From Nitrospira sp. BO4 (lineage in GTDB: Bacteria > Nitrospirota > Nitrospiria > Nitrospirales > Nitrospiraceae), in assembly GCA_030144965.1 (NCBI GenBank), contig JAMPUU010000017.1:186001-250000 (forward strand): a stretch of DNA of 64,000 nucleotides, read 5' to 3'. The position numbers were made by a program, and so were the translations under genes. Below, one piece after another: positions 1 through 64,000 of this stretch (position 1 is the first letter of the stretch; each line of letters opens with the position of its first letter). The notes beneath the pieces were generated by a model that searched no databases, had not been told where the DNA came from, and saw only the letters and a list, made by a program, of their open reading frames with translations.

Positions 1-497
1 AGCACGGCTCCGACAATCGCGATGGCCATCACGGAAACTTCATTCACCAGGCCGACGGCCGTGATGACGGAATCCAACGAGAAGACGATATCCAGCAGTG
101 TAATCTGAAACAACATCATTCCCAAACCGGTCGGAGCCGAGGAAGTCTCGTGCTCATCGGTGCCTTCCAAGCTTTCGTGAATCTCATGCGTCGCCTTGGC
201 GAGCAGGAACAGTCCGCCGAGGATGAGGATCAGATCTCGTCCAGAAATCGCCTGATTCAGCACGGTGAACAGGGGAGCCGTCAGTCCCATCATGAAAGAA
301 ATCGAGAATAACAAGCCCAATCGAGCGACCATCGCAAGTCCCAGTCCGACACGGCGCGCCAAGTTTCGTTGCTCCTGGGGAAGCCGGCCGACGAGGACGG
401 AAATAAAGATGATGTTGTCGATCCCAAGGACAATTTCGAGGGCGGTCAGCGTGCCCAGGGCGATCCACATCTCGGAATTGGTCATCCAATCGAACAT
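1..497 (-). CDS. TerC family integral membrane protein (N-terminal part, runs off the window edge)
   Basis: The first 165 residues are visible; the rest lies left of the window. Several hydrophobic segments alternate with short charged loops. The family hallmark is seen near residues 20-30 (EIVLGIDNIIFISVLVGRLP), with an acidic IDN inside a membrane helix, and it recurs as DIVFSLDSVITAVG near residues 135-150. These paired acidic motifs in membrane helices are typical of TerC/YkoY/Alx proteins, linked in other bacteria to manganese export or tellurite resistance. ATG at 497 is the natural start (MFDWMTNSEMW). The substrate cannot be told from sequence; metal-ion export is inference from the family. 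Confidence 0.85.
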   Translation of the reverse strand, partial: MFDWMTNSEMWIALGTLTALEIVLGIDNIIFISVLVGRLPQEQRNLARRVGLGLAMVARLGLLFSISFMMGLTAPLFTVLNQAISGRDLILILGGLFLLAKATHEIHESLEGTDEHETSSAPTGLGMMLFQITLLDIVFSLDSVITAVGLVNEVSVMAIAIVGAV

Positions 498-678
498 GCG
501 ATTCTCCAAGCAAAAAAGTGAGGCGGCAGGATAGCGGGTCTGCCGCACGGTGAGAAAGCTGTTTCTCCTGTGGAGATGCCGCTTTCAATAGTGCCCGCAT
601 CATCGGCTACAGGGAACACGTGAATCAATGTCTGCCGCCGCCCCATACCGATAAAGAGCTGGTTGCGAGACGAGTATT

Positions 679-764
679 CAGATATGCGTATAGTGCTGAA
701 AGAATCTATACCATCAAGTAACGATAGGCCCGTTAGGCACTATCTATCAGATGCATACAGTGCT
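679..764. repeat. Imperfect direct repeat around TATAGTGCT / TACAGTGCT
   Basis: CAGATATGCGTATAGTGCT (679-697) is echoed by CAGATGCATACAGTGCT (748-764). Between them lies GGCACTATCTA (736-746), which is partly an inverse of the AGTGCT core. Such spaced copies in an intergenic region suggest a protein-binding site, but no regulator can be named. Confidence 0.4.
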
Positions 765-852
765 ATTTGTTTAAGAGCCCTATCGCGACCATCCTGTTAA
801 ATCATGTGATTTTGTGGGGATTCTAAACAATTTTAAAATGTACAGTATTCAG

Positions 853-895
853 GATAGAGCCGTAATGCCCATGTATGCTAGAAGATAGAGCCGTA
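853..895. repeat. Perfect 12-base direct repeat GATAGAGCCGTA
   Basis: GATAGAGCCGTA occurs at 853-864 and again at 884-895, 31 bases apart start to start, close to three turns of B-DNA. Both copies lie about 200 bases upstream of the σ54 activator gene. A transcription-factor site is plausible but unproven. Confidence 0.45.
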
Positions 896-1086
896 TGAGT
901 AGGGTAATGCAGTGCAATATTTCGAGCAGGTTTTTCCATCAACGCATTGGCATGAGCGTGTGCGTACGAATGAGGATGTTCGTGTGTTGAGTTCCGGATC
1001 ATCTTGGATCTCGAACCCATAGCGTAATTGTGCCTAGCATCTCATCTATGCGCGTCGGTTTCTAGAACGTGGTTGGAGGGACGTGG

Positions 1087-2166
1087 GTGGAAGAGCGCGA
1101 AGAAATGATAGGCACGAGTCCGGCGATCTGCACCGTCTTTGATCTGATCCGTAAAGTGTCGGCGACCGAGATGCCCGTGCTGTTGACCGGTGAGACCGGG
1201 ACGGGCAAGGAACTGAGCGCCCAAGCCATTCACACCCGCAGCCAACGAAAACACGGGCCGTTCGTGCCGATCAATTGCGGAGCCATCCCGGAAACGTTAC
1301 TAGAGTCCGAACTCTTCGGCCATGAACGCGGAGCCTTTACGGGGGCCGTGCAACAAAAGAAGGGCAAATTGGAATCGGCGGCCGGCGGCACCTTGTTTCT
1401 GGATGAGGTCGGTGATTTGTTACCCGCCCTGCAGGTCAAGCTGCTTCGGTTTCTACAGGGAGGCACGTTTGAGCGAGTCGGGGGCCAGGAGACGCTCCGC
1501 GTCGATGCCCGAATCATTGCCGCGACCAATGTCGATCTGAAGGCCGCCATCGATCAGAATCGGTTTCGGGAGGACCTCTATTATCGGCTCGGCGTGTTGC
1601 ATATTCATCTCCCCCCGCTTCGGGACCGAGGAGAAGACTTGCTCCTCATGGCCATGGTCTTTCTCAAGCGGGCCGCGGCGATCTATCGTAAGTCGATCCG
1701 TGGTTATTCAGCCCAGGCCATCGACGCGATGCGCGCCCATGCCTGGCCTGGCAACGTGCGTGAGCTCAGTAATCGAGTCCGGCGGGCCGTGGTCATGGGA
1801 GAGGGAGACGAGATTACGCCGCGGGATTTGGATCTGACTCCGGAGGTTCTTCAACAGGAAGGAAAAGATGCGCTCGACTCATTGCGTACGGCTCACCGCC
1901 GAATCGAGGTGGAGTTGCTTGTGCGGGCGATCAGCGTCCATCGCGGCAATTTGACCCGTATCGCGCGCGACCTGGAGGTGAGTCGCTCGACTCTGTACCG
2001 GAAACTGCGCACCTATGGGCTCGAAAAACTTGTTCCCGCCACCACACGGTCATCGTCCGTGAGTAATGCCGGACGTACGAGAGTCGCGCGACCTACCACG
2101 CAAGAGAGTGACGCTGTGTTGCCTCAATATGCACCGGCGGGTGCGCCCCTTGAGTCTGGGCATTAA
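1087..2166 (+). CDS. σ54-dependent activator, PrsR / PEP-CTERM-box type, lacking a receiver domain
   Basis: A 359-residue bacterial enhancer-binding protein made only of an AAA+ σ54-interaction domain and a C-terminal Fis-type HTH. Walker A is GETGTGKE at residues 35-42, the σ54-contacting GAFTGA loop is at 82-87 and Walker B is GGTLFLDE at 100-107. The helix-turn-helix lies near 295-320 (LTRIARDLEVSRSTLYRKL). The entry segment (MIGTSP...VFDLIRKV) strongly recalls PEP-CTERM-box response regulators (PrsR), which carry an N-terminal receiver; here it is absent. GTG at 1087 is preceded by GGAGGG at 1075-1080, so it is preferred over GTG 1069; an in-frame stop at 1063 rules out a longer form. Without a receiver the protein is probably constitutively active or controlled by level or partner. 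A consensus σ54 promoter lies 450 bases downstream. Confidence 0.88.
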   Translation: MEEREEMIGTSPAICTVFDLIRKVSATEMPVLLTGETGTGKELSAQAIHTRSQRKHGPFVPINCGAIPETLLESELFGHERGAFTGAVQQKKGKLESAAGGTLFLDEVGDLLPALQVKLLRFLQGGTFERVGGQETLRVDARIIAATNVDLKAAIDQNRFREDLYYRLGVLHIHLPPLRDRGEDLLLMAMVFLKRAAAIYRKSIRGYSAQAIDAMRAHAWPGNVRELSNRVRRAVVMGEGDEITPRDLDLTPEVLQQEGKDALDSLRTAHRRIEVELLVRAISVHRGNLTRIARDLEVSRSTLYRKLRTYGLEKLVPATTRSSSVSNAGRTRVARPTTQESDAVLPQYAPAGAPLESGH

Positions 2167-2776
2167 TCAACCAATTCGTCACGGGAAGTCATGCGATCTT
2201 GCAGAACTGTTTCATTTTGAAACATGTTGTGTGAAAAGCCCTGACCCAAGATGTGCGCATCTCCTAACAAGCGTTCGTATTCCATGTGGTGTTGAACTAG
2301 AAACACTATAAAAATTGGTCTTCCGTTCTTACGGCAGATCGCTTGCCGACTGTCCCATTTTAGAACAGATCGAAACGTAACTAGAATTCCTACCTCCACT
2401 CAAAATCGCTTCAGCAGGGGAGGGATCCCAAAAAACATTGGCAATTGGATGAATTGTCTCATCGGTTTTGGGTGTAGCCGATGTCAGCGAACTTTTATCG
2501 GGTCAAGATCGGTGTTCTATAATTGTACAATAGTGGAGATCTTCCACACATCACGTTGCCTGCCTCGTACCTTCATTTCACAAACTACTTGGAAATAAAC
2601 GTATTTATATCATGGCACTCGAATTGCTGGTCCATGAATACGATGTATTGCGCTGTGTTGCTGGCTGGGGAATCAGTGGATAACTCAGAATCGGCTGATC
2701 GAGTTTTTCTTTTTTGAGGTCTGTCAAATTGCTGCATCTTGTATTAGATAATCGCACCTCGAATCACGAGAGTCAT
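2167..2776. other. AT-rich regulatory region downstream of the σ54 activator
   Basis: These 610 bases hold no convincing gene. They contain inverted repeats TGTTTC-N5-GAAACA (2208-2224) and GTGTT-N8-AACAC (2289-2306), a palindrome ATTGTACAAT (2522-2531) and a near-consensus σ54 promoter (2613-2628). The first repeat follows the activator stop and could be a weak terminator or an operator. The others lie 85-320 bases upstream of the promoter, where enhancer sites for σ54 activators usually sit. Confidence 0.55.
2613..2628 (+). promoter_or_regulatory. Predicted σ54 (RpoN) -24/-12 promoter
   Basis: TGGCACTCGAATTGCT matches the σ54 consensus TGGCAC-N5-TTGCW exactly, with GG (2614-2615) and GC (2626-2627) separated by the required ten bases. 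Transcription would start near 2640, giving an untranslated leader of about 137 bases before ATG 2777. The nearest σ54 activator gene is the receiver-less PrsR-like one just upstream. Confidence 0.75.
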
Positions 2777-3007
2777 ATGCCTCAAGACGAGTACCGGTTG
2801 GGTTGTACGCCTCCAGGCTGGTGGTTTGACTATTTCGAGCCACTCTGGGGACCGTTTGTTCAAAGACTGTATCGTCAGAAGAACGTGAGCGTGAGTGAGT
2901 TCGAGTGGGCTGCTTCGAAAGTTCCTGGTCTTACCGGCATCGAGAAAACGATCGCGGTCTCCGCGTTCCGTCATCAACGGGAACATGCTGTAACTCCTTC
3001 CCGTTAG
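2777..3007 (+). CDS. Small hypothetical protein behind a σ54 promoter
   Basis: A 76-residue protein (MPQDEYRLGC...) not assigned to any family. It is rich in aromatic residues near the N-terminus (PPGWWFDYFEPLWGPFVQRL, residues 12-31), followed by a charged helix-like middle and a basic tail. It has no signal peptide or membrane segment. The frame stays open upstream to a TTG at 2714, but ATG 2777 is the more likely start, with only a weak GAGAG before it. The best support for a real gene is the consensus σ54 promoter 150 bases upstream and the neighbouring activator. An open frame on the other strand overlaps it (2744-3031) but has a less protein-like composition. Confidence 0.45.
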   Translation: MPQDEYRLGCTPPGWWFDYFEPLWGPFVQRLYRQKNVSVSEFEWAASKVPGLTGIEKTIAVSAFRHQREHAVTPSR

Positions 3008-3080
3008 ACGTGCGCATCTCGTACGATGCATGACTCATCCGCCGTTTAAGCGACTATCCTAAACAGGGAAGACTTCCTGC

Positions 3081-3152
3081 GGTGACCGGATAGATATGCG
3101 CTACGCGAATCCCACCGCGTGTCGCGCATGATTACCTCTGTCCGGTTAACCG
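3081..3152. repeat. Long imperfect inverted repeat (about 72 bases)
   Basis: The left arm GGTGACCGGATAG...ATATGCGCTACGCG pairs imperfectly with the right arm CGCGTGTCGCGCATGAT...CTGTCCGGTTAACC. The inner paired blocks are ATGCGC/GCGCAT and ACGCG/CGCGT; the outer block is ACCGGATAG/CTGTCCGGT. It sits between two convergent genes, so it could be a bidirectional terminator, a structured RNA or a degenerate mobile-element end. There is no U-rich tract at its edges. Confidence 0.45.
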
Positions 3153-3254
3153 ATGCGGGACGCGTTGATCCAGCAAAATCAAAAGCAGCAATGGTGAGGC
3201 TTCCGATCCAAGTCACGCGAGCTGTGTACTGAGGCGCGATCGGAGGAGGAGCAA

Positions 3255-4097
3255 CTAATGGACCTTATTCTCGGCAATGGCGTAGTACTGGATCGCGCGC
3301 TCTTGCACGATGGGAACGGTGGAAGCGGTAGTGGTGTGTGAAGCGGGGGAGTGTTCCGCGGTCGTTTCTTTGATCCAGTTTCCCATATCGTCGTACTCAT
3401 ACGTCGTGATCCATGTTCGTTTCTGGTCCTCGCTGAATATCTCGGTAGTGGCTTGCACGCGCCGTCCATCGGCGTCATAGGCGTTCGTCACACGACCGGT
3501 CACGGCACCTTGCGGACCGTAGCAGACGAGTTCTTGTAATCGTCCCCGTTCGTCGTACTGGTGTTTCAGTTCGCTGAATAATGCTCCCTTGCTGTAGCGG
3601 GCGGAATAAATGCGACGCCCGAATACGTCGAACAGACTCTTGTAAGCCGTGGTACTGTTGACCCATAACTGCTCCCAGAGATGACCCCGCTGATCGTACA
3701 CAGAAAACTCGGCATGCTGAAAATGACCATCATCTGAGACCGCCACAGAGGCCGTGTCTCGCCCCTCCGAGTCTTGTACATACACGACCCGCTTTCGTTG
3801 CATGAGTCTTCCGCTGGGGTCGAGCGCGAGTTCTTCCTGAAGATGTCCTTCCTTATCGTACTGGAAGAGCGAATAGGTGGAGGTGTTCGCGTGCGTCAGG
3901 TCGATGAAGGTCTCGACAAGACGTCCGGCCCGATCGTAGGTTTCCGTCGCGGAATAGCCGACCTTTTTGATCGTGACGCTACGCACCGGCCCAACGAGGT
4001 CGTTCTTGACTCTGGTTGTCTGGGCGAAACCCGCAGTAGCCCATGCGCTTGCCGCAACGGTGACCAGTACGCCAGCAATCAATCGACGCATACGCAT
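3255..4097 (-). CDS. Secreted YD-repeat-like protein of unknown function
   Basis: A 280-residue exported protein with a signal peptide (MRMRRLIAGVLVTVAASAWA, cleavage probably after GFAQ). The mature part carries about six loose repeats of the type YDxxGRLxE (SATETYDRAGRLVETFID, QYDKEGHLQEELAL, VYDQRGHLWEQLW, FDVFGRRIYSARY, QYDERGRLQELVCY, AYDADGRRVQAT, EYDDMGNWIKETT), resembling RHS/YD repeats that form β-strand shells. Here they are few and lack an RHS core or a toxin tail. ATG 4097 starts right at the signal peptide; an upstream in-frame ATG at 4136 would add a charged leader and is unlikely. A periplasmic or surface role is inferred; no partner is evident. Confidence 0.75.
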   Translation of the reverse strand: MRMRRLIAGVLVTVAASAWATAGFAQTTRVKNDLVGPVRSVTIKKVGYSATETYDRAGRLVETFIDLTHANTSTYSLFQYDKEGHLQEELALDPSGRLMQRKRVVYVQDSEGRDTASVAVSDDGHFQHAEFSVYDQRGHLWEQLWVNSTTAYKSLFDVFGRRIYSARYSKGALFSELKHQYDERGRLQELVCYGPQGAVTGRVTNAYDADGRRVQATTEIFSEDQKRTWITTYEYDDMGNWIKETTAEHSPASHTTTASTVPIVQERAIQYYAIAENKVH

Positions 4098-4231
4098 GAT
4101 ATCCGAGCATTCTATGACCGGTTCTTGAAAACACAAAGCAAGAGATGAAAATCGATCAGGCGCTTGGGGAAGGGGAATCTGCGGTTTTATTTCGACGGTC
4201 CGTCTGATGGTGATAGGCTGTTCTCTAGCCT

Positions 4232-4540
4232 ATGCCCCTCTCATCTTTACAGCCTGCAATCACTGATGAATCGGCGGATCCTCCCTCGTGCCGTACCCTC
4301 CCGCATGCAGCGGTGACCGCTCTCTGGCGGGGTCGGATCGTCGATGCCGTCAAGCTGGTTCGGGTGGAACAGAACCTCGGATTGAAAGAGGCCGAGGATC
4401 AAGTCCATGCTTATCTCCGAGCTCAACCTACCCTGAGGAGCCATATACTCAAAGCTCAAGTTGATGCGAGAGAGGGGTTGCTTCGCTGGCTGATTTTCTT
4501 GTTCGTCGGGGCTGCAGGACTTGCGTATCTGCTTACGTAA
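4232..4540 (+). CDS. Small protein with a ribosomal L7/L12 C-terminal-like fold and a C-terminal membrane anchor
   Basis: A 102-residue protein. Residues 30-65 (ALWRGRIVDAVKLVRVEQNL then GLKEAEDQV) match the conserved core of the bL12 C-terminal domain, where EAIKxVREETGLGLKEAKxxV binds translation factors. The last 20 residues (LLRWLIFLFVGAAGLAYLLT) form a membrane helix. Stand-alone membrane-tethered bL12-CTD-like proteins occur in several bacteria but have no settled function. It is followed closely by two more small membrane proteins on the same strand. It is not the ribosomal stalk protein itself, which lacks an anchor and is longer. Confidence 0.7.
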   Translation: MPLSSLQPAITDESADPPSCRTLPHAAVTALWRGRIVDAVKLVRVEQNLGLKEAEDQVHAYLRAQPTLRSHILKAQVDAREGLLRWLIFLFVGAAGLAYLLT

Positions 4541-4560
4541 ACAGGGGATATGTCGGCCTG

Positions 4561-4761
4561 ATGGATTCCGATCAAATTCTGCTGGCATTAATTGGGGCAG
4601 GGGCGTCGTTCACGACATTCTGCCTCATGCGGTTCCCTCAAACCCGACGATTACGATTTCAGCCGTACGGTCCCTTTTCATTCACAGCCTCCTGCTTCGG
4701 CGCCTTCACCATCCTCTTCGCCGCCGCCGTGATGGTCTATCTACAAGCCCGCTGGAACTGA
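4561..4761 (+). CDS. Small hypothetical two-helix membrane protein
   Basis: A 66-residue protein that I do not recognise. Two hydrophobic stretches are visible, residues 6-20 (ILLALIGAGASFTTF) and 42-61 (SFTASCFGAFTILFAAAVMV), separated by a basic loop, which suggests a hairpin in the inner membrane with the loop inside. It starts 20 bases after the preceding gene ends and runs in the same direction, so the two are probably cotranscribed. An overlapping frame at 4521-4799 has a far less coherent sequence and is treated as a shadow. No enzymatic motif is present. Confidence 0.55.
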   Translation: MDSDQILLALIGAGASFTTFCLMRFPQTRRLRFQPYGPFSFTASCFGAFTILFAAAVMVYLQARWN

Positions 4762-4833
4762 AGCACGTTTCCACACAAACAGGGTACAATGCCAGATAGC
4801 AGCGGTCCTCCTGCAAGGACTACAGGGCTAACT

Positions 4834-4977
4834 ATGTTCGATCATTGGTCCAGCATCGGAGTTGTCGCAGCCATCGGGCTGATCGTTGTCGGATTTTCCA
4901 CATTCCTCGGTAGATTGATCACCAAGCTCTTCAGCAGAGAGTCGGACAGTTCACAGACCTCGCAGAGCGCACATTAG
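4834..4977 (+). CDS. Small hypothetical single-pass membrane protein
   Basis: A 47-residue protein with one strongly hydrophobic helix (SSIGVVAAIGLIVVGFSTFL) followed by a basic stretch and a Ser/Thr-rich polar tail, so it should lie in the inner membrane with its tail in the cytoplasm. ATG 4834 has AGGG six bases upstream; an in-frame ATG at 4789 with AGGG four bases upstream would give 62 residues with a proline-rich leader. The two starts cannot be separated by inspection. It closes a run of three small membrane-protein genes; function unknown. Confidence 0.5.
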   Translation: MFDHWSSIGVVAAIGLIVVGFSTFLGRLITKLFSRESDSSQTSQSAH

Positions 4978-5182
4978 CGGCGAGCGCGTATCGAGGGGCT
5001 CCTGTCCATCAGCACTCACACCGAGAATCGAGAGCCGTCTTGTGTCCGCTTGACTTGATCGCTTTCCGTAGGCCCTTCGACATCTTGTGTTTTTTGCCGG
5101 AATCGTTCATGGATATTTCCTATACATGACGACCTGAGGCTTCCGCTGTTTTTCGGCGGCGGTTGGTCGGCGGAGAGAATAG

Positions 5183-5716
5183 ATGCCTTTGAATGACGAG
5201 ACATTAGCCGGACCTGTGACCCGTTTTCTGACGGACGATCACCGGCGATTGGAGGCGCTGCTTCAGTCGGCCGTTTCGTCCACGGGACAGGTGAAGCAAG
5301 GAGCCTATGATCAGTTTAGAGCCGGACTGCTGCGTCACATCGGCATGGAAGAAAAAATCCTCATGCCGGCGGCTCAGCGACTCAGCAGCGGAGAGCCGCT
5401 TTCGATGGCAGCGAAGCTCCGACTCGATCACGGTGCGATCGCGGCCTTGCTCATGCCGACTCCCACCGCCGGTATCATCGCCACGCTGCAGACGATCTTG
5501 ATGAAACACAATGTCATTGAGGAAGGGCCAGGGGGATTGTACGAGGTGTGCGACAAGTTGGCAGGTGGTGAGACCGAACACCTGATCGCCAAACTTCGCG
5601 CCGCTCCGGAGCCGGCGGTGCTCCCGCATTCCGATACGCCGGCGGTCCTTGGGGCCGTCCGCCGCGCCTTGGAGCGAGCCGGTTATGCATATCCCATAGA
5701 GTCTTCAGCCTCGTGA
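5183..5716 (+). CDS. Hemerythrin-like (HHE) domain protein
   Basis: A 177-residue soluble protein with the hemerythrin HHE cation-binding pattern: His20 (DDHRRLE), His52 and Glu56 (RHIGMEEKIL), His83 (LDHGAI), His109 and Glu113 (KHNVIEE). These would hold a di-iron site in a four-helix bundle. Family members sense or bind oxygen, nitric oxide or iron; which applies here cannot be told. The C-terminal 40 residues are proline- and alanine-rich and probably a flexible tail. It ends 42 bases before the release factor 3 gene on the same strand, so cotranscription is possible. Confidence 0.85.
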   Translation: MPLNDETLAGPVTRFLTDDHRRLEALLQSAVSSTGQVKQGAYDQFRAGLLRHIGMEEKILMPAAQRLSSGEPLSMAAKLRLDHGAIAALLMPTPTAGIIATLQTILMKHNVIEEGPGGLYEVCDKLAGGETEHLIAKLRAAPEPAVLPHSDTPAVLGAVRRALERAGYAYPIESSAS

Positions 5717-5758
5717 AAGCGCTCTCCTTTCAAACCTGATGTGGTATGCTGCTCGACC

Positions 5759-7360
<1,602 letters not shown>

Positions 7361-7588
7361 CTTCCAACCGGTCGGTACGATGCGCGTCGAGGCTGGTCGA
7401 TAGACCAGGTGCTGCTTTGCCTTCCGCTTATGTCCAGCAAAACATCTTTTGGCTTTTCCCACTGATGAGATGGTTCGAATCGAGAGGCGCCGCATGGCCG
7501 ACAACCATGAATGGAGGGGGTGGGCGCTGGATTGACACCACATAATGTCAGCAGTAGCCTAACGGCCCATTCCTTCTTGGGAGGTCCC

Positions 7589-8908
7589 ATGACCACGTAC
7601 AGGAGATCGCGTGTCTCAATGCGCCGCGCATCCTGCCTGTGGCCACGGGTAGTGAGAGTCTCAGGGGAACTGCTGCTCGCAACCGTGCTCATCGGAGTTT
7701 TTGCCGAACGATCTCTTTCTGCCGACGGTTTTCTCGATACAGAATGCCTCCATAATGCCCCAGCCGGCATCGCACTCACAGGGCATATCGCCGAAGCCAA
7801 GTCGGGCAATGTGCAGTCGATGTTCTGTGCGGGAGCGATCAAGTTATATGTGTCGAGGGAACATCGCAACGCGATTCCCTGGTTGGAACAGGCTGCCAAT
7901 GCCGGTCACATGCGGGCACCGCTTGTGCTGGGAATGCTTTATGAGCAAGGGACCGGCGAAAGGGAAGATGCGGCGACTGCGGCCAAGTGGTATCAGAAGG
8001 GAGTCGATAACGGCAATGCTGCCGCGGCGAGGCGTCTGGCCAATCTGTACCATCTCGGTACGGGCGTTCCACATGATGAGGCGAAATCGAACGAGCTCTT
8101 GAAGAAGGCGGTCGAGATGGGTGACAAGGCGGCTCCTGCCTTTATTCAGAAGCGCGAGCAGGATCGCAACGACATAAGACCCGGTATGACGCTCAAGGCG
8201 GAAGCCTATCGTTTGTACAAACAGAAGCAGTTCGAGAAGGCGGCCAAGTTTTATCGCCAATGCGCGGACATGGGAAACGACGATTGTCAATTGGCCATAG
8301 GACAACTGTACGAGTTTGGAGATGGTGTTCCCAAAGACGAGCGCCAAGCCGCAGCCTGGTATCGCAAGTCCGCCGATCAAGGTAACCCTATCGGGCAAAA
8401 AACACTGGGACTTCTGTATGAACTTGGAAAGGGCGTTCCAGAAGATTGGGCCGAGGCGTTCCGCCTGTACTTCAAAGGGGCTGAGAAATTCAAGGACTCT
8501 GCCTTCTCAGTGGGCCGCATGTACGAGTTTGGGATGTCCGTGCCACAAAACCGCGCAATCGCGATCGAATGGTTCAAGAAATCCGATAAGCTCGGCCATC
8601 CTAAAGGCGCCTATTGGGCCAGGTGGCTGAGAGATTACAGCAATTGCATCGGCTTTCGCGATCAGCAAGAACGGAATGCCATCGGCGGCCTTCGCTGCCC
8701 AGCCGATCCAGTGGGGGCAGTGTTTCACAACAGCGGCGAACGGACCGCCTATATCAGACGGATGGCCAAGGAGTTCGACCGCATCGAAGCCGAACAGGCA
8801 ATGGCCCAAGCTGCACTCTCAAGCCAAACGACAGACACTGGATGTACGATGGCCGGCGGCAGATGGACACCGGATAGACAGGCCACCTTCGGTGATTCCT
8901 GCAATTAG
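7589..8908 (+). CDS. Exported Sel1-repeat (tetratricopeptide-like) protein
   Basis: A 439-residue protein with an N-terminal export signal (hydrophobic LLLATVLIGVFAERSLSA near residues 28-45). At least five Sel1-like repeats follow, each about 36 residues with the pattern A...LGxLYExGxGVPxDxxxAxxWYxKxAxxG. Clear copies are near residues 105-140, 145-175, 235-270, 275-305 and 310-345. Sel1 repeats mediate protein-protein contacts in signalling and envelope assembly. ATG 7589 follows a clear GGGAGG at 7579-7584; the frame extends to 7511 without such a site. Two cysteine pairs are visible (start of the mature part and C-terminus), fitting an oxidising periplasm. Partner unknown. Confidence 0.85.
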   Translation: MTTYRRSRVSMRRASCLWPRVVRVSGELLLATVLIGVFAERSLSADGFLDTECLHNAPAGIALTGHIAEAKSGNVQSMFCAGAIKLYVSREHRNAIPWLEQAANAGHMRAPLVLGMLYEQGTGEREDAATAAKWYQKGVDNGNAAAARRLANLYHLGTGVPHDEAKSNELLKKAVEMGDKAAPAFIQKREQDRNDIRPGMTLKAEAYRLYKQKQFEKAAKFYRQCADMGNDDCQLAIGQLYEFGDGVPKDERQAAAWYRKSADQGNPIGQKTLGLLYELGKGVPEDWAEAFRLYFKGAEKFKDSAFSVGRMYEFGMSVPQNRAIAIEWFKKSDKLGHPKGAYWARWLRDYSNCIGFRDQQERNAIGGLRCPADPVGAVFHNSGERTAYIRRMAKEFDRIEAEQAMAQAALSSQTTDTGCTMAGGRWTPDRQATFGDSCN

Positions 8909-9144
8909 CCAGTAGAGTCGGAGAAACAGGGAAGTATATCGACGCCAATTGTTCCTTGGCCTGCCGATGTTTCTTGTTGCCGCGCAAGTGATCGACAGGC
9001 AAACCTGAGATGCAGCCGGGCGTTTGCTGACTACCACCTTACTTCTGCAGAACAAAGACGACCATGTCCTGTTCGGCGATCAGCTTCCACCAAAAAGCAG
9101 GGAGGCAAAGGATGTGTTAGAAGGGAAGTAGCAGAGGGACTTAC

Positions 9145-9423
9145 GTGGAGAGCGACGTCCGAAATCAATTAGCCCGCCACAGGACGGAGTTGGCCAATGA
9201 ACGTACGTTGCTGGCCTACATCAGGACGGCATTGGGGTTTGTCATCGTCGGTGTGCCGGCCATGTGGTGGTTGAATCATCCATACCTCCAGGCCTTGGGG
9301 GGATTGGCTATAGCAGCCGCTATCGCATGTCTCGCGTTAGGGATACGCCGGTTCCTGGCTGTGAGAACGATGGTTGCGCGTGAATGTGATTTACAGGAGG
9401 GAACTACGCACAGCAAAACCTAA
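9145..9423 (+). CDS. DUF202 (YidH-type) small membrane protein
   Basis: A 92-residue membrane protein starting at GTG 9145, with AGAGGGA about ten bases upstream. The family signature ELANERTLLAYIRTALGFV is seen at residues 16-34, followed by two hydrophobic helices (residues 28-47 and 52-67). DUF202 proteins are small inner-membrane proteins, often found near transport or stress genes, with no established biochemical function. It is convergent with the lysine-degradation operon, the stops being only about ten bases apart. Confidence 0.85.
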   Translation: MESDVRNQLARHRTELANERTLLAYIRTALGFVIVGVPAMWWLNHPYLQALGGLAIAAAIACLALGIRRFLAVRTMVARECDLQEGTTHSKT

Positions 9424-9433
9424 CAGCCTCGCT

Positions 9434-10030
9434 CTAACGACCGGCGGAAGATTTCATGAGACTGTCGGCCTGAGGCGGCAGGAATCCTTGGTATCCTCGG
9501 TGCCGTTCGGCGAGTTCTAAGACGGAAAACGGCTTCCCGCCGACGGTTTCCGGCGCTGAAAAAATTTGCCTGAGCACCCCACCCGAACCACCGACGATAT
9601 TGCCGGCAAATACCACGCCTTTTTGCCGTAGTCGAGCGACGGCCTGGTCGATATCTTCGACACGGACGGCGACATGATGAAAGACCTTGTCGCCGAATGC
9701 ATGGACCCACCCGGGAATGATACTGGTGTTGCCTCGTTCATCCGGATAGGCCTGGTCTACGAAGAGGGCAGGGTACCCGGTCTTTCGGTAGACTTTCGCG
9801 TACCAATCGTCGTAATGCAGGGTCTCGTCATACGCATAGCCAAGCTTGACGAAAGGTTCGGCTGCGCGGTCGATATCCAGCGTTCGAATTGTGACGTGGT
9901 CGATGACCGGCGAGAAACCCACGCCGGAATCATCCAACATGGATTTGAGGATGCCGGCCGCCCGGTTATGTTCAATATAGTCCGCAACCATCTTTTCCAT
10001 CAAATGATCAAGCTCGTGACTCTGATCCAT
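9434..10030 (-). CDS. VOC-superfamily protein resembling 2-oxoadipate dioxygenase/decarboxylase (DUF1338-like)
   Basis: A 198-residue protein with two βαβββ halves typical of glyoxalase/extradiol-type enzymes. A metal-binding 2-His-1-Glu set is visible: His45 (IDHVTIRT), His119 (HHVAVRV) and Glu172 (SVLELAERHRGYQGFL). The opening (MEKMVADYIEHN...DHVTIRTLDI...LGYAYDETLHY) recalls the DUF1338/HglS family, which turns 2-oxoadipate into 2-hydroxyglutarate in bacterial and plant lysine catabolism, but this protein is less than half the length of HglS. ATG 10030 has AGGTG seven bases upstream and lies 13 bases after the stop of the aldehyde dehydrogenase. Its place as the third gene of a lysine-degrading operon supports a role downstream of 2-aminoadipate; the exact reaction is inference. 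Confidence 0.7.
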   Translation of the reverse strand: MDQSHELDHLMEKMVADYIEHNRAAGILKSMLDDSGVGFSPVIDHVTIRTLDIDRAAEPFVKLGYAYDETLHYDDWYAKVYRKTGYPALFVDQAYPDERGNTSIIPGWVHAFGDKVFHHVAVRVEDIDQAVARLRQKGVVFAGNIVGGSGGVLRQIFSAPETVGGKPFSVLELAERHRGYQGFLPPQADSLMKSSAGR

Positions 10031-10043
10031 GATCGCACCTCGT

Positions 10044-11576
10044 TCAAGAGCCAAACTTAATGCCTTGCGCCAGCGGCAGCTCCGTTCCCCAATTCACCGT
10101 GTTGGTCTGACGGCGCATATAGGCTTTCCAGGAGTCCGATCCCGCTTCACGGCCCCCGCCTGTTTCCTTTTCTCCGCCGAACGCTCCGCCGATCTCGGCT
10201 CCGGAGGTTCCAATGTTGATATTGGCGATTCCGCAATCGCTGCCGGACGCCGAGAGAAAGCGCTCGCCACGACGCACATCGTTCGAAAACATGGCGGACG
10301 AGAGCCCCTGCGGAACGTCATTGTGCATCTTGATGGCCTCGTCGATGGTGTGAAACGTCATGACGTAGAGAATCGGCGCGAAGGTCTCGCGCTGGACAAT
10401 AGGCCATTGGGTGTTCGCTTTGACGATCGTCGGTTCGACAAAGTAGCCGGGCCGGTTCAAGACATGTCCGCCGCACAGAATCTCGCCGCCCTCTTTTTTG
10501 ATCTCGTCGAGCGCAGCCCGATAACCTTCAACGGCCACGTGATCGATAAGCGGACCCATGAGCACATCCGGTTCCAGAGGATTTCCAATATGCACTTGGG
10601 CGTACGCTTTCACGAGCCTGCCGACCAATTCCTCGTAACGCGACTCATGGATAAGAAGACGTCTGGTCGTCGTGCAACGCTGACCGGCTGTTCCCACGGC
10701 GCCGAACAAGATCGCGCGCACAGCCATCTCCAAGTCGGCGGTTTCATCGACGATCACGGCATTGTTGCCGCTGAGCTCGAGGAGGGTGCGGCCCAATCGC
10801 TGACCGACCATGGCCGCCACTCGTCGGCCGACCGGTACCGACCCCGTAAACGAAATGAGAGGTAATCGCTCGTCCTGCACCATTTGTTCCGCAAGGGCCG
10901 GTTGATCGGTGATGAAGAGCGAGAAAATTCCTGAATACCCCTGTTGTTGCATGACGCGGTTACAAATTTGTTGGACAGCGACGGCGCAGAGCGGCGCTTT
11001 CGGCGACGGTTTCCAAATGACGGTATCGCCGGCAATGGCGGCCACAAAGGCGTTCCAGGCCCACACCGCTACGGGAAAATTGAACGCCGTGATGACACCG
11101 ATCGGCCCCAACGGGTGCCATTGTTCGCTCATCCGGTGGGCCGGCCGTTCGGACTGCATGGTCACACCGTAGAGCATCCGTGATTGACCGACGGCAAAAT
11201 CAGCCATATCGATCATTTCTTGGACTTCCCCATCTCCCTCCGCCTTGATCTTGCCGACTTCCAACGACACGAGCGTGCCCAATTGATCTTTCTTCTCGCG
11301 TAACGCTTGGCCGATCAGTCGGACCATTTCACCGCGCTTCGGCGCGGGAACCATCCGCCACGCGCGGAACGCCTCGGTGGATTCCTTCACAATCCGCTGG
11401 TAGTCTTCAAGCGAACACGGATAGACCCCGGCAATTTGCTCGCCGGTGGACGGATTGATCGACGGCAGGAGCGACCCGTCGTTGCGACCTGACCACCAGC
11501 CGCCGCCGGTACTTCCTCCGGAATTCACCGCTTGGAGGCCCAAATCCCGCAGTGCAGAGTGATGAATCGTGCTCAT
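10044..11576 (-). CDS. 2-Aminoadipate 6-semialdehyde dehydrogenase (ALDH7/antiquitin type)
   Basis: A 510-residue NAD(P)-dependent aldehyde dehydrogenase. The catalytic cysteine is Cys301 in GTAGQRCTT and the general base is Glu267 in LLELSGNNA. The N-terminal oxyanion segment is AFNFPVAVWAWN near 164-175. The C-terminus carries the antiquitin signature NIGTSGAEIGGAFGGEKETG followed by GGREAGSD. ALDH7 enzymes oxidise 2-aminoadipate semialdehyde (in equilibrium with piperideine-6-carboxylate) to 2-aminoadipate in lysine degradation. Its ATG overlaps the stop of the upstream lysine 6-dehydrogenase/saccharopine dehydrogenase-like gene by four bases, so the two are translationally coupled. Antiquitins also act on betaine aldehyde and other substrates, but the operon favours the lysine route. 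Confidence 0.92.
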   Translation of the reverse strand: MSTIHHSALRDLGLQAVNSGGSTGGGWWSGRNDGSLLPSINPSTGEQIAGVYPCSLEDYQRIVKESTEAFRAWRMVPAPKRGEMVRLIGQALREKKDQLGTLVSLEVGKIKAEGDGEVQEMIDMADFAVGQSRMLYGVTMQSERPAHRMSEQWHPLGPIGVITAFNFPVAVWAWNAFVAAIAGDTVIWKPSPKAPLCAVAVQQICNRVMQQQGYSGIFSLFITDQPALAEQMVQDERLPLISFTGSVPVGRRVAAMVGQRLGRTLLELSGNNAVIVDETADLEMAVRAILFGAVGTAGQRCTTTRRLLIHESRYEELVGRLVKAYAQVHIGNPLEPDVLMGPLIDHVAVEGYRAALDEIKKEGGEILCGGHVLNRPGYFVEPTIVKANTQWPIVQRETFAPILYVMTFHTIDEAIKMHNDVPQGLSSAMFSNDVRRGERFLSASGSDCGIANINIGTSGAEIGGAFGGEKETGGGREAGSDSWKAYMRRQTNTVNWGTELPLAQGIKFGS

Positions 11577-12661
11577 CGGAAGCTGGCCCCCAATTCATTG
11601 TTCAAGAAATCTTTCAAGAGGATGGATTCCTGGGTGACGAATCCATGGTACTGCGAGGGATTTCTCAAGACAAGGTCCATGACACAACAGGCGCTGGAGG
11701 CCGTCGTCACTTGAATGGCCGACCAGAGTTTGCCCTTGATGCATTGCGGATAGATCTTCTTCGCGTAATTCTCCTCGAAAAATCCGCCGTCTTTGGTTCC
11801 GGTCACCGAGGCATAGATCAGCACGACGTCTTGGAGTGTTTGAGGGATTGCATGCTCGAGTACGCGTTTGAGCGTATCGCGATCTTCGTTCAGCTTGAGG
11901 TCTTTCATGAGCAAGTGGATTTTTTCACAATGGCCGGGATAGCGGAGCGTTTTGTAGTTCATCGTGCGCACTTTTCCGGCATAGCTGTCGGCCAAGGTTC
12001 CCAATCCTCCGGACGTGTTGAAGGCCTCGTAGAGCAGCCCGTCCAGCTCGATCGTTTCATAGCCTTCGAGCGGTTGCAGCGGGACTTTCTCGCCTTCCTC
12101 AATGCCGTAACAGACATTCCCGTATTCGTTGATCAGGCCATCGGTCGACCAGGTGAGCGAATATTTGAGAGCATTGCTGGGATGAACCGGCAAGGCGCCC
12201 ACCCGCATCTTGACCGTATCCAATGTTTCAAAATGGGTCATCAAATCATGCGCCACGATACTGATAAAGCCGGGCGCGAGACCGCATTGCGGCATGAAGG
12301 CATGGTCCGCGCCTGTACTCAAGACCTTGACCTGATTTGTCACTTCCACGTCTTCCGTGAGGTCGAAGTAATGCAGATGATGAGTCAAGGCCAGGCCCGC
12401 GACAGTCGGATTGCAGAAATAGGGCAGGCTGGAAAGAATGGCGTCAAATCGATGCGCTGAAAGATAAGTGCTGACGGCGTCGGGATGTCTCACATCGAGC
12501 AGGCAGGGAATCACCCGTTCCAAGCCGAGATCTTCGACCAAATGCTTCGGCGCATCCAGGGTGATGTCTCCCAGATGGACCTCGTAGGAGTCACGTTGAT
12601 TGAGGAGGCAGGCGATGAGAGAGCCGATCTTTCCGGCGCCGAGAACCAGCACACGATTCAT
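11573..12661 (-). CDS. Lysine 6-dehydrogenase / saccharopine dehydrogenase family protein
   Basis: A 362-residue oxidoreductase with an N-terminal Rossmann fold (VLVLGAGKIGSLIA, residues 4-17). Central motifs are typical of the saccharopine dehydrogenase superfamily: PQCGLAPGFISIVAHDLM, VGALPVHPSNALKYS, YEAFNTSGGLGTLA and NYKTLRYPGHCEKI. The size and this motif set resemble bacterial lysine 6-dehydrogenase, which oxidises lysine directly to 2-aminoadipate semialdehyde; saccharopine dehydrogenase would give the same product from saccharopine. The next gene encodes the enzyme that consumes that semialdehyde and overlaps it by four bases. No lysine-ketoglutarate reductase is seen here, which favours the one-step enzyme. 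A consensus -10 box sits about ten bases before the ATG, so the message may be leaderless. Confidence 0.85.
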   Translation of the reverse strand: MNRVLVLGAGKIGSLIACLLNQRDSYEVHLGDITLDAPKHLVEDLGLERVIPCLLDVRHPDAVSTYLSAHRFDAILSSLPYFCNPTVAGLALTHHLHYFDLTEDVEVTNQVKVLSTGADHAFMPQCGLAPGFISIVAHDLMTHFETLDTVKMRVGALPVHPSNALKYSLTWSTDGLINEYGNVCYGIEEGEKVPLQPLEGYETIELDGLLYEAFNTSGGLGTLADSYAGKVRTMNYKTLRYPGHCEKIHLLMKDLKLNEDRDTLKRVLEHAIPQTLQDVVLIYASVTGTKDGGFFEENYAKKIYPQCIKGKLWSAIQVTTASSACCVMDLVLRNPSQYHGFVTQESILLKDFLNNELGASFR

Positions 12662-12669
12662 GATTGACT

Positions 12670-12675
12670 ATTATA
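12670..12675 (-). promoter_or_regulatory. Candidate -10 box for the lysine-degradation operon
   Basis: Reading the minus strand, a perfect TATAAT lies at 12675-12670, only eight bases before the ATG at 12661. Transcription would start near 12663, giving an almost leaderless mRNA. No Shine-Dalgarno sequence is present, which agrees. The -35 region seventeen bases upstream is poor. Confidence 0.5.
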
Positions 12676-12737
12676 CTCCACCGATGACCTCGGAGCACTT
12701 GGTTTGGAGAATGTTGCACCTCCACAAGCGTGGCTCG

Positions 12738-13058
12738 TCAGTTCTTATCCGGAGAATCGACGACATACTGGATGCGGTCGGTCGGGGGTATCGGGGTCTG
12801 GCTGTACCGGCAGCGAGGAATGTCAGCCTGCAGCCTTCGTAACAAGGTCGTCATCTTCATGGTGGCGGGCACTTCGCAGATCCAAACGTGCATACCGGAT
12901 TCCAACTCGTCAAAATGGCGCTGCACACGAAAACCGGGTTGTTCCATGAAGTAGGCGGACAGAAAGCCGTTCACGGCCGTGACGACCCAGGGATGCTCCT
13001 TGATATAGCGGTAGCTGAGCCGAAGCTCGGTGACCGTGGTATCTTCTTCGGCTTCCAT
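12738..13058 (-). CDS. Hypothetical protein, 106 residues
   Basis: A small soluble protein that I do not recognise. It begins with an acidic stretch (MEAEEDTTVTELRLSYRYIK) and has a mixed αβ character with several aromatic residues (HPWVVTAVNGFLSAYFMEQP, HVWICEVP). There is no signal peptide or membrane helix. Protein-like composition over the whole length and absence of overlap with a better gene argue that it is real. It lies just upstream of the lysine-degradation operon on the same strand, 76 bases away. The start at ATG 13058 has no strong ribosome binding site. Function unknown. Confidence 0.6.
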   Translation of the reverse strand: MEAEEDTTVTELRLSYRYIKEHPWVVTAVNGFLSAYFMEQPGFRVQRHFDELESGMHVWICEVPATMKMTTLLRRLQADIPRCRYSQTPIPPTDRIQYVVDSPDKN

Positions 13059-13191
13059 CGCCGCACTCTATCAATTCCGGCTATGAAGCCGCCACTGCCT
13101 CAACAGAATGTTTCGCGAGTATCACGCTGGACCGAACGGGTGGTGACTGACTCGACTGCGATTCACCCGTCTCCGCGCGAAATCCGCGGCG

Positions 13192-14064
13192 TCATCGGAC
13201 GCTCGTCGTCGGGGTGAGCCGTTTCCATTGATACGTCCCTCCATGCTCACGCGGGGGAATGTTTTTCTGGGTACCGACCCGCGTGTACCACCACATCCCG
13301 ATGGCACGAGCACCGTCCTCTGAGAGGCGGACTTCAAAACCGCCTTCACGGTCATTCCCAGGCTGCCGCCACGTACCCTGCCAGAGACGATCGGCGATCT
13401 TCGTGGTGGTGAAACGACCGCCCTGTTGCGTGTACGGTCCGTTTCCATTTTTGTCCAAGGTCGCCTTGTAGCGTTTGTCATCCTCGACCTCCAGAATTTC
13501 CCATTCGCCGCTGAGGTCAGGTGCCGGAGAACCTTGTGAGCCGCCGGCTGGATGGTGCGAAGGCGCTGCGGACGGTGAAGCGGGCGGCCCGCCGAGTTGG
13601 GCGGATCGAAACGATTCATGCCACGACAACAATTGCCAGTTGCCGTTGCGGCGTTCGAGCACTCCTGTCTCCCGCATCGGAAGCACGGTCCGTTTGAGTT
13701 CGGATCCATCGGCAACATAGCGGATATAGTCGAGTTCCATCGCATACCAAGCCACGTCTCCCTTTGTCCATACTGTGAGCTCACGAATCGGAATCTCGAG
13801 TTTCTGGGCGTTGAGGAATTCCTCTCGCATGCCCTCCTCGAGCTCCGTCCAACCGATATATTTACGGCCGGCGACCCCATAACTGATGATGTCGCCATCG
13901 TGCGCCATCAGCCGTGAAAGCGTCGGCAGATCTTTTTCGGCGTTGGCGCGCACCATGCGGCGGATCGCCGACTCAGGGTCTGAAGGTTCCGATGCGGTGG
14001 CGATGGTCGAGGCACCGATAAACAGGGTCAGGACATACGACGTAAAGAGTCTGAGATGGATCAT
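13192..14064 (-). CDS. Exported SnoaL/NTF2-like protein with an added C-terminal β domain
   Basis: A 290-residue protein beginning with a signal peptide (MIHLRLFTSYVLTLFIGAST, cleavage near TATA-SEP). Residues 28-150 look like a SnoaL/NTF2-type fold used by the CaMKII-association and nuclear-transport-factor families: DPESAIRRMVRANAEKDLPT, MAHDGDIISYG, GDVAWYAMELDY, NGNWQLLSWHES. A proline/serine-rich linker follows, then a β-rich domain (LSGEWEILEVEDD...YTQQGGRFTTTKIADRLWQG...GGTYQWKRL) that may bind a small molecule. ATG 14064 is preceded by GGAGGGAG at good spacing; the open frame extends to 14367 but begins badly. No catalytic residues are recognisable; role unknown. Confidence 0.8.
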   Translation of the reverse strand: MIHLRLFTSYVLTLFIGASTIATASEPSDPESAIRRMVRANAEKDLPTLSRLMAHDGDIISYGVAGRKYIGWTELEEGMREEFLNAQKLEIPIRELTVWTKGDVAWYAMELDYIRYVADGSELKRTVLPMRETGVLERRNGNWQLLSWHESFRSAQLGGPPASPSAAPSHHPAGGSQGSPAPDLSGEWEILEVEDDKRYKATLDKNGNGPYTQQGGRFTTTKIADRLWQGTWRQPGNDREGGFEVRLSEDGARAIGMWWYTRVGTQKNIPPREHGGTYQWKRLTPTTSVR

Positions 14065-14254
14065 CGGAGGCTCCCTCCACCAACAAATTCGAAGCGCACG
14101 ATCTCCGTCAACTTCGATCATCGATACGTGTGACTGGCCACACATCCAATCAGCGTTCCGGTAAGGCGGGCGCAGTCTAGCAATTCTATGCGGTCGTAGG
14201 AAGACGGGTGGGGGAAGGAATTGAACACAGATGGGGCCGAGACGGTGACAGTCA

Positions 14255-15790
14255 TTAAGAAGACTCAACGGGAGCGAGGTCCGTATTCGCAGGCCCGTTG
14301 ATGACGGTTCCATAGCAGTCGAATCGTGACCCATGACAGGGGCAGTCCCATGTCGTTTCATTTTCATTCCATCGGACGAGACATCCGAGATGTGGACACA
14401 CCGCTGATCGCTGATGGACCTGCCCCTCCTTATCCCGATAGACGGCCAGTTTGCTCAATCCACTGCGGACAATCGCGCCTTGCCCTGGTCGAATCTCATG
14501 AATTGAGCCCACTCCACCCGGCGTCACCCAATCCGTAAATTGTGCGCCGACATTGACGTTCTCGCGGGCAAATTCCATCCCCGCAGAAATCCGCACTCGG
14601 GCCGGATCGTACAAGTCAGCCCACGGGTTCTTCCGGCCACGAATCAAGTCGGTCAACAGGATGCCCGCGATCGTGCCGTGCGTCATGCCCATACCGGAGT
14701 CGCCCGTGACGATATAGACATTGGGATGATCGCCGGGATTTCGGCCGATGAATGCGAGGCCATCCATTGACTCCATGATCTGTCCCGACCAGGTATACAT
14801 GGAGGACCCGGCTTGTGGAAACCATGTGTGCGTCCATGCGACCAGGCGTGCATATCGATTGACGGCGTCATCGGCCTGGCCGGTCTTATGGTCTTCGCCC
14901 CCCACAAGAAGGAGATCATCGTGTTGGTCGAATGGTTGAAGCCGAACATAATGATACGGATCCTCCGTATCCCAATAGAGTCCATTGGGGATGCTGTGAC
15001 GAGGAACGCGAAATCCGACGACATAAGACCGGTAGGCGGCCTGTTTCGTGTGCATCGTGACCCAATCGTTCACCGGTGTATTCGTCGCCACAATGAGAAC
15101 AGTTGCCGTGACGACGCCTCCCGAAGTGGTCCGCACTCGCACGATAGCTCCTCCCTCGATCGTGGAGGCATGAGTCTGCGTATAGATACGGCCCCTGCGT
15201 TTCGTGACGCCGTCGGCGAGCCCGAGAAGGTATTTCAATGGGTGAAGCTGCCCTTGCTCCGGAAACCGGAGGCACGGGCGACCCCATGAGGCCACCGGCG
15301 TCGTGTCCAGCAAGGTGACGTCGGTGAGTCCAGCCCGGTGAGCGGCCGCCATTTCCTCATGAAGAACTTGAAGTTCCTGACCCGGCGAGAGAACGAGATA
15401 CCCTGGCACCCGCGACCAATCGCAGTCGATCTTCTCGTCCTGAATCGTTTGCTCGATCCGCCGGATAGCGGCGGTATGGCTCGCCGCTGTCAACTGAGAT
15501 CCCTTTTCGCCATGGAGGCGCTCGATATGGGTGTAGCGATCGTCGATCGCATTGGCCAAATGCGCAGTCGTCCGTCCGGTTTCTCCGCTTCCGAGTTCGC
15601 CATCCTCCAGCACGACGACCGACACGCCTTCCCGAGCGAGCATGTAGGCCACGCTTATTCCGGCCATGCCACCGCCGACGATACAGACATCTGTGTGAAC
15701 GGACCCGGTCAGTGAAGGAAAGGCGCGCGAGCTGTCACTCAATAACCAGGCTGAATGATTCTGTCCCGATGAGGAATTCTGTGTTTTCAT
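14255..15790 (-). CDS. FAD-dependent oxidoreductase fused to a C-terminal Rieske [2Fe-2S] domain
   Basis: A 511-residue fusion. The N-terminal DAO-type FAD fold has the dinucleotide motif VCIVGGGMAGISVAYMLARE near residues 35-54 and an ordinary DAO middle. The C-terminal 100 residues form a Rieske domain with CPHLGC and CPCHGSRFDCYG, providing the Cys-His pairs for the cluster. This architecture (DadA-like plus Rieske) is common in bacteria but the substrate is usually unknown; amine or amino-acid oxidation is plausible. The start at ATG 15790 (MKTQNSS) avoids a poor upstream extension to 15844. It is divergent from an aldo/keto reductase gene. No export signal is present, so a cytoplasmic place is likely. 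Confidence 0.9.
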   Translation of the reverse strand: MKTQNSSSGQNHSAWLLSDSSRAFPSLTGSVHTDVCIVGGGMAGISVAYMLAREGVSVVVLEDGELGSGETGRTTAHLANAIDDRYTHIERLHGEKGSQLTAASHTAAIRRIEQTIQDEKIDCDWSRVPGYLVLSPGQELQVLHEEMAAAHRAGLTDVTLLDTTPVASWGRPCLRFPEQGQLHPLKYLLGLADGVTKRRGRIYTQTHASTIEGGAIVRVRTTSGGVVTATVLIVATNTPVNDWVTMHTKQAAYRSYVVGFRVPRHSIPNGLYWDTEDPYHYVRLQPFDQHDDLLLVGGEDHKTGQADDAVNRYARLVAWTHTWFPQAGSSMYTWSGQIMESMDGLAFIGRNPGDHPNVYIVTGDSGMGMTHGTIAGILLTDLIRGRKNPWADLYDPARVRISAGMEFARENVNVGAQFTDWVTPGGVGSIHEIRPGQGAIVRSGLSKLAVYRDKEGQVHQRSAVCPHLGCLVRWNENETTWDCPCHGSRFDCYGTVINGPANTDLAPVESS

Positions 15791-16009
15791 AGTCAATGGT
15801 GCCCCACGCCTAAAGATGTTGAGTGGTGTGTCGCCCGTACACATTTTAACGACAACAATTGAAGCCTATTCACTCGGCGAAACCCTGGTTGATATATTTC
15901 TAGCCAAGCAAAGATCGTTACGATGGCGCGCGGGCTGTCATCATCGTGCCTACGAAGTGGACATGAACGCGGCAATCGGCTATGAAAGGAGAAAATTAAA
16001 GGCGGCCAT

Positions 16010-16852
16010 ATGAGGACTATGATGACTTACAATCAAGTTTCCGTTCCTTCCTTCATGTACGGGACGGCGTGGAAGAAAGAGGCGACGACCGAACTGGTGT
16101 TGCAAGCGGTGGATGCCGGATTTACGGCTATCGATACGGCCAACCAGCTGGTCCACTACGATGAAGCGCGGGTCGGGGAGGCACTGCTGAAATTGGCTAA
16201 GAACGGGATGCCCCGCGAACGGCTGTTTCTCCAGACTAAGTTCACCCCGATCAACGGCCAGGATCATCGTCTTCCATACGATGCGCGAGCGACCATCACA
16301 ACGCAGGTGCAGCAGTCCTTTGCCAGTTCCCTGGCGCATCTCCATACAGACTATCTCGATTCGTACGTGCTCCATGGGCCTTATTCCCGGCGCGGCTTGG
16401 GAACTGAGGATTGGGAAGTTTGGACGGCGATCGAATCGCTCTATGAGTCGGAGAAGACGAAGATGATCGGAATCAGCAACGTGTCGGCCGATCAGCTGAC
16501 CTTGCTCTGCATGAAGGCCAAGCACAAACCGATGGTGGTCCAAAACCGGTGTTACGCCGCCTTCGGCTGGGACAAAGAGGTGCGGGAAATTTGCCGGACG
16601 CACCGCATTATTTATCAAGGCTTCTCACTTCTGACCGCGAATCGCGAAGTGTTTGCCGATCAAGAAATTCGAGCCATGGCGGCACGGTATGAGGTCACAC
16701 TCGCTCAGCTCATTTTCCGGTTTGCGATGCAGATCGGCATGCTGCCTTTGACCGGCACCACGAGCGCCCAGCATATGAAGGAAGATCTGCTATCGGATCG
16801 GTTCACCCTGCTGCCGGAGGAAGTCGGACAAATCGAAACCGTCGGCCTCTAA
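16010..16852 (+). CDS. Aldo/keto reductase family protein
   Basis: A 280-residue (β/α)8 oxidoreductase. Family features are FTAIDTANQLVHYDEARVGEAL (catalytic Asp and Tyr region, near residues 38-60), LFLQTKFTP (catalytic Lys near 76) and DSYVLHGP (catalytic His near 120). The NADPH-binding segment near MIGISNVSADQL and LPLTGTTSAQHMKEDL is present. The substrate cannot be predicted. ATG 16010 has AAAGGCGG upstream; ATGs at 16019 and 16022 are alternatives. It is followed 21 bases later by a DUF488 gene, so the two are probably cotranscribed. Confidence 0.88.
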   Translation: MRTMMTYNQVSVPSFMYGTAWKKEATTELVLQAVDAGFTAIDTANQLVHYDEARVGEALLKLAKNGMPRERLFLQTKFTPINGQDHRLPYDARATITTQVQQSFASSLAHLHTDYLDSYVLHGPYSRRGLGTEDWEVWTAIESLYESEKTKMIGISNVSADQLTLLCMKAKHKPMVVQNRCYAAFGWDKEVREICRTHRIIYQGFSLLTANREVFADQEIRAMAARYEVTLAQLIFRFAMQIGMLPLTGTTSAQHMKEDLLSDRFTLLPEEVGQIETVGL

Positions 16853-16873
16853 CAGGGTGCGTGCCCGCCGGCC

Positions 16874-17248
16874 ATGAGAATCCTGATCAAACGTGTCTAC
16901 GAGCCGGTGGCCGAGACCGACGGATTCCGCGTTCTAGTCGATAGACTGTGGCCACGAGGGGTTTCCAAAGCTAAAGCAAAGCTTGATCTCTGGCTGCCTG
17001 ATATCGGTCCCTCCACAGCTCTACGCCAATGGTTCAACCACGATCCCGCTAAATGGACAGAATTCCGCCGCCGCTACCTCACTGAATTGAAAAAGAAGAC
17101 CTCACTTTTCGCCACGATCAAGAAGCAGGTAAAGGCTGGCCCCGTCACGTTGCTCTATTCCGCCAAGGATGAGCGGCACAACCAAGCCGTCGTGCTCCGG
17201 AGCTACTTGTTGAAGCAGTCAGCATTGCTCCGACGTAAACGCCGATAG
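16874..17248 (+). CDS. DUF488 family protein
   Basis: A 124-residue soluble protein with the DUF488 signature: IKRVYEPVAETDGFRVLVDR (residues 5-24) with LWPRGVSK after it, then LWLPDIGPSTALRQWFNHDP and VTLLYSAKDERHNQAVVLRSYL near the C-terminus. DUF488 proteins are widespread and uncharacterised; conserved Arg and Asp residues suggest nucleotide or phosphate handling, but that is speculation. It lies 21 bases after the aldo/keto reductase on the same strand. A strong hairpin follows about 125 bases later. Confidence 0.88.
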   Translation: MRILIKRVYEPVAETDGFRVLVDRLWPRGVSKAKAKLDLWLPDIGPSTALRQWFNHDPAKWTEFRRRYLTELKKKTSLFATIKKQVKAGPVTLLYSAKDERHNQAVVLRSYLLKQSALLRRKRR

Positions 17249-17372
17249 ACTACCGGAGTAGTGCAACGCAAGACGAAATCAAATGTCACGTTGAGGGCAG
17301 AGAAAATAGTGGCCGCGGTTCATCGTGATCGTAGGCCCCGGCGAGCGATGACCGTCGGGCCTGATGCTCTGC

Positions 17373-17402
17373 GAGGGGTACCTTCTGATCAAGGTACCCC
17401 TC
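17373..17402. terminator. Perfect 12-bp hairpin, probable bidirectional terminator
   Basis: GAGGGGTACCTT (17373-17384) and its exact complement AAGGTACCCCTC (17391-17402) flank a six-base loop. It sits between the convergent ends of the DUF488 and peroxidase genes. No U-tract follows on either side, so termination efficiency is uncertain. Confidence 0.65.
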
Positions 17403-17421
17403 AACACGGGCAGGGTGAGAT

Positions 17422-19056
17422 CTAGTTGAGCGGAGGAACGACGCCGGCAAACTTCAAAAGATCCGTGATCTCGAAGTCTCCACGTGTCGCAGACGGCAGA
17501 GTCGGTTTCCAGTTCCGGTTCAAGGACAGATAGGAATCTTTATCAGCTTGTAATAAGCCGATGAACACTTCGCCGACAATGCGGCTTCCAACGGGTCCCA
17601 GCCGCTTTCCGCTCTCGAAGACTTCCGCCTCCTTCAAGATGTAATACCAGAGCGGCGTACTCTTCTCCATGCCATAGGGGGCCAGTTCTGCAAGCTGCGC
17701 CTGAGTGAGGACCCGAACGTTCATCACACGCGCAATGGCTTGCCCAGAAGGAATACCGAAATTGACATGCCGCATGAGATTACGTGACGCCAGCGACTGG
17801 ATGCCGTCATCCGGCATGCCGGGCGCCGGTCCGCGCGATCCGAGCAGGTGCATCAAAGGAGATGACAGCTTGCTGTCAATCTCCTTGTTGTTGCGCACGT
17901 TCCCGTCCTTGAAATCAAAGAACGTCTGCCAGTCGACGAATCGTCGCGCCGCCCGCTTGCCGCCCCGCATATCGTCGGGATCGGGATCATTCGGATCTTG
18001 TGCATCGTCGAAGATAAACATAAAGACCGGAGAACCACCATCGGGGCCGAAGTTTATCCGATAACTCGGCCTCACTTGTGAATGGCCGAACCGGTATGCC
18101 GCCACGGCAAACTCCACCGGAATCAACGGTTCACGAATTGCATTGCGGAACAAACCGTCCTGACTTCGATCGGTGACATTGTAAAAACGTGGACCGTTCC
18201 GCAGAATCTCATTGACGCGGTCTTGCCCGATCGTCAGCGGCAAGAACTCGTTCACGATGATCCATTGGTAATGCCAGCACACTTGACGCTGCGCCTCGTT
18301 GAAGACATCCTTGGCCGAACGGTTGGTGAATGCCGGATCCTTCCGGACGTGATCGGTCACGGCATTGTGGAATTTCAACATGGCCAAATGAAATTGACTG
18401 AGGATGATATTCTCATCATTTCGACTGTCCGCGATGATGGCGCTGTTGTTCGAATCGCGTGGGAGATCGTATCGCTCCGCGCCCTTTCGAGACACGAGCG
18501 CCGACCCGGGAAGAACGTCGACCTTGAATTTGATGTCTCTGGTGCTGATGTCATACAGTTCAGGCGATCTGTCCGGTCCGTTTCCGTATACGCTGTCGAG
18601 ATCGAACTCAGCGGTACGAAAATTCGTCGTTCGTCTCGGATTGGTTTGCTCAAGTATCGGCGCTTTTAAAGCCAGTGTAAGATCATGGTCCAAGAATTGA
18701 CCGAAAAATGTGACACCGGCTGTCATGCTCGTATTATCTGGATTGTTGGGACTGTGGACAGCAGGATTGAGAATCGACTGGATCGGATCGGTCAGAAGAT
18801 CCTTCGCATCGAGAACCCCTCCCTTCTCACCAAGCTTTTTAGCCTGGTTTCTGGCTTCATCGGTCGGTGGTGCAAAGGGCAGCAACCCGGAAAACATGCG
18901 GCTGAATGAATCATCCGGGTTGCGGGGAGCGGTAGGTCTCGTCACATGCAAGTTATTTCTTTTTGATATGTCCTCGGCTGCCATGGCTTGGTCTGCATTG
19001 CTGGACAATAAGCGGGCGAGACCGAGTGCAATACAACATGTCGCTCGCACGCGCAT
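17422..19056 (-). CDS. Animal-type heme peroxidase, exported
   Basis: A 544-residue member of the peroxidase-cyclooxygenase superfamily (myeloperoxidase/LPO-like), which is uncommon in bacteria. A signal peptide is seen at residues 1-27 (MRVRATCCIALGLARLLSSN...AMA). The distal histidine is His124 in FFGQFLDHDLT, where the Asp after FL fits the family. A Ca-binding-type segment LDSVYG lies at 153-158. The catalytic arginine is in DSRNDENIILSQFHLAMLKFHN near 211-232 and the proximal histidine is His325 in YRFGHSQVRPSY. ATG 19056 follows AGGAGG at ideal spacing, so the longer open frame to 19332 is rejected. Peroxidative defence or halide oxidation outside the inner membrane is inferred. Confidence 0.9.
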   Translation of the reverse strand: MRVRATCCIALGLARLLSSNADQAMAAEDISKRNNLHVTRPTAPRNPDDSFSRMFSGLLPFAPPTDEARNQAKKLGEKGGVLDAKDLLTDPIQSILNPAVHSPNNPDNTSMTAGVTFFGQFLDHDLTLALKAPILEQTNPRRTTNFRTAEFDLDSVYGNGPDRSPELYDISTRDIKFKVDVLPGSALVSRKGAERYDLPRDSNNSAIIADSRNDENIILSQFHLAMLKFHNAVTDHVRKDPAFTNRSAKDVFNEAQRQVCWHYQWIIVNEFLPLTIGQDRVNEILRNGPRFYNVTDRSQDGLFRNAIREPLIPVEFAVAAYRFGHSQVRPSYRINFGPDGGSPVFMFIFDDAQDPNDPDPDDMRGGKRAARRFVDWQTFFDFKDGNVRNNKEIDSKLSSPLMHLLGSRGPAPGMPDDGIQSLASRNLMRHVNFGIPSGQAIARVMNVRVLTQAQLAELAPYGMEKSTPLWYYILKEAEVFESGKRLGPVGSRIVGEVFIGLLQADKDSYLSLNRNWKPTLPSATRGDFEITDLLKFAGVVPPLN

Positions 19057-19349
19057 CGTGTTTCCTCCTGACTTCTGTGCTGTGCCAACAATACATGGCC
19101 AGACGGAAGGATAAAGAGTGTGTAAGAGCGATGGCCATCGCTGTGTCAGGCTTCGAATATTGGCAAGAAGCGGACCTGAAGGACAGCGCGCGAATTGTCT
19201 GAAATTGTTACAAGTCGAAGAAATATTTCTCAACGCAGATTGTACAAACGTAGTGAGATTCATACGACGATGGATGGCGTCAAAATATTTCTGGGTTGTA
19301 GTATGTGTACTCAAGTGAGTACATCTCGTCACGGACCGTGAGGATGTTG

Positions 19350-20588
19350 ATGGGAACGGTTGTGATAATCGGCGGCGGGCCCGCCGGGATCATGGCGGCA
19401 GAAGCGGCGGTCGCAGCAGGCGCAAGGGTGCAGCTCTATGATGCCATGCCGTCGATCGGGAGAAAATTCCTGTTGGCAGGAAAGGGAGGCCTGAATCTTA
19501 CGCATTCTGAATCGATCGAGCCGTTTCTCTCGCGCTATGGCTCTCATCGTCCCGACATCGAACGTGCCATTGTATTGTTCCCCCCTGATGCGGTACGAGC
19601 GTGGGCTCGTCACTTAGGGGTCGAAACATTCGTCGGCACTTCCGGACGTATTTTTCCGACTGATTTGAAAGCGGCTCCGCTTTTGCGCGCTTGGCTGCGT
19701 CGATTGAAGCAGGCAGGCGTTCGGTTTTTTGTTCGACATCGATGGTGTGGATGGAGTCAAGAAGGAGCGCTGCTTTTCATCGCTCCACAAGGATCCGTTC
19801 ATGTCGACGCCGATGCGGTGGTGCTCGCGTTAGGCGGAGGAAGTTGGCCGACATTCGGCTCCGATGGGTCCTGGGTGCGGATCTTATCCGAACGAGCAGT
19901 ACCCATTACACCGCTGAAGCCGGCCAATTGCGGCTTTGATGTCCAGTGGACCGACCATTTTCGTGCGCGGTTTGCCGGACATCCGGTGAAGACGGTCGGC
20001 GTCGTTGTGAAAGTCGCGGATGACACCGTGATTCATCGAATGGGCGAGTTTCTCATTACAGAAAACGGAGTGGAGGGCGGTCTTATCTATATGATCTCAG
20101 CTGCCGTCCGCGACATGATCGCAACAGCAGGAACAGCCACCGTGTGGCTTGACCTGGCACCGGACCGCTCGCTGGAGCGCCTCACCGAGGAGCTTTCAAG
20201 ACCTCGGGGCAAACGCACGATCGCAACGCATCTCGCCCGTCATGCCGGGATCGCCGGTGTCAAGGCGGGGCTTCTGCGCGAGGTTGTGCCGAAAGAAGTG
20301 TTGGCCGATCCCATTCGCTTGGCTGCGGCGATCAAATCCTTGCCGGTGAGATGTCTCGCGCCTCGACCGCTGGAAGAGGCGATCAGCACGGCCGGTGGCG
20401 TCTCTTTTGACGCTCTGGATACGAGCTTGATGCTTCGTTCATTCCCCGGAGTATTTTGCGCGGGAGAAATGCTGGACTGGGAAGCACCGACCGGTGGCTA
20501 TCTGCTCACGGGATGTCTGGCCACCGGGCGTCTCGTCGGCTCTGCAGCGGCCGAGTGGAGCACAGCAAGAACTTCGCAGAGCAGTTGA
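19350..20588 (+). CDS. BaiN/HI0933-type NAD(P)/FAD-dependent flavoprotein (TIGR03862-like)
   Basis: A 412-residue flavoprotein with an N-terminal FAD-binding motif (VVIIGGGPAGIMAAEAAVAA, residues 4-23) followed by the family signature MPSIGRKFLLAGKGGLNLTHSE. A second glycine-rich segment (ADAVVLALGGGSWPTFGSDG) is near 155-175, and the C-terminus has FPGVFCAGEMLDWEAPTGGY. ATG 19350 has GAGG six bases upstream and is preferred over ATG 19344 and the longer form from 19305. The family includes bile-acid 3-dehydro-4-reductase BaiN and proteins of unknown redox role; substrate unknown. It is divergent from the heme peroxidase gene. Confidence 0.88.
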   Translation: MGTVVIIGGGPAGIMAAEAAVAAGARVQLYDAMPSIGRKFLLAGKGGLNLTHSESIEPFLSRYGSHRPDIERAIVLFPPDAVRAWARHLGVETFVGTSGRIFPTDLKAAPLLRAWLRRLKQAGVRFFVRHRWCGWSQEGALLFIAPQGSVHVDADAVVLALGGGSWPTFGSDGSWVRILSERAVPITPLKPANCGFDVQWTDHFRARFAGHPVKTVGVVVKVADDTVIHRMGEFLITENGVEGGLIYMISAAVRDMIATAGTATVWLDLAPDRSLERLTEELSRPRGKRTIATHLARHAGIAGVKAGLLREVVPKEVLADPIRLAAAIKSLPVRCLAPRPLEEAISTAGGVSFDALDTSLMLRSFPGVFCAGEMLDWEAPTGGYLLTGCLATGRLVGSAAAEWSTARTSQSS

Positions 20589-20619
20589 GGAAATACGTGT
20601 TCTTTCAAGAACGCGCAAG

Positions 20620-21330
20620 CTAACCAAACAGCCAATTCCAGATCATAGAAAACCAGTTGGCGATTACGCCGATCCACGAGGTGGTTGTCGTAGGGGGCTC
20701 AAGATTAACCGGAGATGAAGATACCGCCGGCTTGGCAGGAGTAAGACCCGAAGCAGCCGGAGCGGCTTGTGCGATCTGCGTGAGTTCACTTTCACCGAGC
20801 GGAGCGGAAGATACGGAGGCATCCGTGACGGTGGCTGGAGCCATTGCCGGTTGGTTCAGGTCGGCGGCAGCCAGCAAAGGAGATGGAGTTGCCTCCATTT
20901 CTTCCTTGTATTGAGCTACCAAGGTTTGTAACGAGGCACGCTCTTGCCTCATGTCTGCTATTTTTCGAGCGAGATGCCAACTCTGATTCATCAATGTCGC
21001 GACCTGTACCTTGAGGGACGACAGCCTCTCTTCGGACCGCTGCCTCATGATGGGCAGCTGATCTTCTTCCTGCTGAATAGCCATCCGCAAGTCGCTTACG
21101 GCTGCATCCTCGCGGTGGTTGGCGGCATGCAATTCGGCAATCTGCTGATCCAGTGCCTTGACGTCCTCTCGCACCGATTCAAAGGCTTGTGTGTGCTCCG
21201 CAGTCTCGGCCTTCGTCCGTTCATAGATGCGCCGACTGACACAGCCGGTCTCCATCAGGAGTACTGCTGCGAGCAAACAAAGACCAACCCGTTGGAGGAC
21301 CACAGATACGGTGACGGTGGGATGTGTCAT
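20620..21330 (-). CDS. Coiled-coil putative lipoprotein
   Basis: A 236-residue protein. The start at ATG 21330 (MTHPTVTVSVVLQRV) is followed by a hydrophobic segment GLCLLAAVLLMETGC that looks like a lipoprotein signal ending at Cys30, although the lipobox is not ideal. Residues 32-150 are charged and heptad-like (AEHTQAFESVREDVKALDQQ, RSEERLSSLKVQVATLMNQS), predicting a long coiled coil. A proline/serine/threonine-rich linker then leads to an aromatic tail (SWIGVIANWFSMIWNWLFG) that could insert in a membrane. GAGG eight bases before the ATG supports the start; the frame runs on to 21531. Function unknown; an envelope structural role is plausible. Confidence 0.7.
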   Translation of the reverse strand: MTHPTVTVSVVLQRVGLCLLAAVLLMETGCVSRRIYERTKAETAEHTQAFESVREDVKALDQQIAELHAANHREDAAVSDLRMAIQQEEDQLPIMRQRSEERLSSLKVQVATLMNQSWHLARKIADMRQERASLQTLVAQYKEEMEATPSPLLAAADLNQPAMAPATVTDASVSSAPLGESELTQIAQAAPAASGLTPAKPAVSSSPVNLEPPTTTTSWIGVIANWFSMIWNWLFG

Positions 21331-21539
21331 GGGGATTGCCTCATGGTTAGCCAAACTGAAATCCTCATACATGGGCTTCCAGTTGGTCCGCTGAGTGAAT
21401 TTGCGTAGTCTCTCAAAAATCATCGAGCCTGGCAATACGGCTAGGATGTACACAGATGAGAGAGGTCCGTCAACCCTCTCGGCCGTTTCCTTGAGGGGAG
21501 CTTGGACAACGCGGTCGCTTTTTCGTACCATAAACGACC

Positions 21540-22142
21540 ATGTCGCCCGATGTGACTACGTCCATTCGGCTCCCACCGGAATGTGAAACGGCTTTGTTGG
21601 AACGGTTTCTCAAAGCCGAGGCTATGGCGCTTTGGACGGTGCGGTCGGCTCGACTGCAAGACGTTCCGCCGAACGTCTATGCCTTTCTGCGAAAACATGA
21701 AGAGGATGAGCAGCACCATCTGGAGCAATTCGAAACGATGGTCGGCCGCCAGCCTCGTGAACGGGAACGTCTTCCGTCGGTCCCCCGACAATGGCCGGCC
21801 CTGGCTGTTCAGATCTATGGATATGAGTCGCTTGGGATGGAATTTGCGCGACTGCTTCTGCCGCTGCGCCCGGATCTTGCCTCGATTCTCGAAGATGAGA
21901 TCGTTCACGTGGGATTTTTTGAGCAAGAAATTCGACGGATCCTCAGCGTGGAATCATCCGCCGCCGAGCAGGCTCGAATCTCGGCTCTTGCTTGGTGGAG
22001 GAAATTACCGCGGACCGTGAATCGATATCTGGAAGCGGGAGAACTCGATCCGTTTCGGCCGATGTTAGCGGGACACATCCTTGCCGCGATCGAACGACGA
22101 TTTACCGAGTCCGGGCTGCTTAAGAGCAAAACAACGGGCTGA
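21540..22142 (+). CDS. Ferritin-like di-iron protein
   Basis: A 200-residue helical protein. Two Glu-x-x-His motifs are visible: DEQHHLEQFE near residues 56-65 and EDEIVHVGFFEQE near 117-129, preceded by partner glutamates in KAEAMALW (near 27) and YESLGMEFARL (near 95). This spacing fits a ferritin-like or rubrerythrin-like four-helix di-iron bundle. No rubredoxin domain is seen. The gene starts at ATG 21540, divergent from the coiled-coil lipoprotein, and converges with accA, the stops being about six bases apart. Iron storage, peroxide detoxification or a metabolic oxygenase role are all possible. Confidence 0.75.
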   Translation: MSPDVTTSIRLPPECETALLERFLKAEAMALWTVRSARLQDVPPNVYAFLRKHEEDEQHHLEQFETMVGRQPRERERLPSVPRQWPALAVQIYGYESLGMEFARLLLPLRPDLASILEDEIVHVGFFEQEIRRILSVESSAAEQARISALAWWRKLPRTVNRYLEAGELDPFRPMLAGHILAAIERRFTESGLLKSKTTG

Positions 22143-22148
22143 GGCGGA

Positions 22149-23120
22149 TTATGTTTGAACCGGGAGAAGGCCGGTGACGGCCCCCATCTTGCGGTATTTG
22201 TGTTCGCGCTGCGTCAGGAGTTGCGGGGGGGCGAGTTCGAGCAGCTCGAACAGTTGGTTGGTCAACGCTTTTCCGACGAGATCATACACGGCTCTCGGCT
22301 CGCGATGGGCGCCACCCAGCGGTTCGGGGACAATATTGTCGATCACACCGAGTTCAAAAAGATCGTTCGCGGTCATTTTCAGTGCGGCAGCGGCGTCGGG
22401 GACTTTTTCCGGGCTATCCCAGAGGATCGCCGCACACCCTTCCGGTGAAATGACCGAATAGATCGAATGCTCAAGCATGAGAACGCGGTCCGCTACGCCG
22501 AGCGCTAACGCTCCTCCGCTTCCGCCTTCACCGATGATGATGGAGATAATCGGGACAGTCAGTCGAGACATGACGAACAGATTGCGGGCTATGGCTTCCG
22601 CTTGTCCTCGTTCCTCGGCGCCGATGCCAGGATAGGCGCCAGGCGTATCGATAAAAGTGATGATCGGGCGGTTGAATTTCTCGGCCATCCTCATGAGGCG
22701 GAGGGCCTTCCGATACCCTTCCGGGTTGGGCATGCCGAAGTTCCGCTGCATCCGTTCCTTGAGCGTTTTCCCTTTTTGATGACCGATAATCATCACGGGA
22801 CGGTCGTTGAATCGGGCAAACCCTCCTACAATGGCCCGATCATCCCCAAACAGGCGATCCCCGTGCAGCTCGAGGAAGTCTCTCGTCAGCTCATTGATAT
22901 AGTCCAGGGTGCTTGGGCGTTGGGGATGGCGGGCCAGCTGAGTTCGTTGCCAGGGAGTCAGATTCTTGTAGAGTTCGTGCTCGACTTGGGCGAGTTTCGT
23001 GCGAAGCTTCCGAATATCATTCTGGGAAGCGGATTTGCCGCTGGTCGCAGCGGCGGAGAGTTTTTCGATCTTCTCTTCGATCTCTCGGATCGGCTTTTCA
23101 AATTCGAGGTAATCTCGCAT
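22149..23120 (-). CDS. accA: Acetyl-CoA carboxylase carboxyltransferase, subunit alpha
   Basis: A 323-residue subunit that transfers the carboxyl group from biotin to acetyl-CoA in fatty acid synthesis. The N-terminus MRDYLEFEKPIREIEEKIEK matches AccA; ATG 23120 is chosen for that, as a longer frame to 23156 adds an unrelated leader. Core motifs are RPSTLDYINELTRDFLELHG, DRLFGDDRAIVGGFARF, IITFIDTPGAYPGIGAEERG and IGEGGSGGALALGVADRVLM. It lies 57 bases downstream of dnaE in the same orientation, the dnaE-accA pairing known from many bacteria. AccD and the biotin subunits are not in this window. Confidence 0.96.
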   Translation of the reverse strand: MRDYLEFEKPIREIEEKIEKLSAAATSGKSASQNDIRKLRTKLAQVEHELYKNLTPWQRTQLARHPQRPSTLDYINELTRDFLELHGDRLFGDDRAIVGGFARFNDRPVMIIGHQKGKTLKERMQRNFGMPNPEGYRKALRLMRMAEKFNRPIITFIDTPGAYPGIGAEERGQAEAIARNLFVMSRLTVPIISIIIGEGGSGGALALGVADRVLMLEHSIYSVISPEGCAAILWDSPEKVPDAAAALKMTANDLFELGVIDNIVPEPLGGAHREPRAVYDLVGKALTNQLFELLELAPPQLLTQREHKYRKMGAVTGLLPVQT

Positions 23121-23177
23121 AGACCGCTGCTTCACCTGTATGGTAATCAACCGCAACGAATCAGCCGAGCAGACCCT

Positions 23178-26100
23178 CTAAGATAGCAAAGATAGGGCCC
23201 CTTTGCCTAGCACTTCTTCAACATCAGACACAAAGTGGTCGCTCGCGGAAACGGTGAGGTTGGGAAGGGGGGCCGTTTCCGCCTCCAACGTTCCATCGGT
23301 TTGAAACAACATCGAAATAGTGGTGCTGCCGGGATGCCGTCGAAGGACGTTAAGCAAGCGAGGCAGCTGCTCTCGCATCTCAGGCTGATCCGTGAGCCGA
23401 ATACGGACCCGTTTAATGAGCTGCGTCTGCACCTCGGTCAACGGCTCAATCTTGCTGCCGCGAATCTTAGTGCCCTTGTCGCCGCGATCGATCGTGCCGG
23501 TGACGCGGACGATCCGCTCCGCCGCGATCAGATCACCGGCAGTCCTGAGCAAGTCCGGAAAGACGATCACTTCGGCGGTCCCCTGCAAATCTTCCACGGT
23601 GAGATAGGCCATTCGGTCGCCCTTTTTGGTGAGCATCGATTTCACCGACGCGATGATGCCGCAGAGCTTCACCTCGGCGCCGTCGGCGCAATCTTTTAAA
23701 CCAACCGTCGTTGCGGTGGAGAGTGCACCCAACGTCGCTTCGTAGCGGGTGAGAGGATGGGCGGAAATATAAAACCCGGTCAGTTCCCGCTCATACTTCA
23801 ATCGCTGAGCCTGATCCCATTCCGGAAGCGACGGCAGCGGCGGTGTCAGCGAGGTCGTCGAGGCGCTCTGCCCGTTGAGTTCTTCGCCGAAGATGCTGAT
23901 TTGCCCGAGGTCGCGTTCCCGTTGAGCGGCTGAGCCCTCCTCAATGGCTTGATCGAGCACAGCCATGAGTTGCGACCGCTTGGCGCCGGTAGAATCGAAG
24001 GCGCCGGTTTTGATCAATCCTTCCAGCATTCGCTTGTTCACTTTGTGCAGATCGACCCGCCGGCAGAAATCAAAGAACGATCCGAAAGGGCCGGCCTGAG
24101 AACGTACGTCCAATACCGATTCGACAGCTCCCTCACCGACGTTCTTGATGGCCGCCAGGCCGAACCGGATTGCCCCTTCCGCGACGGCGAAGTGTTTTTG
24201 GCTGGCGTTCACATCCGGCCCGAGCACTTTGATCCCGAGGTCCCGGCACTCCGTAAAATAGCCGACGACCTTGTCTTGGTTGCCCATGTCGGTCGTCATG
24301 AGAGCTGCCATAAATTCGGTCGGGTAGTGGGATTTAAGATAGGCGGTGTGGTAGCAGACGACCGCATAAGCCGCCGCATGCGATTTATTGAATCCGTACC
24401 CGGCGAATTTTTGGATCAACTCATAAAGTTTCTCCGCTTTTTTCTCGGGAATCTTCTTCTGCTTTGCCCCTTCGATAAACTTGACGCGCAACTTCTCCAT
24501 TTCCTCTGGCTTCTTCTTTCCCATCGCGCGACGGAGAATATCGGCTTGGCCCAGCGAGAAGCCGGCCACCTTGTTGGCGATCGCCATGACCTGTTCCTGG
24601 TAGACGATCACCCCATAAGTGTCCTTGAGGATGGGTTCCAATTCCGGAACCTCGTAGGCAATCGTTACCTTGCCCTGTTTTCGCTTGATGAAGTCGGGAA
24701 TCAGATCCATCGGTCCTGGGCGATACAACGCAATAATGGCGATGATGTCTTCGAACCGGTCCGGCTTCAATCCCGTGAGGAGGTCTCGCATGCCGGAGCT
24801 TTCCAACTGGAATAATCCCGTTGTTTTCCCGGAACTCAGCAGCGCGAATGTGGCCGCGTCATCAAACGGCACTTGATCGATCACCAGCGGTGGCGCGGTG
24901 GGATGAGTTTCGTTGATCAGGGTTTCGGCCCGTCGAATCATCGTGAGAGTCTTGAGCCCGAGAAAGTCGAATTTGACCAATCCGATTTTCTCGACGTCTC
25001 CCATCGAGTATTGAGTCACAATTTCGTCATTGGCGCCCTTGTAGAGGGGCACATGGTCGGTGAGCGGTCCTTCGGAGATCACGACGCCCGCAGCATGGGT
25101 CGAGGCGTGACGGGCGAGCCCCTCGAGCGCCTGCGCGTTGGCCATCAGCTCTTTGACCTTGGGATCCGTCTCCACCAGCTCGCGTAAGCGAGGCTCGGTC
25201 TCCATGGCTTGCTGGAGTGTGATGTTCAATTGAGTGGGAACGAGCTTGGCAACTTTATCCGCATCGGCGTACGCCATTTCCAACACGCGCCCCACGTCGC
25301 GGATCGCGGCCTTGGCTCCAAGGGTCCCAAAGGTTATGATCTGGGCGACATGGTCGGTACCATATTTCTCCACCACATAGTTGATCACTTCCCCGCGGCG
25401 ATCCATGCAGAAATCCATATCGATATCGGGAAGAGAGACACGCTCAGGATTCAAGAAACGCTCGAACAATAGGGTATAAACCAGTGGATCGAGATCGGTT
25501 ATGCGCAAGGCATATGCGACGAGACTGCCGGCGGCTGAACCGCGGCCAGGTCCCACTGGGATGCCCTGGGATCGGGCAAAGCGAATGATGTCCCAAACAA
25601 TGAGGAAATAGCCGGCAAACCCCATCGAGCAGATGACCATCAGCTCTTCTCGCAGCCGCTGTTCGTAGAGCGCGGACGGTTTATTGCTGGGCCGCTCCTT
25701 GAGCCGCTCTTTCAACCCCGCCACCGCGAGATATTCCAGATACGACTCACGATCCTTGAATCCTTCCGGGATGCGATATTGTGGGAGATAGGTCTTGTTC
25801 AGCGGAAGGTCGAGATCGCAATACTCAGCGATGCGGCAGGTGTTAGTCACTGCATCGGGGAATTCCGCGAAGGCCGGCGCGATTTCTTCTGTCGACTTGA
25901 CGTACAACTCGTCGGTGTCGAATTTCATCCGGTTCGGGTCGCTGACTGTCTTCCCGGTCTGCAGACACAACATGAGCTCGTGGGGACGCGAGTCTTCCTT
26001 CTTCAGATAGTGACAATCGTTCGTACCGGCCAGAGGGATTCCAAGCCTTTTATGGATCTCAATGAGGCCGCTATTGGCCACCCGCTGGTGATCAAGCCCG

Positions 26101-26642
26101 TTAGCCTGCACCTCAAGGTAGAAGTGATCTTTCCCGAATATCTCTTGAAATTCGCCGGCCACCGCCATCGCGCCATCCATATCTTTCTGGCCGATCAAAT
26201 ATGGAATCTCTCCACTCAGGCAGCCGGAAAGGGCGATGATCCCATCGTGATGAAGCTTTAATAGTTCCTTATCTATTCGTGGTTTATAATAGAATCCTTC
26301 AAGATATCCTTTACTGACAAGCTTGATGAGGTTTTGGTAGCCGGTGAGGTTTCTCGCTAACAGAATCAAGTGGTAATAGTCATTATGGGCGAGTCCGCTG
26401 TCTTTCTTGGCATGTCGACTGCCCAACGCCATGTACGCTTCACACCCGATGATGGGCTTGACCCCTACCTCTTTCGCCTTACGATAAAACTCGACCGCGC
26501 CAAACATATTCCCATGGTCGGTCATCGCGACCGCCGGCTGATTGAAGGACTTGATTTGCCGGACCAGCGGTTCGATCTGATTTGCACCGTCGAGGAGGCT
26601 GAACTGGGTGTGGAGGTGAAGATGCACGAAGGATGAAGCCAT
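23178..26642 (-). CDS. dnaE: DNA polymerase III, alpha (catalytic) subunit
   Basis: A 1154-residue replicative polymerase of normal length. The N-terminal PHP domain has FVHLHLHTQFSLLDGANQIE and AVAMTDHGNMFGAVEFY. The catalytic core shows GPGRGSAAGSLVAYAL near residue 365 and the acidic motif SLPDIDMDFCMDRRG near 400, followed by QIITFGTLGAKAAIRDVGRV and the thumb/finger segments IALYRPGPMDLIPDFIKRK and GFNKSHAAAYAVVCYHTAYL. A helix-hairpin-helix and an OB-fold (VKLCGIIASVKSMLTKKGDR) lie at the C-terminus. The start at ATG 26642 (MASSFVHLHLH) has no strong Shine-Dalgarno sequence. It is cotranscribed with accA. Confidence 0.97.
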   Translation of the reverse strand: MASSFVHLHLHTQFSLLDGANQIEPLVRQIKSFNQPAVAMTDHGNMFGAVEFYRKAKEVGVKPIIGCEAYMALGSRHAKKDSGLAHNDYYHLILLARNLTGYQNLIKLVSKGYLEGFYYKPRIDKELLKLHHDGIIALSGCLSGEIPYLIGQKDMDGAMAVAGEFQEIFGKDHFYLEVQANGLDHQRVANSGLIEIHKRLGIPLAGTNDCHYLKKEDSRPHELMLCLQTGKTVSDPNRMKFDTDELYVKSTEEIAPAFAEFPDAVTNTCRIAEYCDLDLPLNKTYLPQYRIPEGFKDRESYLEYLAVAGLKERLKERPSNKPSALYEQRLREELMVICSMGFAGYFLIVWDIIRFARSQGIPVGPGRGSAAGSLVAYALRITDLDPLVYTLLFERFLNPERVSLPDIDMDFCMDRRGEVINYVVEKYGTDHVAQIITFGTLGAKAAIRDVGRVLEMAYADADKVAKLVPTQLNITLQQAMETEPRLRELVETDPKVKELMANAQALEGLARHASTHAAGVVISEGPLTDHVPLYKGANDEIVTQYSMGDVEKIGLVKFDFLGLKTLTMIRRAETLINETHPTAPPLVIDQVPFDDAATFALLSSGKTTGLFQLESSGMRDLLTGLKPDRFEDIIAIIALYRPGPMDLIPDFIKRKQGKVTIAYEVPELEPILKDTYGVIVYQEQVMAIANKVAGFSLGQADILRRAMGKKKPEEMEKLRVKFIEGAKQKKIPEKKAEKLYELIQKFAGYGFNKSHAAAYAVVCYHTAYLKSHYPTEFMAALMTTDMGNQDKVVGYFTECRDLGIKVLGPDVNASQKHFAVAEGAIRFGLAAIKNVGEGAVESVLDVRSQAGPFGSFFDFCRRVDLHKVNKRMLEGLIKTGAFDSTGAKRSQLMAVLDQAIEEGSAAQRERDLGQISIFGEELNGQSASTTSLTPPLPSLPEWDQAQRLKYERELTGFYISAHPLTRYEATLGALSTATTVGLKDCADGAEVKLCGIIASVKSMLTKKGDRMAYLTVEDLQGTAEVIVFPDLLRTAGDLIAAERIVRVTGTIDRGDKGTKIRGSKIEPLTEVQTQLIKRVRIRLTDQPEMREQLPRLLNVLRRHPGSTTISMLFQTDGTLEAETAPLPNLTVSASDHFVSDVEEVLGKGALSLLS

Positions 26643-26954
26643 GGCGGGATTCTAGGGAGACGAGGAGGGGAAGTCAAACGGCGCTTGATAAGGTTTGGTT
26701 ATGTTTTTGATTACGGCTTCATCGAACGGCCACAGCCCTTACATGCGATCATTGTCAAACAGGATACTTGGTTTAGAGGTACAAAAGACTAGTAAAGCTG
26801 GTCTGTGGATTCTCGGGATAACCCTAGTTGATTCGGATGATGCCCCAGACTCAGAATGCTGAACAATTTTTTATCACTGTGGAGACGCAGTCGGTTAAAG
26901 TTGAGGTGGATCTTCATGCCCACTGACTACAATCATTAACTCAGGGAGAATTAT
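26643..26954. other. Divergent promoter region between dnaE and osmC
   Basis: These 312 bases carry no gene. The stretch is AT-richer than its surroundings, as expected for a region holding two divergent promoters, but no confident -35/-10 pair, hairpin or riboswitch was recognised. Confidence 0.5.
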
Positions 26955-27380
26955 ATGAAACGAGCAGGATCTGCAGTATGGCAAGGTGATTTGAAGACCG
27001 GCAAGGGCACCGTTTCCACGGAGAGCGGGGTCCTGTCACACACCCAGTACTCATTTTCCACACGGTTCGAGAACGGGAAAGGCACGAATCCCGAAGAACT
27101 CGTGGCCGCCGCTCATGCCGGGTGTTTTTCCATGGCGCTCTCGGCTCAGCTAGGCGAGGCCGGCTTGGCTCCGGATAAAGTGGAAACGACGGCTACCGTC
27201 ACGTTCGATAAGACGGAGGCAGGATGGACCGTGACCGGCGTGCATCTGAACGTGAAAGGCAAAGTACCCAAGGCCGATGAAGCGGCCTGGAACAAAGCCA
27301 CGCAAGCAGCCAAGGCCGGCTGTCCAATTTCTCGGCTGCTCAATACAACCATCACGATGGATGCCAAGTTGGAACGTTGA
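26955..27380 (+). CDS. osmC: OsmC family peroxiredoxin
   Basis: A 141-residue thiol peroxidase that reduces organic hydroperoxides. It opens with MKRAGSAVWQGDLKTGKGTV and has the family features NPEELVAAAHAGCFSMALSA (peroxidatic cysteine near residue 57) and AAKAGCPISRLLNTTITMDA (resolving cysteine near 124). The start at ATG 26955 follows GGGAG. Its stop overlaps the likely start of the next gene, a HAD hydrolase, by three bases, so they form one transcription unit that may continue into the sulfite dehydrogenase genes. Confidence 0.93.
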   Translation: MKRAGSAVWQGDLKTGKGTVSTESGVLSHTQYSFSTRFENGKGTNPEELVAAAHAGCFSMALSAQLGEAGLAPDKVETTATVTFDKTEAGWTVTGVHLNVKGKVPKADEAAWNKATQAAKAGCPISRLLNTTITMDAKLER

Positions 27381-28087
27381 GCATCGTGACCGCCCGCTCT
27401 GATTCCGATGTGTTGGCGTTCCTGTTCGACCTCGATGGAACGCTGGTGGACAGTGTGTATCAGCACGTGTTGGCCTGGAGAGAAGCCACACAGGCAGTCG
27501 GGATCGAATTACCCGTATGGCGCATCCATCGCCAGATCGGGATGAGCGGCGGGCTGATGCTCCATGCCTTGCTGCGTGAAACCGGCCGGCCTGTCTCACA
27601 AGAGGACGCGCAGCAGATCCAGCTGGTTCACCGGGAAGCTTTTGCCAGGCAAGCCGCGTCCCTTCGTGTCTTGCCCGGAACGCATGATCTCCTCGCAACG
27701 CTGACCCGCCATCGAGTTCCGCATGCCATAGCCACGAGCGGCCGCCTCGAGAACGCTCGCCACGCCCTTCGCCTCCTGAATCTTTCCGATGATGTGCCGG
27801 TGATCACGAGAGACGATGTCCGGTTCGCGAAACCCGATCCCGATCTTTTTCTTACGGCAGGGAAGCGGCTGCATGTACCGATGAGTCGGTGTATCATTGT
27901 GGGTGACAGCGTCTGGGATTTATTGGCCGCGCGACGCGCGTCTGCGTTGTCGGTGGGCCTTCTGTCGGGAGGATATGGCGAAGATGAGCTGGAGCGGGCT
28001 GGTGCGTACCGCGTGTATCAGGACCCAGCCGATCTCCTCAAGCATCTCGATGAGATCGGTCTCCGGTTGGCATCTGAGAAGCTATAA
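27377..28087 (+). CDS. HAD-superfamily hydrolase (phosphatase/phosphomutase type)
   Basis: A 236-residue protein with the HAD motifs: motif I FLFDLDGTLVDS near residue 15, motif II ATSGRLENARHAL near 115, motif III KPDPDLFL near 150, and motif IV IVGDSVWDLLAARRA near 172. The helical cap between motifs I and II places it in the β-phosphoglucomutase/phosphoglycolate phosphatase group, so the substrate is probably a small phosphorylated metabolite. The proposed start is TTG 27377, overlapping the osmC stop; GTG 27386 in the same frame is nearly as good. It is followed after 57 bases by a SoxC-like gene. Confidence 0.85.
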   Translation: MSIVTARSDSDVLAFLFDLDGTLVDSVYQHVLAWREATQAVGIELPVWRIHRQIGMSGGLMLHALLRETGRPVSQEDAQQIQLVHREAFARQAASLRVLPGTHDLLATLTRHRVPHAIATSGRLENARHALRLLNLSDDVPVITRDDVRFAKPDPDLFLTAGKRLHVPMSRCIIVGDSVWDLLAARRASALSVGLLSGGYGEDELERAGAYRVYQDPADLLKHLDEIGLRLASEKL

Positions 28088-28144
28088 GCGTATAACGATC
28101 CGGCAGAGCCGTTGGAACCTGGACGGACAGCGGAGCCATCCTTG

Positions 28145-29404
28145 ATGGGCAAGGAAGCGCGGGGTGACAACGAGACATCGCATCACGCACCGACTTCTTC
28201 ATCGTTGACACGGCGTCAGCTGCTGGTCGGTGGCGCGTCGTTCCTGGCGATCAACGCGTCGTCGTCGCTATCCGGCGCCCAAGCTGACGAGCGAAGTGAA
28301 GCGATCGATCCCATGCGCGTGCCGGGAGTCGTACCTCGCCCCTATGGGGAGCGTTCGCCTTTCGAAAGACAGACACGATCGATCACCGCTACCTCATCGA
28401 CCACTCCGCTCCAAGACTTGCAAGGAATCATCACCCCTTCCTCCCTCCACTTTGAACGGCACCATAACGGTGTACCCGCGATCGACCCGGCCCGCCATCG
28501 TTTGCTGATACATGGTCTGGTGGATCGTCCCATGATCTTCACCATGGAGGAGCTCATGCGCTTCCCGTCCGCGTCGCGCATAGCCTTCGTGGAATGTTCG
28601 GGAAACAGTCGGGACGGGTGGGACGAGGCGCAAGATGCAACCGCGCAGGCCCTGCATGGTCTCACCAGCACCAGCGAATGGACCGGTGTCAAACTCGTTA
28701 CATTGCTGGAAGCGGCGCGCGCGCAGCCGGAAGCAACTTGGATGTTGGCTGAGGGGGGCGATGCGGCTGCATTGGCGCGCAGTGTGCCGCTCACAGACGA
28801 TGTCCTGAACGAAGCGATTGTCTGCTATGGCCAGAACGGCGAAGCCTTGAGGCCGGAACAGGGATATCCCCTGCGGCTGCTCTTGCCCGGCTTCGAGGGC
28901 AACATTAACGTGAAATGGCTAAGACGATTGAAGCTGGCAACGGCCCCATTCATGACGAGATGGGAGACGGCGAAATACACGGATCTGATGCCGGATGGGA
29001 AAGCCTATCAATTCACCCTCTTTATGGACGCGAAGTCCGTGATCACGAAACCTTCCGGACAGCAACAACTTCACCCGGGCTTCCACGAAATCCAGGGACT
29101 GGCCTGGAGCGGGCGAGGATGCATCACGACAGTCGAGGTCAGTGTTGACGCAGGTAGGACCTGGCGAGCGGCACGACTACAAGAACCGGTGTTACCCAAG
29201 TGTCATACCCGCTTTCGTCTGCCATGGAGATGGGACGGTCAAGAGACCATTATTCAGAGTCGCTGTACCGACGACACGGGATATCATCAGCCCACCCGCG
29301 AATCGCTCATCAAGGTCCGTGGAATCCAGTCGAGCTACCATTACAACGGAATTCAGAGCTGGAAGGTCGAACGGAGCGGGGCAGTGAAGAACGTCTATGC
29401 ATAA
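28145..29404 (+). CDS. SoxC-like sulfite dehydrogenase, molybdenum subunit, Tat-exported
   Basis: A 419-residue molybdopterin oxidoreductase of the sulfite oxidase family. A twin-arginine signal is seen at residues 21-44 (LTRRQLLVGGASFLAINA). The molybdenum-ligand cysteine is Cys151 in FVECSGNSRDGW; ECSGN is the SoxC form of the motif. Later segments YPLRLLLPGFEGNINVKWLR and the C-terminal dimerisation domain (VSVDAGRTWRAARL, RFRLPWRWDG) are present. ATG 28145 has GGAG upstream and places the Tat motif correctly; TTG 28112 is less likely. The cytochrome c gene that follows overlaps it by eight bases, as in SoxCD pairs. Whether it oxidises free sulfite or a protein-bound sulfur cannot be told; no soxXYZAB genes are seen here. 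Confidence 0.9.
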   Translation: MGKEARGDNETSHHAPTSSSLTRRQLLVGGASFLAINASSSLSGAQADERSEAIDPMRVPGVVPRPYGERSPFERQTRSITATSSTTPLQDLQGIITPSSLHFERHHNGVPAIDPARHRLLIHGLVDRPMIFTMEELMRFPSASRIAFVECSGNSRDGWDEAQDATAQALHGLTSTSEWTGVKLVTLLEAARAQPEATWMLAEGGDAAALARSVPLTDDVLNEAIVCYGQNGEALRPEQGYPLRLLLPGFEGNINVKWLRRLKLATAPFMTRWETAKYTDLMPDGKAYQFTLFMDAKSVITKPSGQQQLHPGFHEIQGLAWSGRGCITTVEVSVDAGRTWRAARLQEPVLPKCHTRFRLPWRWDGQETIIQSRCTDDTGYHQPTRESLIKVRGIQSSYHYNGIQSWKVERSGAVKNVYA

Positions 29405-29951
29405 ATCTCTGCCGGTCTTTTCTGCCGTCTTCATGGGTTTCGCGTTCTTAATCACACCGGCGGTCTGGTCGGCTGACCAAGAAGAGGCGCCGCTTGGATT
29501 GGGTCGCTCCGCGACGGACAAGGACATCCAGCCATGGAATATCGATATTTCGCCGGACGGACAAGGCTTGCCCCCGGGACAGGGCTCAGTCAAACAGGGA
29601 GCGCAGATCTATGCGATGAAATGCGCCGGTTGCCACGGTCCGACGGGAAGAGAGGGACCACATGATACGTTGGTCGGTGGCCACGGAAGTTTGCAGACCG
29701 CCAAGCCCCGCAAGACCATCGGCAGCTATTGGCCCTATGCGACAACGGTCTACGACTATCTCCGTCGTGCGATGCCGTTCACCGCGCCGCAATCACTGAC
29801 TCCTGATGAACTCTATGCGCTCGTCGCCTGGCTCCTGCACCAAAACGGGATTGTCGGTGAGGATTCGATCCTCGACGCCCGCAATCTTCCAAGAATCGAC
29901 ATGCCGAACCGAAACGGGTTCATTCCCGATCCTAGGCCGGATGTGCCCTAA
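29397..29951 (+). CDS. Exported c-type cytochrome, SoxD-like electron acceptor of the sulfite dehydrogenase
   Basis: A 184-residue periplasmic cytochrome with a signal peptide (MHKSLPVFSAVFMGFAFLIT, cleavage near VWSA). Heme is bound by CAGCH at residues 76-80, and the likely sixth ligand is Met126 in RRAMPFTAP. The segment LTPDELYALVAWLLHQNGIV is the typical C-terminal helix of a class I cytochrome c. The gene overlaps the SoxC-like gene by eight bases, indicating translational coupling and a two-subunit molybdenum-heme complex that passes electrons from sulfite to the respiratory chain. It is shorter than true SoxD, which has two hemes. Confidence 0.88.
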   Translation: MHKSLPVFSAVFMGFAFLITPAVWSADQEEAPLGLGRSATDKDIQPWNIDISPDGQGLPPGQGSVKQGAQIYAMKCAGCHGPTGREGPHDTLVGGHGSLQTAKPRKTIGSYWPYATTVYDYLRRAMPFTAPQSLTPDELYALVAWLLHQNGIVGEDSILDARNLPRIDMPNRNGFIPDPRPDVP

Positions 29952-29965
29952 ATCAGGCCAGACTC

Positions 29966-30002
29966 GTTGACGCACATGTATCTGCACATGCAATGTGTCA
30001 AC
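29966..30002. terminator. Hairpin downstream of the cytochrome c gene
   Basis: GTTGACGCACAT (29966-29977) can pair with ATGTGTCAAC (29993-30002) with one bulged base; a shorter inner repeat CACATG occurs on both sides. It lies 15 bases after the stop of the cytochrome gene. There is no U-tract, so it may be a terminator or an mRNA-stabilising structure. Confidence 0.4.
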
Positions 30003-30115
30003 AGACTCAGACGTCGATGGCTCGTCAGTATGGCGAGGCTCCCCATGATGTATCCGTGTGTTTCCATGACAGCGGCGGTCACGGCCGATTCCACTGGATC
30101 TTAACAGTGTCATCC

Positions 30116-30835
30116 ATGCCACGACTCAAGAACAAAGTCGCCATCGTCACGGGGAGTAGCAGCGGAATTGGAAAGGCGATTGCCCTGCGGTTCGGTCAGG
30201 AGGGAGCAAAGGTGGTCGTCGCCGCAAGACGGTTCTCATTGTGTGAGCAGACCGTTTCGCACATCCGGAAGCAGGGTGGGGAAGCATGGCCGATCCAGAC
30301 TGATGTGGCCGATGAGCAACAGGTCGAGCGATTGATGGACGACACGGTGACCCGTTACGGCCGGATCGATATTCTCGTCAACAATGCCGGTATCGGAGGG
30401 GGGAGTCGCTTAGCTGAGACGAGTACCCAGGCATTCGATACGGTCATGAACGTCAACCTGCGAGGCACATTTTTTTGCTGTCGAGCGGGCTTCCGCCACA
30501 TGAAGCAGCAGGGCGGCGGTGTCATTATCAACATGTCGAGTGTGGCCGGAGTGCAAGCGTGGGAAGGCACGGGGACCTACAGCGCTTCAAAACATGGGAT
30601 CATGGCGCTCACCAAATCATTGGCCGACGAAGGTCGTGCCCACCACATCAAAGTCAGCGCCATCTGTCCCGGGGCCGTGGCGGACGAGTTGGTGAACGCG
30701 TCTCCTGAGGACATCGAGTGCAGCGAAAAGATCGATCCATTCGACGTCGCGGAAGCGGCGGTCTATCTCTCAACGCTCGGCAAATATGCAGTGATTCACC
30801 AGATTATCATCGATCGGTGGGGAGCTGAATGGTAA
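30116..30835 (+). CDS. Short-chain dehydrogenase/reductase (SDR)
   Basis: A 239-residue classical SDR. The cofactor motif is VAIVTGSSSGIGKAIALRFG (TGxxxGxG near residues 12-19), with NNAGIGG near 88. The catalytic Ser-Tyr-Lys set is present in INMSSVAG near 138 and TYSASKHG near 153-157. An Arg pair after the second β-strand (VVAARRF) suggests NADP(H) preference. The start at ATG 30116 (MPRLKNKVAIV) is where the fold begins; the open frame to 29993 is unlikely. Substrate unknown; it is probably a separate unit from the sulfite dehydrogenase genes. Confidence 0.9.
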   Translation: MPRLKNKVAIVTGSSSGIGKAIALRFGQEGAKVVVAARRFSLCEQTVSHIRKQGGEAWPIQTDVADEQQVERLMDDTVTRYGRIDILVNNAGIGGGSRLAETSTQAFDTVMNVNLRGTFFCCRAGFRHMKQQGGGVIINMSSVAGVQAWEGTGTYSASKHGIMALTKSLADEGRAHHIKVSAICPGAVADELVNASPEDIECSEKIDPFDVAEAAVYLSTLGKYAVIHQIIIDRWGAEW

Positions 30836-30927
30836 TGCGCCTGGTTCAGTGGCGGTAGCTGTGGGCCCACGCTTGCGCGATGAGCCCGTCAAGAGAGCGG
30901 TAGGTACGAATCGTATTCGTCAGGCCG

Positions 30928-31413
30928 TTACAAATATACTTTCTTAGCGTCATCTTTTCGTCGGCGGAGATTCGTTCCGATACGAGTGCGTTCACTCTCG
31001 TAGCCGACAGCGGTGAAATAGAGGGCACGATCGAAGAATTGATTGAGGAGATGCATCAGTTCCAGCTCTCCATGTAGTTCCATGGCGCTTTCGGACAACC
31101 CTTCCCGCTGGACAAAGGCGCACATGTGCTCCTTGGTGGCGGTGATGGCCCAGAGAAAGTGGCTGTAGGCCACGCCTTGTCCCGCACGCCGCGCGCCCAG
31201 CTCCGTATAGCGCCGTTCGATTTCGGCCTCGGTCATGTCCATCAACCAGTTGTTCAGGTTCTGATAGATTTCACGAGTCCGGGCTCGGAGTTCGTCCGGC
31301 GGGACTTTGTGGAGATCGCTGCAGCGAGGAGAGTTCCAGACCTTTTCACTGAGCTCACGGGAAAGCTGTTCAGAGTTCTTCTCGATGAGCCGCACCAACC
31401 GGCCAGCCATCAT
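30928..31413 (-). CDS. RsbRD N-terminal-domain-like helical protein
   Basis: A 161-residue all-helical protein. The first part resembles the N-terminal domain of RsbRD-type stressosome/RsbT co-antagonist proteins: RLIEKNSEQLSRELSEKVWN, RTREIYQNLNNWLMDMTEAE and GVAYSHFLWAITATKEHMCA. No STAS domain follows, so it is not a complete RsbR. Start ATG 31413 follows GGAGGTG at ideal spacing; ATG 31410 is a close alternative. The tail is basic (SERTRIGTNLRRRKDDAKKV). A sensory role is suggested by the family but not shown. Confidence 0.65.
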   Translation of the reverse strand: MMAGRLVRLIEKNSEQLSRELSEKVWNSPRCSDLHKVPPDELRARTREIYQNLNNWLMDMTEAEIERRYTELGARRAGQGVAYSHFLWAITATKEHMCAFVQREGLSESAMELHGELELMHLLNQFFDRALYFTAVGYESERTRIGTNLRRRKDDAKKVYL

Positions 31414-31746
31414 AGCGCACCTCCATACATACAAAAGGTTATGTAACGGAATGTATGCTCCCCATAGTGGGCAAACGTTACCCGATTGGTGGCCTTAACG
31501 TCAATGACACGTTTGTCGGGGCGGCGGTGCCGGAAGTGCCATATCACCATTGAAACTCAGCGCTGAGGGAAGCGCCGGCTTCGGTTTCAATGAGTAGGCC
31601 GACACAGATGCAAAAGGCTCCGTTCCGCATATTGAGAGGGATGCACCCGTCACCTTGAACTTGCTCCATCCATTTGTTATTCTTCGCCGACTCTTCGTCG
31701 TCAACGTATCCATTTCATATCACATACGATTCTAAGGAGCATACAC
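31414..31746. other. Intergenic region upstream of purH with a long inverted repeat
   Basis: These 333 bases hold no convincing gene. Perfect nine-base arms CATTGAAAC (31548-31556) and GTTTCAATG (31584-31592) enclose 27 bases that themselves contain the palindrome CAGCGCTG and GAAGC-N3-GGCTTC. The whole could form a branched RNA hairpin or serve as an operator. It does not match the ZTP riboswitch often found near purH. Ribosome binding site AAGGAG precedes ATG 31747. Confidence 0.55.
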
Positions 31747-33300
31747 ATGGCCGGCATCAAGCGGGCGCTGATCAGCGTTTCGGATAAGACCGGAGTCATC
31801 GACCTGGCCAAGGCACTTGAAGCGCTTGGCGCGGAGATTTTGTCCACCGGGGGTACGGCGAAAGCGCTGCGCGACGCCGGAGTCAAGGTGACGGATGTCG
31901 CCGCCTATACCGGTTCTCCAGAAATTCTTGATGGCCGGGTCAAGACATTACATCCGAAGATTCATGGAGGCTTGCTGGGCCGGCGCTCGCTCCCGGCGCA
32001 TATCGAGCAGATGACCCAACATGGAATCGGCCCCATCGATGTCGTCGTCGTGAATCTCTACCCCTTTGAAGCAACGATTGCCAAACCTGATTGCCGCTTC
32101 GAGGATGCCATCGAAAACATCGACATCGGCGGACCTTCGATGTTGCGATCCGCGGCCAAGAACCATGAGGATGTGCTGGTGGTCGTCGATCCGTCGGATT
32201 ATTCGCGAGTGTTGGATGCCGTAAAAGGGAATATGGTTACACAGGCGCTTCGCCAAGAGCTGGCGATGAAGGTCTTTCAACACACGGCGCGTTATGACGG
32301 ACTGATCGCCGGATATTTGGAGAAACAGGTCCGGAGCGGAGAGGTCAAGTTCCCGAAAGTGTTGTCGCTGCAGTTCGAATTGGCGGAGACGCTGCGTTAC
32401 GGAGAGAACCCTCACCAGCAAGGCGCCTTCTACCGTGAGTTGACGGGCAAAGAACCATCGGTCTCGCGAGGCGAGATTCTGCATGGGAAAGCGATGTCCT
32501 ACAATAACTTTCTCGACGCCAACTCCGCGCTCGAGTTGGTCAAGGAGTATGACGAGACGGCCGTTGCCATCATCAAGCACAACAATCCGTGCGGCGCGGC
32601 GCTCGGGACAACGCCGGTGGAAGCCTACGTCAAGGCGAGGGAAACCGATCCGGTATCGGCCTTCGGCGGTGTGATTGCGTTCAACCGGCAGGTCGATCTG
32701 GCGGCGGCAAAGGAAATTACCTCCACGTTTGTTGAGGTCGTCATTGCCCCCGGGTTTGCCGAAGATGCGTTGGCTGAACTCAAGCGAAAAAAAGACCTAC
32801 GCCTGTTGGACGTGGGATCCTTGACGAAGGTGAAACAGGAAGGGTTCGACCTGAAGAAGCTTGTCGGAGGACTGATCGTGCAAGATCGCGACCTCGGTGT
32901 CCTGACCGACCTTCGCGCGCTAGCCGTGCCGACGATTCGGAAACCCACGGATGAAGAATATGCCGCCTGTGCGTTTGCCTGGAAGGTCTGCAAACACGTC
33001 AAGTCCAACGCCATCATCTATGCCAAGCCGGGCCAGACCGTTGGAATCGGAGCGGGACAGATGAGCCGGGTGGATTCCGTGAAGCTGGCGGCGATGAAAG
33101 CGCAAATGCCGGTGAAGGGGTGTGTCATGGCCTCGGACGCATTCTTTCCGTTCCGTGACGGTCTTGACGCCGCTGCAGAAGTCGGCATTACGGCCGTGAT
33201 TCAACCCGGCGGGTCAATCAGAGACGCCGAAGTGGTGAAGGCTGCCGATGAGCATGGAATGGCGATGATTCTGACGGGGATGCGCCATTTCCGCCATTGA
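31747..33300 (+). CDS. purH: Bifunctional AICAR transformylase / IMP cyclohydrolase
   Basis: A 517-residue enzyme for the last two steps of IMP synthesis. The N-terminal cyclohydrolase part has [37 protein letters not shown] and [16 protein letters not shown], then [17 protein letters not shown]. The C-terminal transformylase part has [30 protein letters not shown], and the terminal [20 protein letters not shown] with [11 protein letters not shown]. Length and motifs are complete. ATG 31747 follows AAGGAG. purD lies 190 bases downstream on the same strand, separated by a repeat element. Confidence 0.97.
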
Positions 33301-33302
33301 TC

Positions 33303-33422
33303 GGATGCTGAAACAGGTCTCTCGCGGCGTTCTCGGTCGTTCGTCCACCTCACCGTACACGAAACGTACGCCTCGGTGTCCGAGCTTCCTGCAGCCTTGC
33401 GACAGACCCTTTTGATCTGCCG
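33303..33422. repeat. Degenerate palindromic intergenic repeat (Nitrospira-type), copy 1
   Basis: The stretch begins GGATGCTGAAACAGGTC and ends CCCTTTTGATCTGCC, weakly complementary. Internal landmarks are GGCGTTCTC, CACCGTAC, GTACGCCTC and GCAGCCTTGC. Read in the same sense they recur in order in the reverse complement of the element at 48526-48687 (CGTTCTC, CAACGTAC, GTGCGC, GCGGCCTTGC, CCTTTTTGA). It fills the purH-purD gap. The similarity was found by eye and is partial. Confidence 0.5.
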
Positions 33423-33491
33423 CAAACAGTAGTCGAAGATCCAGATCCTTTGCAGATAACCCACGGAATTGTCGGCTTGTCATAATTCCAC

Positions 33492-34763
33492 ATGAAGATT
33501 CTTGTAGTCGGCAGCGGAGGGCGCGAGCACGCGATCGTATGGAAGCTTGCGCAGAGTCCGCGAAAGCCTATCCTCTATTGCGCCCCAGGCAACGCGGGTA
33601 TTGCCTCATTGGCGACATGCGTTCCCCTTAAGTCGGATGACATTGCCGGACTGAAAGACTTCGCACTTCACGAGCACATCGATCTGACGGTGGTCGGACC
33701 TGAAGTGCCGCTTGCGCTGGGCATGACCGACACCTTCCGCAAAGCCAAGCTCAGGATTTTCGGGCCGACCAGGAACGCGGCGCGCTTGGAGGCCAGCAAG
33801 ATCTTTTCCAAAGATGTCATGGCGCAAGCCAAGATCCGAACGGCACAGGCCAAGAGTTTTGAGAAGGTCGCAGACGCGCTGGCTTATGTCGACCAGCACG
33901 AATTGCCGGTCGTGATCAAGGCAGACGGGTTGGCTCAAGGGAAAGGGGTCATCATCGCGACGACCCACGAACAGGCTCGGCATGCGATCGTGGATTCGAT
34001 GGAAAAGGCCGTCTTCGGCCAAGCCGGGAAGAACGTGCTGATCGAACAGTTTCTCGACGGGGAAGAACTGACGATCATGGCGTTTACGGACGGCAAGACG
34101 GTGGTGCCGATGCCGCCTGCGCAGGATCATAAGCGGGTCGGTGATGGCGATACCGGCTTGAACACCGGTGGTATGGGCGCATACTGCCCTGCGCCGCTTG
34201 GAACTGCCGAACTTCAAGATCGTGTTACTCGCGAAGTCTTGCAGCCGATGGTGGATGCCATGGCGCGTCTCGGTTCACCATTCCAGGGGGTTCTCTATGC
34301 GGGACTCATGGTGGTCAAGGGAACGCCGTACGTGCTGGAATTCAATGCTCGTATGGGCGATCCGGAAACACAGGTGGTGCTGCCCCTGCTTAAAACGGAT
34401 CTCCTCGAGGTCATCGAGGCTGTGGTCGAACATCGTCTTGACCAGCTCACGGTTGATTGGCATCCGGATGCGGCTGTCTGTGTCGTGATGGCGGCCGGAG
34501 GATATCCCGGCTCTTACCGACAAGGCACCCCAATCAGCGGCCTATCGTCGGCGGCTTCTTCGGAAAACTCTATGGTTTTTCATGCGGGAACAGCTCGACA
34601 AGAAAACGACATCGTGGCGACTGGAGGCCGTGTGCTCGGCGTTCTCGGTCGGGGATTGACCTTATCCGAAGCGCAACGCAATGCCTATCGAGTCGTCGGA
34701 ACGATCTCCTTCGAAGGATGCCACTTTCGCACGGACATCGCGTACCGTGCGCTCAAGGCCTAG
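33492..34763 (+). CDS. purD: Phosphoribosylamine-glycine ligase (GAR synthetase)
   Basis: A 423-residue ATP-grasp enzyme for the second step of purine synthesis. The N-terminus MKILVVGSGGREHAIVWKLA is the classic PurD opening. Later motifs are IFGPTRNAARLEASKIFSKD, VIKADGLAQGKGVIIA, NVLIEQFLDGEELTIMAFTD, DTGLNTGGMGAYCPAP and FNARMGDPETQVVLPLL. The length is normal. Together with purH it places purine synthesis here. No Shine-Dalgarno sequence stands out before ATG 33492. Confidence 0.97.
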   Translation: MKILVVGSGGREHAIVWKLAQSPRKPILYCAPGNAGIASLATCVPLKSDDIAGLKDFALHEHIDLTVVGPEVPLALGMTDTFRKAKLRIFGPTRNAARLEASKIFSKDVMAQAKIRTAQAKSFEKVADALAYVDQHELPVVIKADGLAQGKGVIIATTHEQARHAIVDSMEKAVFGQAGKNVLIEQFLDGEELTIMAFTDGKTVVPMPPAQDHKRVGDGDTGLNTGGMGAYCPAPLGTAELQDRVTREVLQPMVDAMARLGSPFQGVLYAGLMVVKGTPYVLEFNARMGDPETQVVLPLLKTDLLEVIEAVVEHRLDQLTVDWHPDAAVCVVMAAGGYPGSYRQGTPISGLSSAASSENSMVFHAGTARQENDIVATGGRVLGVLGRGLTLSEAQRNAYRVVGTISFEGCHFRTDIAYRALKA

Positions 34764-35039
34764 AACGGGTACCGTCAGCCATCTCAGCGAACCAGGATAC
34801 TAAATAGGTCGATCGCACTTGAAGGCGCGTCCGTGTTACCGGTGTTGTGCCATCTCAAGAGCGAAGTGTAGATCCAAACAGCCTGAGCCGATCTTCTTCG
34901 ATGAGAATTCAGCCTGATCTGCTAGAATGCCTTCACTCGACAGCCATCGGAGAACATGTTAGAGACAAGGCAGGAATTTCGTGAATCCGTCATGCGTGTC
35001 GACGACTTCCAATAAACAAAGAAAAGGGGAACTGAGAAT

Positions 35040-35483
35040 ATGGTAATAAGCAGTCATCCGATGAAGGTCCTCGGCACGGTCTGCGGTCTCGGCCTGATGC
35101 TGAGCCTGGTGGGATGCGACTATTGGCCCCCGGCGTTGCAGGCCCAGATCGAACAGTTGCGTTCTGAAATACAAACGCTCACGATGGAGAAAACGCAGCT
35201 TCAGGCGCAGGTCTCCGACTTTTCGAAAACCAGGCAGGAACTCCAGGGGCAGGTGGACGAACTAAGCCGGATGAATCGAGAGAAAATGTCCATGATCACC
35301 GGTCTGCAAAACCAGTTGGACGCAACGCGTGCGAGAGCATTGAAGGCGATGTCTCCTAAAACACCGACTCACAAGGCGACGGCAAAATCCACTGCGAAGC
35401 CGGCCGCCAAATCGGCAACCAAAACCACTCCAAAAACGACGGTCACCAAGAAACCAGCCTCGAAAACTGCCGGGGTCCGATAG
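35040..35483 (+). CDS. Small coiled-coil lipoprotein with a Lys/Ala/Thr-rich tail
   Basis: A 147-residue protein. The signal region MKVLGTVCGLGLMLSLVGC ends in a good lipobox (SLVGC), so it should be lipid-anchored. Residues 30-95 form a heptad-rich coiled coil (QAQIEQLRSEIQTLTMEKTQ). The last 45 residues are a low-complexity stretch of Lys, Ala, Thr and Pro, resembling histone-like or peptidoglycan-binding basic tails. ATG 35040 has AGGGG twelve bases upstream; ATG 35061 is an alternative nearer the signal. Small lipoproteins of this build often bridge outer membrane and cell wall, but the role here is not shown. Confidence 0.75.
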   Translation: MVISSHPMKVLGTVCGLGLMLSLVGCDYWPPALQAQIEQLRSEIQTLTMEKTQLQAQVSDFSKTRQELQGQVDELSRMNREKMSMITGLQNQLDATRARALKAMSPKTPTHKATAKSTAKPAAKSATKTTPKTTVTKKPASKTAGVR

Positions 35484-35500
35484 CCCGATCGCCGAACGCC

Positions 35501-35860
35501 TTACGAAGAGGAGGAGGGTGTCGTGCCTGAGGCACTTGTCGATGAACCGGTTGATGCCGGTGCCGGCGCCGCTGCAGGGGCGGGAGATGCGGCGGTCGAG
35601 GGAGTCGCCGCTGCAGATTCCTTCTTCTCTCCCGTGCTCGTTCCACCGGTTTCCCCACCGGCGCTCGATGGGGGCTTGAGTTTATCCGAATAGTCGGTGA
35701 CGTACCACCCACTCCCCTTAAACATGATCCCGGACGAAGAAATGAGTCGTCTGATCGCTTTTCCACACCGTTCACATGTCGAGAGCGGATCGTCCTTGAT
35801 GCTTTGTTTCACTTCAAAGCGATACGAGCAGCTGTCACACTGATATTCATAGATCGGCAC
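35501..35860 (-). CDS. FmdB-type zinc-ribbon protein
   Basis: A 119-residue protein with the FmdB/CxxC_CxxC_SSSS signature at its start: MPIYEYQCDSC then STCERCGKAI, giving Cys8, Cys11, Cys29 and Cys32 to bind zinc, and KGSGWYVTDYSDK following. The remaining 50 residues are a disordered, Ala/Ser/Pro/Thr-rich tail. FmdB was first described as a putative regulator of the amidase/formamidase operon; most members are uncharacterised. It converges with the lipoprotein gene, the stops being 17 bases apart. Confidence 0.88.
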   Translation of the reverse strand: MPIYEYQCDSCSYRFEVKQSIKDDPLSTCERCGKAIRRLISSSGIMFKGSGWYVTDYSDKLKPPSSAGGETGGTSTGEKKESAAATPSTAASPAPAAAPAPASTGSSTSASGTTPSSSS

Positions 35861-35906
35861 TTGTTCCCCCTAACTCTTTCCCATTCTTGGGACGAGCCGG
35901 CGCGGC

Positions 35907-37100
35907 TCACACGAGCTTGGCAAACGCCTGTCCGAGGCGTTCCAGCCCTCTGGTAATATTCGTCATACTGGTGGCATAGGAAAGCCGGAGATGCTCTTGG
36001 CTTCCAAACGGTTCGCCCGGCACAACCGCAATGCGGGCTTCGTTCAACAGGAAATGGGCCACGTCATTCGGTGTCTTCAGCATACCCGAGGGGCTCCGTT
36101 TTCCCAACAAGCCCTTGATATTGGGAAACGCGTAGAATGCTCCGCGTGGCATCCGGCAGGCTACGCCGGGGATCTTGTTTAGTCCGTCGACGATTGTGTT
36201 CCGGCGATGGGAAAATTCTTCCACCATCTTCACCGTGAACGGCTCCCCAAGGCGCAAAGCGGCGACTGCGGCTTTCTGTGAAATGGAGCAAGGATTGGAC
36301 GTGCTCTGACTTTGAATATTGGCCATCGCAGTAATCAGGTCCTTCGGGCCGGCCGCGTAACCGATCCTCCACCCCGTCATGGCGTAGGCTTTTGAGACTC
36401 CGTTGATGATGACTGTTCGTGCCGCAATCTCCGGCCCGAGCGAAGCGATGCTGATGTGCGTGGTCCCATCGTAGAGAATCTTTTCATAAATCTCGTCGGA
36501 GATCACGATCAGATCATGCCGGACCGCCACCGAGGCGATCAGCTCGAGCGTCGCTCGATCATAGGTCGCTCCGGTCGGGTTGCACGGGCTGTTGACGATG
36601 ATGGCCTTGGTTCGTGGAGTAATGAGTCGTTCCAACTCGGCAGCATGGACTGCGTAACCGTCTTCCTCCTTTGTCGAGAGCAGGATCGGGGTTGCGTCGT
36701 TCAAGAGCGCTTGATCCAAATAGGAAACCCAATAGGGGATCGGAATGATGATTTCGTCACCGGCCTCGAGTAAGGCTTCGGCCAGATTGTACAGCGAGTG
36801 CTTCGCACCACAGGAGACCAGGATTTGAGATTTCTCATACCGAAGCCCGAGTTCAACCTGAAGCTTGTCGACAATCGCTCCACGCAGCTCATCGATCCCT
36901 GACGCAGGCGTGTATTTGGTAAATCCCGCGCGAATGGCCGCTTCCGCCGCAGCCTTGACCGGTTCCGGTGTGTCGAAATCCGGCTCTCCAGCGGAAAAGT
37001 CGACGACATCCAGTCCCTGTGCGGCCATGGCCTTGGCGGTTGCAGCCATGGCGAGCGTCGGGGAGGGCGCGATGCGGCTGACACGAGCGGCGAGTTTCAT
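35907..37100 (-). CDS. Pyridoxal-phosphate aminotransferase, class I (aspartate/prephenate type)
   Basis: A 397-residue fold-type I aminotransferase of the Iβ aspartate aminotransferase group. Signature parts are VVDFSAGEPDFDTPEPVKAA, YTPASGIDELRGAIVDKLQ, NSPCNPTGATYDR, ISDEIYEKILYDG and the lysine segment IINGVSKAYAMTGWRIGYAAG (PLP lysine near residue 235). The C-terminal GEPFGSQEHLRLSYATSM holds the carboxylate-binding arginine. Its start overlaps the coaD stop by four bases, so it is the last gene of an rsmD-coaD-aminotransferase operon. Aspartate or arogenate synthesis are the likely roles. Confidence 0.9.
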   Translation of the reverse strand: MKLAARVSRIAPSPTLAMAATAKAMAAQGLDVVDFSAGEPDFDTPEPVKAAAEAAIRAGFTKYTPASGIDELRGAIVDKLQVELGLRYEKSQILVSCGAKHSLYNLAEALLEAGDEIIIPIPYWVSYLDQALLNDATPILLSTKEEDGYAVHAAELERLITPRTKAIIVNSPCNPTGATYDRATLELIASVAVRHDLIVISDEIYEKILYDGTTHISIASLGPEIAARTVIINGVSKAYAMTGWRIGYAAGPKDLITAMANIQSQSTSNPCSISQKAAVAALRLGEPFTVKMVEEFSHRRNTIVDGLNKIPGVACRMPRGAFYAFPNIKGLLGKRSPSGMLKTPNDVAHFLLNEARIAVVPGEPFGSQEHLRLSYATSMTNITRGLERLGQAFAKLV

Positions 37101-37585
37101 GACTTCAGACTCCGGATACGATCTTGTAATCGGCGAGCCACTTCTGGGTGGAGAAACTCGGTCAAATTTCCACCGTGGTGCGCCACATCCTTGATGATCG
37201 TCGAAGACAGATACGAATATTCCTCGCTGGGCATCAAGAACACCGTCTCCACGTTCTTGGCAAGTTTTCGGTTGACCAGAGCCATCTGAAACTCGTGTTC
37301 AAAGTCTGAAATAGCGCGCAACCCACGGATAATGGCGTGCGCACCTGACCGCTCGACATAATCGACCAGCAATCCCTCGAATGCTGTGACATCGACTTGA
37401 TGAAACTCTTTCATGACCAGTGTCACCATATCAAGACGCTCCGGCAAATTGAAGAGCGGATGTTTGGAGGGATTCGGCGCTACGGCCACGACCACTTTGT
37501 CGAACACACGAAGGCTACGGGTAATGATATCGGTATGACCATGAGTGATGGGATCAAATGTGCCGGGGTATATGCCGATTTTCAT
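37097..37585 (-). CDS. coaD: Phosphopantetheine adenylyltransferase
   Basis: A 162-residue nucleotidyltransferase making dephospho-CoA from phosphopantetheine and ATP. The (H/T)xGH family is shown by IGIYPGTFDPITHGHTDIIT at residues 3-22 (TFDPITHGH) and by the C-terminal YSYLSSTIIKDVAHHGGNLT (ISSTxIK-type signature). The length is normal. It overlaps rsmD upstream and the aminotransferase downstream by four bases each, so it is translated in a coupled operon; rsmD-coaD adjacency is very common. Confidence 0.96.
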   Translation of the reverse strand: MKIGIYPGTFDPITHGHTDIITRSLRVFDKVVVAVAPNPSKHPLFNLPERLDMVTLVMKEFHQVDVTAFEGLLVDYVERSGAHAIIRGLRAISDFEHEFQMALVNRKLAKNVETVFLMPSEEYSYLSSTIIKDVAHHGGNLTEFLHPEVARRLQDRIRSLKS

Positions 37586-38163
37586 GGCTGTTGTGTACGA
37601 GGACAGGAATAGAGCGATATAGTGGTGTCACCGTAACGGTATTGCCGCAACAACTGAGTGTGCCCTAATGACATGGGGAATGCGGTCTTTGCGGCATGCT
37701 CGATGACCAGCCAAGCGTCAGCGGCGAACAGGTGATCGGTCCTTGGCTCCTGGAATAACGAGAGAAGTTCGTGTGACTGGGCGTAGGGTGGGTCGGCAAA
37801 GACGATATCATAAGGACCATTCCACTGATCGGGGCGGCTGAGAAACTGTTCGACCTTTTGGGCCTTAACCTCTAATTGCTGACCTATATGACAGAGCTTT
37901 ACATTCTGCTGCAGAAGTTTCAAGATCTCCCTGTTCCATTCGACGGAGGTCACATGTTCAGCTCCTCGGCTGATGGCTTCGATCCCGACGGCCCCTGTCC
38001 CGGCGTACAGGTCTAAAAACCGACAATTCGTCAGCCGATTACCGAGAATCGAAAACAGAGCTTCTCGAACCCGGTCGGAGGTTGGCCGAAGAGCGAGTTC
38101 TCGCGGCCCATGGAGTCGCCGGCCTCGGTGGGTACCTGCGATGACACGCATACGAGACAGCAT
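37582..38163 (-). CDS. rsmD: 16S rRNA (guanine(966)-N2)-methyltransferase
   Basis: A 193-residue SAM-dependent methyltransferase. The opening MRVIAGTHRGRRLHGPREL (from residue 5) and LRPTSDRVREALFSILGNRL are typical, followed by the SAM motif FLDLYAGTGAVGIEAISRGA and the catalytic DPPY motif in IVFADPPYAQSHEL near 120. The start is ATG 38163 or ATG 38151; the second begins exactly where family members do. It leads the rsmD-coaD-aminotransferase operon. Confidence 0.93.
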   Translation of the reverse strand: MLSRMRVIAGTHRGRRLHGPRELALRPTSDRVREALFSILGNRLTNCRFLDLYAGTGAVGIEAISRGAEHVTSVEWNREILKLLQQNVKLCHIGQQLEVKAQKVEQFLSRPDQWNGPYDIVFADPPYAQSHELLSLFQEPRTDHLFAADAWLVIEHAAKTAFPMSLGHTQLLRQYRYGDTTISLYSCPRTQQP

Positions 38164-38394
38164 CGTCGTGCAAGGCCAGACTCTAACATAGCGTTTTTGC
38201 TATGGTCAAGAAATGCAACTGCGAGGGGAAGCACGTAGGCACGTGAGGAGGGGAGAGGAGATGAACCGCGAGCGACCTAGTAAAAGATCTTCAGTTCTTT
38301 TTTGACCGTCCTCCCGGAGAAGACTATAATGTGATCGTCGGTCTCGCATTCGAATGGAGCGCATGATCACCAGACAGTCCCGATGTAACCCTGA

Positions 38395-38415
38395 CGGGCT
38401 CGGTTTCCGAGCCCG
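38395..38415 (-). terminator. Hairpin after the small zinc-ribbon gene
   Basis: CGGGCTCGG (38395-38403) and CCGAGCCCG (38407-38415) form a perfect nine-bp GC-rich stem with a TTT loop, 13 bases past the stop of the 57-residue zinc-ribbon gene. It lacks a U-tract but its position fits a transcript end or stabiliser. Confidence 0.6.
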
Positions 38416-38427
38416 CTCCATTGAAAC

Positions 38428-38601
38428 TCACCGAGTGGCAACTGTCTGGGATTCTTTGGCAGCAAGGCTCTTTCTGCGGTTGTTGGAGATGGTGCGGTCG
38501 ATAATCGCGCCACAATTGATGCATTTCCATGCGTAGAAGACGAGAAAGAAATCCGAGAAGCGCTCCAACATCATCATTCCCTTACACTTCGGACATTCCA
38601 T
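38428..38601 (-). CDS. Small zinc-ribbon protein (57 residues)
   Basis: A 57-residue protein starting at ATG 38601 with GGAGG five to six bases upstream and ending in TGA 38428. Two CxxC pairs are visible: Cys3/Cys6 (MECPKCKG) and Cys27/Cys30 (WKCINCGAIID), separated by an aromatic stretch (MLERFSDFFLVFYA). The tail is basic (RTISNNRRKSLAAKES). This is a complete minimal zinc ribbon. Such proteins may bind nucleic acid or a partner; the role is unknown. A perfect hairpin follows the stop. The strong ribosome binding site, paired cysteines and terminator together make it a real gene despite its size. Confidence 0.8.
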   Translation of the reverse strand: MECPKCKGMMMLERFSDFFLVFYAWKCINCGAIIDRTISNNRRKSLAAKESQTVATR

Positions 38602-38777
38602 TGCTCCCTCCCAGGGTGGCTACGTTCACAGCTGTTGGCGAAGGAAAGCAAGAGCTGCACCAATTTGTCATATGTCAGTATTTCAATAAGTTATGAATTA
38701 CGTATTTGCCTTAGGCGGGTAATTCTTTCGTATTTGCTAGTACAAAAGAGTCCGGCCCGTCAATTTTTTGTCACCTG

Positions 38778-39509
38778 ATGGGAATCATGGCGCCTAAAGG
38801 TCCGGGGAAGGGCATCGCGTACTGGCCCAAGACCGAGCGTCCTCGCGAGCGTCTCCTTGCGAAGGGCTCTGAGGCTCTTTCTGATGCCCATCTTCTCGCG
38901 ATTCTGCTCAGAACCGGACGACGCGACTCTTCCGCGGTCCAAGTCGCGATCGAACTCCTTGACCGAATGGGAGGGCTTGGAGGATTGGCGGTGTGCGGCG
39001 TCGAAGAACTCTGTGCCGTCCCAGGCGTCGGTCCTGCAAAGGCCGCTCAACTCAGAGCTGCTCTGGAGTTGGGGAGACGTTCCCTCGCCGTTCCACTCTC
39101 GACCGGCACACGTATTTCCTCGAGCGCCGATCTTTTCAAACATTTCCATCCGGCGCTCCGGGATCTGAAACATGAAATCTTCAAAGTGGTGTTGCTCGAC
39201 GCTAAAAATACCGTGGTCAAAGAGACTACCGTTTCTGAAGGAAGTCTGACGCTCAGCATCGTGCATCCACGCGAAGTCTTCGCCCTTGCCGTACGTGAAT
39301 CGGCGGCCGCCGTCATCTTCCTTCACAACCATCCGAGCGGAGATCCTACTCCAAGCCAGGAGGATCGCCGATTGACCGAACGGTTGGTGGCCGCCGGCCA
39401 CCTTCTAGGGATTCGTGTGTTGGACCATGTCATCGTCGGAGATGGCCGGTATGTGAGTTTTGCCGATGAGGGATGGTTGACGGGGCAGCGCGACACCGAC
39501 GACCGGTAA
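38778..39509 (+). CDS. radC: RadC family JAMM/MPN+ protein
   Basis: A 243-residue protein. The N-terminal half is helix-hairpin-helix-like (PRERLLAKGSEALSDAHLLA, ELCAVPGVGPAKAAQLRAAL). The C-terminal half is a JAMM metalloprotease fold with the family signature FLHNHPSGDPTPSQEDRRLT (His-x-His...Asp, near residues 175-190) after HEIFKVVLLDAKN. RadC was named for repair but its function is unsettled and it is not required for it in E. coli. The start is ATG 38778 or 38787. It stands alone between AT-rich spacers; a nine-base direct repeat CGTATTTGC (38701 and 38729) lies upstream. Confidence 0.93.
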   Translation: MGIMAPKGPGKGIAYWPKTERPRERLLAKGSEALSDAHLLAILLRTGRRDSSAVQVAIELLDRMGGLGGLAVCGVEELCAVPGVGPAKAAQLRAALELGRRSLAVPLSTGTRISSSADLFKHFHPALRDLKHEIFKVVLLDAKNTVVKETTVSEGSLTLSIVHPREVFALAVRESAAAVIFLHNHPSGDPTPSQEDRRLTERLVAAGHLLGIRVLDHVIVGDGRYVSFADEGWLTGQRDTDDR

Positions 39510-39591
39510 GGTGATATGCGCAATAATCCGGCATCCGAAATGTGAGGACAGGATGGTCTAAATCGCCATATTCAACCAAGGAGGGCATGCC

Positions 39592-41694
39592 ATGGAAGCA
39601 GCCCGTGTGGAGCCCGTCAGAAATGTCGCGATCGTATCGAGCGCCGGTGCGGGCAAGACCTCTCTCAGCGAGGCCTTACTGTATGTCGGTGGAGTGATTC
39701 CTACGCTCGGTTCTGTAACGCAGGGGACCACCGTTTCGGACTTCGAGCCGGAAGAAATTCGTCATCGTAATTCGACCAGCACCAGCCTCCTCCAGTTCAC
39801 GTGGAATCAAACCCATATCAATCTGATCGACCCACCAGGCGCGCTCGCGCTTCTTGGTGAACCCCTTGCCGCCTTACGAGCCATCGATGGGGTCATCCTT
39901 GTGGTAAGTGGAAGTATTGGGGTGAGGACAGAACTGGCGCGGCTTTGGACGAGAATCAAAGAGCTGGATCTCCCATGTCTTCTATTTGTCAATGGCCTGG
40001 ACAAAGAGGGTTCATTGTTCGAGAGCGCTCTTGAGACCTGTCGCAAACAATTCGATTGTGCTCTGATCCCTTTGACGATACCGGTCAGGCAGGGGATGAA
40101 TATGGATGGCGTGATTGACGTGCGATACGAGAAAGTTATCCGTTCTGGACCCGCCTCGCCCAAGATTGATCAGCTACCGATTCCAAGTGATTTGGATGGT
40201 ATGTTCAGGGAAGCACACAAGCAGCTCGTGGAGGCGGTTGCAGAGACCGGAGACGCCCTACTGGAGACCTATCTCACCCAGGGTGATTTGAACCAAGAAG
40301 ACCTTCTCCAGGGACTCAGACGCGATATTCACACGAGACAATTCCTTCCGGTGTATTGCGGATCTGCCGCTCAAAACGTGGGGGTGTGGTCGCTGCTCGA
40401 CGCAATCGTTGCCGTATTACCTTCACCCAGCGAGCGTGGTGTGGACCATCCATGGCACGGCATCCAAGCGGAGACCGGCGAAGCCTGCGAGCGGAAGGGG
40501 AGCGGAGAAGAGCCGTTTTCTGCCTATGTGTTCAAGACCCTCATCGATCCTTTCGTGGGCCGGCTGTCCTATTGCCGTGTGCTATCGGGAACCGTCCAAG
40601 CGGACGCGACGGTGCTGAATGCGTCAAAACATGTGCGGGAAAAACTCGGCCATTTCTATAGGGTGCTGGGCAAACGTCACGTGGCCGTCGATTCAGCCAA
40701 GGCCGGGGACATCGTTGCCATCGGAAAACTCAAAGATACGCACACCGGTGACACGCTCTGTCACGAACATGACCCCATCTGCTATCCAGGGCTGAGTTTG
40801 CCGAAACCGATCTTGTCCTTCGCCATTGAAGCCAAATCGAAGGCGGAGATCGATAAGGTCAGTCTCGGCTTGCATAAACTCATCGAGGAAGATCCCACGC
40901 TGGAGTTCGCGCGCAATGCCGAGACCAAGGAGATGGTGCTCAGTGGTATGGGGCAGTTCCACATCGATTTGGCCCTCGAGAAACTCCACCGCAAATTCGG
41001 CGCCGACGTGACATTGCACACACCGAAGATCCCTTACAGGGAGACGCTCAAGACAAAATCACAAGCACAAGGCAAATACAAGAAACAAACCGGCGGGCAT
41101 GGACAATACGGAGATTGTTGGCTTGAAGTGACCCCGCTGCCGCGCGGCAATGGGTTTGTGTTCGAAAATCGTGTGATCGGGGGGGCGATTCCTCGCAATT
41201 TCATTCCCGCAGTGGAAAAGGGCGTGATCGAAGCCATGCACGGGGGGCCGCTAAGCGGCTTTCCTGTCGTCGATGTGCAGGTCACGGTCTATGATGGATC
41301 CTACCATGTCGTTGATTCCTCTGAAATGTCGTTCAAGATCGCGGGATCGATGGCGTTTAAAAAGGCGATGGAGACGGCCCACCCGGTGCTGCTGGAGCCG
41401 GTCATGACGGTTGAAATCGATACACCCACCGACGCGGTTGGGGCGGTCATGGGAGATTTGAACGCCCGTCGCGGGCGAATCGTGTCCGTCAATGCACAAG
41501 ACCACGTGGAACAGATTAAGGCGACGGTGCCGCTGGCAGAGTTGCTCAGGTATGCCACCGCCCTCAATGCCATGACGGGTGGACGGGGAAGCTATGTCAT
41601 GGAGTTCGCGCAGTACGACGAAGTTCCTCGAGAGCTGACGGCAAAGATCATCGAACGGCATAAGGCGGAGGGACAGGCCGTCGCGGCCCACTGA
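39592..41694 (+). CDS. Elongation factor G paralogue with degenerate GTPase motifs
   Basis: A 700-residue protein with the complete EF-G domain order. The P-loop is kept (SSAGAGKTS, residues 16-24). G3 reads IDPPGALALLGE (79-90) where EF-G has DTPGHxDFxxE, so the catalytic histidine and Thr of DTPG are gone; G4 reads NGLDKE (134-139) instead of NKMD. Domains II-V are intact: LSGMGQFHIDLALEKLHRKF, KKQTGGHGQYGDCWLEVTPL and LRYATALNAMTGGRGSYVME are EF-G hallmarks. It is therefore not the main EF-G; related EF-G2-type paralogues are known in other bacteria. It probably has weak or no GTP turnover and a ribosome-linked regulatory or rescue role. It follows radC by 82 bases and converges with htrA. 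Confidence 0.85.
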   Translation: MEAARVEPVRNVAIVSSAGAGKTSLSEALLYVGGVIPTLGSVTQGTTVSDFEPEEIRHRNSTSTSLLQFTWNQTHINLIDPPGALALLGEPLAALRAIDGVILVVSGSIGVRTELARLWTRIKELDLPCLLFVNGLDKEGSLFESALETCRKQFDCALIPLTIPVRQGMNMDGVIDVRYEKVIRSGPASPKIDQLPIPSDLDGMFREAHKQLVEAVAETGDALLETYLTQGDLNQEDLLQGLRRDIHTRQFLPVYCGSAAQNVGVWSLLDAIVAVLPSPSERGVDHPWHGIQAETGEACERKGSGEEPFSAYVFKTLIDPFVGRLSYCRVLSGTVQADATVLNASKHVREKLGHFYRVLGKRHVAVDSAKAGDIVAIGKLKDTHTGDTLCHEHDPICYPGLSLPKPILSFAIEAKSKAEIDKVSLGLHKLIEEDPTLEFARNAETKEMVLSGMGQFHIDLALEKLHRKFGADVTLHTPKIPYRETLKTKSQAQGKYKKQTGGHGQYGDCWLEVTPLPRGNGFVFENRVIGGAIPRNFIPAVEKGVIEAMHGGPLSGFPVVDVQVTVYDGSYHVVDSSEMSFKIAGSMAFKKAMETAHPVLLEPVMTVEIDTPTDAVGAVMGDLNARRGRIVSVNAQDHVEQIKATVPLAELLRYATALNAMTGGRGSYVMEFAQYDEVPRELTAKIIERHKAEGQAVAAH

Positions 41695-41699
41695 GATGT

Positions 41700-43085
41700 T
41701 CAATCGGAAGATTTGAGCACAACGAAAAATGCGCGGTTTTCCCGAAGCACGCGCAGCAACACGGTATCGCCGTGTCGGGATCGAGAGATCGCCGCTTTAT
41801 ATTCTGCGACGGAAGAGACCTCCGTACGGTTGACTTCCTTGATCAAATCACCTTCCCGGAGGCCTTCGGCTTGAGCCAGACTGTTGGGCTCGACCTTGGC
41901 GATCAAGACTCCTTTTGACTCGCGCAGTTTGAATTTCTCCGTCAGACCGGCCGTCAGCTCTTGAACGTCGAGGCCAAGTTTGACTTCCAACTTCTCCTCT
42001 TGAGGAACAGCTGCGGCGACGGCCGCCTCGCGTCGCTCCGTAAGTGGGACCTCCACCGTCAGGTACTTCAGATCGCGGACCACCTCGATCTTTGCGGCCG
42101 CGCCGGGGGTCAGTGATCCGATTAGGCGAGAGAGTTTGTTGGGTGAATCGACGACCGCTCCGTCGATTCGGACGATCACATCGCCCGGCTGTATCCCGGC
42201 GGCAGCAGCCGGATCCTTTTCGAAGACTTCATTCACGAGGACCCCTTCACCCTCAGCTACGCCGAATTTCTTGGCCAACTCGGCTGTAAGAGGTTGAATA
42301 CCCACGCCGAGCCACCCGCGAACGACTTTGCCCTTGGCCAGTAGTTGCTCGATGACCTGCCTGGCCATGTTGGACGGAATCGCGAAGCCGATGCCTTGGG
42401 CAAAATTGATGATCGCGGTGTTGATGCCGATCACCTCGCCGCGGAGATTGAAGAGTGGGCCGCCGGAATTGCCTGGATTGATCGACGCATCGGTTTGAAT
42501 GAAGTTTTCATACCGTGAGAGGTTGATGTTTTCACGGCCGATTCCGCTCACGACGCCAAGGGTCACCGTACGGTCCAGCCCGAACGGATTCCCCACCGCC
42601 AGCACCCATTGGCCGACTTTGACGCCGGTGGAATCCCCAAACCGTGCGCTCGGCAAAGGCCGATCCGCGGTCACTTTAAGCAGGGCCAAATCCGTGTCCG
42701 GATCTTTTCCGATCACATGAGCGATGAGTTTTGTTTTGTCTGAAAACCGGACTTCAATTTCAGCGGCGTCTCCGATGACATGATTGTTCGTCACAATATG
42801 ACCGTCGCTGTCGACAATCAGCCCAGACCCTGAACCCGAAGCATTCGGTGTGCGCTCGCCGGAGCCTTCACGAGACCGACTTGCGCTGGTGATGGGGAAG
42901 AGATTGACGACTGAAGGCTTGGCTTGCTCGGCCAGCTCGGTAATGACGGCTTGTATCTCTTCCAACATACGAATGCCGGGAGAGTCGGCAGAGAGCGCTT
43001 CGGCACGGCTCATGCCTATCAGTGAAAACAGGATGACCAGGGGAAAAACCAGAACACGTGAAGAAAAGAATGCCATCGTTGCCAT
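41700..43085 (-). CDS. HtrA/DegP-type periplasmic serine protease
   Basis: A 461-residue Do-type protease with a signal peptide (MAFFSSRVLVFPLVILFSLI, cleavage near RAEA). The catalytic triad is visible: His102 (VTNNHV), Asp132 (DTDLALLK) and Ser207 (NPGNSGGPL). Two PDZ domains follow, at about residues 265-355 (GWLGVGIQPLTAELAKKFGV) and 370-455 (LGLDVQELTAGLTEKFKLRE). It degrades or refolds damaged envelope proteins. ATG 43085 and 43076 are both possible starts. The gene converges with the EF-G paralogue, five bases apart, and lies 42 bases downstream of a TrkA-C gene on the same strand. Confidence 0.93.
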   Translation of the reverse strand: MATMAFFSSRVLVFPLVILFSLIGMSRAEALSADSPGIRMLEEIQAVITELAEQAKPSVVNLFPITSASRSREGSGERTPNASGSGSGLIVDSDGHIVTNNHVIGDAAEIEVRFSDKTKLIAHVIGKDPDTDLALLKVTADRPLPSARFGDSTGVKVGQWVLAVGNPFGLDRTVTLGVVSGIGRENINLSRYENFIQTDASINPGNSGGPLFNLRGEVIGINTAIINFAQGIGFAIPSNMARQVIEQLLAKGKVVRGWLGVGIQPLTAELAKKFGVAEGEGVLVNEVFEKDPAAAAGIQPGDVIVRIDGAVVDSPNKLSRLIGSLTPGAAAKIEVVRDLKYLTVEVPLTERREAAVAAAVPQEEKLEVKLGLDVQELTAGLTEKFKLRESKGVLIAKVEPNSLAQAEGLREGDLIKEVNRTEVSSVAEYKAAISRSRHGDTVLLRVLRENRAFFVVLKSSD

Positions 43086-43127
43086 CGGTTGCTATTCTAT
43101 CCGATCCACGTCGATGTGCCTACTATC

Positions 43128-43775
43128 CTAAGCCGATCTCGTGAGCGTAGTTGTGAGAAGGCGTTGGCCGGTGAACCACGAAGTGAGTCGGTCCAGTTCC
43201 GCCTGAGGACCGATCACAATCATAATGTCACCTGGGCGCAGGAGGAGATCGGTGGCTGGAGCCAGCAGAAATGGCCCTCGCAGAACCGTCACGATATGTG
43301 CTGAAGGGGCGTGAGGAAGCGCACTCAGTGGTTGTCCGGCCGCTGCAGCACCTCGCATGACCGTGAGCCGCTCAAGACCAGCTGAGCGAAGAGCCAAATC
43401 ACGTTGAAGCGTCAGCAAGTCTTGGTGAATCGCTTCGAGCTTGAGTTCACGGATTTGGGCATCGACACGGGTCAATGACTGCTTGAACTCCTGAATATGA
43501 GTGAGGGCATCGGCGAGCGCCTCATCAATCACCCAGACCACCGAATCAGGAGGATAGTTCCGGTGTACCCGGTCGGAAACCTGCGTGACGATTTGCTGTC
43601 CGACCTTGGCCGTCACATCATCGATTCGCTGGAGCAAGGTGGACGCCTGCCAGTGCAGTCGAATGATCTGCACCTTCCGATTGACCAATTCCGACACGGC
43701 GAGAACCGTCTCATAGAAAGCATGTCCGGTGATCGAAAGTTCCTTATGGACGCGGCCAAGAAGTTCAAATGTCAT
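43128..43775 (-). CDS. TrkA-C (RCK_C) domain protein with a helical N-terminal part
   Basis: A 215-residue protein. The last 75 residues form a TrkA-C domain (AHIVTVLRGPFLLAPATDLL, RPGDIMIVIGPQAELDRL), which binds ligands in potassium-channel and transporter regulators. The N-terminal 140 residues are helical with hydrophobic heptads (TFELLGRVHKELSITGHAFY, LLTLQRDLALRSAGLERLTV) and resemble no domain I can name; they are not a membrane domain. The gene lies upstream of the HtrA protease gene in the same orientation and could be cotranscribed. Control of a K+ or other ion transporter is a guess from the domain only. Confidence 0.75.
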   Translation of the reverse strand: MTFELLGRVHKELSITGHAFYETVLAVSELVNRKVQIIRLHWQASTLLQRIDDVTAKVGQQIVTQVSDRVHRNYPPDSVVWVIDEALADALTHIQEFKQSLTRVDAQIRELKLEAIHQDLLTLQRDLALRSAGLERLTVMRGAAAAGQPLSALPHAPSAHIVTVLRGPFLLAPATDLLLRPGDIMIVIGPQAELDRLTSWFTGQRLLTTTLTRSA

Positions 43776-43968
43776 GTTCTGATAATCTGGATTATGTTAA
43801 CTTATACTCCTGCCGACTTGATTTGGGAGCGATTGAGTTTATTCTGATTCCAATCTCACGCGCTCTCCCCTCCTTCATAGCGGATCGTGGCTCTGAGGTC
43901 AATTGCGTCTGAAGTTTCGTGACGGCCGACGACGGTTGTCAATTTGCAATTAACCTGACGTCGCTCGT

Positions 43969-44916
43969 ATGATCGCGCCCATGAACTGTACGAAATGTAA
44001 GACCAAAGCCGTTATGCGGTTACCCCGCCACAATGCGGCGTTCTGCAAAGGCTGCTTCAATGGGTTCGTGCACGATCAGACCGTTAAGGCCATTCGGTCT
44101 CAGGAGATGTTCGTCAAGGACGATCGCATCCTCGTCGCCGTTTCTGGCGGCAAGGACAGTTTGGCCCTGTGGGACATTCTCCTCAAACTCGGGTATCGGA
44201 CCGATGCGCTGTATGTGAACCTGGGGATTGGCGGGTATTCCGAGTCATCTCACGAAAAGGTTGTACATTTTTCAGAAACGGTGGCCGCTGCACACGGCTC
44301 GGTGCTGCATGTCCACACAGTCGAGCGCGAGGAAGGAGCTGGAATTCGTGAGCTTGCGATGCTGGTCCACCGTCCGACGTGTTCGACCTGCGGCACGATC
44401 AAACGCTATCAATTCAACCATGTCGCAATCCAGCATGACTATGATGTGATGGCTACAGGACATAACTTGGATGATGAAGCCGCCCGTCTGCTCGGCAATG
44501 TGCTGCACTGGCAAGATGAATATCTTGAGAAGCAAGGGCCCAGTCTTCCTGCCTCTGTAGAGGGTTTTGCCAAGAAAGTGAAGCCGCTCTACCGATTAAC
44601 CGAACGTGAATTGGCGGCTTATTGCGTCCTGAATAAGATCGACTATGTCGTCGAGGAATGCCCTATGGCGCAGGGAGCGCGCACCCTCCTCTACAAGGAG
44701 GTCTTGAATCGCTTGGAAACCGAATCGCCCGGGACCAAGCAGATGTTCTACTGGGGCTTTCTCGAGAAGCACCGAACGACTGTAACGCCCATCGACATGG
44801 CGGAGAAAGACCGTTCGGCTTTGCACCCCTGCTCCCTCTGCGGTCAGCCGACCACCGCCGAGACCTGTTCGTACTGTAAGCTGATGGCCCGAGCGAAAAC
44901 GTCGAGCCCTCATTGA
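43969..44916 (+). CDS. TtuA/Ncs6-type tRNA 2-thiolation enzyme
   Basis: A 315-residue PP-loop ATPase. The motif is SGGKDS (residues 59-64). An N-terminal zinc finger uses Cys7, Cys10, Cys26 and Cys29, and a C-terminal one uses Cys288, Cys291, Cys300 and Cys303. Three further cysteines, Cys138 and Cys141 (CSTCG) plus Cys231 (ECPMAQG), match the [4Fe-4S]-binding set of TtuA. TtuA thiolates U54 of tRNA in thermophiles; Ncs6/CtuA acts on U34. The double zinc finger and Fe-S cysteines favour the TtuA group. ATG 43969 and 43981 are both plausible. It is 82 bases before a dnaJ-like gene. The sulfur donor (TtuB/TtuC-like) is not in this window. Confidence 0.88.
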   Translation: MIAPMNCTKCKTKAVMRLPRHNAAFCKGCFNGFVHDQTVKAIRSQEMFVKDDRILVAVSGGKDSLALWDILLKLGYRTDALYVNLGIGGYSESSHEKVVHFSETVAAAHGSVLHVHTVEREEGAGIRELAMLVHRPTCSTCGTIKRYQFNHVAIQHDYDVMATGHNLDDEAARLLGNVLHWQDEYLEKQGPSLPASVEGFAKKVKPLYRLTERELAAYCVLNKIDYVVEECPMAQGARTLLYKEVLNRLETESPGTKQMFYWGFLEKHRTTVTPIDMAEKDRSALHPCSLCGQPTTAETCSYCKLMARAKTSSPH

Positions 44917-44998
44917 ACCATTCGGCCCTTGCAAACTGCTTCCACACTCCGTAAGCTGACCCCATTCACTTTTCTATTGCTTATTAATCGGACCTCGT

Positions 44999-46060
44999 AT
45001 GGCGGCTGTCCCGCGCGATTACTATCAAATTCTCGGCATCCCTCGCACTGCCTCTCCGGATGACATCAAGAAGGCCTATCGCCGCCTGGCCCGGCAGTAC
45101 CATCCGGATCTCCACGCGGGGGGGAAGAAGGCCGAGATGGAGAAGAAATTCAAGGAACTCAACGAAGCACAGGAAGTGCTCACCGACCCGGACAAACGCA
45201 AAAAGTACGATCAGTTTGGAACAGATTGGGAACAGGCACAGGCCTTCCAGAGAGCCCGCCAGCAGTCAGGAGGGCGAGGCGGGTTTGGAGGACCATGGGG
45301 GTTCGATGGAGAATCCGGCAGCCAAGGAAGTGGCGGTTCCGGAGGTGAGCAGTTTTCAGACTTTTTCGAGAGTATCTTTGGAAACCGTGGCCGTAGCGGA
45401 ACTGGACGTAGTGGGTTCGCGATGCCGGGCGAAGACCTTGAATCCGAAGTCCAGTTGACACTGCGAGAAGTGCTGACCGGCGTGATCAAGCGCGTCAACC
45501 TGCGTGAACCCCAAACATGCTCGACCTGTCAGGGCAGTGGTTCCGTACGAGGCCGATCATGCGGCACCTGTCAGGGAACCGGCATGACCAGCGAGTATAA
45601 AACCATTGAGGTGCGGATTCCGGCCGGCGTCCAAGATGGAACGAGGGTCAGGGTTGCCGGAAAGGGCCAGCCTGGAGCGAACGGCGGCAAACGTGGCGAT
45701 CTGTATTTTCACGTGGTGATCCCTCCAGATCCGATCTTTCGTCGACAAGGCTCGGACGTGCATGTCACGTTGCCGATCTATCCCTGGGAAGCCGCATTGG
45801 GAGCTGACGTGACGGCTCCTACCTTGGCAGAGCCGGTAAAAGTCAAAGTGCCACCGGGCAGCAAAGCCGATGGTAAACTACGACTGAAGGGCAAAGGGCT
45901 TCCCTCTGCGACCGGCTCACATGGTGATCTGTTCCTGACGCTCCAAATCGTGATGCCGACAACCGCAACCGAAGAAGAGCGGGTGTTATACGAACGTTTG
46001 AGCAAGCAGCGACATCCAGATCCCCGAATGGAGCTGCTCTATACCGCCCAGCGACGTTGA
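44999..46060 (+). CDS. DnaJ-like cochaperone with a reduced zinc-binding region
   Basis: A 353-residue class A/B hybrid J-domain protein. The J domain is at residues 5-75 with HPD at 35-37 (QYHPDLH). A glycine/phenylalanine-rich linker covers about 88-142. Only two CxxCxGxG units are present, Cys174/177 (CSTCQGSG) and Cys188/191 (CGTCQGTG), where canonical DnaJ has four. The two C-terminal β domains follow ([40 protein letters not shown]). One zinc site rather than two would be formed. It stimulates a DnaK-type ATPase; no dnaK or grpE is nearby. It starts 82 bases after the TtuA-like gene on the same strand. Confidence 0.92.
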
Positions 46061-46071
46061 TTTGAAGTGTG

Positions 46072-46102
46072 GTCGACTCCTGTACTTCGCTTTTGAGTCG
46101 AC
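46072..46102 (+). terminator. Hairpin after the dnaJ-like gene
   Basis: Perfect eight-base arms GTCGACTC (46072-46079) and GAGTCGAC (46095-46102) with a 15-base loop lie 12 bases after the dnaJ-like stop. It has no U-tract downstream; it may end or stabilise the transcript. Confidence 0.45.
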
Positions 46103-46172
46103 GTGCTTGCTTGCGTTGCGATGACTGCTATGGCAAGCTTTGAACCCAGATGTCTCAACCAAGGAGGAATTC

Positions 46173-46787
46173 ATGAAGTCTGTAATGAGGGCCACCACTG
46201 CCTCTGCGGTCGCTTCGATCTGTCTGTTGGTGTTGGGCGTACCCAGCCTCTGGGCGAATGATCCGAGCTATGGCCATGCCGGAGGAGGACATGGCTATGG
46301 AAAAGGGATGATGCACAGCGGCACCGGGCATCTGATCCGGCATTTGCTCAAACACGAAAAGGATATCGGACTCACCGCCGACCAGGTCACCAAACTGAAA
46401 GACATTCAGCTGAATCTTGACAAAGCACGGATTAAGGCGGAAGCCGATATTCAAATCGCTGAACGTGAACTGAGAGCGCTGACGGAGAGTGAGAAGTCTG
46501 ATCTCACCGCGATCGAAGCAAAGCTCAAGCAAAGCGAAGACCTGCAGGTCGGGCTGCGCATGACTTCCATCAAGACCCGCCGTGATGTGATGGGCTTGCT
46601 GACTCCGGAACAGCGTGCAAAGGAAACGTCTGAGCACGACAAAGTGATGGATCAGCACAAAGGCTCTGGATCGCCGCATGGAGGCGCAATGCCGTATGGC
46701 GGGAATCCTCATGGCGCCAATCCGCACGGCAAGAACCCTCATGAAGCCGTACCCCCTACACCACCGAGCAACATGTCCGTACAGTAA
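46173..46787 (+). CDS. Spy/CpxP-like periplasmic protein, His-rich
   Basis: A 204-residue exported protein. The signal peptide is [20 protein letters not shown] with cleavage near SLWA. After a His/Gly-rich stretch ([20 protein letters not shown]) comes the Spy/CpxP-type helix pair with LTxxQ motifs: [20 protein letters not shown] and [13 protein letters not shown]. The C-terminus repeats NPH three times ([19 protein letters not shown]), suggesting metal binding. ATG 46173 follows AAGGAGG; the frame extends to 46140. Its stop TAA shares one base with a possible ATG of the next reading frame, and ilvD follows within 17 bases. A periplasmic chaperone or metal-binding role is inferred. Confidence 0.82.
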
Positions 46788-46804
46788 TGCGGTCAGGAAG
46801 GCCT

Positions 46805-48478
46805 ATGCACAAGGAACTGAAGTTACAGAGTCATGATCTTCTCGTCGGCGCCGGCCGGGCCCCGGCTCGAGCCATGTTAAAAGCCGTTGGGTTTACCGAC
46901 GATGACCTGTCGAAACCTCTCGTCGGCGTTGCCAACACATGGATCGAGGTCATGCCATGCAATTTCCATTTGCGGCGGCTTTCAGAGCGAGTGAAGGCCG
47001 GGATTCGAGCGGCTGGTGGAACTCCAATCGAATACAACACCATCGCAGTGTCCGATGGGATCTCGATGGGAACGGAAGGAATGAAAGCGTCGCTGATCAG
47101 CCGCGAGGTGATCGCAGATTCAATCGAGTTGGTGGCCCGCGGACATTTGTTTGATGCGGTGGTGGCTCTGTCGGGTTGTGACAAGACAATCCCTGGCACC
47201 GTCATGGCGCTCGCCCGTCTGAATCTCCCATCGATAATGCTCTATGGGGGATCGATCATGCCTGGCCGTTTCCAGGGCCATGACGTGACTATCCAGGACG
47301 TGTTTGAAGCAGTCGGTAAACATGCGTCGGGTAAGATGAGCGACGCCGAGCTGAAAGACTTGGAAGATCATGCCTGCCCGGGACCGGGTGCCTGTGGAGG
47401 TCAGTTCACCGCAAACACCATGGCCATTGCGTTCGAGTTTCTCGGTATTTCACCGATGGGCCGCAATGGCGTTCCGGCCATGGACGACCGAAAGGATGAT
47501 GTAGCGTTTGAATGCGGCAAGATGGTGATGGATCTCATCAAGCAGGATCTGCGCCCTCGTCAGATCATTACCCGAAAGTCGTTGGAGAATGCCATCGCCG
47601 CAGTCGCCACGACGGGTGGATCGACCAATGCCGTTCTGCATCTGCTCGCCATTGCCCGTGAATCCGGGATCAAGTTGAGCATCGACGATTTTGACAAGAT
47701 CAACCGCAAGGTTCCCCTACTTGCCGATCTCAAACCAGGGGGACGCTTTGCCGCGGCGGACCTCTACGCCGCTGGTGGAACGATCCTGGTTGCCAAACGA
47801 TTACTCGATGCCGGACTCCTCCATAAGAGTCAGCCCACGGTCACAGGGCGAACCATCGGCGAAGAGGCATCGAACGCCCGTGAGACTCCTGGCCAACAAG
47901 TCCTGCGTCCCCTCTCCGATCCTATTAAACCGACAGGCGGTCTTGTGATTCTCAAGGGCAATCTGGCACCGGAAGGCTGTGTGGTCAAGGTGGCTGGACA
48001 TTCCATGATGAAATTCCAGGGGCCGGCGAAGGTCTATGACCGGGAAGAAGATGCATTCGTGGCGGTCAATGCAGGCCAGATCAAGCCGGGCGATGTCGTC
48101 GTCATTCGGTATGAGGGTCCGGCCGGTGGACCAGGGATGCGTGAAATGTTGGGCGTGACGGCCGCAATCGTGGGGGCCGGACTTGGCGACTCTGTCGCCC
48201 TGCTGACCGACGGGCGTTTCTCCGGTGCGACACACGGATTGATGGCGGGCCATGTCGCCCCTGAAGCCGCCAAAGGCGGGCCCATCGCGTCCGTTAAAAA
48301 CGGCGATATGATCACCTTCGATATTCCCAAACGCCGTCTGGACGTTGCGTTATCTCAGAAAGAAATAGTGTCTCGGCTGAAAAAGGTCAAACTACCCGTA
48401 CCACGCTATACCTCGGGTGTGATGGGGAAATATGCCAGACATGTCTCATCCGCCTCAGAGGGCGCCATTACGAGCTGA
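46805..48478 (+). CDS. ilvD: Dihydroxy-acid dehydratase
   Basis: A 557-residue [Fe-S] enzyme for the third step of branched-chain amino acid synthesis. Three cluster cysteines are seen: Cys52 (VMPCNFHL), Cys125 ([10 protein letters not shown]) and Cys197 ([14 protein letters not shown]). Other signatures are [12 protein letters not shown] and [20 protein letters not shown] near the C-terminus. ATG 46805 has AGGAAGG at correct spacing; ATG 46787 would add six residues. It lies 17 bases after the Spy-like gene, an unusual pairing that may be chance cotranscription. Confidence 0.96.
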
Positions 48479-48525
48479 TCATCCCGACTCTATTGTGCCT
48501 GCTTACACTCACAGGAGCCCCACAG

Positions 48526-48687
48526 GCTGTTCAAAAAGGCCGCCGTCTTTACCCACCCAGCCCCAGCGCGCCAAGACGCGCCGTTCCACGAGCAAGGCCG
48601 CAACGAGCGAAGAGGTGAAGCGCACCCTTCTCGTACGTTGAACCTCTGAGCGATGTGAGAACGAAGCTGGAGGCGTTTTTCAACAGC
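48526..48687. mobile_element. 162-bp palindromic repeat element with near-perfect terminal inverted repeats (MITE-like), copy 2
   Basis: GCTGTTCAAAAAGGCC (48526-48541) and GGCGTTTTTCAACAGC (48672-48687) are inverted repeats agreeing at 14 of 16 positions. The interior has no gene and includes AAGGCCGCAACGAGCGAAGA and CGTACGTTGAACCTCTGAGC. It fills the ilvD-to-ABC-permease gap completely and almost touches the permease stop at 48691. A degenerate relative lies at 33303-33422. Elements of this kind are, from memory, repeated in Nitrospira genomes; that is recollection rather than something tested here. Confidence 0.7.
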
Positions 48688-48690
48688 GTG

Positions 48691-49452
48691 CTAGCGGAAA
48701 TCGCGCCGTTGGAAAATGAGGGACGCGAGCATCAGAAGAAGGGTGGTATAGGCCAGTCCATAGGCCGCGATCAACAGCAAATCACCGGTCGGTACATCAA
48801 GTTGATGAGTCACGTGTCCTTTCAGATTGAATCGATCCAGGTTCGGCAGGATATAGTACATCCCCTCCAGTACGGTACGACCTGCCCCTTCCATCTTTTG
48901 GCCGAACGCCTTTAGATCAGGCGTCAGGTGGCCGATCACATAAATCGCCAGGGTAAAGATCGCGCTGAGTGTCGCGCTCGAAAAGGTCGAGAAAAGCAGC
49001 GCGACTGCCGTGATCACCATGAATTCCAAGACAATCATCCCAAGCGCCTTAAACAGCACGGCATGAACAGGAACGTCTTGAAGGGAAAGCACCGCCAGTA
49101 ACCCGGCTGCCATGACGGCCGTATTGATGACCAGCGTGAGACTGAGTCCCAAATATTTTCCCAACAGGAACTGAAACCGGGCCACCGGTTTGGAAACGAT
49201 GGTGTAGATGGTTTTCTTCTCGATTTCCTTGCTGACCAGGCCGATACCGACGAAAATGGCGATCAGCACCCCGAAGAAATTGATGCTGCCGAGGCCGATA
49301 TCCAAAATGAGACGATGAAACTCCCCAAGCGTCAACCGCATCAATATCAGCGAACTGCCGATCATGAGAAGCGCGAAGATCAATAGGTTGTAGAGCAGTT
49401 TGTCACGAAGGTTCTCACGAAACGTATTCAGCGCAATCGAGAGCACCTTCAT
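48691..49452 (-). CDS. ABC-2-type permease, PilI-like
   Basis: A 253-residue membrane protein with about six hydrophobic helices. It begins with the ABC-2 feature MKVLSIALNTFRENLRDKLL, followed by LLYNLLIFALLMIGSSLILM, and ends in YTTLLLMLASLIFQRRDFR. The VSKEIEKKTIYTIVSKPVAR segment near residues 75-95 is the usual coupling helix to the ATPase. Its start overlaps the stop of the ABC ATPase gene by one base. Placed in an operon-like run with a pilin, it resembles PilI of the Myxococcus PilGHI transporter, which is needed for pilus formation; that link is inference from gene order. Confidence 0.85.
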   Translation of the reverse strand: MKVLSIALNTFRENLRDKLLYNLLIFALLMIGSSLILMRLTLGEFHRLILDIGLGSINFFGVLIAIFVGIGLVSKEIEKKTIYTIVSKPVARFQFLLGKYLGLSLTLVINTAVMAAGLLAVLSLQDVPVHAVLFKALGMIVLEFMVITAVALLFSTFSSATLSAIFTLAIYVIGHLTPDLKAFGQKMEGAGRTVLEGMYYILPNLDRFNLKGHVTHQLDVPTGDLLLIAAYGLAYTTLLLMLASLIFQRRDFR

Positions 49453-50417
49453 CAGACTCGCGCCTCCACTGCTGGCTGTGTCCCTTTGGCTTCACGTATA
49501 AAAAGATCTTCGAGCGACGCCTTATGCGGGGTGAGCGAAACCAATTTGGCCTTGGCTGACCGAATGACATCGAGCGCCTGATTGACATCTTGCTGACTGG
49601 TCAATACGACCATGACTCGCTCTCCTTGCAGGACAATTTTAGTGGTCAGGGGTCTGATCCGTTCAAGGTCTTCCGGAAGCAGACGATCGATCACCGCTTC
49701 TACTTCATGAGTCGTGTTTCCCGCGACCAATTCCGACACATGCCCGCAGGCGACGAGCCGTCCCTTCATAATCATGGCGACCCGATCACAAAGCAACTCA
49801 GCATCATGGAGGATGTGCGAACTGAACATCACGGTCTTGCCGGACTCCTTGAGCCGCAGAATGAGATCGCGCACTTCCTTACGCCCGATCGGATCCAGGC
49901 CTGACATGGGCTCATCCAAGACGACCAGCCCTGGATCATTGATTAAGGCTTGCGCGATCCCCACCCGCTGGAGCATGCCCTTCGAAAACTTTCGTAATTG
50001 CAGATCGCGGGCATGCGTCATACCGACGAGCTCCAATAACTCGTCAATACGTTTTTCGAGCGCAGATCCCAACAGCCCAAACAGATGACCGTAGAATCGC
50101 AGGAATTCTCGACCCGTCAGATAATCATAAAAATACGGCGATTCAGGAAGGAACCCGACTTTGGCCTTGGCAACTGGATCGCCAACCGACCGTCCAAACA
50201 GTGTTGCAGTTCCCCCACTCGGATAGATGAGCCCCATCAACATCTTAATTGTCGTCGTCTTCCCAGCACCGTTTGGTCCGAGAAAGCCAAAGACTTCTCC
50301 TCGCTGCACCTCAAACGACAATCCATCAACAGCCGTCACTCGTCGCCCCCAGAAGCCGACTTTGAAAATCTTATAAAGATGATCAATTTGAACGACCTTT
50401 TCGCTCCCCGCATCCAT
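49452..50417 (-). CDS. ABC transporter ATP-binding protein, PilH-like
   Basis: A 321-residue ATPase. Walker A is GPNGAGKT at residues 47-54, the signature loop is RKFSKGMLQRVGIAQ (a variant LSGGQ), and Walker B is LVVLDEPMSGLDPIGR. The H-loop follows (MFSSHILHDAE). The C-terminal 90 residues form an extra domain (IVLQGERVMVVLTSQQDVNQ) common in ABC-2 exporters. It sits directly between a TPR protein gene (12 bases upstream) and the permease, forming one operon. It powers export of an unknown substrate; the pilin neighbour suggests pilus biogenesis. Confidence 0.92.
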   Translation of the reverse strand: MDAGSEKVVQIDHLYKIFKVGFWGRRVTAVDGLSFEVQRGEVFGFLGPNGAGKTTTIKMLMGLIYPSGGTATLFGRSVGDPVAKAKVGFLPESPYFYDYLTGREFLRFYGHLFGLLGSALEKRIDELLELVGMTHARDLQLRKFSKGMLQRVGIAQALINDPGLVVLDEPMSGLDPIGRKEVRDLILRLKESGKTVMFSSHILHDAELLCDRVAMIMKGRLVACGHVSELVAGNTTHEVEAVIDRLLPEDLERIRPLTTKIVLQGERVMVVLTSQQDVNQALDVIRSAKAKLVSLTPHKASLEDLFIREAKGTQPAVEARV

Positions 50418-50429
50418 AGAATCCTCAGG

Positions 50430-51365
50430 CTAGACGCCCCCCTTTAGATCCAAACGAAATACCTTTAATCGAGTAGGATGGGTGCTGCTTCTGACCTCTC
50501 CCGTCTGAGCATCGAATAGGTAAGACCCGCCAAACGGTTCATGAGGAACTCGATCGAGATACCCTTCGGAAACGAGATCCACGAGTACTCTTGGAAAAAC
50601 CTGATGCTTGATGCGATATTGTTCGATGGCCCGCTCGAGTATCCTCAGGTCACGCTCGATCATCACTTCTTTAGCTCGAGTCTCTAACTTCTCTCGTACG
50701 ACGAGATCCGGGTTTTCTTTCCACAACGCTTCAAGAAATTGAAGGGCGACCTCAGGGTTCCCCGATTCTGCATGCATGCGTGTTGCCAACCCAGGAAGAA
50801 AGTCAGGAGCTCCTGGAGTGCGTGCGGCGCGCCCGATATACTCCGCTCCCGTTGTCGCGTCCCCAAGAGCGAAGTAATGATTGTAGCCAAGTAAAAATGG
50901 AAGATTCCATTCACCGGGATTTTCGCGATGCCCTTTTTCAAGAAGACGATTGCTTAAATCGGGTCGGTTCGCATAGTTTGTGAGCGCAACACCGCCGACG
51001 TAGTAGGCATACGCATATCGCGGGTCCAGCGTCGTGATTACGTCGAGAGCGTGATAAATCCATTCGTATTCGTTGTCGGTATTCTTTTTCTTGCCCCAGA
51101 CTTGCAGTAGCCGCAGCCACAGAAGATCAGCGCCGAGGTGATGATAGCCCAATAGAGCAGGTTTGAGATGTTCTCCCCGTGGCAACTGCGCCAACTCTTC
51201 TATTCTGACTGTCGTTCGGTCAATGCGACGATCCAAGATCTGTTGTAGAAGGACAATGGAAGCCAAGAGACCGGCTGTCACCAAAGTAACAGCAATCCGC
51301 AGGATATGACTGGAATGCTGGGTGACACTATGAATCGGTATCTCGAGAGAGGAGTATCCTGGCAT
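50430..51365 (-). CDS. Membrane-anchored TPR protein with a GspG-like C-terminal domain
   Basis: A 311-residue protein. One membrane helix lies near residues 22-42 (ILRIAVTLVTAGLLASIVLL). The middle is helical and TPR-like (YEWIYHALDVITTLDPRYAY, AARTPGAPDFLPGLATRM). The last 60 residues (ILERAIEQYRIKHQVFPRVL, DLVSEGYLDRVPHEPFGG, SYLFDAQTGEVRSST) resemble the globular calcium-loop part of the type II pseudopilin GspG. It has no pilin-like N-terminus of its own, so this looks like a borrowed GspG tail on a TPR scaffold. It follows the pilin gene and a strong hairpin and precedes the ABC genes, so it may be a PilG-like pilus assembly factor. Confidence 0.7.
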   Translation of the reverse strand: MPGYSSLEIPIHSVTQHSSHILRIAVTLVTAGLLASIVLLQQILDRRIDRTTVRIEELAQLPRGEHLKPALLGYHHLGADLLWLRLLQVWGKKKNTDNEYEWIYHALDVITTLDPRYAYAYYVGGVALTNYANRPDLSNRLLEKGHRENPGEWNLPFLLGYNHYFALGDATTGAEYIGRAARTPGAPDFLPGLATRMHAESGNPEVALQFLEALWKENPDLVVREKLETRAKEVMIERDLRILERAIEQYRIKHQVFPRVLVDLVSEGYLDRVPHEPFGGSYLFDAQTGEVRSSTHPTRLKVFRLDLKGGV

Positions 51366-51390
51366 GGATGATCTCGCCTAGACGTGAGAA

Positions 51391-51420
51391 GTCCCGCCGA
51401 CTGTTTCCAGTCGGCGGGAC
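51391..51420 (-). terminator. 13-bp perfect hairpin after the pilin gene
   Basis: GTCCCGCCGACTG (51391-51403) and CAGTCGGCGGGAC (51408-51420) pair perfectly with a TTTC loop, followed on the minus strand by TTCTC. It lies 29 bases after the pilin stop and before the TPR gene. It would let most transcripts end after the abundant pilin while some read through to the assembly genes. Confidence 0.75.
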
Positions 51421-51449
51421 GCTCATTCTACACAGAACCTACTAACCTC

Positions 51450-52076
51450 TTAGAACACACCGGGTACGCAGTCACCTGCACCGGTGCTATCAGCAGAGGC
51501 CCAGACGGAAAGGACAGGGTCACCATCCAGGTTGCTCGCTGCTGTCGCCCTGAATCCAGCGGCAGTCGGGCCGACATCCGTAGCACCAGTTTCCGCAGTA
51601 ATCAAGGCCGCTGGGGCCGCAGTCGGTCCTAGACAAGAGGTGTGCGAAACTGCGTAGGTCCCCGTCGCGTACTGATAAAGGACGTTACCGGTAGCCTGAA
51701 ATCCAAGATTAGCAAATGTGCCTAAAGACACACCGGCGCCGCCACCACCGACACACCATCCAGTAGCGGCTGCGGGAGTGGGAGTGAGCCATGCCGAGCC
51801 GGCCGCGTTCCAATTCTGCGGCTGCATCTTGGTACCGGCTGCGGGCGCCACTGCCGGCGCCAGAGCAACCGTCAAGAAGCACCCACGTTCACCTTGCCAT
51901 GACACTTCGGACGTCTTAATCGCACCAAGGTTCGTCTTCGCCTCCGACTGCCGAGACTTCATCTGATACTGCAGGAAGTTGGGGATGGCGATGGCCGCCA
52001 GGATCCCGATGATCGCCACGACGATCATCAACTCAATGAGGGTGAAACCCTCTTGTTTACGGAGCGACTTAAACAT
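51450..52076 (-). CDS. pilA: Type IV major pilin-like protein
   Basis: A 208-residue prepilin. The leader MFKSLRKQEG is cleaved before Phe11 of FTLIELMIVVAIIGILAAIA, and Glu15 is the conserved Glu5 of the mature pilin. The rest is Ala/Gly/Thr-rich with four or more cysteines (GCFLTV, GWCVGG, TSCLGP, GDCVPG) that likely form disulfides, the last enclosing the C-terminal D-region. ATG 52076 has GGAGG at ideal spacing; a longer frame to 52184 is a false extension. A σ54-type promoter lies about 85 bases upstream, as for pilA genes controlled by PilS/PilR elsewhere. It is followed by a hairpin, a TPR protein and an ABC transporter. Confidence 0.93.
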   Translation of the reverse strand: MFKSLRKQEGFTLIELMIVVAIIGILAAIAIPNFLQYQMKSRQSEAKTNLGAIKTSEVSWQGERGCFLTVALAPAVAPAAGTKMQPQNWNAAGSAWLTPTPAAATGWCVGGGGAGVSLGTFANLGFQATGNVLYQYATGTYAVSHTSCLGPTAAPAALITAETGATDVGPTAAGFRATAASNLDGDPVLSVWASADSTGAGDCVPGVF

Positions 52077-52413
52077 CGTACTGCCTCCTTGTTGATGGTT
52101 CACTGACGGCCCGGTTCGTAACCTGCGGCGCTCATGTTGCCGCCTACCTGTGCCTATAGCAGGTTTGGTGCCGATCAATGACAAGGCCTAGCGTACCATC
52201 GATCCCTGATGACGCAACAACTTACGAGAAATCAGCGTGCGGCAGGTCGGTAATAAGCCCCTTATCTTTCCGCAATCTGCTTCGGAGTGCCGAGAATTGG
52301 CACTTTATTGGGCTCGGGCCGGTACGGGATGTTTCGACGCCAATCCTGGTGCAGGAACTTCCTGAAGGCCGTCAGGAGAGCCGGAGGTATGGGGAAATAA
52401 TCGTTGAAAGAGT
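52077..52413. other. Regulatory region between the TPR lipoprotein gene and pilA
   Basis: The 337 bases contain no gene. They hold the pilA ribosome binding site, a σ54-type promoter and an inverted repeat AGTGCC-N7-GGCACT (52286-52304) about 130 bases before the predicted start of transcription. The last could be an enhancer site for a PilR-type activator or the terminator of the upstream TPR gene. Confidence 0.55.
52159..52172 (-). promoter_or_regulatory. Predicted σ54 promoter of the pilin gene
   Basis: On the minus strand TCGGCACCAAACCTGCTAT puts GG (52172-52171) and GC (52160-52159) ten bases apart, as σ54 requires; the -24 reads CGGCAC and the -12 reads CTGCT. Transcription would begin near 52147, about 70 bases before the ATG. 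An inverted repeat at 52286-52304 lies further upstream, where an activator could bind. Confidence 0.65.
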
Positions 52414-54210
52414 TTAGGGCGTGGCTTGCTGAGTCTGAGTCTTCTCTGAAACGCGGCGTTTGGCCTGTTGAATTCTGTCTTCATATGCAGGATTGGCCAT
52501 GCCCTGCTCGCGGAAGCGCTGGAGCAGCTTTTCGTTGGAGGGGTCGATTTCGAGCGAGTGGAGCCACGCTTCACGAGCATCAGCAGTTTTCTGCTGCTTC
52601 ATATAGATTTCTCCTAGATGCTCGTAGATAACGGGATCATCACCGACAAGACTCACAGCCCGCTTGATCTCCGTGAGGGCTTCGGCCAGCATGCCCGATT
52701 TGTAGAACGCCCATCCAAGACTGTCCACGTAGTACCCGTTTTCCGGCTTGAGCGCCACGGCACGTTTCGTGAGGGATAGCGCCTGATCGATCTTGATGCC
52801 CCGTTCCGCGTAACTGTAACCAAGATAGTTCAAGGCATCGGCGTGATGTGGATCGAGAGAAAGCGCGGTTTCCATGGCGCGTTCCACGTCATCAAACCGA
52901 TTGAGTTTGTCGTACGCTGTTCCAAGGTTGAAATGCAGATCCGCGTTCTTCGGATTGTGCCGAATCCCCTCCTCGAAAGCCTGTGAAGCCCTGTCAAACT
53001 GCTCGCTCTGGAGATGGGCTAAGCCCAGCACGATGTGCGGTTCAGGCTGCTTCGGCATCAGCCGAACAGCTTCATTGAGATGTGTGACGGCTTCCGGAAA
53101 CTGCTTGAGCCGGTAGAGGAGCACTCCCAAATGAATATGACTGTCGGCAAATCGCGGGTCCAGATGAATATTGTACCGATAGGTCTCCATAGCCTTGGGG
53201 AAGTCCTTCATCTCCTCGTACAAATATCCAAGATAATCTCTCACCTTAAGTTCAGCCGGTTTGGCCTTCAAAATGTCTGTTAATTGGCTGATCGCCTTCG
53301 CGAACTCTTTTTTCTCTCCATAGATGAGCGCCATGCGCAATTGTGCGTCGAGATCGCCGGGATTGTCCTCCAGCATCTTTTCCAATTCCGCGAGACCTGC
53401 GTCGTAGTCTTTCGTCGCGATATACAACTGGATCAAATGCTGACGAATATCTCTATTCCGAGGATTCACTTGAGAAAGATATCTTTTGAGGACCGCGACG
53501 GCTTTGCCCTTTTCTTGGCGTGATTCATAGACCGAGGCTTGAGCCAAATACGCCGGCTCGAAAGACGGGTTTACGGTGATGGCGCGCTCAAAGCTTGCCA
53601 AGGCTTGGTCGATATTTCCAGCTTCAACAGAAATGCGGCCCAAATAGTAGTACCCGACCGGCGAATCAGCCGTATAGTGCAAGCCTTTCTTCACAACTTG
53701 CTCGGCCTCGGCCAGTCGTTTTTGGTTCAATAAGATGAGCCCTTTAGGAAAGTAGGACTCTCCCCTTTCCGGAGCGCTCTCGATCGCCTTGTCCAATAAC
53801 GCCAGCGCACGCTCGTGCTTGCCGGCGCTGGCAAGGATTCCGGCCATGTGCGTCAGCAATTGGGGATCTTGTCCGGTTCCTTGCCCGACTTCTTCTGCGT
53901 ATTGCACCGCCTGAGTCAAATCGCCGAGGGCGAAATACAGCGCTGCCAATCGGGATTTGACTTCACGTGACTCGGGATCGGCCTTCAACGCTGCCTGATA
54001 CTCCTTCAATGCAGTTTCGAAATCCTGGGCAAGTTCGGCTTGATGCCCCATCATGAAATGGAGCGTGGCATCAGACTCTGGGGTTGCCGGTGGAGGCTGT
54101 TGTACGGTGGCGATGGATGACGCAGGTGTTTTGTGTGGTTGAGGTGCTGTGGTGCTGCAAGCCACGAGAGCACAGGGCAGGAACAGGAAGAACCACCTCG
54201 CTGCCGCCAT
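52414..54210 (-). CDS. Tetratricopeptide-repeat lipoprotein
   Basis: A 598-residue protein. The signal MAAARWFFLFLPCALVAC ends in a lipobox (ALVAC, Cys18). After a short Pro/Thr-rich spacer, at least 14 TPR units of 34 residues run to the C-terminus, with the usual pattern GxxxxxxGxxxxAxxxYxxAL (QAELAQDFETALKEYQAALK, GRISVEAGNIDQALASFERA, GTAYDKLNRFDDVERAMETA). TPR lipoproteins act as scaffolds for envelope machines such as PilF in pilus assembly or exopolysaccharide export. ATG 54210 is preferred; the frame runs to 54288. It is upstream of pilA and downstream of dnaB on the same strand. Confidence 0.9.
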   Translation of the reverse strand: MAAARWFFLFLPCALVACSTTAPQPHKTPASSIATVQQPPPATPESDATLHFMMGHQAELAQDFETALKEYQAALKADPESREVKSRLAALYFALGDLTQAVQYAEEVGQGTGQDPQLLTHMAGILASAGKHERALALLDKAIESAPERGESYFPKGLILLNQKRLAEAEQVVKKGLHYTADSPVGYYYLGRISVEAGNIDQALASFERAITVNPSFEPAYLAQASVYESRQEKGKAVAVLKRYLSQVNPRNRDIRQHLIQLYIATKDYDAGLAELEKMLEDNPGDLDAQLRMALIYGEKKEFAKAISQLTDILKAKPAELKVRDYLGYLYEEMKDFPKAMETYRYNIHLDPRFADSHIHLGVLLYRLKQFPEAVTHLNEAVRLMPKQPEPHIVLGLAHLQSEQFDRASQAFEEGIRHNPKNADLHFNLGTAYDKLNRFDDVERAMETALSLDPHHADALNYLGYSYAERGIKIDQALSLTKRAVALKPENGYYVDSLGWAFYKSGMLAEALTEIKRAVSLVGDDPVIYEHLGEIYMKQQKTADAREAWLHSLEIDPSNEKLLQRFREQGMANPAYEDRIQQAKRRVSEKTQTQQATP

Positions 54211-54336
54211 AGGAAAACAACCCTCGCTTGACACTCGAGTGTCTACCATCATCGGGATTCTCACCTCGCCCTTCTTCGGAATGAACACACAGGAGGCAGG
54301 AAGATTATACCGAGTGCTGGAACGATGCGCAAACCG

Positions 54337-55689
54337 CTATGCTTCGCGGAGGTCAAGGCTCTCGAATTTGGCAAATCGGTCCTGAAAGAACAATTCTTTC
54401 TTGCCGATGGGTCCGTTCCGATGCTTACTGACGATGATGTCGGCAATCCCTTTGCGTTCAGAATTCTGATCGTAGACATCCTCTCGGTAAATAAACATGA
54501 CCACATCGGCATCCTGTTCGATGGCCCCGCTCTCCCGTAGATCGGCCAGCATGGGAATAGGCGGCTTGCGCGCCTCTACGGCACGGCTCAACTGGGAGAG
54601 TGCCACCACGGGCACATTGAGTTCCTTGGCCAGAGCCTTCAATGATCGGGAAATATCGGAGATCTCTTGCTGACGGGACTCGGAGTCACTTCGCCCTTGC
54701 ATGAGCTGGAGATAATCCACGATGAGAAGGTCGAGTCCCTTCTCCGCTTTGAGCCGGCGGGCTTTCCCGCGCATCTGCTGGACCGTGATACCGCCGGTGT
54801 CGTCGATGTAGATGGGCGCTTGTTCCAAGCGGCCGGCCGCCTCCGCCAATCGCCACCAATCTTCTTTTTGCAGCTTCCCCGTTCGTAGCGCGTGCGAATC
54901 GACCCGCGCTTCAGAACTCAGCATGCGGAGAACGATTTGCGGTTTGGACATCTCCAAGCTGAAGATGCCGACCACGGCATTGGTGTGAATCGCGGCATGA
55001 GTGGCAAATCCCAGTGCCAGGCTCGTTTTGCCCATACTCGGCCGCCCCGCCACGACCACGAGGTCCGAGGCTTGAAGCCCGGCCGTGATGTCGTCGAGGT
55101 CATAGTAGCCGGTCGGGACTCCGGTGATGTGTTCTTTTCGTTTGGAGAGCTTGTCGATGACATCCAAACTCTCTTTGATGACCTGACTGATCGGACTGAA
55201 CGACCGTTCTAATTTGCCTTGAGCAATGCTGAACACCGATCGCTCGGCAAAATCGAGCAGATCGTCGATGGCGGATGTTCCCTCGTAACCCCTGGTCAGC
55301 ACCTCCGTCGATGTGCTGATCAGGAGACGGGCCACGGCCTTGTCCCGGACGATCTTGCAGTGGTATCGAATGTTGGCTGAACTCGGAACGATCTGGACAA
55401 GTTCCGCCAGATAGGCGGCGCCCCCGATTGCTTCAAGTTCTCCTCGAGATTTTAGCCGTTCGGTCAGTGTGATTTGATCGATCACTTCGCCCGTGTCAGA
55501 CAACTCCAGCATGGCTTGATAGACTTTTTTGTGGGCCGTTCGATAGAAATCTTCGTCCACCAGCAGTTCCATGGCCTTCGGCATGGCGGTGTTATCCAGG
55601 AGGATGGCCCCCAGTACCGACTGCTCCGCTTCCAGGTTCTGCGGAGGAAGCTTGGGTTGAGAGAGATCGACGGCGCCGACCGATTTCAT
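54337..55689 (-). CDS. dnaB: Replicative DNA helicase
   Basis: A 450-residue hexameric helicase. The N-terminal domain starts MKSVGAVDLSQPKLPPQNLE with LEAEQSVLGAILLDNTAM. The RecA-like motor has Walker A GRPSMGKTSLALGFA near residue 210, LFSLEMS-type FSLEMSKPQIVLRM, Walker B LLIVDYLQLMQG near 315 and LSQLSRAVEARKPPIPMLAD with LRESGAIEQDADVVMFIYRE. Length is normal and there is no intein. Its ATG overlaps the hisZ stop by four bases, so the two are coupled. Confidence 0.97.
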   Translation of the reverse strand: MKSVGAVDLSQPKLPPQNLEAEQSVLGAILLDNTAMPKAMELLVDEDFYRTAHKKVYQAMLELSDTGEVIDQITLTERLKSRGELEAIGGAAYLAELVQIVPSSANIRYHCKIVRDKAVARLLISTSTEVLTRGYEGTSAIDDLLDFAERSVFSIAQGKLERSFSPISQVIKESLDVIDKLSKRKEHITGVPTGYYDLDDITAGLQASDLVVVAGRPSMGKTSLALGFATHAAIHTNAVVGIFSLEMSKPQIVLRMLSSEARVDSHALRTGKLQKEDWWRLAEAAGRLEQAPIYIDDTGGITVQQMRGKARRLKAEKGLDLLIVDYLQLMQGRSDSESRQQEISDISRSLKALAKELNVPVVALSQLSRAVEARKPPIPMLADLRESGAIEQDADVVMFIYREDVYDQNSERKGIADIIVSKHRNGPIGKKELFFQDRFAKFESLDLREA

Positions 55690-57074
55690 GACATACCCCT
55701 GTGGTTGGCGCGTAGGCTTGTGACGAGGTCCCCCATAGACATCGCTTGCTTATCGAGATCGGATGGGTCAGTCGGTCCACCGGTCGGCTGTCGGGTATTC
55801 CGTCGCAGCACAATGACACGCCCAGGGCTGTCTGTGACGACCACAATAGTGGTATGGATGTCTGCTTCAAGGCCGGCTTTGGCTGCAATACCGATCACGC
55901 CTCGTCCCGATGCCGGAACGGCTCGTTGGACGACGCGCACGCCTACCTCACGCAACTGTCTCGCCACAGAAACGAGTTCCTTCGACAACCCAAGCGGTGC
56001 GACGACAAGCACCTCGGACTGCACCGGCGTTGTCGTGTCGGAAAGATTGAGTCCGCGGAAGAGTCGGTCGACGTTGAGCGCAAATCCGGTCGACGGGATG
56101 TCCCGACCGAACCGTCCGATCAAGTGGTCATACCGCCCGCCGCCGCCTAGCTCGACTCCTATGCCGGGAGTAAATACGTCGAAGATGACACCATCATAAT
56201 AGTCGAATCCTCTAAACTCTCCTAAGTCCAGCAGCACGACATCCTGAAACCCAGTCGCGCAGAGCAACTGATAGACTGCCTCCAATCGGTCCAAAGCTTG
56301 TAGCAGCGGTTTCTCACCCCTGGCCAATATTCGCCCTTTCGAAAGCACCTCAGCTTGGCCACAAAGCTCAGGAGTTTCTAGGATGGCGCGAGCTGCATTC
56401 TTGCCGACCCGCTCGTGCCAGAGAATCTCTGCAAGCCGGGGCAAATCTTTTCTGGCTGCGGCCTGCTCGGCCCGCTTCTGACCGTCCGGCGACAGGCCGG
56501 CGCGAACAAGAAGCCCCTTGAAAAAACCGACGTGCCCCAGTGAAACCTTGAACGAATGCAATCCAACCTTTCGTAGAGATTCGATCATCAGCATGATGAT
56601 CTCACAATCGGCGGAGGGATCATTAGCCCCGATCAGTTCGGCACCCACCTGAAAGATCTCTCGATCGCGACCGACGTGCTCAGGTTCATAACGAAAAACG
56701 GTCGCGCGATACGACAAGCGCAACGGCAAGTGAGCGCCCACCATGCCCATGGCTACAGTGCGGGCGATCTGCGCGGTCACGTCGGGCCGCAACAGCAGAA
56801 TACGGCCGGTTGTTCGGTCAACGATCTTATAGCAGTTCTCCAACAGGGTGGGCTCAAGACCCGGGGCAAGTACGTCAAGATATTCGAACGTCGGCAGAAT
56901 AATCTCATCATACCCATAACGATTGAAGTACGTGAGCAACTCGGATTCCAAATGTCTGACGTGGCGTGCAGCTTCCGGAAGGATCGTGGCCATCCCGACC
57001 GGAACCAGAGAATGCTCGCGCAAAGAAGGAAACTGCCCCGAAGTAGGGTTGAACATCGGAGGAGCAGAGGACAT
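55686..57074 (-). CDS. hisZ: ATP phosphoribosyltransferase regulatory subunit (HisZ), HisS-like
   Basis: A 462-residue paralogue of histidyl-tRNA synthetase. Class II core motifs are present: GRILLLRPDVTAQIARTVAM, LSYRATVFRYEPEHVGRDRE and FDYYDGVIFDVFTPGIGVEL with GGGGRYDHLIGRFG. HisZ lacks aminoacylation and activates the short form of HisG. A C-terminal 100-residue extension resembles the HisS anticodon-binding domain (EVLVVAPLGLSKELVSVARQ), which many HisZ proteins lack. hisG is not in this window. It overlaps dnaB by four bases and follows serA by 22 bases. A HisS identity is less likely because catalytic motif QRTRYDHLV-type residues are altered, but is not excluded. Confidence 0.85.
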   Translation of the reverse strand: MSSAPPMFNPTSGQFPSLREHSLVPVGMATILPEAARHVRHLESELLTYFNRYGYDEIILPTFEYLDVLAPGLEPTLLENCYKIVDRTTGRILLLRPDVTAQIARTVAMGMVGAHLPLRLSYRATVFRYEPEHVGRDREIFQVGAELIGANDPSADCEIIMLMIESLRKVGLHSFKVSLGHVGFFKGLLVRAGLSPDGQKRAEQAAARKDLPRLAEILWHERVGKNAARAILETPELCGQAEVLSKGRILARGEKPLLQALDRLEAVYQLLCATGFQDVVLLDLGEFRGFDYYDGVIFDVFTPGIGVELGGGGRYDHLIGRFGRDIPSTGFALNVDRLFRGLNLSDTTTPVQSEVLVVAPLGLSKELVSVARQLREVGVRVVQRAVPASGRGVIGIAAKAGLEADIHTTIVVVTDSPGRVIVLRRNTRQPTGGPTDPSDLDKQAMSMGDLVTSLRANHRGMS

Positions 57075-57096
57075 AGCAACCTGGTGGCGAGATTGA

Positions 57097-58695
57097 TTAC
57101 GAAAGGTTTGCGACCTTCACCGAGAGAATGTTCGAGCTGGACTTAATTTGGTCCAATACCGCAGTTGGGAATTCGGTATCGGAGCCGATGATCAACAGTG
57201 CATCCCCTCCCCGCTTCTCCAGCGCGCACTGCATTCGCACAATGTTGATCCCGTGATCTCCCAAGACGTTGCCCACCATGCCGATGACTCCGGGGCGATC
57301 GACATTGTGGATAAACAGCATATGCCCTTCGGGCACGACTTCGACCTTGAATTGGGCGATCTCCGTGATCCGGGCTTCTTTCTTGTGATACAGCGTTCCT
57401 GCGACTTGGTGTGAGATTTTCCCTGCCTCGACCCGTACCCGGATCAAACTCGTGAAGTCTCCGGCATCCGTACTCTTCACTTCTTTGACTTCGATGCCCC
57501 GCTCCTTCGCCACGATCGGCGCGTTCACGTAGTTCACCGGATGCTCCATGATCGGAGCGAGCAGGCCTTTCAACACGGCAATCGTCAACGGCGCAATCGA
57601 CAGTGTGGTGACTTCTCCGCTGTACTCCACCGTGACTCGTTCGATTCCCCCTTGAACGAGTTGCGTCTGGAGCGAGCCGAGCTTTTCAGCCAGTGTGAGA
57701 AAAGGTTGTAGACGAGGCAATAATTCCGGAGCGACTGAAGGGATATTGACGGCGCCTTTCGCCACGCCCTTGGTGAAGTAGTCGACAATCTGCTCCGCAA
57801 TCCCAATCGCGACGTTTTCCTGTGCCTCTGTCGTCTGGGCTCCGATATGCGGGGTGCAGATGAAATTGTCCAATGCCAGTAAGGGATTGTCTTGTTTGAC
57901 CGGTTCTTCCTCAAACACATCGAAAGCGGCGGCGGCGACCCGTCTTGTTTTCAAGGCCTCGCACAAATCGCTCTCGTTGATGATGCCGCCGCGGGCGCAG
58001 TTGACGATCAACACGCCGGGCTTCATCGTGGCGATTGCCTGCGCATTGATGATCCCTCGTGTTTCCGGTGTAAGCGGCGTATGGACGGAAATGATATCTG
58101 CTCTTCGGAACAGTTCATCGAGATCCAGCATCGTCACGCCCATGCGTTCGGCCCGCTCAGGCGTCAAGTAGGGATCGAACGCGACGACGCTCATTCCAAT
58201 CCCCTGCGCCATCTTTGTCAGATGACTGCCGATCTGTCCGGCGCCGATGATGCCGAGCACCTTGTTGTAGAGCTCGACGCCCATGAACTTGTCTTTCTCC
58301 CATTTGCCTGCTTTCACCGAGGCGGTGGCTTGCGGAATGCGACGGCTCATCGCGCAGATCATCGACATCGTATGTTCGGCGGTGGTGACCGTATTGCCGC
58401 CAGGCGTATTCATGACGACGATGCCTCGACGGGTCGCAGCGGGGGTATCGACGTTATCCAGGCCGGATCCGGCTCTTCCCACCACTTTGAGTTTCTCGGC
58501 TGCAGCAATGAGTTCCGCCGTCACCTTGGTGCCGGATCGCACGATCAGTCCATCGGCATCCTTGATCTCCCTGAACAGCTCATCTTTCGGCATCTTGGAC
58601 TTCACCACGACGGTAAACCCCGCCTTCTCAAGCGCCTCGACGCCCTGTTTCGATAAGCTGTCGCTGATCAAGATTTTCATTCCCGCTGCTGCCAT
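57097..58695 (-). CDS. serA: D-3-phosphoglycerate dehydrogenase
   Basis: A 532-residue long-type SerA that starts serine synthesis. Substrate and NAD domains show LKVVGRAGSGLDNVDTPAAT, KVLGIIGAGQIGSHLTKMAQ, NCARGGIINESDLCEALKTR (catalytic Arg) and TPHIGAQTTEAQENVAIGIA (catalytic His). An intervening domain and a C-terminal ACT domain follow (HMLFIHNVDRPGVIGMVGNV), so feedback inhibition by serine is likely. The start at ATG 58695 has GAGG six bases upstream; 58701 and 58680 are alternatives. An AGT-family aminotransferase gene lies 17 bases upstream in the same operon. Confidence 0.95.
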   Translation of the reverse strand: MAAAGMKILISDSLSKQGVEALEKAGFTVVVKSKMPKDELFREIKDADGLIVRSGTKVTAELIAAAEKLKVVGRAGSGLDNVDTPAATRRGIVVMNTPGGNTVTTAEHTMSMICAMSRRIPQATASVKAGKWEKDKFMGVELYNKVLGIIGAGQIGSHLTKMAQGIGMSVVAFDPYLTPERAERMGVTMLDLDELFRRADIISVHTPLTPETRGIINAQAIATMKPGVLIVNCARGGIINESDLCEALKTRRVAAAAFDVFEEEPVKQDNPLLALDNFICTPHIGAQTTEAQENVAIGIAEQIVDYFTKGVAKGAVNIPSVAPELLPRLQPFLTLAEKLGSLQTQLVQGGIERVTVEYSGEVTTLSIAPLTIAVLKGLLAPIMEHPVNYVNAPIVAKERGIEVKEVKSTDAGDFTSLIRVRVEAGKISHQVAGTLYHKKEARITEIAQFKVEVVPEGHMLFIHNVDRPGVIGMVGNVLGDHGINIVRMQCALEKRGGDALLIIGSDTEFPTAVLDQIKSSSNILSVKVANLS

Positions 58696-58712
58696 GTGCA
58701 TCCTCGCGATCG

Positions 58713-59855
58713 TTACTTCGCCAATAAGATTTCTTGCGCTTTTCCGACACCCGTTCCTAGTTTTATGGGATGACCGAGTCCTTTCAGAACCATCTCGGTC
58801 GCGGCCAACGCGGCGATCACGTCAAACGTATCCGCATACCCCATATGAGACAGTCGGAATACTTTCCCCTTGAGGTGATCCTGTCCACCTGCAGCTGTCA
58901 TACCGTATTGCACACGAAGATTCTTATAAATCGCCTGCCCGTCAATTCCATCCGGGGCGCACACCGCCGTCAAGGCATCGCTCGGCGATTCCTTTGGAAA
59001 TAGCGCCAGCCCGGCAGCCTTCACCCCTTCGCGCATGGCATGGGCCAACCGTCCCTGCCGTGCAAACATCTTCTCCAGTCCCTCTGCCCTCATCATTCTG
59101 AACGCCTCTTGAAGGCCGATCACAAGCGAGACGGCGGGTGTGAAGGCGGTCTGATTCTTGACCTGATTTTCGCGTTCCTTTTTGAAGTTGAAATAGAAGG
59201 CAGCATTTTTAGCTTTGTCGGCCAATGCCCAGGCCTTATCACTGACACTCACAAACGCCATGCCGGGGGGAAGCATCAGGGCCTTCTGGGAACCGGTGAT
59301 CACGACATCGAGCCCCCATGCATCAGTCTTGATGTCAAATACACCCAAGGCTGTAATGGCATCGACCACCAAAATTGTATTGTCGTAGCTCTTAATGATC
59401 TCACCGAGCGCCTTGACATCATGAGCAACAGCCGTCGAGGTTTCGCTGGCTTGCACATACACCGCTTTGATCGAAGGATCTTTTTTGAGAGCATCGGCAA
59501 CTTGCTGAGGATTGACCGCATGTCCCCATTCAACCTTGATCTCGGTTGCTTGTACTCCGAAGGTCTTGCAGAGTTTGCCCCAGCGCTCTCCAAATTTACC
59601 CCCGTTGACATAGAGGGCCTTATCGCCTGGAGACAAAAAGTTCGAGACCGAGCCTTCCATGCCGCCGGTGCCAGACGCCGCCAACATAAGGACGTCATTT
59701 CGTGTTTGATACAACCATTTCAGTCCTTCGCGTACCTCAGCGAATATCGGATCGAACTCAGGTGCGCGATGATGGATCATCGGGCGAGCCATCGCCAGTA
59801 ACACCTCCGGGGGTACGGGCGTCGGGCCAGGTGCCAAGAGATACCGCTTCAACAT
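58713..59855 (-). CDS. Alanine-glyoxylate / serine-pyruvate aminotransferase family protein
   Basis: A 380-residue PLP-dependent aminotransferase (class V). It opens MLKRYLLAPGPTPVPPEVLL, with LAASGTGGMEGSVSNFLSPG, DAITALGVFDIKTDAW and the PLP lysine in ITGSQKALMLPPGMAF near residue 190. The C-terminal FRLSHMGYADTFDVIAALAA holds the substrate-binding arginine. ATG 59855 follows AAGGAGG at ideal spacing. It is immediately upstream of serA, so it may serve as the phosphoserine aminotransferase (the SerC step), as AGT-family enzymes do in some archaea and bacteria; glyoxylate transamination is the alternative. Confidence 0.92.
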   Translation of the reverse strand: MLKRYLLAPGPTPVPPEVLLAMARPMIHHRAPEFDPIFAEVREGLKWLYQTRNDVLMLAASGTGGMEGSVSNFLSPGDKALYVNGGKFGERWGKLCKTFGVQATEIKVEWGHAVNPQQVADALKKDPSIKAVYVQASETSTAVAHDVKALGEIIKSYDNTILVVDAITALGVFDIKTDAWGLDVVITGSQKALMLPPGMAFVSVSDKAWALADKAKNAAFYFNFKKERENQVKNQTAFTPAVSLVIGLQEAFRMMRAEGLEKMFARQGRLAHAMREGVKAAGLALFPKESPSDALTAVCAPDGIDGQAIYKNLRVQYGMTAAGGQDHLKGKVFRLSHMGYADTFDVIAALAATEMVLKGLGHPIKLGTGVGKAQEILLAK

Positions 59856-60094
59856 TGATCGATCCTCCTTCACGATGCCAATATTGTGGGATGGGCGCTC
59901 GAAGAGGTGGTACGCTACCATCTGTGTCAGGAGGCTGTCAAGGAATTGAACGACGCAACTGAAGACGTCATCAGGATTTTCTCTTCCGTGAGGTGCTCGA
60001 CACGGCGGGACAATCCGGTGCCCTAATTGTCTTCATTTCTTGCCCTCTTTGCATAAACGTATCAGCGCCTTACCTACTCAATTTCTTGACAAGT

Positions 60095-61399
60095 ATGCGA
60101 TGGATCGATAGGCTGGCTTCACGAATGCTACCGACGATGCTGAAACTGGCCAAACCATGGAGTGTTGAGGCGGCGATTGTCGCGGTGTTGGTGATCAGCG
60201 CCGGCGCGCTCATGCTCCCGCGAGTGAGCTGGGCACAAGATGTTCTTCCTGCTGAATCAGAATCCCTCCAGGAAGAAGATGATGTGGACCCCAATCTGGT
60301 CCCGCTGGAGCCCGAGTTGACGGTCTCTCCTCCGGACCTCCCATCAGCCGAAGGCAAGATTGAGCAGCCTGAAGATGCAGTCGTTCAAGCGCCTCCGACC
60401 ACGGCGAGCACCGATCCTCAGAGCACCACGTACAATATTCCTATCGTCATTGATCCGACAGTAGAAAGCCATATCCATTTCTTTAATACGTCAATTCGAA
60501 GCCGGTTTGAACAGTGGCTCCTGCGTCTCAACCGCTATCGTCCGCTCGTCGAACACATCTTTGCCGAATTCGACCTTCCCAGTGATCTCGTGAACCTTTC
60601 TCTCGTTGAAAGCGGCTTCAACCCCTACGCATATTCGCGGGCCAAAGCCACCGGGCCATGGCAGTTTATGAAAGGGACCGGGAAGTTGTATGGGTTACGT
60701 ATCGACCACTATGTTGATGAACGACGTGATCCCATTAAATCTACGGTCGCGGCGGCTCGCTATCTGCGGGACTTATACGACTTATTCGGGGCATGGCCCT
60801 TGGCAATGGCCGCCTACAATGCCGGGGAAGGGAAAGTGTTACGGGCCCTGCATAAGGCCCAAGCGGAATCCTTTTCAGAGATCTCAAGAACAAAACTGAT
60901 ACGGCGGGAGACGAAACAATACGTTCCCCGGATCATGGCCGCCACGATCATCGTGCGAAACCCGGATCAATATGGGTTTAATCAGGATCCTGTCCCACTC
61001 CACCAGTTTGAGGAAGTCGTCGTGACCCGCCCGTTGCATTTCCGGGCTATCGCCAACGTGACGGGTATTCCGTACAGCGAGCTGCGGCTATTGAATCCGG
61101 AATTGCGGCGGGATGCCACACCTCCGGACGACTTGGCGTATCATCTGAAGGTTCCCATAGGCACGAGCGCCAAAGTCGTAGAACTCATCGACAGAGTCCC
61201 CACGTACAAGTTTCCTCCCCTGCGAGCCCAACCTCAGCATGTCAAAACGGATGCGGCGCGTAAGTACCGGGTTCGCATGGGTGATACGCTGGAAAAAGTC
61301 TCTCGACGGTTTCGTGTGCCCCTCAAGACCCTCAAAACACTCAACAATCTTTCCACTCCCACTATCAAGGCCGGCGAACTTCTGATTATTGCCCGGTAG
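60095..61399 (+). CDS. Membrane-bound lytic murein transglycosylase, MltD type
   Basis: A 434-residue cell-wall enzyme. An N-terminal membrane/signal segment is at residues 24-46 (VEAAIVAVLVISAGALMLPR). An acidic, proline-rich linker leads to the SLT domain (residues 150-300) with the catalytic glutamate in SLVESGFNPYAYSRAKATGP followed by WQFM, and AMAAYNAGEGKVLRALHKA. One LysM domain is at the C-terminus (YRVRMGDTLEKVSRRFRVPL, then LKAL-type TLNNLSTPTIKAGELLI). The start ATG 60095 is chosen before the hydrophobic segment; the frame extends to 59993. It cleaves glycan strands, for growth or for insertion of envelope machines. Confidence 0.9.
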   Translation: MRWIDRLASRMLPTMLKLAKPWSVEAAIVAVLVISAGALMLPRVSWAQDVLPAESESLQEEDDVDPNLVPLEPELTVSPPDLPSAEGKIEQPEDAVVQAPPTTASTDPQSTTYNIPIVIDPTVESHIHFFNTSIRSRFEQWLLRLNRYRPLVEHIFAEFDLPSDLVNLSLVESGFNPYAYSRAKATGPWQFMKGTGKLYGLRIDHYVDERRDPIKSTVAAARYLRDLYDLFGAWPLAMAAYNAGEGKVLRALHKAQAESFSEISRTKLIRRETKQYVPRIMAATIIVRNPDQYGFNQDPVPLHQFEEVVVTRPLHFRAIANVTGIPYSELRLLNPELRRDATPPDDLAYHLKVPIGTSAKVVELIDRVPTYKFPPLRAQPQHVKTDAARKYRVRMGDTLEKVSRRFRVPLKTLKTLNNLSTPTIKAGELLIIAR

Positions 61400-61457
61400 C
61401 AAACGCCTGTACGTAGCGTAAGCGTTCCGCCACTCCGTCGGCAACGGACTGGTATGT

Positions 61458-62234
61458 CTACGGTTTGGATGGCTTTGAAGGAGCGACTGGAGCGGAAGCT
61501 GCGGCGGCTGGTGCGGGCTCCGGAGTTTTCTTGGCCTCGATGACTTTGACACGCATCGCAGCCTCGCCTGTCAGAGGGGAATTTGGGTACGTCTTGATCA
61601 GATCCTGATAATGCTTCAGAGCTTCATCCGGCTTGGATCGATTCTCTTCCAGTCTGGCGATTTCAAAGAGGGCAGAATCCCGGTTCATGGCTCCAGGGAT
61701 TTCCAGTATCGTCGCATAGGTCTTGGCGGCTTGCTCAAGATCTCCCTTCAGAAGATACGCATAGCCCAGTTTTTGATGAACCAGTCCGAGAAGCGAGATA
61801 TTAGATCCATACGTGGCAATGAACCGCTTGTAAGTTTCGATGGCTGAGTCTAGATCGTTCGACTGAAGGAATGCATTTCCAAGACTGAACTGGGCCAGAG
61901 GGGCTGTCGGGGTTCGCGGGTATTCCTCCAGTATCCTTTTGTACAGGGCAATCGCCTCCTTGAGATTGGCTGCTGCCTTCTGAGGATCGTTGGGCGGACG
62001 ATTAAAGAAATGAAGGGTGGCTTCTCGTTCAAGCTCTTGAGCCTTACTGGCATTTTGCGCGTCATACCAGAAGACTCCCCAGAGACCGCCTGCCATGACG
62101 AGCAGAAGAACGAATCCAACCAGGAGTGACCATCGATAATTCTTCAGACCGAGCACCCAGTGCTCCAATCCACTCACAAGGTGCGCTTCATCGACCGGCA
62201 ATGTTCGAGGCGGTACTTTAATTCGGTATGTCAT
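61458..62234 (-). CDS. Membrane-anchored TPR protein, YfgM/BamD-like
   Basis: A 258-residue protein with one membrane helix near residues 35-57 (SLLVGFVLLLVMAGGLWGVF) and a cytoplasmic N-terminus. Four or more TPR units follow on the outer side (AIALYKRILEEYPRTPTAPL, AQFSLGNAFLQSNDLDSAIE, KLGYAYLLKGDLEQAAKTYA, LKHYQDLIKTYPNSPLTGEA). The end is an Ala/Pro/Lys-rich tail. The layout is that of YfgM/ancillary SecYEG or of Tol-Pal YbgF-type proteins. It converges with the transglycosylase gene and is divergent from bioF. Partner unknown. Confidence 0.78.
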   Translation of the reverse strand: MTYRIKVPPRTLPVDEAHLVSGLEHWVLGLKNYRWSLLVGFVLLLVMAGGLWGVFWYDAQNASKAQELEREATLHFFNRPPNDPQKAAANLKEAIALYKRILEEYPRTPTAPLAQFSLGNAFLQSNDLDSAIETYKRFIATYGSNISLLGLVHQKLGYAYLLKGDLEQAAKTYATILEIPGAMNRDSALFEIARLEENRSKPDEALKHYQDLIKTYPNSPLTGEAAMRVKVIEAKKTPEPAPAAAASAPVAPSKPSKP

Positions 62235-62387
62235 CAGGGACCTTTACATGATTTCTCAACTAAGAACCGGCTTTCAGCTCCAGAACCGTTGCTTTATACT
62301 AAGGATGATTTCCCTTGTCAATGCGATCGATGAGACCGCATCGCAAGGGAGAACCACTGCGACGGCTTAAGGACTTTGCGACGCGGT

Positions 62388-63548
62388 ATGTTTCGAACGA
62401 GACTCCAGCAGCTCGCGGACCAATCGTTATTGCGCAGCTTATCGCCATTGGAATCGGCCACGGGACCGACCGTCCGATATGCCGGACGTGAGATCATCTT
62501 GCTCTCCTCGAATGACTACCTCGGACTTTCAACACATCTGGAAGTGATACGCGCCGCAATCGAGGCCACCGAACAATATGGCACCGGGTCAGGAGCGTCG
62601 CGCCTGATCAGTGGAACGCTCCCCCCCCATGCGCGCCTGGAAGCCGCTCTCGCAACCTTCAAAGGAACCGAAGCCGCCCTCCTCTTTGGGGCCGGTTATT
62701 TGGCGAACCTCGGCGTCATCCCCAATCTCATCGCACGTGGAGGCCTCATTCTGGCGGATCGATTGTGTCATGCCAGTCTGATCGATGGCTGCCGGTTGAG
62801 CCATGCTGATTTCCGCGTATTCCGCCATCTCGACTGTGCTCATGTCGAGTCATTGCTTCGGCGACGAAGCACGAATCGCCCCACGCTCATCATCACGGAG
62901 GGGCTGTTCAGCATGGACGGCGACCTTGCGCCGTTACCCGACTTGGTGTCACTGGCCGAGCGATACGGCGCAATGTTGTATGTCGACGATGCCCATGGGA
63001 CCGGCATCATGGGGCCGACCGGTCGAGGCACGATCGAACATTTCGGCCTGGAACAACGGATCCCCTTTCATATGGGGACGCTCAGTAAGGCGCTCGGCAA
63101 CCACGGCGCCTACGTGGTCGGCCCCAACGACCTCATTCAGTATTTGATCAACACAACCCGTCCGTTCATTTTTACAACGGCTCTTCCGCCGGCCATCGCG
63201 GCGGCCGCGTCGGCTGCGTTGGATGTCATTCAACATGAGCCGGAACGTCGGGCGCGGCTCTGGTCGAATCGACAACGGTTGTTCAATGGACTGTTGCGCC
63301 TCGGTTTTCGTATGACTCAGACTGTCGGTCCCATACTGCCTGTTCTGGTGGGTGGTGCGGCCAATGCGTCCGCGCTAGCCGAACAGCTACTCTCTCACGG
63401 AATTTACGCCCCCGCCATTCGCCCCCCGACAGTGCCCGACGGAACCAGCCGGATACGATTCACGGTGACGTCGGAGCATACCGCCGATCAGATCGACGAA
63501 GCGCTTCGCGTGCTGGACATCACGGGCCGCGCGACAGGGCTCCTGTAG
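62388..63548 (+). CDS. bioF: 8-Amino-7-oxononanoate synthase
   Basis: A 386-residue PLP enzyme that condenses pimeloyl-ACP with alanine in biotin synthesis. Family marks are EIILLSSNDYLGLSTHLEVI, YGTGSGASRLISGTLPPHAR, ILADRLCHASLIDGCRLSHA, LYVDDAHGTGIMGPTGRGTI and the PLP lysine in MGTLSKALGNHGAYVVG near residue 235. ATG 62388 is the probable start; TTG 62376 is possible but too close to the AAGGA. It may instead act in a related α-oxoamine synthase reaction. No other bio gene is visible here, though pilT follows on the same strand. Confidence 0.92.
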   Translation: MFRTRLQQLADQSLLRSLSPLESATGPTVRYAGREIILLSSNDYLGLSTHLEVIRAAIEATEQYGTGSGASRLISGTLPPHARLEAALATFKGTEAALLFGAGYLANLGVIPNLIARGGLILADRLCHASLIDGCRLSHADFRVFRHLDCAHVESLLRRRSTNRPTLIITEGLFSMDGDLAPLPDLVSLAERYGAMLYVDDAHGTGIMGPTGRGTIEHFGLEQRIPFHMGTLSKALGNHGAYVVGPNDLIQYLINTTRPFIFTTALPPAIAAAASAALDVIQHEPERRARLWSNRQRLFNGLLRLGFRMTQTVGPILPVLVGGAANASALAEQLLSHGIYAPAIRPPTVPDGTSRIRFTVTSEHTADQIDEALRVLDITGRATGLL

Positions 63549-63667
63549 TCTTCATCTCAACTGGCTCGCACCTTCCGCCTATTTTCTTGCTTTCCGGGTT
63601 TGCTATGGCATGATGCACAAGAGATTTTTGTCGCGCGTTCTATCCATATCACTGAGGATTTCGGGCA

Positions 63668-64000
63668 ATGGATATTTCCAAGCTCCTTACGTTTTCCGTC
63701 AAGGAGGGCGCCTCCGACTGCCATATCAGTGCCGGAGAACCTCCCATGATTCGTATTCACGGCGATCTGAAAAAGCTCGATCACCCTTCCCTCACCCCCG
63801 ATGAAACGCATGCGCTGATCTACGACATGATGAACGATTCCCAGCGGAAGAACTTCGAAGAAAAGCGTGAATGTGACTTTTCCTTCGAACTCGGCGATAT
63901 CGCCCGTTTCCGCGTCAACGTCTTCGTGCAACAACGTGGATTGGGCGCCGTGTTTCGGAACATTCCGACCACCATTCTTCCGCTGGAAAAACTGGGGATG
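63668..64000 (+). CDS. pilT: Type IV pilus retraction ATPase PilT (N-terminal part, cut by the window end)
   Basis: The first 111 residues are visible; the catalytic part lies beyond the window. The opening MDISKLLTFSVKEGASDCHI then SAGEPPMIRIHGDL is the PilT/PilU N-domain signature, followed by FEEKRECDFSFELGDIARFR and VNVFVQQRGLGAVFRNIPTT with ILPLEKLGM, leading toward the RecA-like core. PilT drives pilus depolymerisation and twitching motility, which fits the pilin gene 11.6 kb upstream. PilU is the alternative identity. Confidence 0.9.
   Translation, partial: MDISKLLTFSVKEGASDCHISAGEPPMIRIHGDLKKLDHPSLTPDETHALIYDMMNDSQRKNFEEKRECDFSFELGDIARFRVNVFVQQRGLGAVFRNIPTTILPLEKLGM

Follow-up and report, generated by a model that had tools for sequence, protein, structure and literature searches.

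A probable decayed transposon copy with a preserved hairpin between an ilvD-like and a permease-like gene of Nitrospira sp. BO4

Introduction

What occupies the gap between an ilvD-like gene and an ABC-transporter permease-like gene of Nitrospira sp. BO4 is the question raised by the window analysed here, that is, the whole stretch of 64,000 nucleotides. A first-pass annotation, made from the letters of the sequence, described the 162 bp at 48526-48687 as similar to a miniature inverted-repeat transposable element (MITE), with near-perfect terminal inverted repeats, an interior without a gene, an exact fit to the gap and a degenerate relative at 33303. The best explanation of the feature as a whole, which we consider quite probable, is a decayed copy of a non-autonomous transposon that has preserved a hairpin. 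Its origin as a transposon-derived repeat is well supported; a MITE with ends of the IS5 type is a known kind of element, and the new part is the preserved hairpin. MITEs are usually seen as passive remnants of insertion sequences, whereas here the structure of the interior is conserved across much of the phylum while the ends change, which suggests that the hairpin is useful to the element or to its host.

A worn copy between two genes

The gap between the two genes spans 48479-48690 (212 bp), and the element leaves 44 bases on the ilvD side uncovered, so that the exact fit claimed at first does not hold (Table 1). The paired 16-mers lie where they had been placed (48526-48541 and 48672-48687), and they do agree at 14 of 16 inverted positions. 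An inverted-repeat search of the window finds no inverted pair of at least 12 bases at this segment, and the whole segment folds better than its shuffles (as DNA, z -3.1; 1 of 200 shuffles is equally good). The 16-mer pair is therefore weak on its own, and the segment stands beyond chance because a family of copies exists, whose profile matches the window at 48589-48693 (E 9e-24). The left 16-mer, taken at first for a terminus of the element, turns out to be the left arm of the hairpin: complete copies carry a further left domain that is lost here, and a search of the window with the profile of that domain gives no significant match (the best, at E 0.22, falls on the right end). The relative near 33303 is real.

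Table 1. Coordinates of the element, its parts and its neighbours in the window
Feature	Position	Strand	Remarks
Degenerate copy of the hairpin unit with a nested module, left transposon end lost	48523-48690 (168 bp)	+	Covariance model 68.8 bits
Nested module of ~46 bp (C-rich tract and small G+C-rich hairpin)	48543..48588	+	In the left arm; copies compared by eye
Right CTAG target copy	48691-48694		Contains the permease stop codon (TAG, minus strand)
Second, more worn copy of the hairpin unit	33301-33423	-	Covariance model 53.2 bits; profile E 9e-15
Neighbour gene, ilvD-like	46787..48478	+	Named from reading the sequence
Neighbour gene, ABC-transporter permease-like	48691..49452	-	Named from reading the sequence; stop codon inside the right target copy of the element

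The permease-like gene is adjoined by an ATPase-like gene, which is likewise named from reading the sequence. The window copy contains no called gene and no tRNA, in agreement with the first description, but its interior is not empty, as it holds a hairpin with compensatory changes that is found across the phylum. Comparison by eye indicates that simple copies lack the nested module of ~46 bp, while similar modules occur in the left arm of L010, L011, L014, L017 and L018, in the apical loop of L026, L092 and L102, and in both places in L025. Moreover, L017 and L018, both from the own genome, have in common an insert of ~90 bp within the hairpin that contains GTTCGCCCGTAGCATGATTCTTGGCGAAC (about 297-395).

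The complete unit and its target duplications

The window segment has 24 matches in its own genome, itself included (best other E 2.7e-42), and the family profile, applied to 25 fetched loci and the window, yields 29 copies after merging, including a weak one at E 9.5e-4; the same profile finds zero matches on 20 shuffled windows. A typed consensus of the family matches 57 of the 59 genomes searched, the own genome included; within the genus, 34 of 35 genomes match. The check proposed at first, a search of this and related genomes for copies with the same ends, thus comes out positive in both.

The simple unit is an imperfect palindrome of ~124 nt. In many copies, it is preceded by a left domain of ~80 bp starting CTAGCAGGCTGCGGAAAAAC, which a profile finds before 81 of 220 units, and the complete unit consists of the left end CTAGCAGGCTGCGGAAAAAC plus about 60 bp, followed by the palindrome. 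Both ends are present in 70 copies. Measured between the flanking 4-mers, 46 of these span 197-202 bp, with a mode of 198, while 10 fall below this range and 14 exceed it (at most 377 bp). The flanking 4-mers are identical in 36 of these 70 copies, compared with 20.8 after permutation (0 of 5000 permutations as high), where the permutation runs within the set, most of the loci were chosen by a pattern and the right flanks lean to YTA. The identity is not confined to one tetramer: in the 22 long copies without CTAG on either side, 13 have matching flanks, including CTAA/CTAA and TTAG/TTAG. Flank identity and the 198-bp mode together indicate that it is the long form that moves, creating a 4-bp duplication that is mostly CTAG, which supplies the target-site duplications sought from the outset.

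The consensus ends CAGGCTGCGGAAAAAC and CAGGATGCTGAAAAAG are alike at 13 of 16 positions, so that the family combines terminal inverted repeats with a target-site duplication, and its members are short, gene-free and dispersed (none of the 29 copies of the own genome lies inside a called gene, and 3 of 195 do in a larger, pattern-biased set). The MITE-like label given to the segment is therefore right, although incomplete. The outermost bases of the hairpin double as the right transposon end. In L031 and L036, the usual left domain is replaced by a different left part with an apparent inverted repeat of its own (ATTCGGTGGTCGC...).

Insertion sequences as candidate partners

A scan of five genomes with the end sequence returns, among the matches listed, a 1.29-kb insertion sequence (L090) with perfect ends and CTAG on both sides. 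Its transposase of 360 aa matches NCBIfam IS5_4 at 251 bits (cut-off 140) and Pfam DDE_Tnp_1, and is thus of the IS5 type. The IS5 group typically duplicates a 4-bp YTAR target, and so do the insertion sequences found here: identical 4-bp flanks occur in 14 of the 19 two-ended copies (L122 and L129, whose ends have two or three mismatches, are counted outside the 19), with CTAG in 12 of those 14 and CTAT/CTAT and CTAA/CTAA as the remaining pairs. Their ends include TAGCAGTCTGCTGAAAAAC, TAGCAGGCTGCGGAAAAAC and TAGCAGGCTCCTGAAAAAC, and CTAGCAGGCTGTTGACAAA in a more distant lineage.

The consensus left end of the element is exactly of the TAGCAGGCTGCGGAAAAAC type. Conversely, its right end CAGGATGCTGAAAAAG is close to no insertion-sequence end, none of the insertion sequences examined has CAGGATGCTGAAAAAG at both ends, and beyond the end of ~20 bp no likeness between the element and the insertion sequences is seen when they are compared by eye. 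Of 79 genomes of the genus, 39 have relatives of the transposase; neither the own genome nor a second genome of the species is among them, which counts against the partnership. The matching transposase that the first-pass annotation advised looking for hence exists in other Nitrospira genomes, where it shares the left end and the target with the element, but not in the genome of the window. An IS5-type transposase is the likely agent of movement in trans, judging from the shared end and target, and we infer this mobilisation rather than observe it because the right end of the element matches the insertion-sequence ends poorly.

Two further groups of mobile DNA appear in the same material. L093, L094 and L098 (about 100-235) contain another small element, ~135 bp long and bounded by near-perfect ends CTAGCAGGCTGCGGAAAAACCC, and its ends are closer to those of the insertion sequences than the ends of the element studied here. 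In L130, L132-L136, L138 and L139, insertion sequences of a second lineage are also flanked by CTAG; their ends resemble CAGGCTGTTGACAAA and their transposase frames span ~300-410 codons.

A hairpin with compensatory changes

The palindrome behaves as a structure whose two arms change together. In 35 diverse copies (35 of 48 units, all selected independently of the right-arm pattern), 95.0% of the cells are paired, compared with 85.8% after shuffling and 33-40% when the partners are slid. Both sides have changed in 25 of 37 pairs, compared with 11.9 after shuffling, and the covariation is 0.296 versus 0.138. None of 500 shuffles reaches the observed pairing values, although the shuffles carry no correction for ancestry. 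In the larger alignment of 159 copies (160 units less one of 152 bases; pattern bias touches the right arm in 88 of the 159), 23 of 38 pairs show more than one Watson-Crick type, with every type counted here found at least twice.

The hairpin also contains mismatches that hardly vary. Specifically, C10 faces C115 in 155 of 159 copies, GA/GA stands at 50-51/74-75 in 152 and GCA/GA at 33-35/91-92 in 145, while GA/GA at 42-43/82-83 (107 copies) and at 38-39/86-87 (96 copies) is less fixed. Copying from arm to arm would erase such mismatches and selection for the fold would keep them, which favours selection, and the hairpin is likely kept for its fold.

These observations bear on the simplest rival, namely that the element is a plain MITE, whose palindrome is there only because its two arms are transposon ends or copy each other by gene conversion or template switching, and whose folded strand has no function. 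The double role of the outermost bases as hairpin and right transposon end agrees with it, and stable stem-loops are described as usual in MITE transcripts (PMC10969869). Yet the compensatory changes extend to the inner stem, far from the ends (helix 3, 6 of 6 pairs), the conserved C10-C115 and GA/GA mismatches would vanish under arm-to-arm copying, and distant genomes keep the inner loops while the ends differ (see below), so that this explanation appears unlikely.

The direction of the changes suggests which strand is folded. Rough parsimony counts on a tree, made without the doubtful pair 38-88, give 124 changes to G-U against 45 to A-C in all copies and 58 against 26 in the 71 copies not chosen by pattern (p 6e-4), with 26 against 14 for the inner pairs alone (p 0.08). 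The corresponding base changes number 65 against 70 at unpaired positions of the 71 copies, which serve as a control. In the unstructured left domain they stand at 343 against 258, so that part of the G-U bias may be mutational. The plus strand is moderately supported as the folded strand.

Distribution across the phylum

The covariance model R1 has matches in 87 of 198 genomes of the phylum, the own genome included (E <= 1e-4 per genome), which belong to 35 of 95 genera and also to other classes; 111 genomes are without a match. A fuller search of distant genomes, picked for having matched already, finds matches in 17 of 17, with 2 to 63 each. In a right-arm pattern scan of named genome contigs, the 80 records listed of the 118 stretches are all titled Nitrospira or other Nitrospirota. 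The other genome searches extend as far as the phylum; outside it, two typed hairpins searched against plasmids and one pattern searched against viral contigs give no match.

In the distant hairpins, the inner loops are largely kept (AAGGC.G, GGAGGCGTAC..GTACGTTGAGGA, GACAACG) and the ends are different; in G206, from another family of the same class, a shorter CTAG-like left end is seen by eye in two or three copies. In Nitrospira, the transposon ends are probably younger than the hairpin that they flank.

Insertion sites and gene ends

Comparison of two genomes of the species reveals a site that differs between them: the second genome (G093) has a copy, at the predicted boundaries, where the own genome is uninterrupted, since bases 1-375 and 621-1101 of the locus (L266) match adjacent stretches of the own contig C17 at 98%, with a TA overlap. 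The same site carries a copy in two other species, for which reason the absence here may be a loss; the identity between these species and G093 is 82-84% in the element and 82-83% in the flanks, compatible with either origin, and the site may reflect an old insertion lost here or separate insertions. Conversely, the element in the ilvD-permease gap is common to the own genome and G093, whereas the gap is free of any element in 19 other genomes whose fetched locus includes both genes (30 permease loci were fetched, and the 19 hold ilvD within 1.4 kb); L063 has a weak 37-base match (E 0.006) on the other side of the permease.

Many copies lie at the ends of genes, as called by a simple codon-usage caller. 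In 10 of the 29 copies of the own genome, the right flank contains the stop codon of a gene running towards the element (TAG in 6, TAA in 4), and 5 of 29 are followed, 11-15 bases past the element, by the start of a gene with the same orientation. The target itself offers an explanation: the window has 37 CTAG sites where 243 are expected (an avoidance of ~6.6-fold), and 24 of the 37 lie outside genes or at stop codons, while called genes cover 81% of the sequence. With CTAG rare and its sites mostly between genes or at stop codons, copies would thus come to rest at gene ends, and the target alone can explain their position.

An alternative would place the hairpin at gene ends for a purpose, as a bidirectional intrinsic terminator selected site by site. 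Its G+C-rich stem is bordered by A5 and U5 tracts on both strands, the coincidence with stop codons of genes pointing at the element is exact in the 10 copies mentioned, and convergent gene pairs flank 51 of 167 copies in the larger set, compared with 17.5% of gaps of at least 50 bp, although this set leaned on loci picked with a pattern that fixes the right end. In the own genome the share of convergent pairs is close to the background: the 27 copies with two neighbours are 21 tandem, 5 convergent and 1 divergent, and the 137 background gene pairs are 96 tandem, 21 convergent and 20 divergent. The right-hand gene runs towards the element in 18 of 27 cases in the own genome, which is the trustworthy count, versus 129 of 167 pattern-picked loci. 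Furthermore, the same-direction genes that begin just past 5 copies are at odds with termination, a pattern scan for terminators finds none in the window copy, and no termination site lies near the conserved apical loops. Termination selected site by site is therefore an unlikely account of the element.

A proposed mechanism

For the preferred reading, a decayed non-autonomous transposon copy with a preserved hairpin, the following course of events can be put forward. The complete unit would be acted on in trans by a DDE transposase of the IS5 type whose own element has this left end and this target; the copies would settle at gene ends, where the duplicated target would preserve the stop codon. 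One single strand would then be folded and recognised, with the plus strand the likelier strand and RNA the likelier form, and one possible role of the fold is that of an element for transcript ends or for processing, through which insertions at stop codons would become tolerable. Both its action as RNA and its task there are proposals. The near genus-wide presence of the element and its gene-end positions may bear on transcript ends in these nitrifiers.

A broader view is possible, and we advance it tentatively: the family could be a structured RNA that is mobile throughout the phylum. Its core would be an ancient hairpin of ~120 nt, with covarying helices and fixed tandem G-A loops, that also exists in Geobacter and relatives and has been amplified to tens of copies in many genomes. 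In Nitrospira it would have been joined to the ends of CTAG-targeting insertion sequences, which bring it to gene stop codons, where its transcript would act on mRNA ends or bind a protein.

Comparison with known repeats

The nearest known systems for the ends are the IS5 insertion sequences of the CTAG (YTAR) type and their MITEs, with which the element shares the left end, the 4-bp CTAG-like duplication, the lack of genes and the many dispersed copies, but from which it differs in that its interior is a covarying hairpin, more widespread than the ends. REP/BIME repeats with their RAYT transposases are likewise extragenic palindromes, and differ in transposase, in size and in the duplications at their flanks. 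That the element is such a repeat, mobilised by a RAYT (HUH) transposase in the form of a single-stranded hairpin, is highly improbable: the genome does have one RAYT-type gene, and RAYT substrates are hairpins with fixed mismatches and one preferred strand, like the hairpin of the element, but that gene, the only Y1/RAYT-type gene of the genome (L059:1410-2161), lies between inverted copies of a different repeat (AAAAGGGGTCGGGAGTC), the unit (hairpin of ~124 nt, 198 bp in all) is far longer than a REP/BIME unit of 20-40 bp, and HUH chemistry is ill-suited to 4-bp target duplications.

The ERIC/IRU palindrome of ~127 bp is similar in size and also mostly intergenic, but has enterobacterial hosts; the two are likened by description. 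ERIC/IRU sequences are reported in tens to hundreds of copies (PMC10969869). In another study, N. moscoviensis appears in a table of REP counts, so its short palindromes have already been counted in print (PMC12306157). In the literature searched on Nitrospira repeats, on CTAG-targeting IS5-family MITEs and on MITEs at stop codons or terminators, no description of the element is found. Nor does a known RNA family fit: Rfam has no match to the window copy or to one good copy at E <= 1, gives for L093, L095, L097 and L099 only a sub-threshold miRNA match (in L093, a different element), and, in a search of eight distant loci at E <= 0.1, detects a single family, tmRNA, in a different part of L317. 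Beside these families, the material holds a frame starting MAVSLYVGIDIAKAQLDVAC (L102:454-513) after a partial element in G024, which presumably resembles an IS110-type transposase.

A likeness of another kind concerns the apex of the hairpin. The only match to any of four motif strings in the literature searched is a 2009 work on Geobacter short RNA elements, which, in the passages available, describes an unnamed intergenic multicopy family with a central palindrome GRCGTAGCGCTGCTACGCC, also names G. sulfurreducens, G. uraniireducens and Desulfotalea psychrophila, and places one element between dapAB and dapL, genes that it describes as co-transcribed (PMC2700814). The Geobacter family belongs to another phylum, those passages mention neither mobility nor a target site nor covariation for it, and the likeness, as far as they go, is that of the apex. 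Nitrospira copies have a different apical loop on a similar stem. The covariance model R1 is a means of seeking the family elsewhere, including among these unnamed elements of Geobacter metallireducens. As to the apices themselves, the apical stems of the distant copies L318 and L324 read GGCGTAGCAGCGCTACGTC, whose reverse complement fits the palindrome given in those passages exactly, while the apex of L335 (GGCGTAGCAGAGCTACGTT) differs from that fit at two positions.
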